Origin: Paenibacillus polymyxa M1
Lineage (GTDB): Bacteria > Bacillota > Bacilli > Paenibacillales > Paenibacillaceae
DNA length: 64,000 nucleotides
Direction of reading: 5' to 3'
NCBI RefSeq assembly: GCF_000237325.1
Contig: NC_017542.1
Location: 1,123,501-1,187,500, forward strand
The notes under the pieces are model-generated. The model was not told where the DNA came from, searched no databases, and saw nothing but the letters and a program-made list of their open reading frames with translations. A program made the translations under genes and the position numbers. Of this stretch, positions 1-64,000 are shown piece after piece. The stretch's first letter is position 1. Every line of letters starts with the position of its first letter.

Positions 1-2
1 TG

Positions 3-2861
3 ATCAATCGTCTGCACTGGATGCAAAAGCGGATTCCGTTTGGAGCGGAGGATGTGATCCTGCAAAAGACACCGTATACCTTTGATGTATCGTTGTGGGA
101 ATTATTCTCGTGGGCCATCCAAGGGGCAACGGTATGCTTTTTGGAGCCAGGAGGAGAGAAGGACCCGGCAACAATAGCTGAAACGGTTGAGGCTAACCGG
201 GTAACGGCATTGCATTTCGTGCCGTCGATGCTGGGAGCGTTTCTGGAATACATGGAACACAGCGGAGCTGCGGGGAAAATGCACAGTGTAAGACGTGTAT
301 TTGCCAGCGGAGAAGCGCTGATGACAGAGCATGTTCGTCGGTTTAACCGCCTGATAGGAGGCGGCGGTGCCACGCTGCATAATCTGTATGGCCCAACGGA
401 AGCGACCGTGGAGGTGGCGTATTATGACTGTCCTGCCGAGCATGAACCGGAGAGCATTCCGATCGGGAAGCCGATTGATAACGTAAAATTGTACGTTTTG
501 GACAAGAAGGACCGTTTGCAACCGATAGGGATACCGGGGGAACTGCATATTGGGGGCGACTGTGTAGCGCGAGGATATGTCAACCGGGAGGAATTGACGG
601 AAGAGAAATTCGTAGAAGATCCATACGAGCCGGGAGAACGGATGTACCGAACAGGAGATCTGGCCAGATGGTTGCCGGATGGAAATATCGAATATATGGG
701 CAGAATCGATCATCAGGTGAAAATCCGCGGGTATCGGATCGAACTGGGTGAGATTGAGGCGGCTTTGCTTGCACATGATGGAGTTCGGGCAGCGGCAGTG
801 CTTGCCCGTGCTGATGACCGAACGGGGACGCCTAGTTTGGGTGCGTATCTTGTTGCCGAACCTCATGTGACAACGGCAATGTTGCGACAAAATCTATCTG
901 TCTCAGTTCCAGAGTATATGATTCCAGCTTATTTTGTATTCTTGGATCAGATGCCGCTCACGTCGAGTGGTAAGATTAATCGTCGTATGCTATTAGAAAT
1001 TGAGCTGGAGTTTGGTACCGAAACGGAATATGTAGAGCCTAGCAGTGAGCTGGAAAAGGAATTAGTTGAGATCTGGATGAGTGTACTCGGTGTTGAACAT
1101 GTGGGTATCGACGATAACTTCTTTGAGCTGGGAGGACATTCTTTAACGGCTATTCAGCTTGCATCCAGGTTACAAGGGATTTTGAGTAGTGAATTACGGT
1201 TGAGCAGTATCTATCAATACCCTACGGTCAGAGAGTTGGCACTACATGTGGAAAGAATGGAAGAGAAACATTCTGCACTTGCCCAACAATTTGATCAGAT
1301 TATAGCGTTGCTGCATCAAAAGCTGAACGTTAAGGGTTGGATACAACAAGAGCAATTCAATGGAAAATCTTATATTGTTCTGCATTTAGAAGAGGGAGCC
1401 ATTTCTTTCGAAAAAGAGATTATGGAACTGTTGGACATGAATTGCGATGAATCGATCCAGCCTCATTACATCACTTGGCATGGAGAAGAAACCCTGAGAC
1501 TAGAAAAGGTCAATCTTGAAGACATTAAGAGCATATGGACAGAAAGAATTGACAATGATTTGGACATTTTCTCCAAAGCTATTCTAAGCCCAGGAGTGAT
1601 CGAGAGACTGCCAGTTTCTCCAACACAACGCTACCATCTCCAACACAGTGATATTTCTGGCACGATTATTCCGCTAGAAAAACATATGAACATGGAGTAT
1701 GTGGGAGAAGCGATTCTGCAGATTATTCGAGATCAAGATTTGATGAGAAGTACGCTGTGTGAAGAAAACGGAGAATTGCAATGGCAAGTAAGGAAAGCAC
1801 CGGATCATCTTCCTGTACCACTGGTGGATATCTCTATGTATGACGAAGATACACAGCAAGTGATTCTGAATAATATCATCTGGCCTTATTTTTACAAAAA
1901 GCATGAATTGAGCAATTCACTCTTATATCGGATATTGATTGTGAAAAAGAATCTGAAAGACTACCTGCTTATATTACCTTTTTCGCACTCGATCTTTGAC
2001 TTTATGAGCAGTGAGATTATTAAGCATCAGTTCAACACTTATTATGAATGTGTTCGAGCTGGAAAGGAAACGCCTGAAGGGAGCAAAAATCGTTACTCTG
2101 ATTTTACAGCTCATATTATGGAAGGACCTCAGGGTGTTGACGATCTGGAACTAGTAACTGCCTATAGTCTAGATAAGTTTGATCGTGCAATGGGTCGTAT
2201 AACCAATTTTGTCGATCAAAAAGCAGTACTTGAAGGGCACACAACCGTTATGTGGGATTTAAAATCTTCCGAGAGAGCAGTTCACTTGGACAACACTAGT
2301 CATTGGGAGATCGCATTCTTTACGTTTACTGCTTTTTGTAAAATGTATTTCGAGCTTAGTCAGGTACCCATTTGGGTAACGCAGTATGGCCGAAGCTTTG
2401 GAGAGAAGCGTTACTATGATGTTATTGGTGAATTTGTGGATCATATTCCGATACTAACAAATTTAGACCAAAACCTGGTATCTCTAGAACAGCAGGTTCG
2501 TCAAAGTGTTCAATGGGCAGCTGAACATAATATCAGCTTTGCTAACTTAATGTATAACCCGGATGTACAGAACGATTATCCTTTATCTGGAGGATACTTG
2601 CAGCAGGCTTTGGATAGAATGCCAATTGTATTTAATTTCCTTGGTGAGCTGAGAAGTGAGCATCAACTCCTACAAACGGTGGATATGGGTAATGTCAATG
2701 TTGAAGGAAGATCACGAATCTTATGCGAAGTTTGGCATGATAGCGAGTCTAATCTGTTTATGGCACTAACTCTACCTTTTTCAGAAGACGAAAGTATAGT
2801 ACGGAATCATTTACAAAGTGCCTTGGAGCAATTGGAAAGACGCTGGGCAACCGTTCTGTAA
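3..2861 (+). CDS. Nonribosomal peptide synthetase, C-terminal part: A(Ser)-PCP-epimerization-like (5' truncated by window)
   Basis: The reading frame is open from base 3, so the gene starts upstream. Counting residues from the ATG at 21: an adenylation domain to about 340 with core motifs LYGPTEATV (121), GELHIGG, YRTGDLARW and LTSSGKINRR; a carrier domain with GGHSL and its phosphopantetheine serine near 373; then about 480 residues of condensation/epimerization type. Aligning to GrsA positions gives the specificity code D-V-W-H-F-S-L-V-E-K, one residue from the EntF serine code, so serine is predicted. The last domain has LPVSPTQRYHL (E1-like), SHSIFDFMSS at 653 in place of HHxxxDxxSW, and PIVFNFLGEL (E6-like). 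There is no thioesterase, and the next gene is an exporter. The product cannot be named from this fragment. Confidence 0.95.
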   Translation: MNRLHWMQKRIPFGAEDVILQKTPYTFDVSLWELFSWAIQGATVCFLEPGGEKDPATIAETVEANRVTALHFVPSMLGAFLEYMEHSGAAGKMHSVRRVFASGEALMTEHVRRFNRLIGGGGATLHNLYGPTEATVEVAYYDCPAEHEPESIPIGKPIDNVKLYVLDKKDRLQPIGIPGELHIGGDCVARGYVNREELTEEKFVEDPYEPGERMYRTGDLARWLPDGNIEYMGRIDHQVKIRGYRIELGEIEAALLAHDGVRAAAVLARADDRTGTPSLGAYLVAEPHVTTAMLRQNLSVSVPEYMIPAYFVFLDQMPLTSSGKINRRMLLEIELEFGTETEYVEPSSELEKELVEIWMSVLGVEHVGIDDNFFELGGHSLTAIQLASRLQGILSSELRLSSIYQYPTVRELALHVERMEEKHSALAQQFDQIIALLHQKLNVKGWIQQEQFNGKSYIVLHLEEGAISFEKEIMELLDMNCDESIQPHYITWHGEETLRLEKVNLEDIKSIWTERIDNDLDIFSKAILSPGVIERLPVSPTQRYHLQHSDISGTIIPLEKHMNMEYVGEAILQIIRDQDLMRSTLCEENGELQWQVRKAPDHLPVPLVDISMYDEDTQQVILNNIIWPYFYKKHELSNSLLYRILIVKKNLKDYLLILPFSHSIFDFMSSEIIKHQFNTYYECVRAGKETPEGSKNRYSDFTAHIMEGPQGVDDLELVTAYSLDKFDRAMGRITNFVDQKAVLEGHTTVMWDLKSSERAVHLDNTSHWEIAFFTFTAFCKMYFELSQVPIWVTQYGRSFGEKRYYDVIGEFVDHIPILTNLDQNLVSLEQQVRQSVQWAAEHNISFANLMYNPDVQNDYPLSGGYLQQALDRMPIVFNFLGELRSEHQLLQTVDMGNVNVEGRSRILCEVWHDSESNLFMALTLPFSEDESIVRNHLQSALEQLERRWATVL

Positions 2862-2890
2862 CTCTTGCCCTAACCGAATAGGGGGATCTC

Positions 2891-4198
2891 ATGAATCAGC
2901 CAAAGGAATTCTCGTTTTATGCTCGCCGGAATCTATTTATTTTTTCTGTGACCAGGCTTATATCCGAGCTAGGAAGTTCGATTTTTAAGTTTGCTTTAAG
3001 TCTATATATTTTGGACATCACCGGATCAGCCACTGTATTTTCAATGGTGTTAGGCTTGTCCATTCTGCCCGGAGTATTTGTCAATATTTTTGCAGGTGTA
3101 GTTATAGACCGGAGTAATAAGAAAAAAGTGCTTGTCATAACCGAAATATTAAGCGGCATAGCGCTACTAATTTTTTTACCCATTTTCTTGTTGGACTCAA
3201 CCAATGTTATGTTGCTTGCCGTGTTTTCCGTTATATTAAGCTTAATTCAATCATTTACGTTCCTAACGCTGAATGCGTCAATTCCTAACTTAGTGGAAAG
3301 AGAAAAAGTTCATAGCGCAAACTCTTCTTATCAAAGCATAGGAGCAATCATAAATGTACTTGGCCCGATCCTGGGTGCAATTACTTATCGAGCTTGGGGC
3401 TTGGAAACGATTGTAATGATTAACGGAATAACATTTATTTCGGCTGGATTAATGCAACTATGGTTACAATTCAGGAAATCTGATGAACAAACGGTATCCT
3501 CAAGTTATTTAGACAGCGTAAAAGACGTGTTTGCGTATATAAACAAGCAAAAAGCCATCATGTATTTACTTTTCATCTTTGTTGGCATCAATTTTATGCT
3601 CGCTCCATTAATTCAGGTTGTACTGCCGTATGTGACTTATCAGGAACTTCAACTTTCAGCTCAGCAACTGTCTGTTATTCAAGGAGCCTGGTTCGTAGGA
3701 GTCATTGCAGGAGCCATTGTGGTTTCACGTCGGAAAGTACATCAATTTGTTATTACCAAAATATTTATCCTGTTTCAGCTTCAAGCCATCTTATTCTTAA
3801 CATGGTGTTTCCCATTATTGTTTCCCTCAACAGCAGGAAGCCTGATACAGATGACGTTCATCTTCATTATGATTTTGGCAGTAACCGGATTTTTTAATTC
3901 GATGAGCAATGTCCCCATGATATCTTATGTGCAACTGTATACTCCAGAACATATCAGAGCCGGGGTGTTTGGTGTAATCAGCTCGATCACTATGCTAGCA
4001 ACTCCGCTCGGAATCGGGTTGTACGGAATACTATTGGATAGAATCCATTGGGTATACCTTCCTCTGGCTTCGGGGATAGTTGCTCTGGTGATGGGTATCA
4101 TGGCTCATAAGAACAAAGAATTACGTAACTTTTTCAGTCAAAATGCCGAACCAGTCCTTAATAGCGTAGGTGAAAAAGAACGGGTATCAGCATTATAA
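2891..4198 (+). CDS. MFS transporter (EntS/MFS_3-type), probable peptide exporter
   Basis: A 435-residue integral membrane protein with about 12 hydrophobic segments and the MFS loop signature GVVIDRSNKKKVLV after the second segment. The start ATG follows GGGGGATCTC. It lies 29 bases after the synthetase stop in the same direction, so it is probably the last gene of that operon. EntS-like exporters carry siderophores and peptides out of the cell, and export of the adjacent synthetase's product is inferred from position only. A perfect hairpin follows the stop. Confidence 0.88.
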   Translation: MNQPKEFSFYARRNLFIFSVTRLISELGSSIFKFALSLYILDITGSATVFSMVLGLSILPGVFVNIFAGVVIDRSNKKKVLVITEILSGIALLIFLPIFLLDSTNVMLLAVFSVILSLIQSFTFLTLNASIPNLVEREKVHSANSSYQSIGAIINVLGPILGAITYRAWGLETIVMINGITFISAGLMQLWLQFRKSDEQTVSSSYLDSVKDVFAYINKQKAIMYLLFIFVGINFMLAPLIQVVLPYVTYQELQLSAQQLSVIQGAWFVGVIAGAIVVSRRKVHQFVITKIFILFQLQAILFLTWCFPLLFPSTAGSLIQMTFIFIMILAVTGFFNSMSNVPMISYVQLYTPEHIRAGVFGVISSITMLATPLGIGLYGILLDRIHWVYLPLASGIVALVMGIMAHKNKELRNFFSQNAEPVLNSVGEKERVSAL

Positions 4199-4245
4199 AC
4201 TGAATTTCTGCTTATGATGTGATTGAAGGACCTGATGTTAATGGA

Positions 4246-4276
4246 AAGGCCAACTTAAGTTGGCCTTTTGGTCTTT
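4246..4276 (+). terminator. Rho-independent terminator after NRPS/MFS operon
   Basis: A perfect 22-base palindrome (AAGGCCAACTT and its complement, 4246-4267) followed by a T-rich stretch, between convergent genes. Confidence 0.8.
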
Positions 4277-4279
4277 CAG

Positions 4280-4978
4280 TTATTTTTTGCTTTGAGTTAC
4301 TTTCCCCTTCACATCACCGATGCTTACTTTTCCATTGCCGCTCTGAATAATGACAACATCTTTTGCAACTTGATCAATATCCAGAGAGCCGTCACCTAAC
4401 TCAATATATGCAGTACCCCCTATTTTATCTGCTTGAATATGTCCGTTTACATTCTCAATATTGACATCGGATGAGCTATTTTGAATAGTAATTCCCCCAT
4501 CTCTGTTGGTTAAATCAATGGCTCCACCGATTTCTTTAAGTGTGATATTACCATTCACATTTTCAATGCTTACATCCGAGGCTAAATTCGTTACTTGAAT
4601 ATCTCCATCTCTATGCGGATGTTTAATTTCTAGTTTCAATTGTTCCGGAATGGTGAGCTTGACATCAACCGTTTGGGGACCAGTGGACATGAATTGGCCC
4701 TCGAAAAAAGTATTAAGCGTAGCTACACCATCTTTTCCCTCCAGACTTAATTTTAGCTTATCCATGTTGCTGCCATTAGCAACGACACTGGCTTGTATTT
4801 TATCTGTATTGTTTTTTCCGACAACTTCAATTTGACCGTTGCTATTATCTAAAACCAAGCTGGAAATACCGGCAGATGATAGTTCAAGTTCCTTGTTTAA
4901 AGATGTTGCAGGTTTGGATGAACAGGCCGCAGTTAACAGTAACATTGAGATCATCACTAAAGTAGTGAACCATTTCAT
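4280..4978 (-). CDS. DUF4097-type lipoprotein
   Basis: The N-terminus is a lipoprotein signal (hydrophobic stretch, then LLTAAC), so the mature protein should be anchored on the outer face of the membrane. The rest is a run of short beta-strand repeats of the form 'I.NVNG.I....IGG.' (INGHIQADKIGG and similar), typical of DUF4097 'putative adhesin' beta-helix proteins. A GTG at 4987 is in frame, but the GGAG there overlaps it. The ATG at 4978 has GGAG eight bases upstream and is preferred. It is the third gene of an operon with the ABC transporter upstream of it, so a role in sensing or defending the envelope with that transporter is plausible but unproven. Confidence 0.82.
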   Translation of the reverse strand: MKWFTTLVMISMLLLTAACSSKPATSLNKELELSSAGISSLVLDNSNGQIEVVGKNNTDKIQASVVANGSNMDKLKLSLEGKDGVATLNTFFEGQFMSTGPQTVDVKLTIPEQLKLEIKHPHRDGDIQVTNLASDVSIENVNGNITLKEIGGAIDLTNRDGGITIQNSSSDVNIENVNGHIQADKIGGTAYIELGDGSLDIDQVAKDVVIIQSGNGKVSIGDVKGKVTQSKK

Positions 4979-5013
4979 TTCAATCACTCCATTTCAGAAT
5001 AGTTAGTATAGAT

Positions 5014-5949
5014 TTAGATTACATCCCGTTTTGTAAAAATAGGATATGAAACGAGATGCATAGCGACCAGATGAAGTAGAAGGAGGAACAGTGAGAAGCC
5101 CAGGGTCATTCCTTCCACTGGCGTCGTTCCAAAAAAATAAGGATTGAGATCTGTGCTGGAAAACACAAAATATTTTGTCCAAGGCCATCCATTCATGGTG
5201 ATACTCAAGACGAATCCTGCTATAGCTGCCAGCATAGAGAATACAATAGAAAATGTAACACTGCGAAATGCTGCAGAAATCATAAATGCAAATGTCAACA
5301 CGATAACCATAAAAGGTATATTAAATAAAAACCCACCTAACAAGGCTTGAATCATATCTGCCTGCTGAATGGTTTGATCCTTGACGAATAAGTAGGGATC
5401 GCCGATCCCCTTAAAGCCAAACATTAAACCGCCGAAAAATATGGCAGCCAGAAAAGTGAGCAGAACCAAAAATAGCCCAAACAAGAGAGTTGCAATATAT
5501 TTAGAAAAATAAATTTTCGAGCGTGTAGCTGAACGTGTCAGTAAAAATTTGATTGTACCGGCAGAAAACTCAGAGGCTACAATATCGCCAGCCACGATAA
5601 GAGCTAAAAGAGAGATACCTACAATTAAATTTCTGGATTGACTCACTGTAAAACTCCAAGCATTGGATTGAGGAGCGATGTTATGGTCCAAATAATACTG
5701 ATTCATCAAAATTTTTTCTGCTGCCATTTTTTTCTCAATGGGTAGAGCGTCTGACTTTGCTGCATCTCTCGTTAGCTTCGAATTTTCATGCTGTAAAAGT
5801 GTTTTCCAGCCTTCATTGTACTCAGTCATACCAGAACTTTTTAAATTGGCCATCTGGATTAATACATACAAAATAAGCAGTATGATGATAAACCAGGTAC
5901 GTTTACGCTTATAAATCTTCATGTTTTCATTGCGAATTAACTGAATCAC
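5014..5949 (-). CDS. ABC-2 family transporter permease
   Basis: 311 residues. A basic N-terminus (RNENMKIYKRKRTW) leads into the first membrane segment, followed by a large extracytoplasmic loop (about 35-95, with many charged residues) and five further hydrophobic segments. This is the layout of BcrB/NatB-type permeases. The start overlaps the stop of the ATPase gene by four bases (ATGA), so the two are translationally coupled. With that ATPase it should form an exporter of the bacitracin-resistance or lantibiotic-immunity type. The substrate is not evident. Confidence 0.86.
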   Translation of the reverse strand: MIQLIRNENMKIYKRKRTWFIIILLILYVLIQMANLKSSGMTEYNEGWKTLLQHENSKLTRDAAKSDALPIEKKMAAEKILMNQYYLDHNIAPQSNAWSFTVSQSRNLIVGISLLALIVAGDIVASEFSAGTIKFLLTRSATRSKIYFSKYIATLLFGLFLVLLTFLAAIFFGGLMFGFKGIGDPYLFVKDQTIQQADMIQALLGGFLFNIPFMVIVLTFAFMISAAFRSVTFSIVFSMLAAIAGFVLSITMNGWPWTKYFVFSSTDLNPYFFGTTPVEGMTLGFSLFLLLLHLVAMHLVSYPIFTKRDVI

Positions 5950-6860
5950 TTTTCAATTCCCCCTGTGATTTCAATAAATTTATCCTCTAGTGTCGGTTTC
6001 GTGATCTGAACGCTGTATATGTTCACCCCCGTATCCATAAGTTTTTTTGTAATACCCGGAATTTGATCCTTTGTAATGTCAACTTGTAGAGTTTGTTGAT
6101 CTGCAATAATTTCTTTCCCCGCCAGCATGGACTGGAATACCGGAAGAGCCAATTCGGGTCTATCTACTTCAAACCGAACAGGAGCAAGCCGATTATCCAT
6201 CATCTCAGCTACATTATGGATACCAATCAGTTTTCCCTTATTTAAAATCGCTACCTGATCACACATCAGTTCCATTTCAGCCATAAGATGGCTAGAAATA
6301 AGAACACCAACGCCTTCTTTTTGAGACAGATTGATTAAATGTTCCCGAAGCTCTCTTATTCCTGCTGGGTCTAAACCATTGGTAGGCTCGTCAAGCACAA
6401 GTAAGGAAGGTTTATGGGCCAGTACAACGGCTAATCCCAGTCGCTGCTTCATGCCAAGAGAATAAGTTCCCACTTTCTTATCAATGCTGTCCTCAAGTCC
6501 AACGAGCGAGATTACTTCCTGGATACGTTCCGAAGAAACCCCTGGAGACATTCTTGAGAAATGAATCAGATTGTCATAGCCGGATAGATATTTGTACAGA
6601 TCAGGATTTTCGACGATAACCCCTACATGTCTCATTGCCTTTTCGAAGGAGCGATCGATATCTTGGCCGTGGATAAATACCTGGCCTCCTGATTTTGAAC
6701 TTAAACCTACGATCATCCGAATAGTGGTCGTCTTGCCCGCTCCATTTGGGCCAACAAGACCCATGATTTCTCCCGCCTTCACATCCAAGGACAATCCTTC
6801 AACAATGGTTCTCTTCCCAATCTTTTTACTTAAATTACGAATCTGTAATAGTGACAACAA
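5946..6860 (-). CDS. ABC transporter ATP-binding protein (BcrA-like)
   Basis: 304 residues with Walker A GPNGAGKTTT, signature YSLGMKQRLGLA, Walker B LLVLDEPTNGLDPAG and the H-loop SSHLMAEME. A C-terminal extension of about 80 residues is typical of drug or antibiotic exporters. The start codon is TTG (two in tandem at 6860 and 6857) behind GGGGAGGG. It is the first gene of the operon ATPase-permease-DUF4097 lipoprotein, divergent from the kinase-regulator gene. That is the usual arrangement for antibiotic-responsive exporters, and because an NRPS lies next door, self-protection is a reasonable hypothesis. Confidence 0.92.
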   Translation of the reverse strand: MLSLLQIRNLSKKIGKRTIVEGLSLDVKAGEIMGLVGPNGAGKTTTIRMIVGLSSKSGGQVFIHGQDIDRSFEKAMRHVGVIVENPDLYKYLSGYDNLIHFSRMSPGVSSERIQEVISLVGLEDSIDKKVGTYSLGMKQRLGLAVVLAHKPSLLVLDEPTNGLDPAGIRELREHLINLSQKEGVGVLISSHLMAEMELMCDQVAILNKGKLIGIHNVAEMMDNRLAPVRFEVDRPELALPVFQSMLAGKEIIADQQTLQVDITKDQIPGITKKLMDTGVNIYSVQITKPTLEDKFIEITGGIEK

Positions 6861-6903
6861 CGATTCCCTCCCCGCCAGCAGTTTGATTGTCTATAAAGTA
6901 TCA

Positions 6904-6953
6904 GGAGTGCAGTCATACTCCCTAGTGACAAAATGTCATGACCTTGTTATGAT
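6904..6953 (+). promoter_or_regulatory. Promoter and inverted repeats between ABC operon and kinase-regulator gene
   Basis: GTGACA (6925-6930) and TATGAT (6948-6953) are 17 bases apart, a good sigma-A match reading towards the kinase-regulator gene. Just upstream is the inverted repeat GGAGT-N8-ACTCC (6904-6921), and within the promoter TGAC-N5-GTCA. These are candidate binding sites for the LuxR-type domain encoded by the downstream gene. Confidence 0.5.
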
Positions 6954-7003
6954 GTGAAAAGATTGAAAAAATTACCTTAATTTAAGAAGAATGGGGTACT
7001 TAC

Positions 7004-8788
7004 ATGTTTGGATGCAATATGCGCTGGTCTTGGCAGGAATGGATTGTTGCTGTATTCCGAATCTTGTGGTTGATTTGCTTTGTTTTGCTATCGTATCAAG
7101 ACCGCCCATCTTTCCCTTTCACTGTTGTATTTATCACTGTTCTCGTTTGCTATTCATTACCTTTGTTCATTGATCGAAGCCATTATCTCTGGTATTTGTT
7201 GGCTGAAGTATTTCTAGTGGGTGGAATTTCTTTGCTATTTGCTCATCAATATGAGCTTGTCCGGCTATTTTTGCCAGCTGTTTTTACGATTGCGTTTTAT
7301 AGCCGCGGCCGTTCACATGCGGTAACTTTTCCTCTTGCGTTGATGATGTTTTGTCTGGGAGGAAGAGGGGCGTTTCATTGGACGATAGAGGACGTATTCC
7401 AGAACTTAGTGGATGCTTCGTTTGTATACGGTATTGGTTTTGGATTACAAATGGCATTTCGTTCTATAGATCGGATCAAACAAAAACTAGAATTAATAAA
7501 AAAGCAGTATCAGACCCTTGAGCAGTATTCAACTCAGGTTGAACAGATGACACTATTGGAAGAAAGATATCGCATGTCACGCGAGCTTCATGACTCGATT
7601 GGTCATACATTCACTTCCATTATCTTAAGTATGGAAACATTACGTCCTTATATCTCTTCTGAAGAGGGGATAGAAAGATTGCAATCTGTTCTTCAACTTG
7701 GTCGAACAGGGCTCGAAGATATCCGAAAGCAAGTTCATCAGATGGACCCTATGGAGGAAGATCCCTCTTTGGATTTATCCTTGCTTAATATAATTAATGA
7801 ATTCAAAAAAAATACGGCCATTCGTGTTGTGTTCAGAACGATGGGGGAGCCGCTTCCTGTACTAAAACAGTCAAAACTGACCTTGTACCGCTGTTTACAA
7901 GAATTATTGACTAATGCCAGCCGACATGGGCATGCCAATTCTATTCAGGTGCTTCTTCACTACGACCATAACCAGATCATTTTGCAGGTGCAGGACAATG
8001 GGAAGGGAAGTGACGAAATTAAGTTCGGGTTTGGTCTTTCAGGAATGAAAGAGCGGCTTTCGTCCCTTCAAGGCAAGCTATACCTTCATTCCAAAGAAGG
8101 CGAAGGAACGATTGTGACCTGTTCTATACCATTACTTCAGGATACAGATGTTAGTAATCCAGAGATCAAGGTATTGCTGGTGGATGATCAATTACTCATT
8201 CGGGACAGTTTAGGTCTGTTGCTCAAAAACGAACCTGATTTTCGAATTCAAACGGCAGAAGACGGAAACGTTGCTGTAGATCGTTGTGCCAGCGATCCGC
8301 CAGACGTTGTATTAATGGATGTACATATGCCCCAGATGGACGGTATTACTGCGACGAAGTTAATTAAAGAAAGCTGGCCTAACATACGTGTAATTATGAT
8401 CACAACCTTTGATGACATTTCGTATGCTACGAAATCACTTGCTTTGGGTGCTGAAGGTTATGTACTAAAAACAATTGATCCAAGAGAGCTGGCTAATACG
8501 ATACGGCTAGTGCATCACGGAGGAACGATGATAACCCAAGAAGTAGCAGGTACACTGTTTCAGCAAATGACGGGGACGATGAAGAATCCTTATGGACTGA
8601 CAGAGCGGGAGTTGGAAATTCTACATTGTTTAACTGAAGGACACCGTTATAAAGCAATTGCAAGCAAGGTTCACTTGTCTGAAGGAACTGTTCGAAACTA
8701 CATTTCGACCATATACTCAAAAATGCAAGTACAGAGCCGTGACGAAGCAATTGAAAAAGCTAAAACAGAGTTGCTTACAGACTCTTAA
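7004..8788 (+). CDS. Hybrid membrane histidine kinase fused to LuxR/NarL-family response regulator
   Basis: 594 residues in one uninterrupted frame. In order: five or six hydrophobic segments (about 10-160); a coiled stretch; a HisKA_3 phosphoacceptor motif ELHDSIGH (His near 196); an HATPase with N-box ELLTNASRHG (about 300) and GFGLSGMKERL; a receiver beginning VLLVDDQ (about 390) with the acceptor Asp in LMDVHMPQMDG (about 439); and a LuxR HTH (LTERELEILHCLTEG, 531 onwards). These are normally two adjacent genes. The junction LLQDTDVSNPEIK contains no ATG, GTG or TTG in frame that could start a separate regulator. A DNA-binding domain on a membrane kinase would act from the membrane. It is divergent from the ABC/DUF4097 operon, its likely target. 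Confidence 0.9.
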   Translation: MFGCNMRWSWQEWIVAVFRILWLICFVLLSYQDRPSFPFTVVFITVLVCYSLPLFIDRSHYLWYLLAEVFLVGGISLLFAHQYELVRLFLPAVFTIAFYSRGRSHAVTFPLALMMFCLGGRGAFHWTIEDVFQNLVDASFVYGIGFGLQMAFRSIDRIKQKLELIKKQYQTLEQYSTQVEQMTLLEERYRMSRELHDSIGHTFTSIILSMETLRPYISSEEGIERLQSVLQLGRTGLEDIRKQVHQMDPMEEDPSLDLSLLNIINEFKKNTAIRVVFRTMGEPLPVLKQSKLTLYRCLQELLTNASRHGHANSIQVLLHYDHNQIILQVQDNGKGSDEIKFGFGLSGMKERLSSLQGKLYLHSKEGEGTIVTCSIPLLQDTDVSNPEIKVLLVDDQLLIRDSLGLLLKNEPDFRIQTAEDGNVAVDRCASDPPDVVLMDVHMPQMDGITATKLIKESWPNIRVIMITTFDDISYATKSLALGAEGYVLKTIDPRELANTIRLVHHGGTMITQEVAGTLFQQMTGTMKNPYGLTERELEILHCLTEGHRYKAIASKVHLSEGTVRNYISTIYSKMQVQSRDEAIEKAKTELLTDS

Positions 8789-8848
8789 TAAAAGCAAGGT
8801 ATGTAGACTGCGTGTGTCATACCACCGAACCTAATAGATTGAAGTGAA

Positions 8849-8886
8849 AATAGCGTCGTCCTAAATTTGGTCGACGCTATTTTTGT
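8849..8886 (+). terminator. Rho-independent terminator after kinase-regulator gene
   Basis: Ten-base stem AATAGCGTCG (8849-8858) pairing with 8872-8881, followed by a T run. Confidence 0.85.
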
Positions 8887-8908
8887 ATGCTGTTGATCCG
8901 CAAGTATA

Positions 8909-8937
8909 CGCAACGTTTACCTTAGCAAAACCGTATA
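8909..8937 (+). promoter_or_regulatory. Candidate ECF-sigma promoter upstream of the ter genes
   Basis: CGCAAC (8909-8914) and CGTATA (8932-8937) flank 17 bases, resembling sigma-W/M/X promoters (TGAAAC-N16/17-CGTA). The homologous yce ter operon of Bacillus subtilis is controlled by such factors. An alternative sigma-A pair (TTGCAA, 18 bases, GATAAT) lies just downstream near 8997. The 413-base gap 8789-9202 otherwise holds only the terminator and the leader of the ter operon. Confidence 0.35.
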
Positions 8938-9202
8938 TGTAGAACAGCAATTGTATTTTGTTGCATATCCATAGAAGTCTACCATTCTACAAACTTGCAA
9001 TTGCACTATCTAATGGGGGATAATGGAAGGGATACTTTCGACAGAAAATAGGGCTAAAGATAGAGAGGATACCTATAAAAGGTAGATCAGATTTACCGCA
9101 TTTTTGTATATTATTGTAGAATAAGATCGTAATTCAGGTTATAGTAAAGGAAGAAATTAACTAGGATAGATTATACCCAAATACGTAATTGTGGAGGGAA
9201 AT

Positions 9203-9649
9203 ATGAGTACATTTAAAAATTGGTTGAATACAACTAAAAAAGGACTTGGAGACCAGGTCAAGAAATTTAAGAATAAAGATTTTATGGAAGCTGTTGTTGC
9301 AGGTTGTGCATTAGTAGCATTTGCCGACGGTACTATTAGTCCGGAAGAGAAAACAAAAATGGCCGGATACATAAATATTAGTGAAGAATTGAAAGTGTTT
9401 GATATGGGTGAGGTCATCAACCGTTTCAATCACTATGTAGCGAACTTTGAATTTTCACCTGAAATCGGCAAACAGGAAGCATTGAAAGCGATTGGTAAAT
9501 TGAAAGGCAAGCCTGAAGTAGGTCGACTTGTCGTCGGCGTATGCAGTGCGATTGGTGCAGCTGACGGTGACTTTGATGCCAATGAGCAACGGATTGTTGC
9601 TGAGATTTGTGGCGCTCTTGGTTTGAATCCGTCTGAATTTAGTCTGTAA
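9203..9649 (+). CDS. terB: TerB-family tellurite resistance protein
   Basis: 148 residues from the ATG at 9203, which follows GGAGGGAAAT. An in-frame GTG at 9191 would sit inside the ribosome binding site and is rejected. All-helical TerB fold with two acidic metal-binding-like loops, FADGTISPEE and AADGDFDANEQ. TerB proteins are linked to the inner face of the membrane and to TerC in a proposed metal-sensing stress complex. It is the first gene of the ter run. The precise biochemical activity of TerB is not established in the family. Confidence 0.92.
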   Translation: MSTFKNWLNTTKKGLGDQVKKFKNKDFMEAVVAGCALVAFADGTISPEEKTKMAGYINISEELKVFDMGEVINRFNHYVANFEFSPEIGKQEALKAIGKLKGKPEVGRLVVGVCSAIGAADGDFDANEQRIVAEICGALGLNPSEFSL

Positions 9650-9677
9650 ATTTTACGGAAGGGAGGTGTGTTAATCA

Positions 9678-10271
9678 GTGGCTGTAATTAATCTGGTCAA
9701 GGGCCAGAAAATTGATTTAACCAAGGGAAACACAGGACTAACCAAGGTTATAGCCGGATTGGGATGGGACCCAGTGCAGTCCAAAGGATTTTTTGGCTTC
9801 AAGAAGCAACCCAATATTGATTGTGATGCTTCTGCTATTTTGCTGGATGCTAACGGGAAACTAACTCAGTCTGACAATGTAGTATGCTTCCATAATAAAA
9901 AAAGCCCGTGCGGCTCAGTCGTGCATTCCGGTGATAATCTGACCGGACAAGGTGACGGCGATGATGAACAAATTATGATTGACCTGGCACGGATTCCGGC
10001 CAATGTCGATAAAGTGCTTGTTGTTGTGAATATATATGATTGCGTAAACCGGAAACAGGATTTCGGCATGATCGAGAAAGCGTATATCCGCATTCTGGAC
10101 GGTGCCAACTCCAAGGAACTGGTGACGTTTAATTTATCTGATAATTTTGAGGGAATGACTGCGCTGATCTGCGGGGAGCTCTATCGCCACAATGACGAAT
10201 GGAAGTTTGCTGCAATCGGTGCAGGCACCCATGCCGTACATATTGATGTGCTGGCTGAGCGTTACATGTAA
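9678..10271 (+). CDS. TerD-family stress protein, divergent paralog
   Basis: 197 residues with GTG start behind GGGAGGTG. It begins with the TerD signature [14 protein letters not shown] and contains GDGDDEQI, the acidic calcium-binding motif also present in the next two proteins. It differs from them where they carry FDLDxSxFL: here the segment reads NIDCDASAILL after an inserted KGFFGFKKQP stretch. The C-terminal glycine-rich tail of its neighbours is also replaced. TerD domains bind Ca2+ and are proposed to act as metal sensors for a membrane complex with TerC. First of four tandem terD-type genes. Confidence 0.93.
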   Translation: MAVINLVKGQKIDLTKGNTGLTKVIAGLGWDPVQSKGFFGFKKQPNIDCDASAILLDANGKLTQSDNVVCFHNKKSPCGSVVHSGDNLTGQGDGDDEQIMIDLARIPANVDKVLVVVNIYDCVNRKQDFGMIEKAYIRILDGANSKELVTFNLSDNFEGMTALICGELYRHNDEWKFAAIGAGTHAVHIDVLAERYM

Positions 10272-10316
10272 TTTAGGTTGCTCATACAAAACTAATGAGA
10301 AACGGGGTACTTACTC

Positions 10317-10892
10317 ATGGCAATTAACTTATCTAAAGGTCAAAAAATTGATTTGACGAAAACAAACCCAGGTTTGTCCAAAATTATGGTTGGTCTCGGC
10401 TGGGACACCAATAAGTACGATGGTGGTAAGGATTTTGACTTGGACGTATCCGTATTTCTGGCGAATGCGGACGGCAAAGTAGAAACGGAAAAGAACTTCG
10501 TTTTCTTTAATAATCCACAAAACGAGAACGGTTCTGTCGTTCATACCGGAGATAACCGCACAGGTGAAGGTGACGGAGATGACGAGCAAATTAAAGTTGA
10601 TCTGAGCAATGTACCTGCTAACGTAGAAAAGATCGCTTTTACGATTACGATCTATGATGCACAAGAACGCAGCCAAAACTTTGGACAAGTGTCCCGTGCT
10701 TATGCGCGTATTGTAAATGAAGCAAACAACGAAGAATTGGTTCGCTTTGATTTGGGAGAAGATTTCTCGATCGAAACAGGCGTTGTGGTAGGCGAGCTGT
10801 ATCGCCATAGCGGTGAGTGGAAGTTCAATGCCATTGGTAGCGGCTACCAGGATGGTCTTGCAGGGTTGACACGCGATTACGGCTTAGCTTAA
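10317..10892 (+). CDS. terD: TerD-family calcium-binding stress protein
   Basis: 191 residues, typical TerD length. Motifs in order: [17 protein letters not shown] at the N-terminus, [41 protein letters not shown], and the C-terminal [12 protein letters not shown]. The Asp clusters FDLD and DGDDEQ supply the calcium ligands in characterised TerD proteins. A short ACGGGGTACTTACTC leader precedes the ATG. It is very similar to the next gene, so the two probably arose by tandem duplication. Confidence 0.95.
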
Positions 10893-10924
10893 AAAAATCT
10901 ACACGAAGAAGGCAGGTATGCAGT

Positions 10925-11506
10925 ATGACGATTAGTCTTTCGAAAGGACAACGGATTGATCTGACCAAAACAAATCCAGGCTTGACTCGTGTGGTCGTAG
11001 GTCTTGGCTGGGATACCAATAAATACAGTGGCGGCGCAGAATTTGACTTGGATGCTTCGGCTTTCCTGCTATATGAGGACGGTAAAGCGAAGGCAGCTGA
11101 CGATTTTGTATTCTACAATAACCCGACAGGTGGTGCGGGTGCTGTTACTCATACAGGCGATAACCGCACAGGTGAGGGCGACGGGGATGACGAGCAAATT
11201 ATTATTGATTTTGCAAAGATTCCTGCAAACATCCATCGTATCGGGATTACAGTTACGATTTATGACTATGAGGCCCGTGCGCAAAACTTTGGACAAGTGT
11301 CCAATGCTTTTGTACGGGTGGTAGATGCGGCAACGGATCGTGAAGTGTTGCGCTACGATTTGGGAGAAGATTTCTCCACCGAAACAGCTGTGGTATTCTG
11401 TGAATTTTACCGTCACAATGCGGACTGGAAATTCCAGGCTATCGGTAGTGGCTTTGCTGGTGGATTGGGTGCGCTTGCTAAAAACTATGGCTTGGACGCT
11501 CAATAA
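10925..11506 (+). CDS. terD: TerD-family calcium-binding stress protein (tandem paralog)
   Basis: 193 residues with the same motif order as the preceding gene: [41 protein letters not shown] and [10 protein letters not shown]. The start ATG lies behind GAAGGCAGGTATGCAGT. Only 32 bases separate it from the upstream paralog. Same predicted role as a cytoplasmic calcium-dependent stress protein. B. subtilis likewise has several adjacent yceC/D/E paralogs. Confidence 0.95.
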
Positions 11507-11607
11507 TATCCACTTGGGGTGGTGTCCAAAGGGCGCTACCCCTTTCTTTTTAAGCCATTGAAGAACGTACGCTGAATACGACAAACGGACAGAAAGGTGA
11601 CACAATC

Positions 11608-12873
11608 ATGGCTGTTATCGTAGTAAAAGGACAGAAGGTGGATTTGACCAAAACGAATCCGGGCCTGAGCCATGTCAACATAGGGATCGGTTGGGAGTCC
11701 TCAGCGGCTCTGGAACTCGATACTTCTGCATTTTTGTTAGGCCCTGGAGGGAAGGTATCGGGCGATGAGGATCTGATCTTCTACAATAATCCGACCACAC
11801 CCTTTATCACCTATTCAGATGGACAACAGTTTGGTGACAAGAAACAGTTTTCGCTGGACCTAACCAGAATACCTTCCCATATCGAGAAGATTGCGTTTAC
11901 GCTGACCATTTATGATGCGGATCAGAAACGGCAAAATTTTGGACAGGTTCAAGGCGGATTTATACGTTTTGTTCATCCGGTTAATGGAGAGGTTTTACGA
12001 TTTAATTTGGATAGTGGCTTTACAGTCGAGACAGCCATTGTGATAGGCGAGCTGTACCGCCATAACGGTGAATGGAAGTTTAACGCGATAGGCGCAGGCT
12101 TTGCTGGTGGATTGGATGCGTTGTGTGAAAATTTCGGCATTGAAGTGGAAAATAATCCGGCTCCTCCGGCGCCAGGACCTACACCACCTCCAGTGCCTCG
12201 GCCAGCACCAACACCGCCACCTGCACCTCCTGTTCCAAAGCCAGAGCCATCTGCAACTCCGGTGAATCTGAATCTGCGGAAAATTGAGCTGAAGAAAAAG
12301 GGCGACACTATTAACCTGAAAAAAGGCTCAGGCGGATTAGGTGAAATCCTAATCAATCTGAACTGGAATCAGGTACAGCAGAGTAAGGGCTTTTTCAGTC
12401 GTGGCTCCAAGGGTGTCGATCTGGACCTGGGCTGCTTGTATGAGATGAAGAACGGGGATAAAGGTGTCGTTCAGGCGCTTGGGGAAGTTTTCGGTTCTCT
12501 GAATCGCTTCCCGTACATTGCTCTGGATGGTGACGACCGTACAGGCTCTGTGAAAACAGGGGAGAATCTTCGTATTAACGGTGCCAAAATTTCTGAAATT
12601 AGGCGAATTTTGGTGTTTACCTTCATTTATGAAGGAGTCACGAACTGGTCACAAGCAGACGGGGTAGTCACGCTGTACCAAAAGGACGGGCCAGACATTA
12701 TCGTTCATATGAATGAACATGACAATCGCAAAGGGATGTGTGCGATTGCAATGATCCAAAATGTGAACGATGAAACGTTTAGTATTGAGAGACTCGTACA
12801 GTTTTATGGCGGTCATCGTGAAATGGATCAGGCATATAACTGGGGCATGCGCTGGACGCAGGGGAGTAAATAA
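11608..12873 (+). CDS. Double-TerD-domain protein with proline-rich linker (TerA-like)
   Basis: 421 residues. The first TerD domain (about 1-175) keeps [16 protein letters not shown] and GELYRHNGEWKF but lacks the GDGDDEQ acidic motif (the equivalent stretch is SDGQQFGDKKQ). A Pro-rich linker (about 181-220) is built of PAP/PPP/PVP repeats. A second, more divergent TerD-like domain (about 222-415) carries GDTINLKKGSGGL, GVDLDLGCLY and ALDGDDRTGS. Such double proteins are usual in ter operons. The motif loss suggests that only one half keeps a full metal site. Confidence 0.92.
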   Translation: MAVIVVKGQKVDLTKTNPGLSHVNIGIGWESSAALELDTSAFLLGPGGKVSGDEDLIFYNNPTTPFITYSDGQQFGDKKQFSLDLTRIPSHIEKIAFTLTIYDADQKRQNFGQVQGGFIRFVHPVNGEVLRFNLDSGFTVETAIVIGELYRHNGEWKFNAIGAGFAGGLDALCENFGIEVENNPAPPAPGPTPPPVPRPAPTPPPAPPVPKPEPSATPVNLNLRKIELKKKGDTINLKKGSGGLGEILINLNWNQVQQSKGFFSRGSKGVDLDLGCLYEMKNGDKGVVQALGEVFGSLNRFPYIALDGDDRTGSVKTGENLRINGAKISEIRRILVFTFIYEGVTNWSQADGVVTLYQKDGPDIIVHMNEHDNRKGMCAIAMIQNVNDETFSIERLVQFYGGHREMDQAYNWGMRWTQGSK

Positions 12874-12899
12874 ATTGAATTATCGGAGGCACTCTTTTC

Positions 12900-13634
12900 A
12901 TGTTGAATGATTTATTTAAAAATATCAGCGAGAACTACGGCCATTTCTTTTCATGGAGTGATGTGGTAGGTACGCTTACTGACCCGGTGAGTTGGGGGAT
13001 TATTGGAACTCTCATTTTGCTGGAAGGTCTTTTGTCGGCGGATAACGCCTTGGTTCTCGCAGTTATGGTTAAGCATTTACCGAAGGAGCAGCAAAAGAGA
13101 GCCTTATTTTACGGGATTTTAGGTGCGTATATATTCAGATTCCTGGCCATCGGCTTGGGTACATTCCTGATTAAGTTCACGCTGATTAAGGTACTGGGTG
13201 CGGCTTATCTGCTCTACATCGCTTATAAGGGCTTATTCAAGTCCGAGGGTGATGGAGAAGTGAAGAACAAACCTACTTCTTTCTGGAAAACCGTATTAAT
13301 GGTCGAACTGATGGATATTGCCTTCAGTATTGACAGTGTCATTGCCGCTTTTGGTGTGAGCGAGAAAGTATGGGTTCTGTTCCTGGGTGGTATACTCGGC
13401 GTTCTGATGATGCGTGGTGTTGCACAAGTGTTCCTCAAGCTCATTGATAAATTTCCGGAACTGGAACAGACAGCCTTTATTATGATCGCCATTATCGGGG
13501 GTAAAATGCTGGCTGCTGCTTTTGGCTTTCACATGTCGCAAGTATTATTCTTCGGCATTTTGATTGCCGTCTTTGTAGGCACAATGATTCTTAGCTCGGC
13601 AAAAAGAAAGAAAAAGGCCGACAAAGAGGCTTAA
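12900..13634 (+). CDS. TerC-family integral membrane protein
   Basis: 244 residues with seven or eight hydrophobic segments. Conserved acidic membrane motifs are LLEGLLSADNALVLAV near the N-terminus and ELMDIAFSIDSVIAAF in the middle, both typical of TerC/Alx proteins, followed by a lysine-rich C-terminus. A CGGAGG site precedes the ATG. TerC is the membrane anchor of the proposed TerB/TerD complex and is related to Mn2+-homeostasis proteins. A strong terminator follows, so the TerB-TerD-TerC run is probably one transcript. Confidence 0.92.
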   Translation: MLNDLFKNISENYGHFFSWSDVVGTLTDPVSWGIIGTLILLEGLLSADNALVLAVMVKHLPKEQQKRALFYGILGAYIFRFLAIGLGTFLIKFTLIKVLGAAYLLYIAYKGLFKSEGDGEVKNKPTSFWKTVLMVELMDIAFSIDSVIAAFGVSEKVWVLFLGGILGVLMMRGVAQVFLKLIDKFPELEQTAFIMIAIIGGKMLAAAFGFHMSQVLFFGILIAVFVGTMILSSAKRKKKADKEA

Positions 13635-13649
13635 TGTACAAAGTATAGC

Positions 13650-13686
13650 GAAATCCCTCCTGAAACTAAGGGGGGATTTCTTTTAT
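13650..13686 (+). terminator. Rho-independent terminator after terC
   Basis: Stem GAAATCCC...GGGATTTC (13650-13680) followed by TTTTAT. Confidence 0.8.
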
Positions 13687-13741
13687 ACCCGAGGCACAGG
13701 GCTTCAATCAGGCAAGAAAGAGCAAGAGGAGGGGAAGGGCC

Positions 13742-14989
13742 CTGAAATATTTTAATGATTTAACCTCTGAGGAAGTAGAAGCGATCTTTTGTACTCCACC
13801 GATGGAGTTTCATAACCGTTCACCCAAAAGTATATTGGCTTATGCCATAGGAGCGGCTTTGTACATGCCGGCGACTCGCTTGGAAGTAGCGGAAGAGATC
13901 AAGAATGGAAAGCATGAAGGACTAACAACGGTCATTCTGGATTTGGAGGATGCTATAGGGGATCAGCAGGTCGGACAGGCTGAAGAATCGCTGGCACAGC
14001 AACTGTTTCAACTATTGTCCTATGTACGGACAGGGATGATGAGTGAACAGCAATTACCTTTGCTGTTTGTACGTGTGCGATCTGTGGAACAGCTGGAACG
14101 ACTGCTGAACAGTTTGGGAGAAGCCCTGGAGCTGCTTACGGGCTTTGTCCTCCCCAAGTTCTCCTCTGATAATGGACGGGCGTATTTTGCACTCATTGCT
14201 GAGTATAACCGGACTATGCATACAGGGGCAGGAGACGCAAGCCGCACGCCTGTGTTGTATGGATTGCCGATTCTTGAAAGCTCTAAAATTATTTATCGGG
14301 AAACCCGTTGGAAAGAGCTGCTGGCGATAAAAGAAATTTTGGACGAGGTTCAGGAATATGTGCTGAATGTACGAATTGGGGCTACTGATTTCTCCAGTCT
14401 GTATGGGCTGAGACGCAGCCCGGATATTACGATTTATGAGATTGCCGTCATTCGGGACTGCATCGCAGATATTATTAACTTGTTCGGACGCGTGGACTCG
14501 GACTATGTCATTTCCGGTCCTGTATGGGAATATTTCTCTCACCGGGAACGTATCTTTAAACCTCAATTAAGAGTGTCGCCTTTTGAAGACGCATTTGGGA
14601 AGCCGGGGCGCTACTTGCGAATGGACTTCATCTCAGATGCAGTGGATGGGCTGATTCGCGAAGTTATGATGGATAAAGAGAATGGGATTATTGGCAAAAC
14701 GATTATTCATCCGTCCCACATTAAGCCGGTACAGGCCATGTATGCGGTGACCCATGAAGAGTATATGGATGCACTTGAGATTGTTGAACGTAACGACGGT
14801 AGTCTGGGTGTATTCAAGAGCACCTATGCCAACAAAATGAATGAAATTAAGCCTCATTTGAATTGGGCTTATCGTATTATAAATAGATCTAAAGTATACG
14901 GGGTGTTACATGAACAACAACATTTTGTCAGTCTCTTACCCAACCACGAAAACACATCTGCTGCCAATTCTGGAGCAGTTCAGCGTTAA
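13742..14989 (+). CDS. CitE/HpcH-HpaI-like lyase of the Ter biosynthetic module
   Basis: An aldolase/citrate-lyase-like TIM barrel with ILDLEDAIGD near the N-terminus and later EILDEVQ and VRIGATDFSSLYGLRR. The first ATG is at 13802. The frame is open 20 codons further up to a CTG at 13742, which sits seven bases after GGAGGGG, and the extra residues KYFNDLTSEEVEAIF...PP look like the conserved N-terminus of this family. A CTG start is therefore preferred, with 13802 as the alternative. It opens the gene set described with ter genes for making a nucleoside-like metabolite. Its 3' end overlaps the next gene by 80 bases. Confidence 0.85.
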   Translation: MKYFNDLTSEEVEAIFCTPPMEFHNRSPKSILAYAIGAALYMPATRLEVAEEIKNGKHEGLTTVILDLEDAIGDQQVGQAEESLAQQLFQLLSYVRTGMMSEQQLPLLFVRVRSVEQLERLLNSLGEALELLTGFVLPKFSSDNGRAYFALIAEYNRTMHTGAGDASRTPVLYGLPILESSKIIYRETRWKELLAIKEILDEVQEYVLNVRIGATDFSSLYGLRRSPDITIYEIAVIRDCIADIINLFGRVDSDYVISGPVWEYFSHRERIFKPQLRVSPFEDAFGKPGRYLRMDFISDAVDGLIREVMMDKENGIIGKTIIHPSHIKPVQAMYAVTHEEYMDALEIVERNDGSLGVFKSTYANKMNEIKPHLNWAYRIINRSKVYGVLHEQQHFVSLLPNHENTSAANSGAVQR

Positions 14990-16388
14990 AATTACGGAAA
15001 CTCATAATCCATTCTGTCTTCCTGTGGACAAGCTGTTTGCGATGGCGGCACGGGTCAACAAAAAGCGTTCGTTTTTGTTTGTCAGCAAGGTGCTGGGCAA
15101 GCATATTCCGGTAAATCCATACACCTCTCTGTTAAGTGGGGCAGCACTGGCAATCCTGCTATATAAAGAGCTTGTCCCACAGTCAGGACAACAGATGGAT
15201 AAACTGATTAGAGAGGCCGTTAGAGGACTTCTTGATTCGAATTATGCGAAAGAGGCCTATGAAAAGCTGATGGATGAACGTTTGTCTTTTGCTTTTCCAG
15301 AGCCAATCAAGTTTGTAGGTTTTGCCGAGACGGCTACAGCACTGGGGCACAGCATGTATCGGTTGTTTGATAACGGTGCTACATATATTCATACGACACG
15401 CGAGGATATTCCGGGCCTTCGGCCTATTATTCGGTTTGAAGAAGAGCATTCGCACGCTGTTGATCATCGTTGTTATGCACTGAATGAGGATGCTTTTGCT
15501 GGAGATGGACCCATTGTGCTGGTAGATGATGAGATTACGACAGGAAAAACAACGCTTAATATTATACGGGATATTCAGGAGCATTTTCCGCGCAAACAAT
15601 ATGTGATAGCTTCGTTATTGGACTGGCGGACAGACAGCGATGAGCAGGCTTTTGCCGATCTGGAAGCAGAGCTAGGTATTAGGATTACGCCTCTAAGTTT
15701 ACTCAAAGGAAAGATAGAAATACAGGGAGCACCGATACTGGACCACACAGAATATGCCGGACAGACTGGAAACGCTGAGCATGCAGCCACTAGTACTGCG
15801 GAGGTTAACAAAGATTTTTCTGGAGTAGTTGACCACTGTCTTGAAAAGGATGCTTCCGCTTTTGAGCGAGTATCACATAGCTCCCTATCAACCGACGGGT
15901 ACGCCAATACAACTCCTTATCTTAAATATACAGGTCGTTTTGGTCTACAATCCGCTGATAACCCAGCGCTGGATGCAGAAATCACGCGTACAGCTGAACG
16001 ACTGAACCAACTTCGTTCAGGGCAACGCACACTGGTAATGGGTACGGGTGAATTCATGTACATTCCTATGCGCATTGCTGCGGAGTTAGGCCCGGATGTT
16101 TATTACCAATCGACGACACGCAGCCCGGTGTATCCCCACCGGGAAGAAGAGTATGGCGTCGCTTGTGGTGTGACCTATCCCTCGCCTGAGGACAGTACGG
16201 TAGGCAATTTTATTTATAATGTAGAGCCCGGTCAGTATGACGAAATATTCGTTTTGCTGGAAAGAGAGTCGGACCCAGAGCGAATGAAGCCCATGCTGGA
16301 TGCATTGAGCTGTCTGGGCTGTGATAAAGTGCATGTCGTTTATTTTAACAGTTTAACTATGAAGGAGAGTAAAGGAGCGCGGATATGA
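14910..16388 (+). CDS. Phosphoribosyltransferase with C-terminal TRSP domain
   Basis: 492 residues. The PRPP-binding loop of type I phosphoribosyltransferases is clear: IVLVDDEITTGKTT at about 202-215. The C-terminal part has STTRSPVYPHREEEYGV (about 400), the motif that names the TRSP domain. The start ATG follows GGGGTGTTAC and lies 80 bases inside the previous gene in another frame. The N-terminus MAARVNKKRSFLFVSKVLGK is family-like, so the overlap is real. Predicted role: transfer of phosphoribose to an unknown base or acid in the Ter-linked metabolite pathway. The acceptor is unknown. Confidence 0.9.
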   Translation: MNNNILSVSYPTTKTHLLPILEQFSVKITETHNPFCLPVDKLFAMAARVNKKRSFLFVSKVLGKHIPVNPYTSLLSGAALAILLYKELVPQSGQQMDKLIREAVRGLLDSNYAKEAYEKLMDERLSFAFPEPIKFVGFAETATALGHSMYRLFDNGATYIHTTREDIPGLRPIIRFEEEHSHAVDHRCYALNEDAFAGDGPIVLVDDEITTGKTTLNIIRDIQEHFPRKQYVIASLLDWRTDSDEQAFADLEAELGIRITPLSLLKGKIEIQGAPILDHTEYAGQTGNAEHAATSTAEVNKDFSGVVDHCLEKDASAFERVSHSSLSTDGYANTTPYLKYTGRFGLQSADNPALDAEITRTAERLNQLRSGQRTLVMGTGEFMYIPMRIAAELGPDVYYQSTTRSPVYPHREEEYGVACGVTYPSPEDSTVGNFIYNVEPGQYDEIFVLLERESDPERMKPMLDALSCLGCDKVHVVYFNSLTMKESKGARI

Positions 16389-17536
16389 AGCAAGCACTCA
16401 TGGAGCAAATACAGCAGAAGAACATTCATCCGCCCGTACCGCTAGGCAGTTATCCTGCCTCGGATGTCACTTTTTTATTGAAGGATTTGAGCCGGGTTGC
16501 GTTGGAAAAAGGGACGGAGGATCGGGAAGAGGCGATACAGTCTGGAGTCCATTATTCAGAAATGCTGCCTGTGGAATACCAGCCCACAGCAGAGTATATT
16601 GGATTGTTTCACGAAACGCTTGCCCAATCTGCCCAAAAGGTTGCATTAGCGGCAGCTTCTGTGGCTGAGATGATTGTGAGAAAAAGAGGTCTGAACACGG
16701 CGATTGTTTCTCTTGCCAGAGCGGGAACGCCCATTGGCATCCTGATCAAGCGTTATATTGACTGGAAGTATGGCGTATCCTTGCCGCATTACAGTATTTC
16801 TATTATTCGTGGCAAAGGTATTGACCGGAATGCTATTTTGTACATTTTACAGCAGCATGGACTGGGGATTGAACTTCAGTTTGTCGATGGCTGGACGGGG
16901 AAAGGCGCCATTCGTCAGGTGTTGATCGAGGCCTGCCGTGAAATGAATGCAGATTACGGGCTACGCCTAAATGATGATCTGGCAGTGCTAGCCGATCCGG
17001 GCAGCTGCTCGGAGACCTTTGGTACACGAGAAGATTATTTGATCCCGAGCGCTTGTCTGAATTCAACCGTATCGGGTCTGATGAGCCGGACGGTACTTCG
17101 GGACGATCTGATAGGTGCGGACGATTTTCATGGGGCTAAATTTTATGAATCCTGGCGTTCAGTGGATCAATCCAATACGTTTGTGGATACGGTATCCGGT
17201 TACTTTCAATCCGTGGCTGAAACGGCGGCTGCATATGCGGAACAGATGACATTGAATCCGCCTGTCGTGACGTGGCAGGGCTTACGGGATATTGAGGCGA
17301 TTCAGCAGGCATTTGGTATTCGGGATATCAATCTGGTCAAGCCGGGAGTGGGGGAGACGACTCGCGTATTGCTCCGCAGGGTGCCGTGGAAAATTCTGAT
17401 TGACCGTGAAGATAATCCGAATCTTCAGCATATTATGCTGCTGGCCAAGGATCGTGGAGTGCCTGTAGAGGTATTTGAAGGATTGACCTATTCCTGTTGC
17501 GGGATCATCAAGCCGCTTAAAGGGGGACAAGAATGA
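16385..17536 (+). CDS. StiP-type protein with C-terminal PELOTA domain
   Basis: 383 residues. Overlaps the previous stop by four bases (ATGA). The N-terminal two thirds carries LPVEYQPTAEYI and SLARAGTPIGILIKRY, found in StiP 'cysteine protease' or PRTase-like proteins of ter islands, then HYSISIIRGKGID. The C-terminal 70 residues (VKPGVGETTRVLLRR...LLAKDRGVPVEVF) match the PELOTA RNA-binding-like domain. The annotation as protease comes from domain databases. The Ter literature treats these proteins as part of metabolite synthesis, so the activity is open. Confidence 0.85.
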   Translation: MKQALMEQIQQKNIHPPVPLGSYPASDVTFLLKDLSRVALEKGTEDREEAIQSGVHYSEMLPVEYQPTAEYIGLFHETLAQSAQKVALAAASVAEMIVRKRGLNTAIVSLARAGTPIGILIKRYIDWKYGVSLPHYSISIIRGKGIDRNAILYILQQHGLGIELQFVDGWTGKGAIRQVLIEACREMNADYGLRLNDDLAVLADPGSCSETFGTREDYLIPSACLNSTVSGLMSRTVLRDDLIGADDFHGAKFYESWRSVDQSNTFVDTVSGYFQSVAETAAAYAEQMTLNPPVVTWQGLRDIEAIQQAFGIRDINLVKPGVGETTRVLLRRVPWKILIDREDNPNLQHIMLLAKDRGVPVEVFEGLTYSCCGIIKPLKGGQE

Positions 17537-18360
17537 TCTACGCAAGTGATCTGGATCAGACACTGATTTATTCCAAACGTTCGCTTGGCGTGCCACTGGA
17601 GTCCCCTGGTCTGCTGCCTGCGGAACAGATCGACGGGGCGACGTCGGCCTTTATTTCTGCACAAGCTTTACAATGGCTCAAGACATTACCGGCAGATGTC
17701 ATGTTTATGCCTGTGACGACTCGGACCATGGAACAGTATAGACGAATCACCGTGTTTCAGACGGAGCTGGTTCCCGCATATGCCGTGACGAGTAACGGCG
17801 GAAACATCATCGTCGGAGGCGAGGTGGACCGAGAGTGGAATCGGCGTATTCACGAACAAGTACGCCGCGATGGTGCTCATGCGGAAGAAGCACGTCAGGT
17901 GTTCGGACAGGTGCTGCATGAGGACTGGGTCGTAAGCGAGCGTTTTTGCGATGAACTATTTTATGCTTTCGTGATTGAACGGGATCGTATGCCGCTGGAA
18001 CAGGTGCTGGAGAAGGCGCGGATGATGCATGAAATGGGCTGGGAGGTATCCATTCAAGGCCGTAAAGTGTATCTGGTGCCTGCGGCCGTGAATAAACAGG
18101 CAGCTGTGGAGCATATCCGCAACCTTACCAATGGGGGAGCTGTGGTTGCATCCGGTGACTCTTTACTGGACCGTTGTCTGCTGGATTATGCCGACTATGC
18201 GATTGCCCCGCGTCATGGTGAATTGTATCGGGAACAGCTGCGGGATAAGCTAGAGGTCAACTACCGATTTACGGAAGTGTCGGGGGTTTATGCAGCAGAT
18301 GAAATTATGGAATATGTCTATGAAGTGCACGGGAGCATATCAGCGGCTCGTACTTCATGA
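17533..18360 (+). CDS. HAD-superfamily phosphatase of the Ter module
   Basis: 275 residues, again with a four-base ATGA overlap with the gene before it. HAD motif I is DLDQTLIYS (residues 6-14), motif II PVTTRTMEQY, and motif IV ASGDSLLDRCLLDYAD. The Cof-like cap lies between motifs II and IV. A magnesium-dependent phosphatase is expected, probably acting on the phosphorylated intermediate formed by the phosphoribosyltransferase. The pathway assignment is inferred from gene order. Confidence 0.88.
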   Translation: MIYASDLDQTLIYSKRSLGVPLESPGLLPAEQIDGATSAFISAQALQWLKTLPADVMFMPVTTRTMEQYRRITVFQTELVPAYAVTSNGGNIIVGGEVDREWNRRIHEQVRRDGAHAEEARQVFGQVLHEDWVVSERFCDELFYAFVIERDRMPLEQVLEKARMMHEMGWEVSIQGRKVYLVPAAVNKQAAVEHIRNLTNGGAVVASGDSLLDRCLLDYADYAIAPRHGELYREQLRDKLEVNYRFTEVSGVYAADEIMEYVYEVHGSISAARTS

Positions 18361-18385
18361 TTAAAATAGTAGGGGACGTGGCGCT

Positions 18386-19417
18386 GTGAAGAAGGTCAAA
18401 GTGTATTTTAACCGCTGGTTTTCGGTGGTGTATCATTATATGAACGCTATTCGTAACAATGAGGACGGTATTCCGTTCGAGATCTATGCCACACATTCGG
18501 ACCCGCAGCACATGGCACTACAGGCCAGTGATGTAGCTGAAGTAGAGCCGCGCACGAGCGGTGTCGAGTATGCACAGTTTTGTGCTGATTTTTGCAGGCG
18601 ACATGAAATTGATGTCTTTATTCCACGGTGGAATATGCTCGATATTAGCAAGCATCTTTATTTGTTCGACGATATTGGTACAGAAGTAATGGTGTGCCGG
18701 GATACCGAACTGCTGGAGCAATTGATGGAGAAGGACCTATTTTATGAATCCATTCGTCAAAAAGATATTGTCACCATTCCCGATTATGCCATTGCCAGTA
18801 ATGCCGAGCAGTTTAGACAGGCGTATGAGTCATTAATAGCGCTTGGGCACAAGGTATGCTTCAAGCCATGTAATGCAGAAGGCGGAATGGGCTTTCGTAT
18901 CATCGATAATGAACGCAATCCACTGGAGGAACTGTTCGGTCATGCGCTGAATCATATTTCGTTCGAGGAGGCCTATCGCGTATTGTCTTCCACAGAGACG
19001 TTTCCCAATTTGATGGTGATGGAACTGCTGGAGGGATACGAATACAGTATCGACTGCTTGGCTGACCGAAAGGGAAAATTGTTAGCAGCAGTTCCGCGTA
19101 GGAAGGCAGGAGGGCGATTACGGCTACTGGAGCAGCATTCTGAACTGTTGAAGGTGGCAGAGAAGGTCGCTGAGGCGTATCACATTCCGTACAATTATAA
19201 CATTCAAGTGAAATATAACGGCGAGCGGGCTAAGCTATTAGAGATCAATCCACGGATGTCGGGAGGTCTTCATGTATCATGCTTGTCAGGTATCAATTTC
19301 CCTTACCTGGCGGTGAAATCGGCTTTGGGTCATGAAATCGGTTCACTACACCCGCAATACGACATTCTAGCTAGTCATATCGAGCAGCCGATCACGATAC
19401 GCCAATCCTTACATTGA
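18386..19417 (+). CDS. ATP-grasp domain protein of the Ter module
   Basis: 343 residues with GTG start. ATP-grasp features: GHKVCFKPCNAEGGMGFRII (about 153-172, ATP-binding loop), VMELLEGYEYSIDCLAD, and the metal site LLEINPRMSGGLH (about 288). Such enzymes ligate a carboxylate to an amine via acyl-phosphate. In Ter-linked modules it is the predicted last ligation step. It lies 25 bases after the phosphatase gene and should be in the same transcript. Confidence 0.88.
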   Translation: MKKVKVYFNRWFSVVYHYMNAIRNNEDGIPFEIYATHSDPQHMALQASDVAEVEPRTSGVEYAQFCADFCRRHEIDVFIPRWNMLDISKHLYLFDDIGTEVMVCRDTELLEQLMEKDLFYESIRQKDIVTIPDYAIASNAEQFRQAYESLIALGHKVCFKPCNAEGGMGFRIIDNERNPLEELFGHALNHISFEEAYRVLSSTETFPNLMVMELLEGYEYSIDCLADRKGKLLAAVPRRKAGGRLRLLEQHSELLKVAEKVAEAYHIPYNYNIQVKYNGERAKLLEINPRMSGGLHVSCLSGINFPYLAVKSALGHEIGSLHPQYDILASHIEQPITIRQSLH

Positions 19418-19475
19418 CATAGGCAAATATTGTTTTCTACAATATGGTAAGGGTTTACGTCAGGAGGTACAAGCT

Positions 19476-20156
19476 ATGACTTCTAAAATGTGGGGTGCCA
19501 CGATTGCTGTGGTCAGCTACCTGATTGCGCTTTTACTAAGTTCTTGGTTGCCGTTGTTTGTGTGTTTGGCGATTCCGATCATTGGTCTGGGAGGATATAG
19601 CCTTATCATGGCTGTTCGCCATCCTCGACCTAATCTGACTGGTTCCGTGATTCCGGTGGTGCAGGAGCAGGTCGGTGAGACACAGCAGCATGAAAAGGAA
19701 GATGCCGTTCGACCGGAGTCTATAACAGGACAAGTACGTCAACCAGGTCAGGTGAGCAGTGAATTTGCTCAGGTGATGGAGTATTTGGAGGTACTGGAGG
19801 ATATGGTGATCTCCGAGGGACAGAAAGATGCGCTAGATAACGAGATTGTCGAGAAGGCGCTGGCTCTATTTGCACGTTTGCAGCGGGTCATCCCGCTTTT
19901 GCATGAATTGAACAACAGTGAAGTGAATCACACGGTTCGGAGATTGATTTTGAAGGACTTGAACGGACTGATTAACCCGTTTCTTCGGCTTAGTGGCGAT
20001 GCGAAACGGACCAACCGGAGGACGCTACTAAACGGATTGCGAGATGTGGATAGCAAAATATCTGTGATTGTATCCACGGTGGAGCATAAGGATCTGATGG
20101 AATTACAGAGCAAAGCAGAGCTTATTCACCAGCGATACAGCAGTTCCGAACTGTAG
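19476..20156 (+). CDS. XpaC-like membrane protein
   Basis: 226 residues. Two adjacent hydrophobic segments at the N-terminus (about 5-45) form a hairpin, followed by a polar region and a helical C-terminal domain rich in heptad-like Leu. B. subtilis encodes an XpaC protein directly before a TelA homolog (yaaN); the same order here and the similar architecture support the call. The family name refers to a screening phenotype (BCIP hydrolysis), not a proven activity. The start ATG follows CAGGAGGTACAAGCT. Confidence 0.75.
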   Translation: MTSKMWGATIAVVSYLIALLLSSWLPLFVCLAIPIIGLGGYSLIMAVRHPRPNLTGSVIPVVQEQVGETQQHEKEDAVRPESITGQVRQPGQVSSEFAQVMEYLEVLEDMVISEGQKDALDNEIVEKALALFARLQRVIPLLHELNNSEVNHTVRRLILKDLNGLINPFLRLSGDAKRTNRRTLLNGLRDVDSKISVIVSTVEHKDLMELQSKAELIHQRYSSSEL

Positions 20157-20248
20157 GTTACTTTAAAGAATAAAAATCAGCAGCATAGCTGCTCTGAACA
20201 ATAACTATTAGCTCTCAGCAACAGTTATTTTCAGAATAGGAGGTTAGC

Positions 20249-21352
20249 ATGATGGCGACCCCATGGGCTGAATTGAGAAAAGAAGATGAACAAAAGGTGA
20301 CTGAGGAGGCTTCGCAGCTGATTCAAAAGGTATCGCAAAGCGATGTTATGAGTCTGGATACCTTAATGGATGACATTGGTAAGCTGGGGGTTAAAACGCA
20401 GGAACGGGCGGGACAAACCCTTAAAATGTTGGATCGTCCGGTAAACGACCTCATGTCCGGTGATCGGGCTGAGGTCTCGAATATGATCTTAAAACTCCGA
20501 GATGAATGCGAAACGCTTCAGCAAAGTAAAGATGTAGGTTTTTTTGGCAAGCTCCTGCGTAAAAGTCCGTTGAAAAACTACATTTATAAGTATCAGTCGG
20601 TGAAGACCAACATCGAAAAAATCATTACTGCCTTGAGAAATGGCAAGGATAATTTGGAAGAAAACATCGTCAGCATGAGACAGTTGAAGAAGGCTTCCAT
20701 TGAAGAAATCTACAATTTGCAGACGAAGATTGCCTTTGGTAATCGCTTGAAAGAGCTGTTCGAAGCCGAGATTGCCAAGCCGGAAAATGAAAATCGCAAG
20801 CCTCATCTGGAGCGGGGATTGCGCAAAGTAGTTACTCGTACACAGTCGATGACTGAAATGATCCTGTTATACAATCAGGCCATTGCAGCAACGGATATTA
20901 TTAATGATAACAATGATAAACTAATTGATTCTGTCAATAATGCGATTGATAAAACATCGAATCTAATCACCGTATCGGCTATGATCGCGATGGCACTGGC
21001 CGATCAAGATAAAATTATTTCAGCCGTTGATGCGACTAACCGTACGATTGAGGATCAATTCAAGGAAAATGCAAAGCTTCTCAAAACGACGACCGAAAGA
21101 ACGACAGATCTGCTTAGCAAGCCATCGATGTCATTGGAAGCTGTGAATCAGGCGATTGGCGATTTGGTATCTGCTTTGGATCTGTCTGAAAAATCAAACC
21201 GTCGGATTATTGAAAGCTGCCATGATTATACAAGTAAAATGACAGCAATCAATACCAACCTTAGCCAACGTTTGGGCATCGAAGGGAAAGAACAATCCAA
21301 ACCACTGAAGGATAACCATTCTTCTGAGGGTCTAAGTTCGTTTTTGAACTAG
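20249..21352 (+). CDS. telA: TelA-family toxic anion resistance protein
   Basis: 367 residues, almost entirely helical, soluble. Family-typical segments are KLGVKTQERAGQTLKMLDRPV near the N-terminus, YKYQSVKTNIEKII, and the C-terminal SAVDATNRTIEDQFKENAKLL. A strong AGGAGG precedes the ATG. TelA/YceH proteins confer tolerance to tellurite and some antibiotics by an unknown mechanism. Gene order (XpaC-like, TelA) and direction join it to the Ter island. A terminator follows. Confidence 0.93.
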   Translation: MMATPWAELRKEDEQKVTEEASQLIQKVSQSDVMSLDTLMDDIGKLGVKTQERAGQTLKMLDRPVNDLMSGDRAEVSNMILKLRDECETLQQSKDVGFFGKLLRKSPLKNYIYKYQSVKTNIEKIITALRNGKDNLEENIVSMRQLKKASIEEIYNLQTKIAFGNRLKELFEAEIAKPENENRKPHLERGLRKVVTRTQSMTEMILLYNQAIAATDIINDNNDKLIDSVNNAIDKTSNLITVSAMIAMALADQDKIISAVDATNRTIEDQFKENAKLLKTTTERTTDLLSKPSMSLEAVNQAIGDLVSALDLSEKSNRRIIESCHDYTSKMTAINTNLSQRLGIEGKEQSKPLKDNHSSEGLSSFLN

Positions 21353-21383
21353 CTATTATACAATAATATAATAATCTATGAAA

Positions 21384-21420
21384 AAAGACGCCAGGGTGAG
21401 TCCCAAGGGCGTCTTTCTTT
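21384..21420 (+). terminator. Rho-independent terminator after telA
   Basis: Nine-base stem AAAGACGCC (21384-21392) with 21408-21416, then CTTTGG. Confidence 0.8.
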
Positions 21421-21516
21421 GGTTTGGCAGCGGACAATAAAGGACATGATGAACATATATAGCATTCTCGTGCATAAACTCTTAAAAAGTGAACTGACAA
21501 AGGAGAGAATGAGCGT

Positions 21517-21618
21517 ATGATGTCCTTTATTTTAGGGTGTGTGATTGTCTTTTTACTCGTGGCTGCCAGTAGCGAAAAAGCAGACTCTATTGTGGAGTTA
21601 AATGAAACTGTGAAATAA
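21517..21618 (+). CDS. Predicted 33-residue single-pass membrane peptide
   Basis: A short frame behind AAGGAGAG begins MMSFILGCVIVFLLVAASS and ends with a charged tail EKADSIVELNETVK. Residues 3-18 form one membrane segment. It lies between telA and the next unknown gene, after the telA terminator, in the same direction. No homolog is recognised. A small membrane protein of the stress island is plausible. Only the ribosome binding site, hydrophobic profile and location support it. Confidence 0.45.
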   Translation: MMSFILGCVIVFLLVAASSEKADSIVELNETVK

Positions 21619-21688
21619 AATTTTTTATTGAAAATCATGCATTTTCTGATAGGATAGAGTTAAATATTGGAATCCCAAAGGAGAATGC

Positions 21689-22237
21689 ATGCTGGAATTT
21701 TCATTTGAAATCATCGATGAATCGAAAATCAACATTGTATATCAGTATGGGAGCAGTAGCTTCAATTTTAATTTATTTTTTAATTACGGTGTGTGGACGC
21801 TGCATCCCTTTGATGGGATTCTGTTGCAGAACAAGGAAATGTGCCGTCTGATCGTTACAGATCTGTTTAAGAACAAAGATTTTCATGTCATGCTGGCACG
21901 CGAAAATATTTTATTGTCAACCCTGCGTACCTCTATTGACCTCAATCCCGAAACTCGGGGAGAGCGATATCAGGAACAGGAATTTGATGAGCTGTCTGAA
22001 TTTGCTGAGACACACAGCTTTGAAGATGTGCTGCAAATCGAGCAGGATTCTGTCCGCGAACGTATCGATTTTTTCCAAAACATCATCCAAAGGATGTATA
22101 TGGAAGGATTCGGACCGGAAGACAATGATTTTAACAAAGTGCAAGCTATCCTCCGCATTTATAAGGCTGCACATGACCAACTCGGAGAATTGAGCGACTT
22201 TCCCCTAAGTGGCGACGAGCGACGACGCAGATGGTAG
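21689..22237 (+). CDS. Uncharacterised protein of the Ter island
   Basis: 182 residues, soluble. Good ribosome binding site (AAGGAG, five bases before the ATG). The N-terminal half is rich in aromatic residues (FNFNLFFNYGVWTLHPFDG), the C-terminal half is acidic and helical with an Arg-rich end. No motif is recognised. It lies 35 bases ahead of the vWA gene and probably shares its transcript, so the two may work together. Neighbours suggest a stress-response role. The function is unknown. Confidence 0.7.
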   Translation: MLEFSFEIIDESKINIVYQYGSSSFNFNLFFNYGVWTLHPFDGILLQNKEMCRLIVTDLFKNKDFHVMLARENILLSTLRTSIDLNPETRGERYQEQEFDELSEFAETHSFEDVLQIEQDSVRERIDFFQNIIQRMYMEGFGPEDNDFNKVQAILRIYKAAHDQLGELSDFPLSGDERRRRW

Positions 22238-22280
22238 ATTAAATGGACTAGTGAAAACATCATAGAGGAGCGTGGGGAAC

Positions 22281-22958
22281 ATGAGCGGTATTTCTTTACT
22301 TAAAAAGAATGCGCAATTGGTACTGACTAAAAAGAATCTAACGAATGTGACCGCGAGAGTTGGATTAGTGCTCGATATTTCAGGATCTATGAGAAGTTTG
22401 TACAAAAATGGTACCGTTCAAAAAGTGTTGGAGCGAATTGTTGCGGTAGCAAGTTCTTTGGATGATGATGGTGTACTGGATGTATGGGTGTATGATCACC
22501 GTTTTTCACGGTTGCCATCCGTTACCGAAAATGACGTTGACAACTATGTTGAAAAACATATTTTGTCCAATGATTATTTGCCCAAGTTTGGTCGAAATGA
22601 TGAGCCTCCAGTGATGCGCGATGTCATCGCCAGGTACACCAAGGAAGAACCCTCTTCAGATCCGGCTTTTGTTATTTTTATTAATGATGGCGGTGTGAAG
22701 CGTGGAAAAGGGGACAATATTGACAACGCAGTCATTGATTCATCAGGAGAGCCAATTTTCTGGCAATTTATCGGTGTGGGTGAATCCGATTTTGGCGTAT
22801 TAAAGAAGCTCGACAACATAGAAGATCGTGTGGTAGATAACGCCAATTTCTTTCAAATACAAGATATCGAATCTATGGAAGACAATCAACTGTACGAACT
22901 ATTACTTAACGAGTTCCCGTCATGGCTGCAAGAAGCGAAGGAAAAGCATATTTATTAA
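22281..22958 (+). CDS. von Willebrand factor A domain protein (TerF/TerY-like)
   Basis: 225 residues from the ATG at 22281, preceded by GAGGAG. An in-frame GTG at 22272 lies too close to that site. The vWA metal-ion site is complete in its first part, VLDISGSMRSLY (DxSxS), followed by DVWVYDHRF and FINDGGV. vWA proteins are standard members of ter clusters (TerF, TerY) and are thought to be metal-dependent scaffolds. It is the last gene of the island, followed by a long hairpin terminator. Confidence 0.9.
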   Translation: MSGISLLKKNAQLVLTKKNLTNVTARVGLVLDISGSMRSLYKNGTVQKVLERIVAVASSLDDDGVLDVWVYDHRFSRLPSVTENDVDNYVEKHILSNDYLPKFGRNDEPPVMRDVIARYTKEEPSSDPAFVIFINDGGVKRGKGDNIDNAVIDSSGEPIFWQFIGVGESDFGVLKKLDNIEDRVVDNANFFQIQDIESMEDNQLYELLLNEFPSWLQEAKEKHIY

Positions 22959-23002
22959 GGCTAATAAGTCTTGTACTATGAGAAACTTTTCAAAGTTAAT
23001 AT

Positions 23003-23065
23003 AAAAAATGAAAAAAGAGAGAGCTCTGCTAGCATACGCTTTGCGGAACTCTCTCTTTTCATTTT
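23003..23065 (+). terminator. Long hairpin terminator after the vWA gene
   Basis: The left arm begins AAAATGAAAA (about 23006) and continues with GAGAGAG. The right arm (about 23047-23065) is its complement and ends in CATTTT. The arms pair over about 18 bases with two extra A residues on the left. Confidence 0.75.
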
Positions 23066-23086
23066 ACCAATCACTAAAACATGTAG

Positions 23087-23194
23087 AAGCTCTATTGGCG
23101 GTTGCTAGCGGAGCGGGCAGAATTGTTCTGGAGAAGCGAAACGTTCGGAAGAACAATCTGCACGCGCAGCGTCCACCAACCGCAAGAAAGCTTC
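23087..23194 (-). repeat. Structured 3'-UTR repeat, copy A (outer hairpin without inner module)
   Basis: On the minus strand this begins nine bases after the stop of the gene ending at 23203. The whole element folds as a nested hairpin: GAAGCT/AGCTTC at the ends, GCGGTTG/CAACCGC inside, then GCAGATTGTTCT with AGAACAATTCTGC. The same outer sequences (GCGTGCAGATT..TTCTTCCGA and CGCTTCT.CAGAACAATT) occur on the plus strand near 29885-30010, where they are split by an extra stem-loop. Confidence 0.6.
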
Positions 23195-23202
23195 TCATTT
23201 CC

Positions 23203-23583
23203 TTAACTCATCCCCATTAATACTATCGAGCAAAGTAAAAGTCCCGTCCCGCACCCCGAAGTATATACCTTGAGGTGGCGGAACATGGATGTTTTCCAGG
23301 CAGACAGAGATTCATCGGAACGCAAACGTTCATTTTCCTCCTGTAATGCCTTGGATTGACGAATGAACAACTGCCCCATGTCGGCAAATCCCCGCAGAAA
23401 GAGGGTGAGAAAGCCACTTTGCAGAACATGGAAGATCGCACCAATCACCAAGCCCAGCAATCCTAACAGAAATAGCAGATTTGCGGTAGCCAGGTTTTCA
23501 CGACCATACATGAGATGGGGTGCGGCGTATAAAAATCCTAAGGTACCGACAATCAGGGCAGTGATCCCGAAACGTAAAATCAT
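23203..23583 (-). CDS. DUF3899-like small membrane protein
   Basis: 126 residues. Two hydrophobic segments at about 5-25 and 34-60, then a charged helical stretch (QSKALQEENERLRSDES), and a third segment at the C-terminus. Its ATG overlaps the stop of the peptide-binding-protein gene (TAATG), so the two are translationally coupled. The call rests on general resemblance to DUF3899 proteins, which often accompany oligopeptide transport genes, and is moderately sure. Confidence 0.65.
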   Translation of the reverse strand: MILRFGITALIVGTLGFLYAAPHLMYGRENLATANLLFLLGLLGLVIGAIFHVLQSGFLTLFLRGFADMGQLFIRQSKALQEENERLRSDESLSAWKTSMFRHLKVYTSGCGTGLLLCSIVLMGMS

Positions 23584-25226
23584 TATTTTTCGACCCGTTT
23601 TGCAAAACGTAGATCTGGGTTCGAACGAGCATCAAATACGATGCCTTGAATTTTAGGGCTGATTAATGCGGTATCCGCAGAGAACTGGATCGGAATAATC
23701 GGCAGATCTTCCATCAATACGTCTTCTGCCTGATGAAGCTGTTCAAAGCGTTTTGCCGGATCAAGCTCAAAGGTTGAAGATTCGATCAGCTTGTCATACT
23801 CCGAGTTGCTCCAGTTGGTAAAGTTGTTCGAATTTTTGGAAGTATAGTGTCCCAATACGCCAAGCGGATCAAGGAAGTTTCCTTCCCAGCCCATACGGGC
23901 GATCTGGAAGTTCTTTTGTTTAAAGGTATCAATGTATGTTTTCCATTCCTGATTCTCCAGCGTCACTTCAACGCCCAGGTTCGTTTTTAGCATTTCTTGA
24001 ATGGCTTCAGCTACTTTTTTATGCTTGTCCGACGTGTTGTACTTGAAGGTGATCGGTGGCAGCTTGGTCAAACCTTCTTCTTTCAGTCCTTCAGCCAGCA
24101 ATTGTTTTGCTTTTGCTGCATCAAACTCATAGTATTTTTTCGGCGCTTCATCACGGAAGTCTTTGCCAGACGGTGTTGTCGTTCCGTATGGAACATAGCC
24201 GTATGCAGGAGTTTCGCCACCTTTGGTTACGTTGGTAGCCAGTGCTTCACGGTCAATGGCGTAGGCAATGGCCTGTCTGATTTTTTTATTGTCAAATGGC
24301 TTTTGTTTTACGTTGAAAGAATACGTGTACACACTGAAGGATGGGTGCGACAGGAATTCCTTGCTGCTCTTTTCCTGATCCAGTGTATCCACAGGGAGGC
24401 TCAAGATCAGATCCAGATCGCCTGTTTTGTACATTTGATAATAGGTTGTGGAGTCTTGAACCATTTTAAAGTTAATCGTTGCCATTGTAATGGCATCTTT
24501 GTTCCAGTATTGATCGTTTTTCGTCAGCGTAATTTGCTCGTTATGTTTCCATTCCTTGGCTACATACGCGCCGTTGCCGACAATCGTGTTAGCTTCTGCT
24601 GCCCATTTGTCGCTTTTCTCCACAACAGCTTGGTTCACGGGTAAATAGGCGTGACCGACAGCAATCGTTGGGAAGAAGCTCAGCGGTGATTTTAGCTCAA
24701 CGACAAGCGTTTTATCATCTTTAGCTGTAACACCTACATCTTCAATTTTACCTTTGCCTGTGTTGTACGCTTCGGCACCTTTGATGTAGTAGAGGGCAGA
24801 AGGATCGTAGGCAGCCGTTTTCGGATTCAGGACCCGTTTCCAGGAGTATTCAAAATCCTTAGCTGTCAGCGGGTCACCATTCGACCATTTTGCGCCGTCA
24901 CGAATGGTAAAGGTGTATGTTTTGCCGTCAGGAGACACGTCTACTTTGCTGGCAGCACCTTCTACGATTTTACCGGCTTTGTCGTATGTATACAGCCCTT
25001 CATACAGGTTATCAATGACAAAATAGGACGTTGTATCTGATGCGAAGGCAGGGTCCAGCGTATAAGGCTCGCCACCTGCCAGATTGGCTGTAATTTCTTG
25101 CGGGACATCTGCTTGAGACGCAGCGGACGAGTCGTTGCTTGCTGTCTTGTCTGCAGTGCTAGAGCATCCTGCCAAAGCCGTTACGGCTAAAAGTAAGATG
25201 ATCGTCATCCAATGCATTTTTTTCAT
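23583..25226 (-). CDS. oppA: Oligopeptide ABC transporter substrate-binding lipoprotein
   Basis: 547 residues. Lipoprotein signal with the Cys in ALAGCSST (about residue 21). Family segments: EGLYTYDKAGKIVEGAA, SPDGKTYTFTIRDGAKWSNG, and RQAIAYAIDREAL, all typical of OppA/SBP_bac_5 proteins that capture short peptides outside the membrane. Good ribosome binding site (GGAGGAAAACCACG). Third large gene of an operon oppB-oppC-oppA-DUF3899. No oppD or oppF ATPase gene is in the window. Confidence 0.95.
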   Translation of the reverse strand: MKKMHWMTIILLLAVTALAGCSSTADKTASNDSSAASQADVPQEITANLAGGEPYTLDPAFASDTTSYFVIDNLYEGLYTYDKAGKIVEGAASKVDVSPDGKTYTFTIRDGAKWSNGDPLTAKDFEYSWKRVLNPKTAAYDPSALYYIKGAEAYNTGKGKIEDVGVTAKDDKTLVVELKSPLSFFPTIAVGHAYLPVNQAVVEKSDKWAAEANTIVGNGAYVAKEWKHNEQITLTKNDQYWNKDAITMATINFKMVQDSTTYYQMYKTGDLDLILSLPVDTLDQEKSSKEFLSHPSFSVYTYSFNVKQKPFDNKKIRQAIAYAIDREALATNVTKGGETPAYGYVPYGTTTPSGKDFRDEAPKKYYEFDAAKAKQLLAEGLKEEGLTKLPPITFKYNTSDKHKKVAEAIQEMLKTNLGVEVTLENQEWKTYIDTFKQKNFQIARMGWEGNFLDPLGVLGHYTSKNSNNFTNWSNSEYDKLIESSTFELDPAKRFEQLHQAEDVLMEDLPIIPIQFSADTALISPKIQGIVFDARSNPDLRFAKRVEK

Positions 25227-25273
25227 CGTGGTTTTCCTCCATTATTATGGTTAGTTAAACGATCAGCCGGGAT

Positions 25274-25369
25274 TTATTCAACCTCCTTTCCGGCAGGTAT
25301 GCCGCGTGTGCACACTTCCATAAAGGAACTGCCGTTTTTTCTGCGGTTAGGCGAGAAGCTGCGGATCAT
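25274..25369 (-). CDS. Possible 31-residue ORF between oppC and oppA
   Basis: An ATG at 25369 lies behind a very strong AAGGAGGGG. It encodes a basic 31-residue peptide (MIRSFSPNRRKNGSSF...) that ends in GKEVE. The frame fills much of the 182-base gap between the two opp genes. It could be a leader peptide controlling oppA or simply a ribosome entry site with no product. No homolog is recognised. Confidence 0.35.
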   Translation of the reverse strand: MIRSFSPNRRKNGSSFMEVCTRGIPAGKEVE

Positions 25370-25408
25370 GGTGACACCCCTCCTTGTCCAATTTGGATAT
25401 CTGTGTTG

Positions 25409-26359
25409 TTAATGCTGTGAACGCGGGTCAAGTGCATCCTGAAGCCCGTCTCCAAGTGTGTTGAACGCCAGCATGGTGAGCGATATCATCAGACCGGGGA
25501 AGAATAAGCGCCACCATTGACCGCTTAAAATAACGCCGAGCGAGTCGTTGGCCATTGTTCCCCAGCTTGCTGAAGGTGACTGAATCCCCAGACCGAGAAA
25601 ACTCAGGAACGATTCGGCAAAGATAGCCGACGGAATAGTGAATGTCAGGTTCACGATTATGATGGCCGCTGCATTCGGCAGTAGATGCCTGAAAATAATG
25701 CGTGAATGAGATGTCCCCAAGCTGCGGGCGGCCAGCACATATTCCTGCTGCTTGAGCTGTAGGATTTGCCCACGTACCACCCGAGCCATGCCGACCCATC
25801 CGGTAATAGATAGAGCAATAATCATCGTGAGCAGGCCGGGCTTCATAATGACGAGCAACAGAATGATGACCAGCAGATAAGGAATGCTGTACAAAATTTC
25901 AATAATACGCATCAGGACATTGTCGATTCGGTCGCCCGTTTTACCATGTCCCGCACAATAACCAGCTACACAGCCGACGAGAATGCCAAGCAACAAATCA
26001 ATGGCAGCAGCAGCAAAACCAATCATAAGTGAAATTCTAGCTCCGGCCCATGTCCGTGCCCATACGTCTCTCCCCAGATCATCAGTGCCAAACCAATGCT
26101 CTTTCGAAGGAGAGAGATTCGTTTTCAAAAGGGATTGATCACTGGGTGCATAAGGAACCATGGAAGGTCCGACAATCGCCAGCACAATAATAATGATAAG
26201 TAGAGAAAGCCCCAACAGAGCAAGCTTGTTGTTAAAAAGTCTGCGAAGCCGATCCCGCCATGGTGACTCTTGGGGTCTGGTCAACGTGGGGGTGGGTATC
26301 TGGCTGCGGTCTACAAGACTAAACAGACTGTCCTTTTCGACAGTAGGTGCTGCTTTCAT
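25409..26359 (-). CDS. oppC: Oligopeptide ABC transporter permease OppC
   Basis: 316 residues. N-terminal cytoplasmic stretch with a conserved WRDRLRRLFNNKLALLG lead into the first of six membrane segments, then HWFGTDDLGRDVWARTWAGARISL (OppC signature), and the permease EAA loop region AARSLGTSHSRIIFRHLLPN, which contacts the ATPase. The start lies one base after the stop of oppB on the same strand. It pairs with OppB to form the membrane channel. Confidence 0.94.
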   Translation of the reverse strand: MKAAPTVEKDSLFSLVDRSQIPTPTLTRPQESPWRDRLRRLFNNKLALLGLSLLIIIIVLAIVGPSMVPYAPSDQSLLKTNLSPSKEHWFGTDDLGRDVWARTWAGARISLMIGFAAAAIDLLLGILVGCVAGYCAGHGKTGDRIDNVLMRIIEILYSIPYLLVIILLLVIMKPGLLTMIIALSITGWVGMARVVRGQILQLKQQEYVLAARSLGTSHSRIIFRHLLPNAAAIIIVNLTFTIPSAIFAESFLSFLGLGIQSPSASWGTMANDSLGVILSGQWWRLFFPGLMISLTMLAFNTLGDGLQDALDPRSQH

Positions 26360-26360
26360 G

Positions 26361-27287
26361 TTAATCTCCTTTGCTGACTAATTTGATTCGCGGATCGACA
26401 AGGCGATAGGATATATCAATTAAAAATAAGGTAACGACCAGAATGGCACTGTAGAAAATGGTCGTACCCATAATGACTGGATAATCCCGGTTAAAGATAC
26501 TGTCTACGAAATATTTACCGATGCCTGGAATGGCGAATATTTTTTCGACGACAAAGGTACCTGTAATCACAGAAGCGAATAGCGGTCCGATAAAGGACAG
26601 CACCGGAATTAATGCATTACGTAGTCCGTGACGAATGACTATTGCCCAAGAGGACAATCCTTTCGCTTTGGCGGTGCGTATGTATTCCTCATGCATGACT
26701 TCCAGCATACTTGTCCGCATAAAACGGGCGATAACAGCAAGAGGTGAAACAGCGAGAGCTAGCGATGGAAGCACCGTGTGCTGCCAGGTTCCCCATGAGG
26801 CGACCGGAAGCAGATGCCATTTGACGGCAACATACTTGATTAACAATGGCGCTAATATGAAGCTGGGGACGGAAATACCCACAATGGCGATAAACATTGA
26901 AATATAATCCAGTGGTCGATTATGGTGTAAAGCAGCCAATGTTCCGAGTGAAATACCGGCTATAATCGCAACCACGATGGATTGAATACCCAGCAGTGCA
27001 GAAGGTGGAAAGCCTCTGGCGATAAGCATATTTACGTCGGTTGTTTTCGATTGAATAGACGGTCCCATATCCAGCACAAGCAGATTTTTGAGATACAATA
27101 CATACTGCACAGCGAGCGGCTTGTCCAGATTGTACCTAGCACGCATGTTTTGCAATACAGCCTCCGGAATAGTCTTGGAATCGTTCGAGAACGGATCACC
27201 CGGAATGATGTGCATGATAATAAACGTTAAAGTGACGATAATCCATAACGTAATGAGCATCGTGAAAAGACGTTTTAAAATGTACAT
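26361..27287 (-). CDS. oppB: Oligopeptide ABC transporter permease OppB
   Basis: 308 residues with six membrane segments. OppB-type N-terminus (YILKRLFTMLITLWIIVTLTF), the loop MHIIPGDPF, and the EAA motif RTAKAKGLSSWAIVIRHGLRNALIP. First gene of the opp operon, divergent from the amino acid importer. Because no ATPase gene lies nearby, this transporter must share an ATPase encoded elsewhere. Confidence 0.94.
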   Translation of the reverse strand: MYILKRLFTMLITLWIIVTLTFIIMHIIPGDPFSNDSKTIPEAVLQNMRARYNLDKPLAVQYVLYLKNLLVLDMGPSIQSKTTDVNMLIARGFPPSALLGIQSIVVAIIAGISLGTLAALHHNRPLDYISMFIAIVGISVPSFILAPLLIKYVAVKWHLLPVASWGTWQHTVLPSLALAVSPLAVIARFMRTSMLEVMHEEYIRTAKAKGLSSWAIVIRHGLRNALIPVLSFIGPLFASVITGTFVVEKIFAIPGIGKYFVDSIFNRDYPVIMGTTIFYSAILVVTLFLIDISYRLVDPRIKLVSKGD

Positions 27288-27493
27288 GGGACTTTATTTC
27301 TCCTGTCTATCAAGCTGATTTACATTCTATTATTGCTGAATCTTTGAAAATAAATAAAAGTATATAAGAATACTAGGAAATGATAAAACGGATAAGGTAA
27401 CATGTCAAGGTAAGGTTTTACATTATAGAACACAGGTCAAATTTTCGTCACAAGTTTTCCATTTTTATAAGGCTAAGAATCCGCTGATTCCTC

Positions 27494-27522
27494 TCGACGA
27501 GTATCCTGCGGTATGTTATGAT
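27494..27522 (+). promoter_or_regulatory. Candidate sigma-A promoter for the amino acid ABC importer
   Basis: TCGACG (27494-27499), 17 bases, TATGAT (27517-27522), reading towards the solute-binding protein gene. The divergent gap 27288-27606 is AT-rich; nothing else was recognised in it. Confidence 0.35.
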
Positions 27523-27606
27523 GATACTCTGATAACGTGTTAACGAACTAAAGCGTTTGCCACCTGTTCTTGAATATGGGGGTCACCATTGTTGGAGGGG
27601 AATAAG

Positions 27607-28374
27607 ATGAGAAAAGCAGCCATGTTTACGATGATGATTGGTTTGATTATGATCGTGTTGGCCGGATGTTCCGGCGGTAAAGATAACAGCAAGTTGATTA
27701 TTGGAATTGATGATAAATTCGCGCCGATGGGCTTTAGAGATGAAAATAATGAGCTGACCGGTTTTGATATTGATTATGCGAAGGCGGCCGGGGAACAAAT
27801 GGGCAAGCAAGTGGAATTCCAGCCGATCGACTGGTCTGCCAAAGAATCCGAGCTGAACAGTGGACGTATTGATCTCATTTGGAATGGATACACCATTACA
27901 GATGAGCGTAAGGAAAAGGTGCTGTTCACAAAACCATATCTGAAAAATAGTCAGGTCATTGTCGTTCCAGCTACCTCCAGTCTTTCCAAGCTGGCTGATC
28001 TGGCGGGCAAAACGGTGGGCCTCCAAACGTTGTCCTCAGCAGCCGACGCACTAGATGCGAATCCGATCAAAAGTAAATTGAAGTCAGTGTCGGAGTACCC
28101 GGATAACGTTCTTGCTTTGACAGATCTGAAAACTGGTCGCCTGGATGCAGTTGTCATTGATGAAGTTGTTGCCAAGTATTATATGTCCAAGGAACAAGGG
28201 ACGTATAAGCTGCTTGATGAATCACTGGCTCCTGAGGAATATGGCATCGGCGTGAAAAAGGGGAATGAAGAGCTGTTGACGCAACTGCAATCTGCTTTGG
28301 ATGAGCTGCACAAGAACGGAAAAGCGGCTGAGATTTCAAAAAAATGGTTCGGTGAAGATAAAGTATTAAATTAA
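27607..28374 (+). CDS. Polar amino acid ABC transporter substrate-binding lipoprotein
   Basis: 255 residues from the ATG at 27607, which follows GGAGGGGAATAAG. In-frame TTG codons at 27589/27592 fall at or before that site and are rejected. Lipoprotein signal ending VLAGCSG. The mature protein shows the SBP_bac_3 fold: LIIGIDDKFAPMGFRDENNELTGFDIDYAKA at its start (ligand-binding Asp/Glu and aromatic residues) and LNSGRIDLIWNGYTITDERKE. It captures a polar amino acid such as arginine, glutamine or cystine; the specific ligand cannot be told. Followed by its permease and ATPase genes. Confidence 0.93.
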   Translation: MRKAAMFTMMIGLIMIVLAGCSGGKDNSKLIIGIDDKFAPMGFRDENNELTGFDIDYAKAAGEQMGKQVEFQPIDWSAKESELNSGRIDLIWNGYTITDERKEKVLFTKPYLKNSQVIVVPATSSLSKLADLAGKTVGLQTLSSAADALDANPIKSKLKSVSEYPDNVLALTDLKTGRLDAVVIDEVVAKYYMSKEQGTYKLLDESLAPEEYGIGVKKGNEELLTQLQSALDELHKNGKAAEISKKWFGEDKVLN

Positions 28375-28414
28375 TACGTAATGTAATGAACTAAGGGTTT
28401 AGGAGTCGAAGGTT

Positions 28415-29074
28415 ATGAGTATGGAATATATTTTACGAATTATGAAGCCTATGCTTGAAGGGGCACAGATGACGATTATTTTATTTTTCATTACGCTCAT
28501 CTTGTCTATTCCGCTCGGGTTTATCGTTACGCTGCTGGCCAAAAGTCGGTTTAAGCCTATTGCCTGGCTGATGCACACGTACATTTATGTTATAAGAGGC
28601 ACGCCGCTTTTGCTGCAATTATTGTTCTTTTGTTTTGGTCTGCCGATGTTGCCTGTCATTGGGGAATATCTGGTACTGGACCGGACAACGGCTGCGGTAC
28701 TGGCATTTGTACTGAATTATGCGGCTTATTTTGCAGAGATTTTTAGAGGCGGGATGTTGTCGATTGATAAAGGGCAATACGAGGCTTCGCAAGTGCTGGG
28801 CTTAAGCAAGTCGCAGACGTTGATTAGAGTCATCGTGCCGCAAATGGTACGGATTGCTTTGCCTGCGGTAACCAATGAGGCGACGACCCTGGTGAAAGAT
28901 ACGGCTTTGCTGTATGCGGTAGCAGTACCGGAACTTTTGCATTTTGCCAATACGGCTGTAAACCGTGATTTCTCGATTGTGCCTTATGTTGTAGCGGCAG
29001 TTATTTATTTATTGATGGCTTTGGTGCTTACGATATTCTTCAGAGCGCTGGAAAAACGTTTTAAATTCGAGTAA
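28415..29074 (+). CDS. Polar amino acid ABC transporter permease (HisMQ family)
   Basis: 219 residues with about five membrane segments. HisM/GlnP features: IRGTPLLLQLLFFCFGLP, AYFAEIFRGGMLSIDKGQYEASQVLGLSKSQ (EAA loop), and the start ATG behind AGGAGTCGAAGGTT. Lies 40 bases after the binding-protein gene and 15 before the ATPase gene; the three form a complete importer operon. Confidence 0.94.
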   Translation: MSMEYILRIMKPMLEGAQMTIILFFITLILSIPLGFIVTLLAKSRFKPIAWLMHTYIYVIRGTPLLLQLLFFCFGLPMLPVIGEYLVLDRTTAAVLAFVLNYAAYFAEIFRGGMLSIDKGQYEASQVLGLSKSQTLIRVIVPQMVRIALPAVTNEATTLVKDTALLYAVAVPELLHFANTAVNRDFSIVPYVVAAVIYLLMALVLTIFFRALEKRFKFE

Positions 29075-29089
29075 AAGGAATGTCGGGAT

Positions 29090-29842
29090 ATGAACACTAA
29101 CGCAATAGAAGTAACCGATTTGAAAAAATCATTCGGCCAGCTCGACGTTCTGAAAAGAGTGAGCTTTAACGTGAAGTCGGGCGAGGTTGTAGCTGTCATC
29201 GGTCCTTCAGGTTCAGGGAAAAGTACCATGCTTCGCAGCTTGGTGCATCTGGAGGATGTGACGGGCGGGACGATTCGCATCCATGATAAAGCCCTGGTGG
29301 AAAACGGTCACTATGCTCCGGCAGGCGACATTAAGAGCATTACTACCGGAATGGGGATGGTGTTTCAACATTTTAATCTCTTCCCTCATTTGACGGTGCA
29401 GGATAATCTGGAACTGGCTCCAAAGCTGGTGAAAAAGGTGAGCAAGGCTGAGTTGCGACGCCAGAGCGCCGAGTTGCTGGCTAAAGTCGGCTTGGCGGAT
29501 AAAGCGGATGCGTATCCGTCCCGATTGTCGGGGGGACAGAAGCAGCGGGTGGCGATTGCCCGGGCAATGATGATGAACCCTGATATTTTACTGTTTGACG
29601 AGCCGACCTCGGCGCTTGATCCTGAGCTGACAGGCGAGGTACTGCGAGTGATCAAAAAGCTGGCTGAGGAGCATATGACGATGGTCATCGTGACCCACGA
29701 AATGAATTTCGCGAGAGACGTGGCAGATCGCGTCATTTTTATGGACAATGGAGAAATTGCGGAATCCGGTACACCGGAGCAGATTTTTGGCAATCCGCAG
29801 TTGGAGCGGACGAAGGTGTTTTTGAATCGGGTGGGGGATTAA
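29090..29842 (+). CDS. Polar amino acid ABC transporter ATPase (GlnQ-type)
   Basis: 250 residues. Walker [11 protein letters not shown]-loop in [12 protein letters not shown], signature [14 protein letters not shown], Walker [15 protein letters not shown], and the H-loop [15 protein letters not shown]. Length and motifs are those of GlnQ/ArtP/TcyC ATPases. Last gene of the three-gene importer. A structured repeat and then a terminator follow its stop. Confidence 0.95.
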
Positions 29843-29871
29843 AAACATAGTTGTTTGTTTGGGAGTATGTC

Positions 29872-30022
29872 GGGGAGGCGCTACGCGTGCAGATTATTCT
29901 TCCGATCGCTGTTGCAACGGGATTTTTTCATTTATATGACACCTGGTAAGGTTAAAATCCCGTTGCAAAGGCGAACGCTCCGCTTCTTCAGAACAATTCT
30001 GCCCGCTCCGCTCACCGACCAC
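29872..30022 (+). repeat. Structured 3'-UTR repeat, copy B (outer hairpin plus inner module)
   Basis: The inner module is 29906-29974: TCGC, an unpaired TG, a perfect 15-base stem (29912-29926 with 29954-29968, TTGCAACGGGATTTT), a 27-base loop, an unpaired AG and GCGA. It interrupts an outer sequence also found as copy A at 23087-23194, exactly between TTCTTCCGA and ACG.T.CGCTTCT. The element starts about 30 bases after the ATPase stop, in that gene's orientation. Confidence 0.65.
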
Positions 30023-30072
30023 CTGTGTAAGTACTATGTTTTTAAGCAGGAAGTGTAAGTAGGAAGAGCAAG

Positions 30073-30100
30073 GGAGATGGCGAGCGCTATCTCCTTTTTT
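30073..30100 (+). terminator. Rho-independent terminator between convergent genes
   Basis: Stem GGAGAT (30073-30078) with ATCTCC (30089-30094), then six T. Confidence 0.75.
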
Positions 30101-30122
30101 GCAGTTCAAAATACTGGCTACT

Positions 30123-31022
30123 TCATTCCTTAATCATAAAATCATTTCTGAATTTCTGGAATTCTTTGGGTGTTTTTTTATAGTGTTTTTTAAAAGACTG
30201 AATGAAGTGATTTACATGATTGAAGCCCACTTTGTGGGCTATTTCAGTTATGGTATATTGTGTGGAGGTTAATAACTCGCTGCTTTTCTTGATGCGATAT
30301 TTGATCAAATAATCATAAGGTGTCATATGAATGGTTCGCTTAAAACTACGAGTGCATTCTGAAACACTTAAATGTGCTATAGCGGCAATTTCTTGTAGTG
30401 TTATGTTGTTTGTGTAGTTTTGATGGATAAAGCTAAGCATCAATTGAAGTCTTTCCTGTTGTATTTTCACGTATTTAGGTGCTTCCTCAGAAGAAAGAGA
30501 AATATTAGATATTAAGATTAACCATAATTGTGCCGTTTTGATGGATACCTCATATTCCCAACCCCACTTTTTTTTCATATCAAACTTCTGTTTCATTTCC
30601 CAAAGCATTTGCAGTATTTGAATTTGCCATTCAACATCTCCCTTAATTACTAGTGACACTAAAGAAGAGTTTGTATAAGGCAGTACATAATTTTTTTCCA
30701 TCGCGCTATCTGCATAAAAGGCCAGCAGCTTCTCTGGGAAATTAAAGCTGACATATTGACCGTTGTGTGAAAGTTGTGTAGTAACGTGAAGAACACCTTT
30801 ATTAATTAAAATGGCCTGGCCTGTGTCTAATTCATGATCAATTCCGTTCACTTGTATAACTAGTTTTCCTTTAGTAACCAAAGTGATCTGTAGTTCTTCA
30901 TGCCAATGTAAATCGTTAAATCCTCTACCTTTAGGAAAACTTTCATGAATTGTATGGGTGTACATGATGTATGGAAATGAAACATCGGGATAGAGAATGG
31001 TCTCGTGCAATTGTTTTTCCAT
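30123..31022 (-). CDS. AraC-family transcriptional regulator (cupin + HTH)
   Basis: 299 residues. An N-terminal cupin sensor (HWHEELQITLVTKGKLVIQVNG at about 39-60, GQAILINKGVLHV) and two C-terminal AraC helix-turn-helix motifs (ITLQEIAAIAHLSVSECTRSFKR and TITEIAHKVGFNHVNHFIQSFKK). It is divergent from an EamA transporter gene, the probable target. The same AraC/EamA pairing recurs at 35784-37683, in opposite gene order. Confidence 0.93.
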   Translation of the reverse strand: MEKQLHETILYPDVSFPYIMYTHTIHESFPKGRGFNDLHWHEELQITLVTKGKLVIQVNGIDHELDTGQAILINKGVLHVTTQLSHNGQYVSFNFPEKLLAFYADSAMEKNYVLPYTNSSLVSLVIKGDVEWQIQILQMLWEMKQKFDMKKKWGWEYEVSIKTAQLWLILISNISLSSEEAPKYVKIQQERLQLMLSFIHQNYTNNITLQEIAAIAHLSVSECTRSFKRTIHMTPYDYLIKYRIKKSSELLTSTQYTITEIAHKVGFNHVNHFIQSFKKHYKKTPKEFQKFRNDFMIKE

Positions 31023-31137
31023 TGAAATGAAGGTCCTTTCTTATGACGATATTCCTATATAAATAAAAGATATAATTACACAAAATAAATAAAAGCGGTG
31101 ATATTATTATACTCAGTTCAGTTTATTATTCAAATTT

Positions 31138-31149
31138 TCTGTGCACAGA
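31138..31149. promoter_or_regulatory. Palindrome in the AraC/EamA divergent region
   Basis: TCTGTGCACAGA is a perfect 12-base palindrome 32 bases before the transporter start; a candidate operator. Confidence 0.25.
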
Positions 31150-31180
31150 GAATTGCTCAAAAACAACTGAGAGGATCATT

Positions 31181-32083
31181 ATGAAAATAAATAAAACGTC
31201 TCTACCCTTGCATCCATACTTTTTGCTGTTCATCAGTATTTTGTCGGTTTCCATCTCTTCCATCATGATAAAATCCTCAGACACTCCAACCTCCGTGGCT
31301 GGAATGTATAGATTGTATATGTCAGTCATACTAATGCTTCCTTTTGTACCCTGGAAAATGCTCCGTTCCATAAAAATGACCAAAAAAGATTGGGGTACCG
31401 TTTTCATGGCCGGTCTTTTTCTCGGGTTACATTTCTTATTCTGGATGGAATCTTTGGTGTATACCTCAGTTGCGAGCTCCATGGTCATCTTATCCTTACA
31501 ACCTTTATTTGTAATGATTGGTTCCTACTTTATGTTTAGAGAACGAGTAAGCCTATTCACTATTTTTTGTTTGATCGCTGCTCTTATCGGTTCAATCATT
31601 ATAGCTTGGGGAGACATTGGGACTTCGAAAGAGGCACTAATCGGAGATGGGTTGTCTTTATTAGGAACAATCTTGATTTCAGCTTATATGCTGGCAGGAC
31701 AGAAGGTAAGTCACAAAATAAATGCAAATTTTTATAGTGTGATTGTTTTTTTTCTTGGCGGCAGTGTCCTGCTAGTCTACAATTTGGTGAATCATTATTC
31801 CTTGACCGAATATGACTCGTCGGATTGGACGTATTTTTTATTACTTGCAGTAATTCCAACTATTTTTGGTCAATATATTTTTAATCTGCTGTTGAAGTCA
31901 ATGGGGGCAACTACTGTGTCAGTGGGTATTATTGGAGAACCGGTTCTCGCCATACTTCTCGCCTACTTATTTTTAGGAGAAATCATGTCTGCATTTCAAT
32001 TCATAGGTGGAATCATGACTTTATTCGGTATGGGGATGTATTTTTGGGCAAAATCCTTAAAGTATACAGTTGCAAAATATTAA
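31181..32083 (+). CDS. EamA/DMT-family transporter
   Basis: 300 residues with ten hydrophobic segments in two homologous halves, as in EamA drug/metabolite transporters ([21 protein letters not shown] in the first, [21 protein letters not shown] and [16 protein letters not shown] in the second). Start ATG behind GAGAGGATCATT. Divergent from an AraC regulator. Likely exports a metabolite or amino acid; the substrate is unknown. The CsaA gene follows in the same direction, 59 bases after its stop. Confidence 0.9.
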
Positions 32084-32142
32084 AATTGTTTACTGATTAT
32101 CGCGAAATTTTTAAGAATACAATCGATGAGGAGAATGTTTAC

Positions 32143-32475
32143 ATGGCAACGATTGATGATTTTTTGAAACTCGATATTCGGGTTGGAACTATAATTAAAG
32201 CTGAGTTTTTTGCAGAAGCGAAAGTTCCTGCTATTAAACTTGAAATCGATTTTGGACAAGATATTGGAATAAAAACATCGAGTGCACAAATTACAAAAAG
32301 ATATGTGGCTGAAGAGATTATAGGGGAACAAATCATAGCTGTAGTCAACTTTCCTCCTCGACGGATAGCAGGCTTTAATTCAGAAGTATTAGTCCTTGGA
32401 GGAATCCCCGAGAAGGGGGACGTGGTTCTATTGAAACCAGATATTAAACTGCCTGATGGAACACCTATTGGGTGA
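32143..32475 (+). CDS. csaA: CsaA, tRNA-binding-domain chaperone
   Basis: 110 residues, exact CsaA size. The start is the ATG at 32143 behind GAGGAGAATGTTTAC; the same frame is open further upstream, but the family begins [17 protein letters not shown]-fold features [23 protein letters not shown] and [18 protein letters not shown] are those of the secretion-related chaperone CsaA. A second, broken copy of its 3' end is present at 41423-41542. Confidence 0.95.
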
Positions 32476-32544
32476 TAAATCGTTCCTGTTTAATCCATTA
32501 AGCTGGGTTGAATTGCAGCCGAATGGAAAAATATGATTAAAGTT

Positions 32545-32580
32545 CAAGAGCGTACTGGCAAATTATGCAGTACGCTCTTG
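32545..32580. terminator. Bidirectional terminator between csaA and tetR-type gene
   Basis: Perfect 13-base stem CAAGAGCGTACTG (32545-32557) with 32568-32580, ten-base loop, between convergent genes. Confidence 0.85.
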
Positions 32581-32587
32581 TTATAAA

Positions 32588-33148
32588 CTATAGACTTCTC
32601 TCTAACAAAACCCCGACTTGTTTGGCCATAACTTGCGGCGGATATGGCATCCCATTCCGAATCCACCACTCAATTATTCCTACATAGGCGTTTCCAGCAT
32701 ATTGCAACATAACATCTTCACTTAATTCAGTATTCCTGCTGCTTTCTCTGTCGATCTCACCTTTAAATCCTTCAATAAAAGAGGCAAAAAGCCGAGTTCT
32801 AAAAGATGATGGTGTCCCTTTACTTGCTAACATGGTCGAAAAAAATAAATAATTTTCCTTGAAATATTCAAAGTAAGGTACAAGAGCATCGGTCCAATCC
32901 AACTCACATGCCCACTTATCCATCTCCCCTAATTCGTTAAGGTGTGTCTCTATGAGTTTATCCAATAAATCATATTTGTCCTGATAATGAAGATAAATGG
33001 TTCCGCGGTTTACATTTGCCCGGTCCGCAATATCCTGAATGGTAATCTCATCAAAGTTTTTTTCAGTCATCAGTTCAATAACAGCTTTTTTCAAGGATTC
33101 TTGAGTTTTAAGAATTCTCCGATCCACTTTGGTCATCGAAAATGTCAC
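32588..33148 (-). CDS. TetR-family transcriptional regulator
   Basis: 186 residues. N-terminal TetR helix-turn-helix (ITIQDIADRANVNRGTIYLHYQDKYDLLD, about 36-64); C-terminal helical domain like the TetR_C group that ends with a WWIRNGMP.PP motif (YVGIIEWWIRNGMPYPPQ). Divergent from an MFS efflux gene and separated from it by a perfect palindrome, so it most likely represses that pump and itself. Confidence 0.94.
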   Translation of the reverse strand: MTFSMTKVDRRILKTQESLKKAVIELMTEKNFDEITIQDIADRANVNRGTIYLHYQDKYDLLDKLIETHLNELGEMDKWACELDWTDALVPYFEYFKENYLFFSTMLASKGTPSSFRTRLFASFIEGFKGEIDRESSRNTELSEDVMLQYAGNAYVGIIEWWIRNGMPYPPQVMAKQVGVLLERSL

Positions 33149-33181
33149 CTAGCCTTCTGCGATAATTAACACTTTTGATTC

Positions 33182-33203
33182 ATGTGTTGATATATCAACA
33201 CAT
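33182..33203. promoter_or_regulatory. Operator palindrome for the TetR regulator
   Basis: Perfect 22-base palindrome, half-site ATGTGTTGATA, 34 bases upstream of the regulator's start. A looser pair GTTGAT...ATCAAC lies at about 33258-33286, nearer the pump gene. Confidence 0.7.
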
Positions 33204-33330
33204 CGCGGATTTTTAATCATTGTTTTTACGCTTCTTAATCATATAATAATAGACATGAGTTGATTAAACAATGTGCTTTGCTTATCAACTTCGTGTTGTA
33301 TAGGTAATTTCAAAAGTGAAGAGAGGAACC

Positions 33331-34506
33331 TTGATTTTGGTTAATCAGAAAAATTTACTTGTATTTATATTAACCATAGGAGTCTTCGGCATTTTAAATA
33401 CCGAAATGGGGGTGATCGGCTTATTGCCCTCCATTGCCGAACACTATCATGTGAGTGCATCAACAGCAGGATGGTTGGTAAGTTCTTTTGCACTTGCGGT
33501 TGCAGTGTCTGGGCCCATCTTACCTTTATTGTTTTCGGGTATAAATCGGAAAAAGGTCATGTTACTTGTGCTTGGTGTTTTCGTTTTAGGGAATGTCGTC
33601 TCAATTTTTACGACTAATTTTACGATTGCACTTGTTGCTCGTGTAGTACCTGCACTTTTTCATCCTGTATATTGTTCATTGGCATTTACTGTAGCTGCGG
33701 CCTCGGTTAGTCAGGAAGAAGCTCCAAAAGCTGTTTCGAAAGTTTTTATTGGAGTATCTGCCGGTATGGTAATCGGTGTACCAATCGCAAGTTTGATTGC
33801 AGGTGCTGTTTCTCTACAGATGTCGATGGTATTCTTTGCTGCCGTAAACATTATGGTATTTATCGCTACATTACTATTTGTACCATCGATGCCTGTTGAG
33901 GAAAGACTTTCTTACGGAGCACAATTATCTGTATTAAAAAAACCAGCTACTTGGCTTTCCATTGTGACTGTTATTTTAATGAACTCAGCAATATTCGGTG
34001 TTTACAGTTATTTTGCTGAATATTTGAAAACTGTTACGAATATGTTTTCGAATACAATTAGCTTAATGTTGTTTATATACGGTGGAGCCAACGTTATTGG
34101 AAATGTAGTCGCAGGAAAGCTACTTATTAATAGTGCGATCAAATCTGTCGTATCTTTCCCTTTTGTACTGGGAGCTGTTTACATCATTATGTTCTTCACA
34201 GGACAGCTTAGCGTACCCATGGCGATCATAACTTTAATTTGGGGAATGTTAGCCGGTTTCGGGGGGAATATGAATCAATATTTGATGACGTCTTCAACTC
34301 CTGAAGCGCCTGATTTCGCTAATGGATTATTTTTAACATCTGCTAACTTGGGAGTAACATTTGGTGCCACAGTCGGTGGATTCTTTATAGCAGAAATGGG
34401 TACACAATACGTCATATTTGTGGGACTACTATCATTGGTTTTAGGTTTTGTAGCCATTTTACTAAGAAACTACATGTTTACTCTCACTCGATCACTTTCA
34501 AGATAA
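33331..34506 (+). CDS. MFS efflux transporter (DHA1 type)
   Basis: 391 residues from the TTG at 33331, four bases after GAGAGG; a GTG at 33316 lacks such a site, and another TTG at 33337 is possible. Twelve membrane segments. MFS motif region FSGINRKKVMLLVLG between segments 2 and 3 and a PALFHPVYCSLAFTVAA segment typical of arabinose-efflux-like DHA1 pumps. Divergent from the TetR gene. Confidence 0.92.
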   Translation: MILVNQKNLLVFILTIGVFGILNTEMGVIGLLPSIAEHYHVSASTAGWLVSSFALAVAVSGPILPLLFSGINRKKVMLLVLGVFVLGNVVSIFTTNFTIALVARVVPALFHPVYCSLAFTVAAASVSQEEAPKAVSKVFIGVSAGMVIGVPIASLIAGAVSLQMSMVFFAAVNIMVFIATLLFVPSMPVEERLSYGAQLSVLKKPATWLSIVTVILMNSAIFGVYSYFAEYLKTVTNMFSNTISLMLFIYGGANVIGNVVAGKLLINSAIKSVVSFPFVLGAVYIIMFFTGQLSVPMAIITLIWGMLAGFGGNMNQYLMTSSTPEAPDFANGLFLTSANLGVTFGATVGGFFIAEMGTQYVIFVGLLSLVLGFVAILLRNYMFTLTRSLSR

Positions 34507-34588
34507 GGAATTGTCTCCATGTTTAAATAGGCTAAGTAACACGATTAAAATAACCAATAATTCATGAATTGCAGGAGGTTATACGATA

Positions 34589-35638
34589 ATGATAACTACT
34601 AATGCACGCGCTACATTCAGTCCAGAAGGTCCATTCAAACTGACCACGATAGAACGCAGGGATCTCCAACCGCATGATGTTCTCATTGAGATTAAGTACG
34701 CTGGTATTTGCCACTCTGATATTCATACAGCTCGCGGCGAGTGGGGACCGGTGAACTATCCGCTCGTTCCAGGGCACGAGATTGCCGGAATTGTCACCCA
34801 GGTTGGTTCGGAGGTCAGAAAGTTTGCCATTGGCGACCGAGTGGGGGTAGGCTGTATGGTTGACTCCTGCGGAGAGTGCGTTAACTGTCATCAGGGAGAA
34901 GAGCAGTATTGTCTAAATGGTAATACGGGCACCTATGGAGCCTACGACAGATACGGGCAATATACGCAAGGTGGTTACTCCTCTCACATCGTCGTAACTG
35001 AAGACTTCGTAGTTAGCATTCCTGATGGTATAGAGCTTGATGTCGCTGCTCCTTTGCTGTGTGCCGGCATCACAACGTATTCGCCGCTGCGCCATTGGGG
35101 AGCCGCTCCTGGCAAAAAGATAGCTGTTGTTGGACTTGGCGGGCTTGGACACATGGCTGTAAAGCTTGCTCATGCCATGGGGGCAGAGGTTACGGTTTTA
35201 TCACAAACATTGAATAAGAAAGAAGACGGTTTGCGGCTTGGTGCGGATCATTATTATGCCACGAACGATCCGGAAACGTTTAAGAAACTGGCCGGTTCGT
35301 TCGACCTGATTGTGAATACGGTCAGCGCGAAAATCGACATTAACGCCTACCTTTCATTGCTGGCACTGGACGGTACATTGGTCAATGTTGGTGCGCCAGC
35401 GGAGCCATTGCCTGTTCAAGTCTTATCTCTTATCGGTCATCGTCGGTCGTTTGCTGGATCGATGATTGGTGGTATCCGCGGAACGCAGGAAATGCTTAAC
35501 TTTTGCGCTGAACACTCTATCACTCCAGAGATCGAGGTTATTTCGGCTAACCAGATTGATGAAGCCTGGGAGCGAGTACTAGCTTCAGACATACGGTATC
35601 GATTTGTGATCGACATCAGCACGATGGAGAATGAATAA
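34589..35638 (+). CDS. Zinc-dependent alcohol dehydrogenase (CAD/YjgB-like)
   Basis: 349 residues, medium-chain dehydrogenase. Catalytic zinc ligands in CHSDIH (about 41) and GHE (63); a Cys-rich structural zinc loop, C-x2-C-x2-C-x7-C ([17 protein letters not shown], about 93-107); Rossmann motif [11 protein letters not shown] (about 180). This pattern fits the NADP-dependent aldehyde reductases of the cinnamyl-alcohol type. Strong AGGAGG before the ATG. It follows the MFS gene by 82 bases and ends in a terminator. Confidence 0.94.
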
Positions 35639-35660
35639 CGAATGATTCTAGGCAAAATGA

Positions 35661-35693
35661 GAGAGGCACATCTACACTGATGTGCCTCTTTTA
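35661..35693 (+). terminator. Rho-independent terminator after the dehydrogenase gene
   Basis: Stem GAGAGGCACATC (35661-35672) with GATGTGCCTCTT (35679-35690), then TTTA. Confidence 0.85.
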
Positions 35694-35783
35694 CTTAATG
35701 GGAGAAACCATATTCAAGATTGAGGTTAGTAGCTTTGATTCAGCCTGAGGGACCGGTGCATAACGTAGACATGAAGGCAGGGT

Positions 35784-36686
35784 TTATGAAGAAGACTTTT
35801 TATTAAATGCCAATAATAGTATCAGTCCAATGATACATAATACACCAATCCATTGGAAAAAACCAAAGGGCTCTTTTAACCAAAATACAGTTGTTAAAAC
35901 AGCAGCAAGTGGCTCCAAACTACTTAGAAAGCTTGTTTCTTTTGGTGAAAGGCTTTGTAAACTTTCTATATAGAACCAAAATGCTATCATTGTGCCGAAT
36001 ATAATAACGAATGCTAGATATAAATAGGTTTCTAGGGTCAAGCTTTTAAAATCGATCTGCCAGGGTGGATGGATTAAGCTTAATCCAAAACCGCCAATGA
36101 CCATCGCCCAACCCACAATAACCAGGGAATCGTATTGCTTCAAAAGAGGAATTGCGTATAAGGTATAAAAAGCCAGGGCAATTGCTGATAAAAGGCCCCA
36201 CACGATTGCGATCTTCGGAACGGATAGTTGAGAAATAGAGCCGTTTGTTAACAAGAAAAAACAACCCACTAAAGCCAGGAAAATAGCTGACAGATCCTTT
36301 CGTGTGAAGACCAGGTGCTTTCGCAGAACTAAATAGATGATAATCATTACAGGTGCTAAATACTGTAATAATGTCGCAACAGCGGCATTACCACTTTGAA
36401 TGGATGCCATATACGTATATTGAACCGCTAGCATACCAACCAAACCGTAGACAATGAGTTGGAAAGCGGTCTTTCTATTTTTCCATACACCCCATATTTG
36501 TGTACGGTCTTTTATTGTAAATTGAAGGGCCAAGAGTAAAACACCAGCTATGAGCAAGCGTGTTGTTACAAGCCAATTTACATCGATTTGTAGAAAAAGT
36601 TTTTTTGCAACAGTCCCACTGATCCCCCAGAATATAGCTCCTGTGATAACAAGAAATAATCCTGTTCTTCTAGTTGATTTATCCAT
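35784..36686 (-). CDS. EamA/DMT-family transporter
   Basis: 300 residues, ten membrane segments in two EamA halves ([16 protein letters not shown] at the start, [20 protein letters not shown] in the second half). Divergent from an AraC-family gene with a shared inverted repeat next to its start codon. Distinct in sequence from the EamA protein at 31181, so not a recent copy. Substrate unknown. Confidence 0.92.
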
Positions 36687-36687
36687 G

Positions 36688-36740
36688 AATATTCTCCACC
36701 TTGAAATATAATAATAGTGTTATAATAGGTGAAAAATATT
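36688..36740. promoter_or_regulatory. Inverted repeat between EamA and AraC genes
   Basis: AATATTCTCCACCT (36688-36701) and AGGTGAAAAATATT (36727-36740) are inverted copies agreeing at 12 of 14 bases. The first abuts the transporter's start codon. Candidate AraC operator. Confidence 0.4.
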
Positions 36741-36795
36741 TTAAATTATACTTGAATTTGATGATAAAATATAAATATATTGAGGTTGTGGTGAT

Positions 36796-37683
36796 TTGCA
36801 AATAAAAAATTTTATGATTGACCAAAACCTAAAAGAACTAACTGAGCATCGGACGGTCGTACTACCGGTGGCATGTTATGAAACAACAATTAACCAAAAT
36901 ATACATGGATATGTACCCCTTCATTGGCATGATGAAATTCAATTTGTTCTGGTTGAAAAAGGGGAAGCGATCTTTCAAATAAATGAGGATAAACGAATCG
37001 TACGACAAGGTGATGGGTTGTTTATAAATAGTGGCTGCCTACACATGGCGGAAGATAAGAATGATTCGGGTTGCGTCTACATCTGTCTAAATGTTTCTCC
37101 TCATTTCGTTTTATCACAAGAGCTTTACACACCCTACGTAGCTCCTTATATTCAAGCGACTAATTTACCTTATGTATACATAGATTCTGACGAGCTTTGG
37201 GGTAAAAACATTTTAGATGCCATTTTGAAAATGAATCAATATATTCAACAAAAATCACCATACTTTGAGATGGATATTACCATGCATTTAACACTGATTT
37301 GGAAAAACTTAGTCATTAATGGCTTTCAATTAGAATACGACCAGATGGAAATGGTAAAGAGTCAACGGATCAAGCAAATGTTAAATTGGATCTATTTGCA
37401 TTATGCTGAAAAAGTCACATTAGATGATATTGCAAAAGCGGGTCAATTGAGCCGTTCGGAGTGCTGCCGATATTTCAAACGAATTTTAAAGGTAACTCCG
37501 TTGAATTATGTCATGGATTATCGGATTCAAAAAAGTTTAGTCTTACTGCAACAAGCAGAATCCAACGTTACAGAAGTTGCCTATAAGGTCGGATTTAATA
37601 GTACGAGCTATTTTATAGAAAGATTCAGAAAAGCGATGAATATGACACCACTAGCCTACAAAAGATCAAAAATGGATGATTGA
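36796..37683 (+). CDS. AraC-family transcriptional regulator (cupin + HTH)
   Basis: 295 residues with TTG start ten bases after GAGG. Cupin sensor HWHDEIQFVLVEKGEAIFQIN (about 47-67) and GLFINSGCLHMA, then two HTH motifs (VTLDDIAKAGQLSRSECCRYFKR and NVTEVAYKVGFNSTSYFIERFRK). Same architecture as the AraC protein at 30123 and likewise divergent from an EamA gene. Confidence 0.92.
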   Translation: MQIKNFMIDQNLKELTEHRTVVLPVACYETTINQNIHGYVPLHWHDEIQFVLVEKGEAIFQINEDKRIVRQGDGLFINSGCLHMAEDKNDSGCVYICLNVSPHFVLSQELYTPYVAPYIQATNLPYVYIDSDELWGKNILDAILKMNQYIQQKSPYFEMDITMHLTLIWKNLVINGFQLEYDQMEMVKSQRIKQMLNWIYLHYAEKVTLDDIAKAGQLSRSECCRYFKRILKVTPLNYVMDYRIQKSLVLLQQAESNVTEVAYKVGFNSTSYFIERFRKAMNMTPLAYKRSKMDD

Positions 37684-37744
37684 TAAGTAGGGCTTAGATA
37701 CCCATGGATGAACGCTGCTGCGGAGTGTAGGGAAGTTGACTCGC

Positions 37745-37933
37745 TTATTCTTCAGCACCTCTCATATACTCACTGATTTTTTGATTCACTTTTCGTTCTT
37801 GTTCCACTTGGTGCCGACTTTTTATAAATCTCACAAACAACCTTATCCTAAACGTTACAGGTAAGTCTGTAACTTCATTGGCAAATCTGTATGGCGTGTG
37901 ATAAGTATTTAAAAGTTTGAAGTCGCTAAACTA
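37745..37933 (-). pseudogene. C-terminal gene remnant, unidentified
   Basis: A minus-strand frame of about 62 codons ends at the TAA at 37745-37747. The translation (LLNTYHTPYRFANEV, FRIRLFVRFI, QERKVNQKISEYMRG) has protein-like composition but lacks a usual start codon, and the frame opens right at a dispersed repeat box. It is read as the 3' end of a lost gene. The parent family is not recognised. Together with the box it accounts for the gap 37684-37985. Confidence 0.35.
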
Positions 37934-37953
37934 ACGAGATACACTAGGTTCAA
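37928..37953 (+). repeat. Dispersed box, copy 1 (degenerate)
   Basis: AAACTAACGAGATACACTAG with GTTCAAG following; matches the consensus ATTAAGCTAACGGGA.ACGATAGTTCAAT seen four more times downstream. Confidence 0.4.
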
Positions 37954-37985
37954 GTAATCGATGAAAAGAAGAGGGGGAGACCGAA

Positions 37986-38411
37986 ATGAAGACAATCAAG
38001 TGCATGATGGACCACCTATACTGGGCGGACGGACGCATCTTGGACGCGCTCGAGGAGAGTAAGACGAAGAACAAGGACCTTCTGAAGCTGGTTCGGCACG
38101 TTGCAGTCGCGGAACGAGTCTGGCTGGACCGATTGCAGGGCAAGGGTAGCGCGCAATATTCGTTGTGGGAGGAAACGGAAGACCTGTTAGCGATTCGGAC
38201 GATGTTCCAAGAAAACGCTGAGCAATATCGCGTCTATATCGAAGGGCTCAAGGAATTCGAGCTGGATGAGATGATTGACTATGAGAATCAGAGTGGGGTT
38301 CCGTTCCGAACGTCCGCCCGGGACATTCTGTCGCAGGTCCTCTTACATGGGCAATATCACCGGGGACAGATCAACCAGGCACTTCGGATCGAATCGGCAG
38401 AGCCTGCCTAA
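37986..38411 (+). CDS. DinB-family protein
   Basis: 141 residues, four-helix DinB/YfiT fold. Three histidines in the expected places for the metal site: MMDHLYWAD (residue 10), LVRHVAVAERVW (about 38) and LLHGQYHRGQ (about 119-123). Ribosome binding site AGGGGGAGACCGAA. DinB proteins are damage-inducible or bacillithiol-transferase-like enzymes. The actual reaction here is not known. Higher GC than its neighbours. Confidence 0.92.
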   Translation: MKTIKCMMDHLYWADGRILDALEESKTKNKDLLKLVRHVAVAERVWLDRLQGKGSAQYSLWEETEDLLAIRTMFQENAEQYRVYIEGLKEFELDEMIDYENQSGVPFRTSARDILSQVLLHGQYHRGQINQALRIESAEPA

Positions 38412-38435
38412 GTCGATTACATCACGTTCGCGAGA

Positions 38436-38515
38436 CTCTAACGGGGAACGATAGCTCAACTGGTTTGAGGCTTACTCAGCAGGAAACTACGGGATACCGT
38501 GGCTTTTTTGTTGTC
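38436..38515 (+). repeat. Dispersed box, copy 2, followed by hairpin and T run
   Basis: CTCTAACGGGGAACGATAGC plus TCAAC (38437-38460), then hairpin CTACGG/CCGTGG (about 38488-38503) and TTTTTT, which also serves as terminator for the DinB gene. Confidence 0.5.
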
Positions 38516-38586
38516 ACTTTTTCCAGTATCTATGGTTTATAATGGATATGTTATGAAAGGAGACCCGGGTAGAGGAGAGATAGATC

Positions 38587-39207
38587 ATGACAGATTCAAA
38601 CTTCATTGGCATGCTTCCCGACATCGAGGAGAGCAGACGTATATTTCAAGCTGCAGCCATCCTGGACGCTATCCTTATGCCGGAGTGGGAATACCGATAT
38701 TATTCGTACAACGCCCATTGGGATGAGAATGAACAGATGGCATCGATGAGGGACGGCGAAGGGGATCACTATTTTGCGCTGTTTCAGCCAAACGGACTGA
38801 TCATCAAAGGGTTTGACCAGCGGTTCAATCAGGTGCATGGGCCACATGATGTGCTGCAAGGCGTGCCTAACGAATTTGAGGGATTTCTAAGGGAACCAGC
38901 GCTTATTATGGATGTGACCACATTTTGCACATGGAAGTTGCAAGGCAGCCAGGCATGGTCCGCAAGTAAGGAACTGGATGCCGAAGCCTACAAACTGTTG
39001 CATGTTTTAAACGGCAAAGCGGATTATTACTATGCTTGGGCAACGGAGTATTACGAGATTTCACTGGACCGGTCGCTCGTACAGCGAATATTCGATATAG
39101 AGCCTTTGGATGGGAAAATGCTTAAAGGTCTAAATGAAGAATTAGAATTCGCTGATCTTGAAGAGGACATCCAGGAAATAGGCTATCCGGTAAAAAGGGA
39201 AGATTGA
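38587..39207 (+). CDS. Conserved hypothetical protein
   Basis: 206 residues, soluble, acidic, with start ATG behind GAGGAGAGATAGATC. Recurrent family-like segments: LDAILMPEWEYRYYSYNAHWDENEQMASMRDG (about 27-58), IIKGFDQR and DVTTFCTWKL. It looks like a widespread uncharacterised bacterial family, possibly of the immunity type, but no catalytic motif is seen. A short hairpin terminator follows. Confidence 0.8.
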   Translation: MTDSNFIGMLPDIEESRRIFQAAAILDAILMPEWEYRYYSYNAHWDENEQMASMRDGEGDHYFALFQPNGLIIKGFDQRFNQVHGPHDVLQGVPNEFEGFLREPALIMDVTTFCTWKLQGSQAWSASKELDAEAYKLLHVLNGKADYYYAWATEYYEISLDRSLVQRIFDIEPLDGKMLKGLNEELEFADLEEDIQEIGYPVKRED

Positions 39208-39237
39208 AAATAGTATGTACATAGACATTTCCTATTG

Positions 39238-39267
39238 AAAGTCGCTATTTAAGCGGCTTTTTTTATT
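39238..39267 (+). terminator. Rho-independent terminator
   Basis: Stem AGTCGC...GCGGCT with one G.T pair, followed by eight T. Confidence 0.7.
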
Positions 39268-39310
39268 TTATCGGTGGTCAGAAGAAAAAAAATCTAGACT
39301 GAGGACGAAT

Positions 39311-39341
39311 CATTAAGCTAACGGGCAGGTTAGTTTAAATA
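39311..39341 (+). repeat. Dispersed box, copy 3
   Basis: CATTAAGCTAACGGGC then AGGTTAGTTTAAATA; the first half matches consensus well, the second is degenerate. No hairpin follows. Confidence 0.45.
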
Positions 39342-39488
39342 CATATTCAACTTAGCAATCAATATAAAATTACAATACTGGATTGTAGAAGCTGATTGCA
39401 AAGTTGTAGAGCTCTATTAATACTTAGCCTTGTCAAATTATGCATTTCTGAATAATTTAACACATACCACAAAAGAGAGGGAAGAAAC

Positions 39489-39638
39489 ATGAGTGAAGTT
39501 AGATTTGGCAATGTTAATGTTGTTACATGCTTAGAAGATGTGAACAAACTACACGTTCAAGTATTAACTCTTTTGGGAGATTGGATTGGCGTTGCAGGGA
39601 AACCAATAACTATTCATGATATGACGGCTTCCGCCTAA
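39489..39638 (+). CDS. Possible 49-residue protein near an RHS remnant
   Basis: ATG behind AGAGAGGGAAGAAAC; product begins MSEVRFGNVNVVTCLEDV and ends HDMTASA. No family recognised. It sits just before a fragment of an RHS-type gene, so it could be a small immunity-like or truncated gene. A hairpin terminator (GCGC/GCGC, about 39705-39715 and T6) follows. Confidence 0.4.
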   Translation: MSEVRFGNVNVVTCLEDVNKLHVQVLTLLGDWIGVAGKPITIHDMTASA

Positions 39639-39702
39639 GGTATGGCAACTTCGACTGCTCGTCACTCGGGTCAGAGGAGAAAGAACATAGCCCTATAGAA
39701 AC

Positions 39703-39722
39703 CCGCGCTAGGCGCGTTTTTT
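39703..39722 (+). terminator. Rho-independent terminator
   Basis: Short GC stem (GCGC-TAG-GCGC core) followed by six T. Confidence 0.55.
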
Positions 39723-39972
39723 CATTTTAAAGGGTCAAGTTCATGTCCTTGGTCAGGTACAAGAATTTGACCCTATTGCCGATAGTGGACATAAACAAGT
39801 CCTTATAGCCGTTGACTACACAGAGAATCTATTCCGCTACTCTGGAGAGTGGGACGGGGTAACAGGTCTTCAGTATATGCGCAACCGCTGGTATGATCAA
39901 ACAAAAGGATGCCTTTCTCCAAATAGCTTTACGGAATACTCAGAAACTGCCCGGGTAAAATGGTACGGATAA
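39721..39972 (+). pseudogene. RHS/WapA-type gene remnant
   Basis: An 83-codon open frame ending at TAA 39970-39972. It contains ENLFRYSGEWDGVTGLQYMR and NRWYDQTKG, the hallmark end of the RHS core (usually N.Y.YSGE..D..TGL.YLRARYYDP..GRF). There is no start codon context and no toxin domain; the fragment stops soon after the core. It is read as the relic of a polymorphic-toxin gene that lost its 5' part and its C-terminal tip. Confidence 0.7.
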
Positions 39973-40038
39973 GATGATGTATTAGAAATATTTATATCGG
40001 AATTTTTGGATGTTAAAGCTAACTTATTCCCTGTGTTT

Positions 40039-40767
40039 TTACCAAGGCACAACTCCATTTTCATCAAAAAAGCTACCAGTTGGACCATCATTATTGATTG
40101 TGGCAAGCTTAACTACACTGGAAGCTGCTTGTTCGACTGTGCGATAGCCACTATTACCATTTAAATCGGTAGCCGTAAATCCAGGGCAAACCGAGTTGAT
40201 TTTAATAGGAGTATCTCTTAATTCTTTAGCAAAGAAAACAGTTAAAGCATTTACAGCCGTTTTGGAACTATTGTAGGCGAGCGAATTCACATTATAAAAT
40301 TCCGACGTTGGGTCTGAATTCAAAGTTAAGGAACCTAATCCGCTGGAAAGATTTACGATTCTTCCGGCAGAAGATTTTTTGAGCAATGGAAGTATTGTTT
40401 TAGTGACAGAAAATACGCCGAAAACGTTTGTCTCATAGGTATTCTTGAGAACGGACAGTTCCAGTTCACTTGGAGGTGTGTTGCCTTCAAAAAACACGCC
40501 TGCATTATTAATCAAGATATCAAGGTATCCATATTCTTGTTCAATCCATTCTACTGCGGAGAGAACGGAGCTGGGGTTTGTGACATCAAGAACCACCGTT
40601 TTAGCTTTAATGTTCTCCGTTTCTAAAAACGTTACGGCCTCATGTCCTTTTTCTTCGCTTCTTGCTCCTATTAAAATCTCATACCCCATGTTTCCTAATT
40701 GTCTTGCTGTCTCAAAACCAATACCTTTGTTGCCACCTGTAATTAATACGATCTTGGATTTATTCAT
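40039..40767 (-). CDS. Short-chain dehydrogenase/reductase
   Basis: 242 residues. NAD(P)-binding TGGNKGIGFETARQLG (about 9-24), NNAG in DILINNAGVFF, catalytic Ser in IVNLSSGLGSL, and the YxxxK motif YNSSKTAVNALTVFFAKEL. Good site GGGAGGCAATTTT before the ATG. Divergent from an HxlR-type regulator, which probably controls it. Substrate unknown; such genes often respond to electrophiles. Confidence 0.94.
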   Translation of the reverse strand: MNKSKIVLITGGNKGIGFETARQLGNMGYEILIGARSEEKGHEAVTFLETENIKAKTVVLDVTNPSSVLSAVEWIEQEYGYLDILINNAGVFFEGNTPPSELELSVLKNTYETNVFGVFSVTKTILPLLKKSSAGRIVNLSSGLGSLTLNSDPTSEFYNVNSLAYNSSKTAVNALTVFFAKELRDTPIKINSVCPGFTATDLNGNSGYRTVEQAASSVVKLATINNDGPTGSFFDENGVVPW

Positions 40768-40965
40768 AAAATTGCCTCCCTAATCTATTTTCTAAAATCT
40801 GTACCTACGAAAATGTATTTAATTCTTATATTTGTGACTGCTATTTAGATTCTCTCATTGTAATCGTGATATATCTCCTTTCATTTCTGATATAGTTAAT
40901 ATAGTGGAAATGATTGATACTTGTAAGTACGCACATTTTTGTAACTTAATGAATGGAGTGGCAAT

Positions 40966-41310
40966 ATGGGATATGGATTAAAAAATTATGGCGATTGCAG
41001 TGAAGAGGTTATAAAGGGCTGTCCTGTTGAAATGGTTTTACATATGATAGGAGGAAAATGGAAGGGAATCATTATCGACATTTTATCCGAAAAATCGGTC
41101 AGATTTAATGAACTTAAACGATTAATACCAGGGATTTCACAACGGATGTTGACTCTACAACTCAGGGAACTCGAGGCGGATGGAATTGTGAAGAGGATAG
41201 TAGATGACACTGTGCCACCCAAAGTAGAATACTCCCTCACTGAACAAGGAAATAAATTGTTGAGTATTATCGATTCTATAAGAGTATGGGGAAAAGAGTT
41301 TCTATCCTAA
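40966..41310 (+). CDS. HxlR-family transcriptional regulator
   Basis: 114 residues, winged helix. HxlR signature: CPVEMVLHMIGGKWKGIIIDIL at the start, then RFNELKRLIPGISQRMLTLQLRELEADGIVKR and PPKVEYSLTEQGNKL. A Cys in GCPVE is the redox or electrophile sensor in relatives such as HypR. Divergent from the short-chain dehydrogenase gene. Confidence 0.94.
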   Translation: MGYGLKNYGDCSEEVIKGCPVEMVLHMIGGKWKGIIIDILSEKSVRFNELKRLIPGISQRMLTLQLRELEADGIVKRIVDDTVPPKVEYSLTEQGNKLLSIIDSIRVWGKEFLS

Positions 41311-41422
41311 GTCTGCGATCGGGAAGTCTTAGTGGATAGCCGTATACTTACTCTCTGCCGATAGATATGACAAACCAAAGAAGAATCTTTTTGAAGCTGG
41401 TGCTTTATATTTGTTTCAATGA

Positions 41423-41542
41423 ATGTACCGTATAGTGGGATTCAATTCGGAAGTTTTGGTTCTGGGCGGACTGCCTGAACAGGGAGATGTCGTGCTGTTG
41501 AAGCCGGATTTCGATCTACCCAACGGAACGCAAATCAGATAA
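41423..41542 (+). pseudogene. csaA 3'-end remnant
   Basis: The frame [18 protein letters not shown] followed by [21 protein letters not shown] matches the last third of the intact CsaA at 32143 ([15 protein letters not shown]...). A TGA immediately precedes it and the first two thirds are gone. A full terminator still follows. The base differences from the local csaA suggest an older or foreign copy, not a recent duplication. Confidence 0.8.
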
Positions 41543-41549
41543 TAAAGGC

Positions 41550-41592
41550 AAAACCCACTGTGCAAGGCGACAGCCTTACGGTGGGTTTTAAT
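41550..41592 (+). terminator. Rho-independent terminator after csaA remnant
   Basis: AAAACCCAC (41550-41558) pairs with GTGGGTTTT (41581-41589), with an inner AAGGC/GCCTT stem. Confidence 0.85.
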
Positions 41593-41705
41593 TTCTTAAA
41601 TAACCCTGTATGATTTGTTATTACCACCCTTTCTTGTTCTCAATTATACAGTAATTGGAATTGTTCGTTCTTATATGGACTCTTTAGAAATTTTCATATT
41701 TGAGG

Positions 41706-41780
41706 TCATTAAGCTAACGGGATACGATAGTTCAATACAAACAAGAAGGCAGCCGATCAAAGTGATTGGCTGCCTTTGTT
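41706..41780 (+). repeat. Dispersed box, copy 4, followed by hairpin
   Basis: TCATTAAGCTAACGGGATAC and GATAGTTCAATA (41706-41737), the best match to the consensus, then a stem GGCAGCC...GGCTGCC and TTTG. Confidence 0.6.
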
Positions 41781-41838
41781 TAACTAATGGGCAGGATGGA
41801 GTGACTTTTGTGTAGAAAATTAAAAACGAACAAATCAA

Positions 41839-41928
41839 GTTCGTGCGCAAGATCTAGCGATGCGCTTTGAAGTGCCGGTTCGCACGATTTACCGAGACTT
41901 AGATCGGCTAAATATAGCTGGGCAAACG
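41839..41928 (+). pseudogene. YafY/DeoR-type regulator HTH remnant
   Basis: The frame reads VRAQDLAMRFEVPVRTIYR and DLDRLNIAGQ, the recognition helix of WYL-domain (YafY-like) regulators. The upstream sequence is out of frame (KIKNEQIKF then a stop) and no WYL domain follows. This and copies of other debris fill the gap 41311-41937. Confidence 0.65.
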
Positions 41929-41937
41929 CCATATGAA

Positions 41938-42765
41938 TTACTCCCTAAAGAAATTTCTGCATACATGCAAAATTCCCTCGGCGTAAGCATAAGGGGCAAC
42001 GTTGTTGTGGAATGACTTTGCCTCTGCTGTTGCATTCTGGAGAAGATAGCCATGGGCAACCATTTGAAGCATCTCGATGTCATTTCCACTGTCACCGAAA
42101 GCCAATGTTTTGGATAGGGGTACCTGACTATAATCCATCAGGAATTGCACAGCCGCTTTCTTTCCAGTTCCTGCGGGGATAAAATCGACATCATATGCGT
42201 GCTCCGGATCACCCGCCTTGGGATTGCAAATATTGATATTAATTCCGATCCCATGATTTGCAGCCAGGTGCCTGATGATACTTATATCATATTGGGTTTT
42301 GACTGCTGATACCGGATAATAATAGTAGTTCATTTTGTATCCGGATTGACCTAATTGAGTCTGTTCGTGAAGAACGATGTTGAATGTTGATTTTAATTCG
42401 CTAATTAAATCTTCTACATCTCTTCGAGAGAATTCAGAGGCCCTTATGATCTTTGCCCATGAAGGAACAGTGACCAGTTGCCCGTCAGGCTCGACTTCCC
42501 ACAACTCTGTGCCCAGATTGCTCGCTATAAAATGGGGGAGCTGCGTCATACCGGCTATATTCATTTTTGCTTGTATTTGCTGAACACTACTTCCGGTGAC
42601 CCAAGCTATCTTTACCTGATGATTTCTGGCAAGCTGCTGGAGGTATTGTTCCAGTTCGTACACCATTTTGAGTTGTTCAGGCAAACATTCATGCGGGTAA
42701 TACGTTTCGTCAAAATCAAACAATATCAGATATTCGGTTACAGCGGGGGTATATATGACTTTCAT
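41938..42765 (-). CDS. HAD-superfamily hydrolase (type IIB, sugar-phosphatase-like)
   Basis: 275 residues. Motif I LFDFDETYYPHE (about 15-26), motif II VTGSSVQQIQ, C2-type cap, motif IV AFGDSGNDIEML (about 222). This layout is that of sucrose-phosphatase-like or Cof-type enzymes acting on sugar phosphates. Strong AGGAGGAGC before the ATG. Divergent from a LacI-family regulator with a palindrome between them, which supports a role in sugar metabolism. Confidence 0.9.
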   Translation of the reverse strand: MKVIYTPAVTEYLILFDFDETYYPHECLPEQLKMVYELEQYLQQLARNHQVKIAWVTGSSVQQIQAKMNIAGMTQLPHFIASNLGTELWEVEPDGQLVTVPSWAKIIRASEFSRRDVEDLISELKSTFNIVLHEQTQLGQSGYKMNYYYYPVSAVKTQYDISIIRHLAANHGIGININICNPKAGDPEHAYDVDFIPAGTGKKAAVQFLMDYSQVPLSKTLAFGDSGNDIEMLQMVAHGYLLQNATAEAKSFHNNVAPYAYAEGILHVCRNFFRE

Positions 42766-42809
42766 GAGTGTAGCTCCTCCTATAGTTTGTTAACGATATC
42801 ATAGTTGCA

Positions 42810-42821
42810 GGGAACGTTCCC
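42810..42821. promoter_or_regulatory. Operator candidate between HAD and LacI genes
   Basis: GGGAACGTTCCC, a perfect palindrome with the central CG usual for LacI-family operators, 45 bases upstream of the HAD start and 30 of the regulator's. Confidence 0.6.
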
Positions 42822-42850
42822 AGGTCAATACTTTAGATGAGGTGTTAATT

Positions 42851-43834
42851 TTGCCCACCATAATTGATATTTCACGTGTAAGCGGTCTCTCCAAGTCGAC
42901 GGTATCACGTGTGTTAAATGACCATCCTCATGTATCTATTGAAAGCAGACAAAAAGTACAGAAAGCCATTACGGAGCTGGGATATGTCCGCAATACGCAG
43001 GGGGTTCAGTTGCGTCTACAGGCCAGCAATCATATTGGTGTGCTTGTCCCGGATGTGGAACATCCTTATTTCAGTCAGCTTGTCAGTACATTAAGTCGAT
43101 CTTTAGGCTCAATGGGGTATCAACTTGTCATCTATCAGACCGAATTATCCCGGGAGTATGAACGTGAAGTGTATGCCCGATTGGCACGTCGAGAAATGGA
43201 TGCCGTGGTTATTGCTCATTCCCATTTCTCGGAGAGAGAAATTAAAGAATATATAGGTTCTCACATAGGAATCATATGTAACGAAGCGATGGATGGAGAG
43301 TTTCTTGATGTCTTTCGATTGGATGAAGAAGATGCGGTCTTTCAAGCGACAGCATATTTGCTGTCCAAGGGGCGCCGTCATCTGTTTTTCTGTATGGATC
43401 ACCTGACACAATTGCAAGAGAAAAGATGGAATGGGTTTCAAATGGCTCACCGACAATTCGGTCTTGCCTGTACAAAATCACAATGTTATACGGGTCTGAT
43501 GACTATGGAAGATGGTTATGCCTTGGGAGAACAATTATTTACTTCTGACCAATTGCCGGATGGAATGATAACAGGTAGTGACTTTGTAGCTACTGGTTTA
43601 TTGAAAGCAGCAAAGCAAAGGGGGATATCCGTGCCTCAAGAAATGTCCGTCATCGGATTTGATAACCATCCTGTAGGATTAATGACTAATCCGGAACTGA
43701 CCACATTAACCAATTGTATTCCTGATATGGTAAAGGATGTTACGGAATGTCTTACCCGGCGATTGAAGGGGATGCGATCTGCTCCTATAACGAAAATCTA
43801 CAAGACTTCGTTGATTATACGTAATTCTACTTAA
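42851..43834 (+). CDS. LacI-family transcriptional regulator
   Basis: 327 residues from the TTG at 42851 (GAGG eight bases upstream); an in-frame GTG at 42842 overlaps that site. N-terminal HTH and hinge IIDISRVSGLSKSTVSRVLNDHPHVS, then a periplasmic-binding-protein-like effector domain (IGVLVPDVEHPYFSQLV, GFDNHPVGLM). Divergent from the HAD phosphatase gene, its likely target. Confidence 0.94.
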   Translation: MPTIIDISRVSGLSKSTVSRVLNDHPHVSIESRQKVQKAITELGYVRNTQGVQLRLQASNHIGVLVPDVEHPYFSQLVSTLSRSLGSMGYQLVIYQTELSREYEREVYARLARREMDAVVIAHSHFSEREIKEYIGSHIGIICNEAMDGEFLDVFRLDEEDAVFQATAYLLSKGRRHLFFCMDHLTQLQEKRWNGFQMAHRQFGLACTKSQCYTGLMTMEDGYALGEQLFTSDQLPDGMITGSDFVATGLLKAAKQRGISVPQEMSVIGFDNHPVGLMTNPELTTLTNCIPDMVKDVTECLTRRLKGMRSAPITKIYKTSLIIRNST

Positions 43835-43901
43835 AAAAAGTGAAGTGAAAGACAAAGAAAAAGAAGGATAGTGAAATCCTTCTATCGGTCAGGAAGGATA
43901 C

Positions 43902-44303
43902 ATGTCTGAAGAGGAATTGAAGCGTTACTGGATCTCTTCGTTGTGGTACTTGAATTTCAGACAAAATGGAAGCATTTCTAAACAAGAAGATATTCAGTGG
44001 TTCTTTTACACTGTAGGAGAAAGAATAGAAAGCAGGTTCCAGATGAATTTACCGTCCTTCATGTTCCTAGCCAAATCTATGCGGTATTCGATGCAGATGC
44101 CAATATCAATAGAGGCCTACGACATAAATGTATTGCGTTGTAGCGATCACTTCCAAGGCCGACAGGACCGGAAATTGTGGAATGAGCAAGGAATCAGGCA
44201 CATCCATCCGTCCGCCATATGCACCAGATGGGAAAGACAGGAGATAGGGGGTGTTTCTCCAGATTTCCGTGATGGGGACATCCCTTTTTTGATAGATGCA
44301 TAA
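43902..44303 (+). CDS. Hypothetical protein, possibly degenerate
   Basis: 133 residues with start ATG after CAGGAAGGATAC. The first half (EEELKRYWISSLWYLNFRQNGS, VGERIESRF) looks like a protein; the second half is rich in Arg, His and Trp and less convincing, so a frameshift is possible. No family recognised. It follows the LacI gene by 67 bases in the same direction. Confidence 0.4.
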   Translation: MSEEELKRYWISSLWYLNFRQNGSISKQEDIQWFFYTVGERIESRFQMNLPSFMFLAKSMRYSMQMPISIEAYDINVLRCSDHFQGRQDRKLWNEQGIRHIHPSAICTRWERQEIGGVSPDFRDGDIPFLIDA

Positions 44304-44388
44304 AAACTAACGGACCGTTTAGTTCAATAAAAAAGCAGCAGGCCCAGACTAATAAAAATAAAGTCCGTGCCTGCCACTTTTTGTATTG
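44302..44388 (+). repeat. Dispersed box, copy 5, followed by hairpin and T run
   Basis: AAAAACTAACGGACCGTTTA and GTTCAATAA (44302-44330), then GCAGGC...GCCTGC enclosing AGAC/GTCC, and five T. It doubles as terminator for the preceding frame. Confidence 0.5.
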
Positions 44389-44473
44389 GAGCCAGTCTCA
44401 TAGTTATTATCCGAAGCCTGACGGTAAACGTTACCCAGCCATCCAGCATCCCACAGACGTTTCTTGCGAGCTG

Positions 44474-45790
44474 TTATTCTGAAAATAAAGCATCCGTTGC
44501 AACCGGCTGAAGGATAGGCAGTGGCTGAAGGGCGGTGGTCCGATCGAGATGAACAAACGCATTATAACGATCTGCCATGCTGGAAGGCACGTAATTGCCG
44601 AACCGCTCATGAGCAGGCTCGTACACCACACCGATGGCACGGTGGCCAATGGTCGTATGCAGCATGGAAGATGCATCGGAGAGCATTATCATGCCATCTC
44701 GGCCGCCTCCCGCCTGGTGCATGTAATACTCCCAGCTTTCTGGCTGTCCGGGCGGGACGGTCATTTTCTCAACCGGAGATCCCCAAGCTCTTCCAGCCAG
44801 TACCTCGCCCTGATAGGTCCCGAAGCCAATGGCAAACACCCGATGTTCTGGATCCTCCCGCAGCAGCTGACCCACATTAACCATGCCATCCGCCATCATA
44901 TCCGTTGCCCGCGCATCACCGATATGCGTATTATGCTCCCAGACAATGGCTTTTGCCGAGGCCCCGTAATAGGACATGATTCGCTTCAGGGATTCAACCA
45001 TATGTTTGTCCCGTATATTCCAGGACTGTGGGCCGCCCCGGACCATCGTACGATAGTAGGCCTCCGAGCTGGAGGTGACGAGCATGTTCACCTCTGCATT
45101 CAGCTCTTCCTCACTTCCCGGATACGCCATGCGCCGGCTCTGCATCTGCTGTAGCAGCTCAACCACTTCTTTCTCACAGCTCTCCGAGAGCAGTCCTGCC
45201 GCAATGCCATAAGACTGATGGTCCCTGCTATATGGGTCGAAACAGGCGTATGTCTTGCGGGCCTGTTTCAGTTGGGGAGAATTGGTCTCCTCCAAATAAC
45301 CGATAATCTCTTCCATAGATTCCCATAACGAGTACATATCAATGCCATAAAATCCAACCTTCGCACGGACACTGCCGCCGCCGTGATTCGCCTCATTGTA
45401 CTCCTTGAGCCACTCCGTGAAATCACGAATGTCCGTATTTGCCCACATCCATGTCGGCCAGCGGGTAAAATCACCCAGTGCATCGGCTGCCGAGGAATCG
45501 GCCCCCTCCATCCCTTTAACATACCGGTTCACCCGATAAGCAGAGGGCCAGTCTCCTTCCACACCGATAATGTTAAAACCCTTGCTTGTAATTAGCTTCT
45601 TCGAAAGCTCGGCCCGAACTCGGTAGAAATCAGAAGTCCCATGGCTCGCCTCACCGAGCAGCACAATATCTGCATCTCCGATGGCCTTAACCATGCGGTC
45701 CAGATTCTCCATTCCATCCAATGGGATAAATAATGCATTCAGCTCTTTCAAATAAGCGTTTTGCTCTGGTGGATTATCATTCGAATTCAT
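44474..45790 (-). CDS. Erythromycin esterase family protein
   Basis: 438 residues from the ATG at 45790, which follows GGAGGGAACAACTTC; the frame is open 19 codons further. Family motifs: VLLGEASHGTSDFYRVR (conserved Glu and His), VEGDWPSAYRVNRY, and IVWEHNTHIGDARATDM (His pair). Members include EreA/B macrolide esterases, but most have unknown substrates, so macrolide resistance should not be assumed. Higher GC than the flanking patchwork. No operon partner. Confidence 0.92.
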   Translation of the reverse strand: MNSNDNPPEQNAYLKELNALFIPLDGMENLDRMVKAIGDADIVLLGEASHGTSDFYRVRAELSKKLITSKGFNIIGVEGDWPSAYRVNRYVKGMEGADSSAADALGDFTRWPTWMWANTDIRDFTEWLKEYNEANHGGGSVRAKVGFYGIDMYSLWESMEEIIGYLEETNSPQLKQARKTYACFDPYSRDHQSYGIAAGLLSESCEKEVVELLQQMQSRRMAYPGSEEELNAEVNMLVTSSSEAYYRTMVRGGPQSWNIRDKHMVESLKRIMSYYGASAKAIVWEHNTHIGDARATDMMADGMVNVGQLLREDPEHRVFAIGFGTYQGEVLAGRAWGSPVEKMTVPPGQPESWEYYMHQAGGGRDGMIMLSDASSMLHTTIGHRAIGVVYEPAHERFGNYVPSSMADRYNAFVHLDRTTALQPLPILQPVATDALFSE

Positions 45791-45932
45791 GAAGTTGTTC
45801 CCTCCTACAGACGGTATGAGTGAATTATTTCCGATTTGTCCATTCATTAATCCAAAACATGGTGTCTGTTGGTATGAATGATTTATCCCCCGATTAGGTT
45901 GAAATCCTATATAAATCGGTTGAAAATGTTGA

Positions 45933-45979
45933 TTTTACCAATGGACAAGGCTTTGTACAATAGAGTTGTAGCGCTTACA
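45933..45979 (+). promoter_or_regulatory. Promoter with cre-like palindrome before the leader ORF
   Basis: TTTTAC, 17 bases, TACAAT (45956-45961), then TGTAGCGCTTACA (45967-45979), one base short of the catabolite-response consensus TGWAANCGNTNWCA. The overlap with the transcription start would allow CcpA-type repression. Confidence 0.35.
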
Positions 45980-46001
45980 TTTCCAAGGAGGTTGCGGCGA
46001 A

Positions 46002-46067
46002 ATGAAGAGACTTCAGCTGATTGACAAGCAAATCAGGACCCCGAGATCGAAAAGGAGGCCGTGTTGA
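46002..46067 (+). CDS. Possible 21-residue leader peptide
   Basis: ATG behind AAGGAGGTTGCGGCGA. The peptide is strongly basic (MKRLQLIDKQIRTPRSKRRP then C). Its stop overlaps the ATG of the large downstream gene as TGATG, so translation of the two would be coupled. The GGAGG of the downstream gene lies inside it. Not recognised as a known leader. Confidence 0.4.
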   Translation: MKRLQLIDKQIRTPRSKRRPC

Positions 46068-49000
46068 TGAAATTTAAGGGAATATTGGCGGCGTTTTTGT
46101 TTTTAACCACAGCGTCTGTGTTGTTTGGGACGCATACAGCAGAAGCCCATGAACTATCTAATGACAAGCTGACGATTCATACAGGCGAGCATGGCGAGAT
46201 TTCATCTATCCGTATCAAGGGAGATGCTTTTCCGACCGAATATGTCATGAACGCAACGGTGACACCTGAGCAGAACACGGCAGATCATCAGTGGCTAGGG
46301 GAGCTGATGTTCACGTATCGACTGGATGGAGGTAGCTGGACGAAGGCATGGACGAATAAGTCGGCAGACGCGCGTAAGATCACGACCAGCGGCAACCGCG
46401 TTACGGTCACGTACGAGAACTCAAGTAACGCAGAAGGCATACGCAATTTTAAAGTTATTGAAACCTATTCGGCGGAGTCGAATGGTTCGGTACTGTGGAA
46501 TATACAGGTACAGAATACCAGCGGCAAAAAATTGGAGATTGGCGATTTTGGATTGCCCCTACCTTTTAATGAACAGTGGACTTATGGTGATGCAATTTAC
46601 GAAACGAGAGTCGTGACGCATTCCTTTGTCGGCAATAACAGCTCCTATATTACAGCTGGGCGTCCCAGCGGCATCGGGTCTTCCCTGCTATTGATCCCTG
46701 ATTCCACAACAGGCGCTGGGTTTGAGTATCAGGACCATTGGCGGGATGAAGAGCATCCGGGTAGCAAGTGGGCCTGGAACCCGGCCAACGAAGGCAAGTG
46801 GTTGGAGGGATTGAATGTATTTTATATTCATTCCAATGTCATCAAGTCTACCAACCGTGGGTATTTGCCCAATACAAGCCTGATCCTGAATCCAGGACAA
46901 AGCAAAAACTATGGCTTCAAGTTCCTGGCCGTAAAGGACGAGCATGATGTAAAAGATACGTTGTATCAAGAAAACTTGGTGGATACTACAGTTGTACCAG
47001 GCATGATTGTGCCTACGAATCAAAAGGCGAAGGTGGATCTGCGTACCAAGCAAACGATCAACAAGGTGACCTATCCAGACGGAACCGTTATTCCGCAGAC
47101 GGATAGCAAGGCTGGAGGACATCAGATTTATGAACTGAAATTTACTAAGCTGGGCCCGAACTTCATAACGGTAGAATACGGCAATGGCAACAAAACGGTT
47201 TTACAATTCTATGCCATTGAGCCGATTGATCAGGCGCTGCAACGGCACGCTACCTTTATGGTAGACAAAACCCAGTGGAACGTGCCAGGTGATTTGCGCG
47301 ATAAGGTATTTGACGATTGGATGATGCATACCAAATCCAAACGCAACATTTTCAACGGCTATTGGGGCTGGGGGGACGATTGGGGTCTGACCCACGGACA
47401 GTTCCTGGCTGAAAAAAACACGCTCTCTCCAGTCGCCAAAGAGGTGCGGGCTGTAGACGATTATTTGGAGACGGCGATTTGGACGAATCTGATGAATGGA
47501 CATCATGAAGATTATTTAATTCATGATTTCCTGATGCCGGAGCCCAATGATACACCGACCTATCGGGGATATGCATACCCGCATGTATACAACACGTATT
47601 TCAGCATGTATAAGATTGCCAAGGAATACCCGGACCTAGTCACTTACAAGCATCCGAAGGAAACCTATTTGCTGCGGGCTTATAACATTTTCAAAGCATT
47701 GTATGAAGGACCCGTTGCGTACAACTGGGAAACAGGTTTGATGGGCGAGCTGACCACACCGGATATTATTCAGGCCCTTCATGATGAAGGCTACGATGAT
47801 GAAGCGAACGATCTCAAGGAAAAAATGGATCGCAAATATAACAATTTTAAAAATACAAAGTATCCTTATGGTTCTGAATATAGCTACGACAATACAGGCG
47901 AAGAGGCTGTATATACGTTAGCCAAGCAGAATATAGATACAGAGGGCGAACAAAGTAAAGCCCTGGAAATGATGGGTAAAATCAATGCCAAAACTCGTGC
48001 ATCACGCGGTCATATGCCTGTATGGTACTACTATACCGATCCGGTGACGATTACCGGGGAGAACTGGTTTAACTTCCAGTACACGACTTCACTTGCGGGA
48101 TATGCGATGGATGACTGGATTCGTCATCATGAGGACAATCATCGTGAGGAACAACAACGGTTGTCCTATGCTGCCAAAATTGCCAATGTCGGAGCGATTA
48201 ATTCCGGGCAAATCAGCTCGGACCCTGAGGACATCGGGGCGGTCGCATGGACGTATCAAGCAGAAAAAGGCAATAACGGTACAAACGGTACCGGCGGCGG
48301 TAAAAATGTTCCGCTCTTTAACGGCTGGCGCGGCATGAGCGGTGAGGCTGACCTCGGATTGTTTGGTGCACTTAAAACCTTAAGCGCGGATATCGCGATT
48401 GATCCAATTTTTGGATTGACGGGCTACGGTGCAGAGGTGAGTAAAAGCGGTAACGTGTATACGATCAAGCCGCTGGACGGTTTGTTCAAACGAGTCAACC
48501 TGATTACGGAAAAGCTGTATATCGAGCTGGAAAAGGACCAGTATACAGAAGCCAAGCTGGCAACATCCAAGGATTATGTATGGCTCCAATTGAAAAATCA
48601 AACGCCGGGCCAAGCTCATTCTACGTACGTTACATTTGATGGCTTAAAGAAAGGAACGTACCTGGTTAAAGTGGGTGGTCAATCACAAGGCAAGTTTAAT
48701 GCGTATGCACCAACCAATAAGCTTAAGTTGGAAATGGGTACAGCATCCTCTTATACAGTAGAGCTGACACCCACCACACCTGATCCCAACAAAGCACCTG
48801 TCGTTGATGCAGGCAAGGATTCCAAGGTGAAGCTGCCGGATCAGATTATTCTGAAAGGTACAGCTACAGATGATGGACTTCCGCAAGGAAAGGTGACCAG
48901 CGAGTGGAGTCTGGTTGAAGGACCACAGAACGCGAAGGTCACATTCAGCAGCAAAACATCACTACGCTCGAAGGTGAACGTTTCTGAACCAGGAACGTAT

Positions 49001-50092
49001 ATATTCAAGCTGACAGCCAGCGACTCCCAGTTATCAGGAGAGGCTAAAGTAACTGTGATAGCTGAACCGGCGGCACCGTTACCTGAACAGCTTGCCGTTT
49101 ACAAGTTCGACGAAACCAGCGGTGCTGTTGCTGCGGATTCATCGGAAAGCGGCAATGATGCTACCGTTAAGGGAACTGCGGCATGGGCTGCGGGGAAAAG
49201 AGGCAACGCTGTGAGCCTGAACGGCAAGGACAGCTATGTGCAGCTTCCGGCGGGGATTGTCAGCCGGGCACAGCAATTGACCGTATCCGGCTGGGTCAAA
49301 GCGAACAGCCTGAGCGACTATGTGCGGATTTTTGACTTCGGCTCCGGGACCAATGAATATATGTTCCTGACTCCTAAAGCCGGGAACCGGATGCTATTTG
49401 CCATTACGAATCAAGGTAACGGGCAAGGACAGGAGCAGACGATTGATGCCCCTGTATTGCCGACAGGCGTATGGAAGCATGTTGCAGTCACGCTTTCGGG
49501 CTCCACAGGTATTTTGTACGTGGATGGGAAAGAAGTGGGACGCAATACCAACCTGACCTTGAATCCAACCAGTCTGGGACAGACGAAAAATAATTTTATC
49601 GGTAAGTCCCAGTACCCTGATCCGTATTTCAATGGTCTGGTGGATGAATTCCGGATCTATAGCCGTGCTTTGAATGCAAACGAGGTGGCAGGTCTGGCCT
49701 CCGGTACAGCACAGAGTCTGACGGCAACTGAGAACATCACTGCGTTAAAAGAGGTGAATGTAACAACTCATGTTGGTGAAAAACCTGAACTGCCAAGCGT
49801 AGTGGAAGCTACGTATGGAGAAGGCTCCACCAAATGGGTGGCTGTGGAATGGGAGGATATAGACCCTGCACAATATGCTGCTCCAGGTTCGTTTGAATTG
49901 AAGGGCAAAGTGGAAGGGACAGAGTTAAAGGCAATGGCCAAGGTGACTGTGATTGAGGCAGGGGCAGTGGCTTCACCGGTAACTCCGATTAGCCCGGAGA
50001 CTTCAGTAACCCCGCCAACTACGACATCCCCGGTAACATCTGTCTTACCGTCTCGGCTTATCAGCCCAGCTAAATCAGTGGGAGTATCCTGA
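46067..50092 (+). CDS. Large secreted DUF5695/LamG protein, probable carbohydrate-active
   Basis: 1342 residues from the ATG at 46067 (GGAGG eight bases before). A signal peptide ends AEA (about 27). Long N-terminal region (30-900) of glycosidase-like character, rich in Trp, Tyr and Gly (FNGYWGWGDDWGLTHG, GYAYPHVYNTYFSMYK), matching DUF5695. Then a PKD-like domain (about 910-1005), a LamG/concanavalin-like domain (1010-1215, WKHVAVTLSG), a Big_4-type bacterial Ig (about 1225-1300) and a Pro/Thr-rich tail. The added domains suggest binding to polysaccharide. The reaction is unknown. The alpha-galactosidase gene follows. Confidence 0.85.
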   Translation: MKFKGILAAFLFLTTASVLFGTHTAEAHELSNDKLTIHTGEHGEISSIRIKGDAFPTEYVMNATVTPEQNTADHQWLGELMFTYRLDGGSWTKAWTNKSADARKITTSGNRVTVTYENSSNAEGIRNFKVIETYSAESNGSVLWNIQVQNTSGKKLEIGDFGLPLPFNEQWTYGDAIYETRVVTHSFVGNNSSYITAGRPSGIGSSLLLIPDSTTGAGFEYQDHWRDEEHPGSKWAWNPANEGKWLEGLNVFYIHSNVIKSTNRGYLPNTSLILNPGQSKNYGFKFLAVKDEHDVKDTLYQENLVDTTVVPGMIVPTNQKAKVDLRTKQTINKVTYPDGTVIPQTDSKAGGHQIYELKFTKLGPNFITVEYGNGNKTVLQFYAIEPIDQALQRHATFMVDKTQWNVPGDLRDKVFDDWMMHTKSKRNIFNGYWGWGDDWGLTHGQFLAEKNTLSPVAKEVRAVDDYLETAIWTNLMNGHHEDYLIHDFLMPEPNDTPTYRGYAYPHVYNTYFSMYKIAKEYPDLVTYKHPKETYLLRAYNIFKALYEGPVAYNWETGLMGELTTPDIIQALHDEGYDDEANDLKEKMDRKYNNFKNTKYPYGSEYSYDNTGEEAVYTLAKQNIDTEGEQSKALEMMGKINAKTRASRGHMPVWYYYTDPVTITGENWFNFQYTTSLAGYAMDDWIRHHEDNHREEQQRLSYAAKIANVGAINSGQISSDPEDIGAVAWTYQAEKGNNGTNGTGGGKNVPLFNGWRGMSGEADLGLFGALKTLSADIAIDPIFGLTGYGAEVSKSGNVYTIKPLDGLFKRVNLITEKLYIELEKDQYTEAKLATSKDYVWLQLKNQTPGQAHSTYVTFDGLKKGTYLVKVGGQSQGKFNAYAPTNKLKLEMGTASSYTVELTPTTPDPNKAPVVDAGKDSKVKLPDQIILKGTATDDGLPQGKVTSEWSLVEGPQNAKVTFSSKTSLRSKVNVSEPGTYIFKLTASDSQLSGEAKVTVIAEPAAPLPEQLAVYKFDETSGAVAADSSESGNDATVKGTAAWAAGKRGNAVSLNGKDSYVQLPAGIVSRAQQLTVSGWVKANSLSDYVRIFDFGSGTNEYMFLTPKAGNRMLFAITNQGNGQGQEQTIDAPVLPTGVWKHVAVTLSGSTGILYVDGKEVGRNTNLTLNPTSLGQTKNNFIGKSQYPDPYFNGLVDEFRIYSRALNANEVAGLASGTAQSLTATENITALKEVNVTTHVGEKPELPSVVEATYGEGSTKWVAVEWEDIDPAQYAAPGSFELKGKVEGTELKAMAKVTVIEAGAVASPVTPISPETSVTPPTTTSPVTSVLPSRLISPAKSVGVS

Positions 50093-50227
50093 ATAAGAGG
50101 CAACAACGCATAGTCATGGCTAATCTTTCCCATCGTCACTTTCTTCCTGCAAAGGGGGAGAGGGGCGATGGGTATCCTTGCATTTGAGGTGCACAGCTGC
50201 GAACAAAATGTGAATGGGGGACAAAGT

Positions 50228-51526
50228 ATGAGCAAGATTACATTTTTGGGTGCAGGCAGTACGGTGTTTGCTAAAAATGTGCTTGGCGATTGTATGTTGA
50301 CACCTGCTTTGCAGGGTTTTGAACTGGCGTTGTTCGATATTGACCCTGTTAGGCTGAAGGATTCGGAAAATATTTTATCCAATTTGAAAAAAACAACGGG
50401 GAGTACCTGTGTGATCCGCTCCTACACTGACCGCAAGGAAGCACTGCGTGGAGCGGCCTATGTAGTAAATGCCATCCAGGTGGGCGGTTATGATCCGTGT
50501 ACGATTACAGATTTTGAGATTCCCAAAAAATACGGACTGCGCCAAACGATTGCTGATACGGTTGGTATTGGCGGTATTTTCCGCAATTTAAGAACGATTC
50601 CGGTGATGCTCGATTTTGCGGCAGACATGCGCGAGGTGTGCCCGGATGCACTGTTTCTCAACTATACCAATCCGATGGCTGTGTTGACGAACGTGATGAA
50701 CGTACACGGTGGTGTCCGTACAGTAGGGCTGTGTCATAGCGTACAGGCGTGTATACCCGAGTTGTTCAAAAGCCTCGGCTTGGAGCGGGAAGGTGTAAAG
50801 GCAAAGATCGCAGGCATCAATCATATGGCGTGGCTGCTCAAAGTGAGCAAGGATGGGGTGGATTTGTATCCTGAGATTAAAAAACGGGCTGCCGCCAGGC
50901 AGCGGGAAAAGCATCATGATATGGTACGCTTTGAAATGATGCTGAAATTCGGCTATTACATTACGGAATCGTCCGAGCATAACGCAGAGTATCATCCGTA
51001 TTTTATCAAACGGGCATATCCTGAGCTAATTGAACGCTTCAATATTCCTTTGGATGAATACCCGCGCCGCTGCGTGAGCCAGATTGAACGCTGGGAGACA
51101 ATGCGTGAGGAACTTTTGGGCGATCAGGATCTGCGCCATGAACGGTCGAATGAATATGCTTCTTATATATTTGAGGCAATCGAAACCAATCAGCCCTTTG
51201 CCATTGGCGGGAATGTGATGAATACAGGTTTGATTACCAATCTGCCGAAGGAAGCCTGTGTAGAGGTACCTTGTCTAGTCAATCGTAATGGGGTTACACC
51301 GACCTTTGTCGGGGATTTGCCGCCTCAATGTGCTGCACTGAACCGGACGAATATTAATACCCAGCTGTTAACGATTGAAGCTGCAATGACGGGAAAAAAA
51401 GAACACATTTACCACGCCGCTATGCTGGACCCGCACACCTCGGCTGAATTATCCATGGATGATATCGTTTCTCTGTGCGACGACCTGATTGCAGCGCACG
51501 GGACGTGGCTTCCAGCTTATGTGTAA
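50228..51526 (+). CDS. melA: Alpha-galactosidase, glycoside hydrolase family 4
   Basis: 432 residues from the ATG at 50228, the size of B. subtilis MelA; frame upstream of it is not needed. NAD+-binding ITFLGAGSTVFAKNVLGD at the N-terminus; metal ligands in GLCHSV (Cys) and INHMAWLL (His), and DTVGIGGIFR and YTNPMAV, all GH4 hallmarks. GH4 enzymes use NAD+, Mn2+ and redox chemistry to cleave alpha-galactosides in the cytoplasm. It lies 135 bases after the DUF5695 gene and may serve the products released outside the cell. Confidence 0.94.
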   Translation: MSKITFLGAGSTVFAKNVLGDCMLTPALQGFELALFDIDPVRLKDSENILSNLKKTTGSTCVIRSYTDRKEALRGAAYVVNAIQVGGYDPCTITDFEIPKKYGLRQTIADTVGIGGIFRNLRTIPVMLDFAADMREVCPDALFLNYTNPMAVLTNVMNVHGGVRTVGLCHSVQACIPELFKSLGLEREGVKAKIAGINHMAWLLKVSKDGVDLYPEIKKRAAARQREKHHDMVRFEMMLKFGYYITESSEHNAEYHPYFIKRAYPELIERFNIPLDEYPRRCVSQIERWETMREELLGDQDLRHERSNEYASYIFEAIETNQPFAIGGNVMNTGLITNLPKEACVEVPCLVNRNGVTPTFVGDLPPQCAALNRTNINTQLLTIEAAMTGKKEHIYHAAMLDPHTSAELSMDDIVSLCDDLIAAHGTWLPAYV

Positions 51527-51709
51527 GGGAGGCAGATGAATGGGGGGCAGGGGGCGCCAAAAGTTCGCCGGGATTCCTGCTTTGTGAGAAAAAAGTAACG
51601 TTTGATTTTTAGTCTGTTATGATTTATGATGTAAGAAATATTGGATGATGCTAGAACAATCCATAGGATATGAACTGATATTTACATAGTTTTTGCGCGT
51701 GAAGCACAC

Positions 51710-51750
51710 GGGCTGTTTCTTCCTTCATAGGGGAGAGGCAGCCCTTTTTT
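51710..51750 (+). terminator. Rho-independent terminator after melA
   Basis: GGGCTG (51710-51715) with CAGCCC (51739-51744), then six T. The rest of the gap 51527-52007 is AT-rich leader for the next operon with a TATAAT at 51887; nothing else recognised. Confidence 0.75.
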
Positions 51751-52007
51751 GTTGAGATTTTGCGGAAGATATAAGTTAAATAAGGAGGCCATTCTATGAT
51801 TTAGAGGGAGAGGTTTCTCATAGGAAATGATTTTTAGAGTAGTTATATTAGTTATTTTTCTTATAGATTTTGTAATTGGGAAACCCTATAATATATAAGT
51901 TGTATCCAGTATTTTCCGAAAGTGGGGATGCGATAAGTTTATAAGTTTATGAGATTAGAGATGATATACATAGTTTGAAAGTTTAAGCAGACAAAGGGGA
52001 TCGAGAG

Positions 52008-52940
52008 ATGAGTATGAAAAAATGGGTGTTGAGTTTGACCGCAGTCGCGTTGCTATGGGGCGGGACAAGTACGATTCCAACGACGGAGGCGGCAAGTAGC
52101 ACCAAACCAATTGAAGTCTTATTAAATGCAAAAAAAATACAGTTCCCGGATGCCAAACCTTTTCAAGATGGTAACGATTATGTAATGGTTCCAATCCGGT
52201 TTGTATCCGAGGCATTGGGTGCTAAGGTGGGCTGGGAGAAAACAGGCGGCCAATTAGCTGTGTCGATAAAAAATGATGCACATGCCGTTAATATGACAGT
52301 GGGGCAAAACACCGCTACCGTGGATGGGCAAACCAAAACGTATGAAACGAAGATTATTTTGAAGCAAAACCGTACTTTTGTACCACTGCGGTTAGTGAGT
52401 GAGGGTTTGGGACAGACGGTAGAATGGGATAAGGTCAGCCACTGGGTCTGGATTGGGAAGAAGGAAATCGCTGCGTTAGAGGATACAGGGCATCAGGCAG
52501 TGAGTATTGAGCCGTATAAAAAGGCGTTTACAACAAAATCGTATCTTTTAGAAAATGCAGATGGCGAAAAATACAGTAAGGTACTAATTTTTAAATCATC
52601 TGACTTACCAGTGAGGCTTCTGCGTGATTTATATTCCATTGAGCCGTATACTAACGACAAAGGCACAACATATATGAAAATGAGGGTTAGAACTACTTCT
52701 TCAGCAGGTGGAATTTTTTATATCACAAACAATAATGAAATCAGATATCGCTATCCTGTACTTGATCTAACTAGCAACAATGGAGATGGAACAAAAACGT
52801 TGTATTACCCTATTTATTCCTCAAGAGATGAATTGTTTGATAAAGTTAAAAATTATAAATCATTCAAAATAAATGATATTAAATATATTGGGTTTGATGG
52901 CTGGTCAGATAAATATATCCCGTTGATGGTGAATTCATGA
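52008..52940 (+). CDS. Secreted copper-amine-oxidase N-terminal (stalk) domain protein
   Basis: 310 residues. Signal peptide (about 1-27, TTEAAS). Then the Cu_amine_oxidN1 repeat common in Paenibacillus surface proteins: VLLNAKKIQFPDAKPFQDGNDYVMVPIRFVSEALGAKVGWE (about 36-78) and the second half FVPLRLVSEGLGQTVEWDK. These domains bind no copper and act as a stalk or wall-binding unit. The C-terminal half is unrecognised. Its stop overlaps the next ATG by four bases. Confidence 0.9.
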   Translation: MSMKKWVLSLTAVALLWGGTSTIPTTEAASSTKPIEVLLNAKKIQFPDAKPFQDGNDYVMVPIRFVSEALGAKVGWEKTGGQLAVSIKNDAHAVNMTVGQNTATVDGQTKTYETKIILKQNRTFVPLRLVSEGLGQTVEWDKVSHWVWIGKKEIAALEDTGHQAVSIEPYKKAFTTKSYLLENADGEKYSKVLIFKSSDLPVRLLRDLYSIEPYTNDKGTTYMKMRVRTTSSAGGIFYITNNNEIRYRYPVLDLTSNNGDGTKTLYYPIYSSRDELFDKVKNYKSFKINDIKYIGFDGWSDKYIPLMVNS

Positions 52941-55900
52941 GAAGGAAATTAGATTGTATGAAGAAGACCAAACACCTTCTGATTGCACTTTTGGTGGGGT
53001 TACTGTTATTTTTTCAGTTCCCACCATTCTCTTTTCCTACTAACATGGTGGCGGCAGATACAGAAATCACGCCACTCTCTTATTTTCCAGATAAGAACAA
53101 TCGTTACTTTGTTGGGATGATGTACTTTGATATGTGGAAGAACACCGCTGGGGAATGGGTAACACAAAAAAAACAACCGAATAAACATATGTATGGGGAA
53201 GCTACCTTTACGTACAAATTTCAATTTCCAGGTCGTAAAATTAAAAGTGTCGAAGCGAGTTTATATGAACCTAAAATAAATAAAGAGAATCTTGACTATA
53301 AAAAGTATTTCTCAAAATCAAGATCCGATAACTATGAAGATTATCGACGAGCTATCAGTGGTGATTCAACGAGCAATAGTAGCAAAACAAGTAATGAAAT
53401 TCGTCCCTTTCAAAAACAAGGTATTGGTACCGACACTACAGTTATCCCCGTAACCGTAAATATGCTTCTGGATGCGGAAGAACCTTTAAATATTAAAGAC
53501 GAGTCTTGCCCTACCTGTGCCAAAGAAGTAGAAGCTTGGCGCATTTACCAGCCCATCCTGTTCAAAATCGAACTAGAGAGCGCACTCATCGTCAAGCATT
53601 TTACAACTGACGGAAAGTCACTTAACAACGTATTTAAACCAATAGAAGATGAGCTAAAACCTAATCAACCGTATGATTTCACCCCGCCAACCAATCCGAA
53701 ATATGAGTATGTGGGTTACAAGAAAAGCACGACAGGTAAACCGCCAAGCGGAGATATTTTGCCGGGGATTGTACCTGGGTTTACCTATGACGGTTCTTTT
53801 GAACAGTTTACCGCTTACTTGTATTACAAAGAAGCTCAGGGCTGTCCGAAGCCTGGAGAAAGCCAAGAGGGAGCGCCCTCAAATTGCCAAGATAATGAAC
53901 AGCCAACGAAAGGTGTTGTCTGCTCCCGTCCCGTTCCAGGTCTGCGCTTGGAAACTGCCGAGTTGGACCCAGTAGTATCTGCCGTGATCAAAGCGGACCA
54001 GCGTGGTCGGGAACGATTTGACGTATCCAAAGGTATTCCTACCTCTGAAAGCCTGTACGGTCATGTGCAAGCCAAGAGATACCTTTTTCAACATAAGTTT
54101 GTGAACATGACGGGTCAGTGTACATATACGGTGAACGTAAAACGGGAATATCGGTTGACCTGGCGGCCTAAGAAAAAATCTCGCCGGAATGAGACGGTGA
54201 AGCGAACTTATACTTACCAAATCGTCCGTCCGTACTCCTATTGGAAAATAGACAATTTGGAGGTATATGGTATCAAAGAGGCTACGCTCCGAAACTATGC
54301 GTTACCCAATGAAGCAATCACCCTGCGTCCGCAATCCTATACTCCCCCTTCTTATATTGCGGCGACCCAGGGTAACTTTTATCCGCTCCCTGCACCAGGG
54401 ACAGTGGATGGAGGTAGTCGTAGCAAAAACGGCGGCAGCAGCAAGCCCAGTGTGCCTGATGATCGCAGTGTACTGAAATCTAAGGCAGAGGAGGCAGTTA
54501 AGGAAATCGAAGTGGAGAACGATACTTTGACCTTTGAAAACAAGATCATTATGAATCCAGAGCGCGTCAAGGTAAATGGCCCTAAACCAGGTGTGATTCC
54601 CTCTTCCGGAGCAATTGGGGCTGATGTGCTGTACAGTCCGAATCATGTGATTGATAAGCATAAGATGAATAAGCCCAACACGCCCAGCAGTGGTGACATC
54701 ACTTACGCTATTCTCAAAGGAAATATCAATGGAGGTGCGGATAAAACGTTGCCGATACAGGGGATCAATACAGTGACTGTCCACACTCCCGTAGTGAATC
54801 TGTCTACAGTGTCGGATGATGCTGCTCATAATCAGAAAACCCAACCTACGAAGGGACGATCCGCACTTATTTTGGAGCGTCCTTTCCGAGTCACGATTTC
54901 GACAGCAGGTCCGCATTTGAATATTCCCGGCTATGGTGATCGGGAGTATGCCAAATATGTACGAACCAAGCAGGTGCGCTTTCCATTCGATGTGTACGAC
55001 AAAGGAAAGACGCATTTTTATCCGCGAGGTACCTGGATCGACATTCCGGTACTACAGCTGGACACAGACTTTTATTTGCCCGTATGGGTCGATGAAGGCA
55101 ATTATACAGTCGAGTTCCGCACCATTGCCGAAAATGCACCGGATGGATTCACCGAGCAGCACCATGCCAACACAAATCTCGCTCATCATGTTGCCAATGA
55201 TGTGGTGAATATTGAGGTCATCGGACGGATGTATGATTTTCATATCACGGATATTGCAGATTACCATTGGGAGCGTGTATTTCGACTGCAAAAAGGAAGC
55301 CCACTGCATAGTGGCCTGTCCTATTGGACAGGGCTTGGCAATATTGACGGGTTGCCTAGAGGGAACCCGGAGCCCTTCACATTGCCCATTCGCCCCGGCA
55401 GTCATCCATTTGAAGGTTACGCAAATGTGGCGGTCAAGACAGGCTATCATTTCAAGTTTGACCTCAAAACCAAAGGCAATATGTTCAGCGCCCGGGATGG
55501 AATTCGCATTACCCCTTCATTTTATTGGGTGAGCAAAAATGGGCGACAGCGGGAAGAGGTAGATCTGTATACACATGCAGGCAGTCAAAAATTTATCCGT
55601 GTAGGATCGGCGGAGGACCGGGAGAAGCGATATGTTATTTTGAATGAACGACTACGCAATGTCCCTATGGAGGAAATGCAGAATACAGCAGCCTACCAAT
55701 ATCAACATGGACTGAGTGAAGCAGAGCGGAGTCAGTTAACGCTGGAACGTTATGTGGCGCTGTATGCCCAGCGTATCACACGCAGCAAGACCTGGGTTGG
55801 ACGCTACGACTGGCTGGTGCTGCCTGCGGCTGTACGTACCTTGATCGGTCCTAAGACAGACCTGCCGGAGGGGGTGGATGCCGATCGTGCGAATGCGGCG

Positions 55901-56257
55901 ATTCAGCGCTGGTATGGCGAGTATAGTCTGCCTGCCGATGTGTACGCGGTCACCAAAGGGACGGATTTACGTAATGTAAGCCGAGAGAGGGAGTTAAACG
56001 AACATACAGATCTATTCAAGAAGACAGGCTTTATAGTGGTTCGTTTTAATTTGGAATCGCTCCGTCAGGGGGACACCGAGCATCCACATTTGCAATATAT
56101 CAATGGCCCGCTTTTGAACCAATGGCAACTGGAAGGATATCGCAGAGAGATAAAGGACCCATACGGACACACCTTTCATTTACAGGATGGGGATATAGTA
56201 TTTTATCATGCAGACCAGTCTAGTCGGGACGACTTCAATTCCTTTGTCCCTCACTAA
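52937..56257 (+). CDS. Large secreted DUF5704-like protein
   Basis: 1106 residues from the ATG overlapping the previous stop (ATGA); a second ATG at 52958 (MKKTKHLL) is a likely alternative. Signal peptide with a long hydrophobic core ending near 40. The body is polar with a CPTC motif (about 193), two more Cys (about 304 and 318), a Gly/Ser-rich linker (TVDGGSRSKNGGSSKPSVPD) near 500, and a long beta-rich C-terminal part. The pairing of a stalk-domain protein with such a protein is seen in Paenibacillus. Function unknown; probably cell-surface. Confidence 0.75.
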   Translation: MRRKLDCMKKTKHLLIALLVGLLLFFQFPPFSFPTNMVAADTEITPLSYFPDKNNRYFVGMMYFDMWKNTAGEWVTQKKQPNKHMYGEATFTYKFQFPGRKIKSVEASLYEPKINKENLDYKKYFSKSRSDNYEDYRRAISGDSTSNSSKTSNEIRPFQKQGIGTDTTVIPVTVNMLLDAEEPLNIKDESCPTCAKEVEAWRIYQPILFKIELESALIVKHFTTDGKSLNNVFKPIEDELKPNQPYDFTPPTNPKYEYVGYKKSTTGKPPSGDILPGIVPGFTYDGSFEQFTAYLYYKEAQGCPKPGESQEGAPSNCQDNEQPTKGVVCSRPVPGLRLETAELDPVVSAVIKADQRGRERFDVSKGIPTSESLYGHVQAKRYLFQHKFVNMTGQCTYTVNVKREYRLTWRPKKKSRRNETVKRTYTYQIVRPYSYWKIDNLEVYGIKEATLRNYALPNEAITLRPQSYTPPSYIAATQGNFYPLPAPGTVDGGSRSKNGGSSKPSVPDDRSVLKSKAEEAVKEIEVENDTLTFENKIIMNPERVKVNGPKPGVIPSSGAIGADVLYSPNHVIDKHKMNKPNTPSSGDITYAILKGNINGGADKTLPIQGINTVTVHTPVVNLSTVSDDAAHNQKTQPTKGRSALILERPFRVTISTAGPHLNIPGYGDREYAKYVRTKQVRFPFDVYDKGKTHFYPRGTWIDIPVLQLDTDFYLPVWVDEGNYTVEFRTIAENAPDGFTEQHHANTNLAHHVANDVVNIEVIGRMYDFHITDIADYHWERVFRLQKGSPLHSGLSYWTGLGNIDGLPRGNPEPFTLPIRPGSHPFEGYANVAVKTGYHFKFDLKTKGNMFSARDGIRITPSFYWVSKNGRQREEVDLYTHAGSQKFIRVGSAEDREKRYVILNERLRNVPMEEMQNTAAYQYQHGLSEAERSQLTLERYVALYAQRITRSKTWVGRYDWLVLPAAVRTLIGPKTDLPEGVDADRANAAIQRWYGEYSLPADVYAVTKGTDLRNVSRERELNEHTDLFKKTGFIVVRFNLESLRQGDTEHPHLQYINGPLLNQWQLEGYRREIKDPYGHTFHLQDGDIVFYHADQSSRDDFNSFVPH

Positions 56258-56470
56258 TTAGGAGATATACCAATTAAGGGTAAACTAAACCTATCCTTGA
56301 CGATGTTGTACAAGCTTGACAAGCTCCTGTGTAGAGCGCTCGGTCGCTTTCCAGCTTTTTTACCGATGCTCCCTTACTGTGCAGGTGCAATGTGAGCGGA
56401 TAATTGAAGCCACTCAGCACTAGTATAATCAGTAGAACCAGTAAAGTAAGCAGGGGAAGGAATGGCTTAA

Positions 56471-56520
56471 CGTAAAGTAAACAAAACGAGCAAGCCTGGA
56501 TTCTCTTTTAGGCTTGCTCG
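56471..56520 (-). terminator. Rho-independent terminator of the sigma/anti-sigma operon
   Basis: An 11-base stem CGAGCAAGCCT (56487-56497 with 56510-56520), followed on the minus strand by TTTTGTTTACTTT. Confidence 0.85.
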
Positions 56521-56535
56521 CTTCTTGCATCGACG

Positions 56536-57546
56536 TTATTGGGCTGGCACGGGAATGGTCATTTCGAGTTCCTTAATGTATGTTTTATCTCCGTTTTTAT
56601 ATTTCCCGTCGGCTCCCTTGCCTTGACCGACAACACTCCAATTAGAGGGATCGACTGTAAATGTATATGGTTTGATCGTCACATATTGGGGTTTGCTGCC
56701 TATAGCACTGTACAGCTCATCAATATGATACTTCGTTCTAGGCTTGCTATGATAGAAGCCGACTCTCCGTTGCTGAAGCGTTTTCCCCTGATCATCTACG
56801 ATGTCATAATACATCATGGATGGAGCGTACTTTCCTGTCTGCTTGGTAGATGCAGGCACTTGACCTTCGCTGTCTAGCACCAGCCGGGTTGTACGGGAGG
56901 TAAGATCGAGCTGTTTGACTGTATAACTGAAATCCCCACTCTTTTGGGTTTTATTTGGCTTGATACTCACCATATTACCGTCCTTTTTAACAGGGACTTT
57001 AAACTCAAAAGGCTTGCTGATTCTGGTAACTCCTACCTGGATAGTCATTTCAAACTCGTCTGGAAGTGCATCCAACTGATTGTATTCAGCTTCTACGGCG
57101 TTCTTTTGAGATACTTTATCTCCGAACATGCCCAAGCTTTTAAATTCCTTTCCATCGATCAGAATTTCAGGCCTCTTGATATAGCCCTTCTTTTGATCTT
57201 TCTCAGGAACCATATATTTCTTGAGGTTTTTACTGGCCTTGGCATCTTCTGGGAGGTACAGGCTCATGACTCCCTCAGGTAAATTTTTGCCTTCACGTTC
57301 GATGGAAAAGGACAAGCGTGTGCCATCATACAACACATCGCCAAGCTTCAGTGTAACCCCGTCTTGCGTCAGGCTCAGATTGGAAGAAGCGGCTTGTGCG
57401 GGTTTCGTGTTACTAGCGGCTGCTGCAATGGGTGACATATATATTGGTATTGCTGCTCCCGTTCCCAATATTGCGAAAGCCGATGTTGTAAGTATTACTC
57501 GTTTTAGAAATGCAGATTTTAAGTTTGTCTGTTGCATTAGACACAT
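56536..57546 (-). CDS. DUF5643-type extracellular protein, paralog of the anti-sigma factor
   Basis: 336 residues; a second ATG (57537) is an equally possible start. An N-terminal hydrophobic segment is followed directly by the domain found in the preceding gene's C-terminus: LTQDGVTLKLGDVLYDGTRLSFSIEREG, PEKDQKKGY, TTRLVLDSEGQVPAS, APSMMYYDIVDDQG and the shared ending DKTYIKELEM.IP. It lacks the cytoplasmic sigma-binding part and the DUF4179 segment. Probably a secreted or membrane-tethered partner. Ends the operon sigma / anti-sigma / this gene. Confidence 0.82.
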   Translation of the reverse strand: MCLMQQTNLKSAFLKRVILTTSAFAILGTGAAIPIYMSPIAAAASNTKPAQAASSNLSLTQDGVTLKLGDVLYDGTRLSFSIEREGKNLPEGVMSLYLPEDAKASKNLKKYMVPEKDQKKGYIKRPEILIDGKEFKSLGMFGDKVSQKNAVEAEYNQLDALPDEFEMTIQVGVTRISKPFEFKVPVKKDGNMVSIKPNKTQKSGDFSYTVKQLDLTSRTTRLVLDSEGQVPASTKQTGKYAPSMMYYDIVDDQGKTLQQRRVGFYHSKPRTKYHIDELYSAIGSKPQYVTIKPYTFTVDPSNWSVVGQGKGADGKYKNGDKTYIKELEMTIPVPAQ

Positions 57547-57599
57547 GTTCCTTTCGTAGAAATTGGTGTTATGTGAAATTCTGTATGAATCATTTGTAA

Positions 57600-58802
57600 T
57601 TAGTTATTCAGAGGAATCTTCATTTCGAGTTCCTTGATGTACGTTTTATCACCTCTTTTAAGCTTTCCATCAGCTTCCTTGCCTTCACCAACAATGCTCC
57701 AATCAGCCGGCTTGACGGTCAAGGTGAAGGGCTTAATCGTTACGTATTTCGTATTCGGCTTAAGAGCATCATACAGCTCATCCACATGGTATTCTGTCTT
57801 AGGCTTGCTGTGAAAATAACCGAATTGGCGCTGCTTAAGCATGTCGCCCTGATCATCTACAATGTCGTAATACATCATTGTTGGCGCATACTCTCCCGTT
57901 TGCTCCGGGGAAGCAGGTACTTCACCTTTACTGTCCAACACCAGACGAGTCGTTGCTGAGGTGGATTTCAGCTCCTTCACGGTATAGCTGAAGCTGCCGC
58001 TGTTTTTTGTTTCATTCGGCTTGACAGTAATCATGGTGTTGTCTATTTTCACCGGAACCTTGAATTCATAGGGTTCATCAACACCCGTCATCGAAGTTCT
58101 GATTGTCAACTCAAACTCGTCCGGCAGGGAGTCCAACTTCGTGAACTCCCCTATGACTGAATTCATTTTTTTCGGATCATCACCATACAATTTTAGGTGA
58201 GAGTCTATATTTTTTCCATTAATCAAGACTTCGGGGAAGTATTTAAAGTATCCCTTAAGCTGATCCTTCTCAGGCACTTTATGCTTCTTTAACCATTCCT
58301 TATCGCTACTTTCAGTTTTGACATCTGTAGGCAGATAGGGACTCACAGAGCCTTCCGGCATATTCTCGCCTTGACGTTCAATAGAGAAGGACAGGCGTGT
58401 ACCGTCGTACAGCACATCACTCAAGGTCAGTGTAATCCCGTCATGAGTTACAGTTTCATTAGGGTGACTGAGAATGCCCTTATCTACAGCAGTCTGAATT
58501 TCATCTGCACTCAAACCATAAAAAATACCGCCGATTCCGGGAATTTGCTTGAGTGTGGCCGCCATTGTGGGTGATACAAACCCGGCGCCTACCACTCCTG
58601 CCCCTAATATGCCAATTACGGATGCCGCCAGAACAGCCCGTTTTGCAAATTTCGATTTCGTCGTCTTTCTTTGCATGGCTCTTTTTTCAATCTCCTTCAT
58701 AATTTGATCACTCATACTGCCTCTGGGCATGACTGATTCATTGATCCAATCCTCCAACTGGTCCATTTCGCGCTCATAAGGTGGTGTTGGGCGTTTGTCC
58801 AT
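57600..58802 (-). CDS. Anti-sigma factor with DUF4179 and DUF5643 domains
   Basis: 400 residues from the ATG at 58802 behind GGAGGACTTGTTA. Cytoplasmic N-terminus (EREMDQLEDWINESVMPRGSMSDQIMKEIEKR, about 8-40), a membrane segment (about 50-75), the DUF4179-type segment SPTMAATLKQIPGIGGIFYG, and a large extracytoplasmic DUF5643 domain. The start lies 29 bases inside the sigma gene, so the partners are coupled. It should hold the sigma factor at the membrane and release it in response to an envelope signal. Confidence 0.88.
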   Translation of the reverse strand: MDKRPTPPYEREMDQLEDWINESVMPRGSMSDQIMKEIEKRAMQRKTTKSKFAKRAVLAASVIGILGAGVVGAGFVSPTMAATLKQIPGIGGIFYGLSADEIQTAVDKGILSHPNETVTHDGITLTLSDVLYDGTRLSFSIERQGENMPEGSVSPYLPTDVKTESSDKEWLKKHKVPEKDQLKGYFKYFPEVLINGKNIDSHLKLYGDDPKKMNSVIGEFTKLDSLPDEFELTIRTSMTGVDEPYEFKVPVKIDNTMITVKPNETKNSGSFSYTVKELKSTSATTRLVLDSKGEVPASPEQTGEYAPTMMYYDIVDDQGDMLKQRQFGYFHSKPKTEYHVDELYDALKPNTKYVTIKPFTLTVKPADWSIVGEGKEADGKLKRGDKTYIKELEMKIPLNN

Positions 58803-59358
58803 TAACAAGTCCTCCTTTGCTTCTGTGGTCCAGCAGCTTGCGCCGAAGCCGCTCATATTTTTTGCGGATGGTTGCCGACTTCAAACCCATGATGTTGCTA
58901 ATCTCCTCAAAGCTGTATTGCTCAACAGCCTTCAGCAGCAGAATATGACGCTCTTCCGGTGTAAGATAAGTCAGGAGTTCTTCAATTACGCTTTTATAAG
59001 GTGATACTTGGACGATTGGATCTTGTTCCTTAACTTGTTGAACCAGTCTGAGCCAGCGGCTGTGCTTCTTTTTGATGTTCATTAAGTGATGGTAGGCCAT
59101 TTTGTATAGCCATGCCGAGAAGCTGGTTTGTCTGCTGTATTGATGAAGATTCTCATAGGCTCTGATGAAAATGTCCTGAACAGCGTCCTCTGTGGCTTCA
59201 TGATTCTTCAAAATATAGAAGCAGTAGGTGTACATCTGCCGCTCGAATTGTCGAATAATGATTTCGTAAGCCTGCTGTTCACCAGCCTTGACGCGCTCTA
59301 CGGCCAGCTCAATCTGGCTGTGTTTATCCTGTTGATCCCCGGGGATGGTTGCCTGCAA
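58774..59358 (-). CDS. ECF-subfamily RNA polymerase sigma factor
   Basis: 194 residues with TTG start behind GGAGGTGAGCTC. Region 2: YIILKNHEATEDAVQDIFIRAYENLHQY with FSAWLYKMAYHHLMN (about 58-100); region 4: ERHILLLKAVEQYSFEEISNIMGLKSATIRKKYERLRRKL (about 135-178). First gene of a three-gene operon with its membrane anti-sigma factor. The gap 59359-59724 should hold its own promoter (often self-activated); no certain ECF motif was found on this strand. Confidence 0.95.
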   Translation of the reverse strand: MQATIPGDQQDKHSQIELAVERVKAGEQQAYEIIIRQFERQMYTYCFYILKNHEATEDAVQDIFIRAYENLHQYSRQTSFSAWLYKMAYHHLMNIKKKHSRWLRLVQQVKEQDPIVQVSPYKSVIEELLTYLTPEERHILLLKAVEQYSFEEISNIMGLKSATIRKKYERLRRKLLDHRSKGGLVNGQTPNTTL

Positions 59359-59611
59359 GAGCTCACCTCCTTGTATTTATGTCTATATAACAATCGCAAC
59401 GGGGCGTTTTGTGACATCATTTTTGTGAAACCTTGATAGGTATGTATGTTTTGATCACAGCTCGTCCATTTTATCATCTTATGATATTCGGATATATTCA
59501 CTTCAACTAACATAGTCGGTTCACGAAATGGACTGTTAGTAGTGGTTAATGGGGACATTTTATTGAAACGAACAACAACACGGATTTGTGTAGAGAAATG
59601 CACGGATATTT

Positions 59612-59675
59612 AAACGCGTTTGGAGGAACGGCAAAACTATAATAATAAGGAATTTAAATTATGTAAGCGCAATCA
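59612..59675 (+). promoter_or_regulatory. Promoter, operator and cre candidates for the rhamnogalacturonan lyase gene
   Basis: TATAAT at 59638-59643; palindrome AAACGCGTTT (59612-59621) lies over the -35 area; TGTAAGCGCAATCA (59662-59675) matches the CcpA cre consensus with one mismatch just past the expected start site. A LacI-family gene downstream of the lyase is a candidate for the first site. Confidence 0.45.
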
Positions 59676-59724
59676 TTTTGGGTGTTTGCTTGTCATCACA
59701 ATACAATTGAGGAGGACGAATTGG

Positions 59725-62256
59725 ATGGCTCAAAGGAAAGGCGCATGGCGAAAGGGAACCTTGACCGCCGCGTTGGCAGCAATGCTGGCGATGACGGGTA
59801 CGACTGGGGGAGTGGCTGCAGAAGACTTGTCCGAACCCACGCTGCAGGCAGAATCATCAATCGCAGTAGAACAGAATCGTAGCGGCAGCATTCAGTTGGA
59901 AAAGCTGGATCGCGGACTGGTGGCTGCGGCGACGCAAGAGGGTGTATTTTTAAGCTGGCGGTTATTGGCCCAAGAAGTGAACGGCTACGGTTCAACAGGG
60001 CTGACAGGAGCGGACTTTAACGTATACCGTGATGGCAAGAAAATCGCAACGGTGACGGACAGCACCAATTATCTGGATAAGGAAGGAACCGGAAATGCGG
60101 TGTACAGGGTCGCTTCAGTCGTTAAAGGGAAAGAGAAGGATCGCAGTGCCAAAGTGAAGCCATGGCAGCAGGGTTATTATGAGCTTCCTCTGCAAAAGCC
60201 TGCTGATGGCGTAACACCCGCAGGTGAATCCTATACGTATTCGGCCAACGATATGAGTGTGGGGGATGTGGACGGAGACGGCCAATATGAATTTTTTGTA
60301 AAATGGGACCCATCCAACTCCAAAGATGTATCTCAGAAGGGTTATACCGGAAATACGTATGTCGATGCGTATACGTTCGAGGGCAAGCTACTGTATCGAA
60401 TTGACCTCGGTGTGAATATTCGCTCAGGTGCGCACTATACACAGATGATGGTGTATGATTTTGACGGCGATGGCAAAGCCGAGCTGATGTTCAAGACGGC
60501 TCCAGGGACCAAAACGATTACTTTTGATAAAAAGGGCAAACCCAAGAAAGAAAAATATATTACCCTGCCCCGTGAGGATCGCAAAGCTGGAATTACACAT
60601 AAGGATGATTATCGTTTGAGCCGCACGGATTATTATGAGCATGTGGTGAACATGTTTATGAATTGGACGAAGTATGAAGAAGTGGTCAAGGGGCAGTGGC
60701 CTGCTACGCTGGAGGAGTGTTTTGGTATTGCTCCAAAGTACAGCTACCCGTTATCCCGAAAGGATGCGGAAAGCCTGACGGATTACTTTATGGATGTGTA
60801 TGCTCCTGTGCGGAGCGACAAAAACAAGCTGAGAGAATTTGAAGGCTTCATTGTGGATGGGCCGGAGTATTTGACCATTTTCAAAGGAAAAACGGGGACT
60901 GAGCTGGAGACGATTCGCTATGAGCCAGAGCGCCATGACGACGGTCTTATGTGGGGAGACTATGCTATGGCCCGGATTGAACCTGCTAACCGCGTGGATC
61001 GGTTTCTGGCAGGGGTAGCATATCTGGACGGACGTAAACCATATGCCGTATTTGCACGTGGCTATTATACGCGTTCCACCTTGGTCACTTACACGTGGGA
61101 TGGTCGTCATCTCCAAAAACATTGGATGGTGGACAGTGGTTGGGCGCCAATGACCAATCCGTTTAATGATAGCCCACACGGACGGGATGGAACGGACCCG
61201 AAATTCGGCACTTTGACTACACAAGGAGCACATTCGCTGAGTGCGGCAGACGTGGATGGAGATGGCAAAGACGAAATTGTATATGGCTCCGCCACGATTG
61301 ACCATGATGGTAGCCTACTGTACAGCTCATTTGATGTTATGCCTCCTGAAAGCGCAATTCCGGGCCAAACCGCCAGATTGGGACACGGCGACGCGCTGCA
61401 TGTGACCGATATTGACCCTGATCGGCCAGGAAAAGAAATCTTTATGGTGCATGAAGGCGGCACCTATGCTCCTTATGGTGATTCGCTGCGGGATGCCAAA
61501 ACGGGCAAAGTCCTCTACGGTGGATATTCCGGCAAGGATACAGGCCGTGGGATGGTCGGTGACATAGACCCGGATCAGCGAGGACTGGAGACTTGGGCCA
61601 TAGGCTTGTGGACCGCTGCGGGCAAACAATTGGATACGAAGATGCCGGGTACCAATATGAGTATCAAATGGGCGGCTGATATGACCACACAAATCGTGAA
61701 CGGGGCGATCGACGTAACCCCAACCATTGAAGATTGGAAACGAGGCACATTACTAACCGCATCAGGCACCAAAACGAACAATTATACCAAAGGAACGCCA
61801 TCGTTGGTCGCTGACATTTTCGGAGATTGGCGTGAGGAAATGCTTGTCCGTACAGCGGATAGCTCAGCGATTCGTATCTATTTGAGTACCGAGCCCACAA
61901 CGCATAAATTGTACACGTTGATGCATGACCCGCAGTATCGTGCGGATGTGGCGCGTCAAAATACCGGCTATAACCAGCCGTCCTACACAAGCTTTTACTT
62001 TGCATCCGATATGGATTGGGCGAACGTGCCCATTCCCAAGCTCTACACACCAAGAGCCTTGATGAATGAAGAGAGCAGTGACGAAGCGGATGAGATAGAG
62101 GCAACGGAGGTAGATGAAAAAGAAGTCGATGAAATGAAAGTTGAAGAAACGAGCATCGATGAAACGAAAGTTGATGAAACAGAAATAGGAGCGAAGGAAA
62201 TAGAGGGAGAGTCAGTAGCTCCAGTAGTTCCTGTAGTTCCAGCAGAGGGTCTATAA
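59725..62256 (+). CDS. Secreted rhamnogalacturonan lyase, polysaccharide lyase family 11
   Basis: 844 codons from the ATG at 59725, which follows GAGGAGGACGAATTGG; the open frame upstream of it is ignored. Signal peptide ending GVAAED. The PL11 beta-propeller is clear: RGLVAAATQEGVFLSWRLL near the start, MSVGDVDGDGQYEFFVKWDPSNSKD, YDFDGDGKAELMFKTAPGTK, DVDGDGKDEIVYG with their Asp-rich calcium loops. It cleaves the rhamnogalacturonan-I backbone of pectin. About 60 residues beyond the family end form an acidic tail of EVDE/VDET-type repeats followed by VVPVVP. B. subtilis YesW/YesX are relatives. Confidence 0.95.
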   Translation: MAQRKGAWRKGTLTAALAAMLAMTGTTGGVAAEDLSEPTLQAESSIAVEQNRSGSIQLEKLDRGLVAAATQEGVFLSWRLLAQEVNGYGSTGLTGADFNVYRDGKKIATVTDSTNYLDKEGTGNAVYRVASVVKGKEKDRSAKVKPWQQGYYELPLQKPADGVTPAGESYTYSANDMSVGDVDGDGQYEFFVKWDPSNSKDVSQKGYTGNTYVDAYTFEGKLLYRIDLGVNIRSGAHYTQMMVYDFDGDGKAELMFKTAPGTKTITFDKKGKPKKEKYITLPREDRKAGITHKDDYRLSRTDYYEHVVNMFMNWTKYEEVVKGQWPATLEECFGIAPKYSYPLSRKDAESLTDYFMDVYAPVRSDKNKLREFEGFIVDGPEYLTIFKGKTGTELETIRYEPERHDDGLMWGDYAMARIEPANRVDRFLAGVAYLDGRKPYAVFARGYYTRSTLVTYTWDGRHLQKHWMVDSGWAPMTNPFNDSPHGRDGTDPKFGTLTTQGAHSLSAADVDGDGKDEIVYGSATIDHDGSLLYSSFDVMPPESAIPGQTARLGHGDALHVTDIDPDRPGKEIFMVHEGGTYAPYGDSLRDAKTGKVLYGGYSGKDTGRGMVGDIDPDQRGLETWAIGLWTAAGKQLDTKMPGTNMSIKWAADMTTQIVNGAIDVTPTIEDWKRGTLLTASGTKTNNYTKGTPSLVADIFGDWREEMLVRTADSSAIRIYLSTEPTTHKLYTLMHDPQYRADVARQNTGYNQPSYTSFYFASDMDWANVPIPKLYTPRALMNEESSDEADEIEATEVDEKEVDEMKVEETSIDETKVDETEIGAKEIEGESVAPVVPVVPAEGL

Positions 62257-62313
62257 ACGACTAGCTGAAAACTAAGACTCTATCTCCGCATCCATCAGTT
62301 TAATAGACTTTGA

Positions 62314-62355
62314 AAAATGGCAAGTCTCTGATGATTTAGAGGCTTGCCATTTTGT
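62314..62355 (+). terminator. Rho-independent terminator after the lyase gene
   Basis: AAAATGGCAAG (62314-62324) pairs with CTTGCCATTTT (62343-62353), with inner CTCT/AGAG. Confidence 0.85.
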
Positions 62356-62481
62356 ATTATTAAAGTTGAAGAGTATAGACGGTTTATCTAAGGTCTGTAT
62401 GGATGGTTTTTAGAACATCTTCAAAATAGCAATCTGCTGAAAGCAGCGGAGAGGACGAACGATTGCGAAAAAGCGTCAGGG

Positions 62482-62573
62482 TCGCCTTTGTATCCAGATT
62501 TTTACCACTAAGCTATTCAATAAAATCCAGATACAACAGCGATTGGAGCAACGTTCCGTTCGCGGAGCGTTGC
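62482..62573 (-). repeat. Structured 3'-UTR repeat, copy C (inner module plus second hairpin)
   Basis: On the minus strand, reading down from the stop of the gene at 62601: first a short hairpin (62548-62573) of 11 base pairs closing a TTCG tetraloop on the plus strand, then the inner module TCGC-TG-stem-loop-stem-AG-GCGA (62542 down to 62482) with a 19-base loop. Stem arms are 62488-62502 and 62522-62536. It shares TCGCTGTTG at one end and CAAAGGCGA at the other with copy B. Together with the preceding terminator it fills the gap 62257-62600. Confidence 0.65.
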
Positions 62574-62600
62574 AAGAACACCTTTTTTTACACTCACCAG

Positions 62601-63641
62601 CTACTGCAATGTCGGAGTCGATTCTCTAAATATCGGCTCTGTTCTGATATGCGTAATCTGATAAGGTCTGGAAGGATCTTTGACCCGTGCCAATAGCATC
62701 TCAGCCGCCGTAATCCCCATTTCGTTGTTGTAGATATGCACAGTGGATAAATGAGGCTCCACAATCCGGGATTCAGGAGCGTTATCAAACCCAAACACAG
62801 CAATATCTTCAGGGATTTTCAAGTTTTTATTTTTGAGCGCTTTCATGACACTGACGGCGATAAAATCATTGGCGCATACGAACGCGGACGGAAGCGCGCT
62901 CATACCCTCCAATTGTTTATCCATCCAATCTGATTCGGAGAAAAAATTTCGGTCCTGATCAACGATGCAGCAAGATAAATCCACACTTAGGCCTGCTTCG
63001 ATTAAAGCACGGTTATATCCAACCCACCGCTCGTTGAAGCTTTTGCAATGTTTATAATCCCCAGCAAAACCGATCCGCGCAAATCCACGATCAATCAGGC
63101 TTTTGGTAACAAAATAAACGCTATGTTCATTTTCCATCAACAATAAATCCGCTTTCAAATCAGGACAAAAAATGTCCACCGAGCAATCAATAAAGATTGT
63201 GGGCAATCCCAAACTCGTAACGAGCTCACTATACTGTGGATCGAACATTTCAATACAAATGATTCCGTCAACCTTGGAGGCTTCAAAATTATTAGGAAGT
63301 GTTCCCGCTTGGGTTTCGTTTTCCCGCACAATATGAATCGACAAATTATACCCTTCTGCACTTATTCTTTTTTCCAGCCCACTGATCAGAAAGGAGCCAA
63401 AATGCGAGCTGTTCGGCAGATTGCATGTAAACAGGGCAATGTTACCTTGGTTCCTAGGGATGATGCTGTCTGTTTCCACATAGGCAAATTGCTTATATTT
63501 GAGCTCGATCGCTTTTTTAATGACCTTGTTCCGAGTATCAACCGGGATGCTGTCACTACCGTTAATCGCTTTGGATGCGGTGTTTCGGGAGATTCCCAAA
63601 GCATCAGCAATGTCTTGAATGGTGACTTTTTCTTTCTTCAT
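62601..63641 (-). CDS. LacI-family transcriptional regulator
   Basis: 346 residues. HTH TIQDIADALGISRNTASKAINGSDSIP at the N-terminus, then a sugar-binding-type effector domain (IALFTCNLPNSSHFGSFLISGLEK, FVCANDFIAVSVMKAL, VFGFDNAPESRIVEPHLSTV). Convergent with the rhamnogalacturonan lyase gene, which it may regulate; the unseen gene beyond 64000 is another candidate target. Confidence 0.94.
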   Translation of the reverse strand: MKKEKVTIQDIADALGISRNTASKAINGSDSIPVDTRNKVIKKAIELKYKQFAYVETDSIIPRNQGNIALFTCNLPNSSHFGSFLISGLEKRISAEGYNLSIHIVRENETQAGTLPNNFEASKVDGIICIEMFDPQYSELVTSLGLPTIFIDCSVDIFCPDLKADLLLMENEHSVYFVTKSLIDRGFARIGFAGDYKHCKSFNERWVGYNRALIEAGLSVDLSCCIVDQDRNFFSESDWMDKQLEGMSALPSAFVCANDFIAVSVMKALKNKNLKIPEDIAVFGFDNAPESRIVEPHLSTVHIYNNEMGITAAEMLLARVKDPSRPYQITHIRTEPIFRESTPTLQ

Positions 63642-63756
63642 AGACAGGTTCCACCTTCACTTAATAAATGGATTGCCTGAGAGGTACAGTTGCCTCTGAC
63701 AGCTCTCCGTTCAGACCTAAAATGTATCCTAAATGTATAATAGTTCGCATAAAATA

Positions 63757-63772
63757 GCAATGTTAACATTGC
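63757..63772. promoter_or_regulatory. Palindrome upstream of the LacI gene
   Basis: GCAATGTTAACATTGC is a perfect 16-base palindrome about 115 bases before the LacI start. Candidate operator for self-regulation or for a gene beyond the window. The rest of 63642-64000 is AT-rich, with no gene seen. Confidence 0.4.
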
Positions 63773-64000
63773 AAATGAATAAATTATTTTTACATTTGTG
63801 AAGTTTGCTTAATAGCCTATATTTATCTTCACCGGATCAACAAATGAACTGAAATTCAAATTTATATAAGCTGGATAAAAAAATGCTCATTGAAACAGAG
63901 AGGGGAGATTAGTGCCGTATAAGTGAAGCGGTCATTGTGAATGGGGAAATTTCATATTTGGATTATAGGGTGTGATTATTTTGTTTTTTGTTACAAAGGT

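Follow-up and report, generated by a model that had tools for sequence, protein, structure and literature searches.

A palindromic intergenic repeat family of Paenibacillus polymyxa M1 and its relatives in which stems turn over while pairing is kept

Three copies of a long palindrome in the window

The window, the whole 64-kb stretch of Paenibacillus polymyxa M1 DNA that was analyzed (NC_017542.1, positions 1,123,501 to 1,187,500), contains three copies of a long imperfect palindrome, each preceded on its own strand by the stop codon of a gene. The genes are predicted to encode an ABC-transporter ATPase (ORF 29090-29842, copy 1), a LacI-type regulator (LacI-family ORF 62601-63641, minus strand, copy 2), and a DUF3899 protein (ORF 23203-23583, minus strand, copy 3). 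The first base of the outermost 5' arm of copy 1 is the final stop-codon base of the ATPase ORF. Copy 3, which lies directly 3' of its stop codon, was absent from the earlier note on this DNA. The parts of the three copies and the nearby terminator-like sequences are as follows, with the basis of each assignment in parentheses.

29842..29852, plus strand: copy 1, 5' arm of the outermost helix, AAAAACATAGT (sequence, fold)
29877..30010, plus strand: copy 1, core element (match to covariance model R1, 133.8 bits)
29889..29900, plus strand: copy 1, 5' arm of the middle helix, P2 (fold, joint fold of copies)
29906..29974, plus strand: copy 1, 69-nt inner hairpin with the frame TCGC-TG-TTG...CAA-AG-GCGA (sequence, fold, covariation)
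29912..29926 (TTGCAACGGGATTTT) and 29954..29968, plus strand: copy 1, 15-pair inner stem (sequence)
29975..29989, plus strand: copy 1, conserved 3' internal-loop sequence ACGCTCCGCTTCTTC (alignments)
29990..30002, plus strand: copy 1, 3' arm of the middle helix, P2 (fold, joint fold of copies)
30033..30043, plus strand: copy 1, 3' arm of the outermost helix, ACTATGTTTTT (sequence, fold)
30073..30100, plus strand: terminator-like hairpin with a 10-nt loop and a T-tract, 3' of copy 1 (by eye; absent from the terminator scan)
62447..62571, minus strand: copy 2, core element (covariance model, 109.0 bits)
62482..62542, minus strand: copy 2, inner hairpin with the conserved frame (sequence, pattern)
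62314..62353, no strand assigned: terminator-like palindrome with a T-run, beyond copy 2 (scan, plus strand only)
23109..23173, minus strand: copy 3, element without the inner hairpin (covariance model, 48.8 bits)

A terminator-like sequence after copy 3 was also seen by eye and is absent from the terminator scan. The 69-nt hairpin of copy 1 lies inside a longer fold that includes the middle and outermost helices, and the inner stem of copy 2 is formed on the minus strand, inside 62542-62482, by TTGTATCTGGATTTT pairing with AAAATCTGGATACAA. The earlier note had described the inner stems of copies 1 and 2, and both can be read from the sequence at the coordinates given above, as can the frame common to them. 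Of the differences that it had reported between these stems, the changes from C-G to T-A and from A-T to T-A are present; its two changes from G-C to G.U are instead one change to T.G, with both bases altered (U.G in RNA), and one to G.T.

When copies were folded with their flanks and compared with 200 shuffles, copy 1 had a z of -3.17 and copy 2 a z of -2.63, and 0 of 200 shuffles folded as well for either. Two further copies treated in the same way gave z values of -4.51 (0 of 200 as good) and -1.21 (27 of 200 as good). A search pattern derived from the frame, with a gap of 20-50, matched copy 2 only in the window and gave 0 matches in 100 window shuffles; it misses copy 1 because the gap there is 51.

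Abundance and covariation of the family

The frame pattern gave 13 matches in the M1 genome, compared with 0 for a reversed-pattern control. The earlier note had proposed as a check that a covariance model be used to find more copies and covariation, and model R1 lists 49 matches in this genome. Since 8 short matches duplicate another match on the opposite strand, the list corresponds to at least 41 distinct places, a lower bound since 150 of the 2415 first-look candidates were scored. Eight of the 41 places are only 65-66 nt long; three of these, including copy 3 of the window, were seen to be without the inner hairpin, and the other five probably lack it as well, judging by their length.

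Matches to R1 are present in 60 of 60 Paenibacillus genomes, M1 included (one genome has a single match), and in 245 of 296 genomes of the order, representing 33 of 48 genera; with at most 56 and 11 candidates scored per genome, respectively, the match counts for genus and order are lower bounds. In two close genomes, the matches at E up to 1e-10 number 47 and 63. At least 119 stretches were found when named genomes were scanned with a pattern. Among the 80 listed, 53 are from Paenibacillus, Cohnella, or Fontibacillus and yielded 94 model matches, both strands counted, and the 27 from other taxa look like chance pattern matches, because they yielded 4 model matches at E up to 1, the best at 0.004.

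With Rfam 15, no family scored above its gathering threshold anywhere in the window, and copy 1 searched by itself drew only sub-threshold matches (E 0.026-8.2), the families concerned being microRNA precursors and one for a plastid 3' UTR. Carriage by phages or plasmids was considered and rejected: the phage sequences searched contained no match to the element, and among plasmids the only matches, at 72-74% identity, were on two large P. cellulosilyticus replicons. A literature search of open-licence papers returned no description of a Paenibacillus nested-hairpin repeat, and a word search of a P. riograndensis RNA-seq paper gave "repeat" and "palindrom" 0 times. The family, which apparently has not been described before, reaches dozens of copies in some genomes of Paenibacillus and related genera.

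Some copies are found close together. Tandem copies with a spacing of 231-331 bp were seen at four loci (L140 6774-7417, L079 3262-3623, L105 920-1276, and L107 587-1047). In the five closest pairs of the M1 genome, with starts 290-531 bp apart (G000:C1, 1369289/1369820, 5364638/5365021, 1354937/1355364, 4084790/4085127, and 532558/532848), the strands of the element that correspond to the one read in the earlier note (below, the reference strand) face each other in all cases.

The members of the family are long imperfect palindromes with a core of about 130 bp (more with the outer stem), in which nested helices are split by conserved internal loops. When 15 copies were aligned and jointly folded, 20 of 34 predicted pairs had changed on both sides in at least one copy. 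In a fixed structure of 31 pairs for these 15 copies, 92.5% of cells pair, and the covariation score, with kinship ignored, was 0.453; shuffles gave 0.150, and versions with a slid partner did not exceed 0.145. The earlier note had claimed a conserved structure, and this claim is borne out by covariation of the structured-RNA type beyond these controls: 19 of the 31 pairs changed on both sides, a number reached by 0 of 500 shuffles, and both the inner and the outer helix covary. One of five covariation measures, that of further pair types, was not unusual, since 73 of 500 shuffles reached its value.

Across 195 inner stems, pairing with a stem's own partner was 92.6%, compared with a mean of 69.9% when the partner came from another copy. 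The outer stem is variable between copies, and its pairing exceeded the 90th percentile of the partner-swap null in 74 of 162. Internal-loop sequences are conserved in the 15 aligned copies and make up a large share of the model matching across the order. The TG/AG internal loop, which the earlier note had reported as kept, is identical in these 15 copies, in part by construction, as nearly all of them were collected by the frame pattern. The inner-stem counts and the comparison of stems between orthologues are limited to copies with the frame TCGCTGTT...AAnGGCGA, with decayed copies left out, and because frame-keeping copies were selected, conservation of the frame in the stem counts is by construction; 23 of the counted stems come from loci L154-L192.

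Constraint, loss, and exchange at orthologous sites

In 21 orthologous pairs from two genomes (flanks mostly 90-96% identical), the stem was kept in 20 cases and replaced as a block in one (L045/L046), with a stem scored as swapped when more than 5 of its 12 pairs differ, a threshold that we set. Relative to the M1 genome, stems had been replaced at 2 of 12 and 3 of 16 orthologous places. Among the 20 kept pairs, the swapped pair having been dropped from this set, identity was 96.4% in the stem arms, 92.4% in the 5' flank, and 86.3% in the apical loop; the value for the 3' flank, 61.4%, is depressed by indels and was set aside. In the pair L222/L246, both arms of the middle helix had changed and the inner stem was the same. 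When a donor for the swapped stem L046 was sought among frame-matching copies of the retrieved loci, the nearest was its orthologue in another genome (88%), and the best other copy in G006 reached 81%. Also in G006, comparison of L276 with L239 revealed two neighboring elements that appear fused, with the intervening DNA gone.

The site of copy 1 was compared across five genomes, M1 included, chosen for the highest similarity of the upstream gene (88-100%). The outer part of the element was kept in 5 of 5; the inner hairpin was of the same type in two, differed in type in two others, and was absent from the fifth. In one of the two genomes with a different type, the 3' arm includes an additional hairpin of about 39 nt. 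An insert of this kind is present in 11 copies of the retrieved loci, 10 of them at one internal loop and one elsewhere. In these 10 copies (L048, L063, L223, L239, L240, L278, L280, L284, L334, and L335), the 3' strand of the conserved TG/AG internal loop carries an insertion of about 40 nt (AGCTTTCC..GGAAAGCT after a second mini-hairpin) that some orthologues have and others do not; in L160 the insert is at another loop.

At two further sites, each compared in six other genomes, the inner hairpin was missing from one or two genomes, and the ends of the loss agree with the near-repeats GATCGCT and GAACGCT. In two genomes, one of these sites retains the outermost stem but nothing inside it. 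At the second site, the stem arms in G034 match different types and pair imperfectly, as they would after recombination in the loop. The events at these two sites, a small number, look like internal deletions, and no target duplication or clean empty site was seen. At the place of copy 2, the element is present in three of four genomes, M1 included, and the fourth differs in sequence past the stop codon.

The modules of the element are constrained in place, at times lost, and at times replaced or enlarged. The pattern of these changes points to loss of modules by deletion and to their exchange by recombination between copies or alleles, as would be expected because the element is a DNA palindrome with short repeats near the module borders. 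It is an intergenic palindromic repeat family that is unusual in that its stems turn over with pairing and internal loops kept and its nested modules change separately.

Position, strand, and possible action

The position of the element was analyzed for 163 copies with callable neighbors, with genes called by ORF length only; 240-nt ORF calls overlying the element were rejected as spurious. No orientation bias relative to the upstream gene was found in these copies (80 of 163 are codirectional). The gene on the 5' side of the element, in terms of the reference strand, was the nearer neighbor in 130 of 163 copies. Of the 79 copies examined with a codirectional upstream gene, 53 have their outermost paired 5' base between -30 and +15 relative to the stop codon. 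A strict terminator search of 72 sense copies found 0 terminators between stop codon and element and 19 beyond the element (53 copies without any found), whereas among 79 antisense copies 14 were between the gene stop and the element and 2 beyond it (63 without any found). The finder is insensitive, as it called 28 of 151 control gene ends, and because the sense and antisense groups also differ in spacing, their contrast counts as one observation and not two. When the upstream gene points away, 25 of 85 copies sit 38-61 nt before its start codon, and inspection by eye indicates that several of these leave room for little beyond the outer stem arm and the ribosome-binding site. This placement at coding ends, with any terminators that were detected lying beyond the element, suggests that mRNAs include the element, either as 3' UTR on the reference strand or as 5' UTR on the complement, a placement that folding on both strands would suit.

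The earlier note had argued that wobble pairs between the stem arms work on one strand only and that the element is therefore a conserved RNA structure and not only a DNA palindrome. The first part holds for copy 2 alone. When the arms of 195 distinct inner stems were paired by position on the reference strand, 2144 of 2340 cells were Watson-Crick, 23 were G.T, 85 were A.C, and 88 were other mismatches (77 pyrimidine-pyrimidine and 11 purine-purine). These counts are not independent, with 34 of the 85 A.C cells at a single stem position; the M1 genome alone has 6 G.T and 5 A.C. Counted per cluster of related stems, G.T and A.C numbered 17 and 26 (p 0.22), and with looser clusters 14 and 18, then 12 and 12, while pyrimidine-pyrimidine exceeded purine-purine by 40 to 11 (p 6e-5; 31 to 10 and 27 to 9 with looser clusters). 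The clustering is rough, as single linkage groups 179 of 197 stems in one cluster. One-sided changes between orthologues gave 6 G.T versus 4 A.C, 3 versus 2, and 6 versus 3 in three overlapping comparisons, a slight lean to the reference strand. For the middle helix, an alignment-based count of 21 G.T and 83 A.C is probably inflated by conserved loop bases, and in a fixed register the numbers were 5 and 3 in one type (66 copies) and 1 and 5 in another (47 copies).

In 155 of 199 copies, the complement had the lower predicted RNA folding energy, and wobbles make up 1.0% of cells on the reference strand and 3.6% on the complement, which is probably fewer than usual for an RNA helix that evolves stepwise. 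The strand that is transcribed would differ between copies. A fair statement is that the reference strand is not clearly preferred, that some signs favor the complement, and that wobbles are few enough for a DNA palindrome to be possible. From the 23 G.T versus 85 A.C cells and the better folding of the complement, the wobbles do not prove RNA. The observation made in the earlier note is confirmed and its interpretation is partly supported, the RNA reading now being drawn from the position of the element in probable UTRs.

The explanation that we favor, with moderate confidence, is a long-hairpin repeat embedded in UTRs, of the general bcr1/ERIC kind, that acts most likely on mRNA, keeps its pairing, and is reshuffled by recombination. 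Many copies occupy places where they would be co-transcribed with a neighboring gene, either immediately behind its stop codon and ahead of the terminator or a short way 5' of a start codon. The resulting RNA would form a hairpin that is double-stranded over nearly all its length. Its likeliest action would be on the mRNA, where it may protect or process the end or provide a site for a double-strand-specific nuclease. We infer transcription, folding in vivo, and an effect on mRNA from sequence and position; against this explanation, the copies have no orientation bias relative to the upstream gene, wobbles are rare on both strands, and pairing is poorer on the reference strand, the one expected in transcripts of sense copies. 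If this explanation is right, Paenibacillales carry an abundant unannotated structured element at gene ends that could set mRNA ends and half-lives. The copies, their orthologues, and the natural losses of modules are a natural experiment in which paired structure is kept as sequence changes, and the same set of copies bears on how intergenic repeats affect mRNA. We give little credence to the idea that the inner hairpin is a replaceable cassette of an order-wide UTR element, in which complete self-paired stems would be swapped by recombination, so that the mRNA end of each gene would have its own, almost always paired stem, and fixed internal loops would be read by a protein or nuclease.

Among known systems, bcr1 was reportedly described in 2004 as an intergenic, hairpin-forming sequence of about 150 bp with many copies. 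The Paenibacillus repeat is likewise intergenic, hairpin-forming, and present in many copies. Unlike bcr1-3, its stems differ strongly between copies with pairing kept, its inner and outer modules change separately, and its hosts are Paenibacillales, a separation that is drawn from the descriptions of bcr1-3. In the Bacillus cereus group, bcr1-3 are described as MITE-like and frequent in UTRs; across all 18 families (bcr1-bcr18), 84 of 165 and 62 of 155 repeat copies were in transcripts in two B. cereus strains, and of the families with high copy numbers bcr3 alone correlated with the mRNA decay rate (PMC3446304). Like ERIC elements and other MITEs, the Paenibacillus repeat is palindromic and intergenic. 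ERIC elements also carry internal insertions. In contrast to ERIC elements and MITEs, no target duplication was found here at two sites and no parent transposon in a PF01797 search, and covariation among copies is strong. According to a review, transcript decay can be altered by ERIC copies located at 3' ends and also by Correia elements, which serve as RNase III sites (PMC10969869). Like REP sequences, the family consists of many palindromes with conserved tags, but its element is much longer and has nested helices. REP palindromes are linked to the RAYT transposase, whereas the single Y1-transposase match in the M1 genome is broken and off the main contig. REP sequences are described as many short palindromes with conserved tags (PMC3733652).

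The main rival that remains, possible but in our view unlikely, is a mobile repeat at the DNA level, MITE-like or REP-like, for which the palindrome would be needed as single-stranded or cruciform DNA by a trans-acting transposase and transcription would be incidental. A high copy number, dispersed intergenic positions, tandem copies and facing pairs, pairs that are almost all Watson-Crick on both strands, an outer stem that is copy-specific yet paired, and the matches on two large P. cellulosilyticus replicons are all consistent with such a repeat. They have to be set against the constraint on stems at orthologous sites, the lack of a phage match, and the lack of a clean empty site with target duplication at two sites, at one of which the outermost stem retained in two genomes fits deletion as well; in addition, the sole PF01797 match in the M1 genome, searched as a candidate partner, is on contig 2 and has an internal stop. 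It is improbable that the pairing is without function and arose from quasi-palindrome replication errors, in which one arm is copied from the other, with copies then spread by recombination. The dominance of two-sided Watson-Crick changes with few wobble intermediates, as well as the near-repeats at the ends of module losses, would be expected in this case, but the conservation of internal-loop sequences among the 15 aligned copies and across much of the order-wide model, and the tight placement at stop codons, would not. The excess of pyrimidine-pyrimidine over purine-purine cells is also unlike a symmetric correction, though G.T and A.C are not significantly different.

A family of transcription terminators is very unlikely, even though the element is positioned at gene ends and has A-rich and T-rich outer-stem bases in some copies, such as copy 1. 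Among 192 copies, AAAAA upstream peaks at only 8% and TTTTT downstream at 14%, the 3' base has on average 4.7 T in 14, a separate terminator is present beyond the element in 19 of 72 sense copies, and most copies, unlike an intrinsic terminator, have no T-tract directly after the stem. Trans-acting small RNAs with their own promoters would account for the defined folds and the many paralogues, yet we hold them to be highly improbable, as positions are tied to stop and start codons and a scan of the three window copies found no promoter-like site near copies 2 or 3 and, within copy 1, a single one at the level of chance.

A shared terminal inverted repeat was also considered; motifs of this kind are largely limited to a minority of near-group copies. 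The terminal motif GAGTTATGG is present in 11 of 107 near-group copies, 1 of 89 others, and 0 of 105 distal control windows, and CCATAAAGTC in 24 of 107, 1 of 89, and 0 of 105, respectively.
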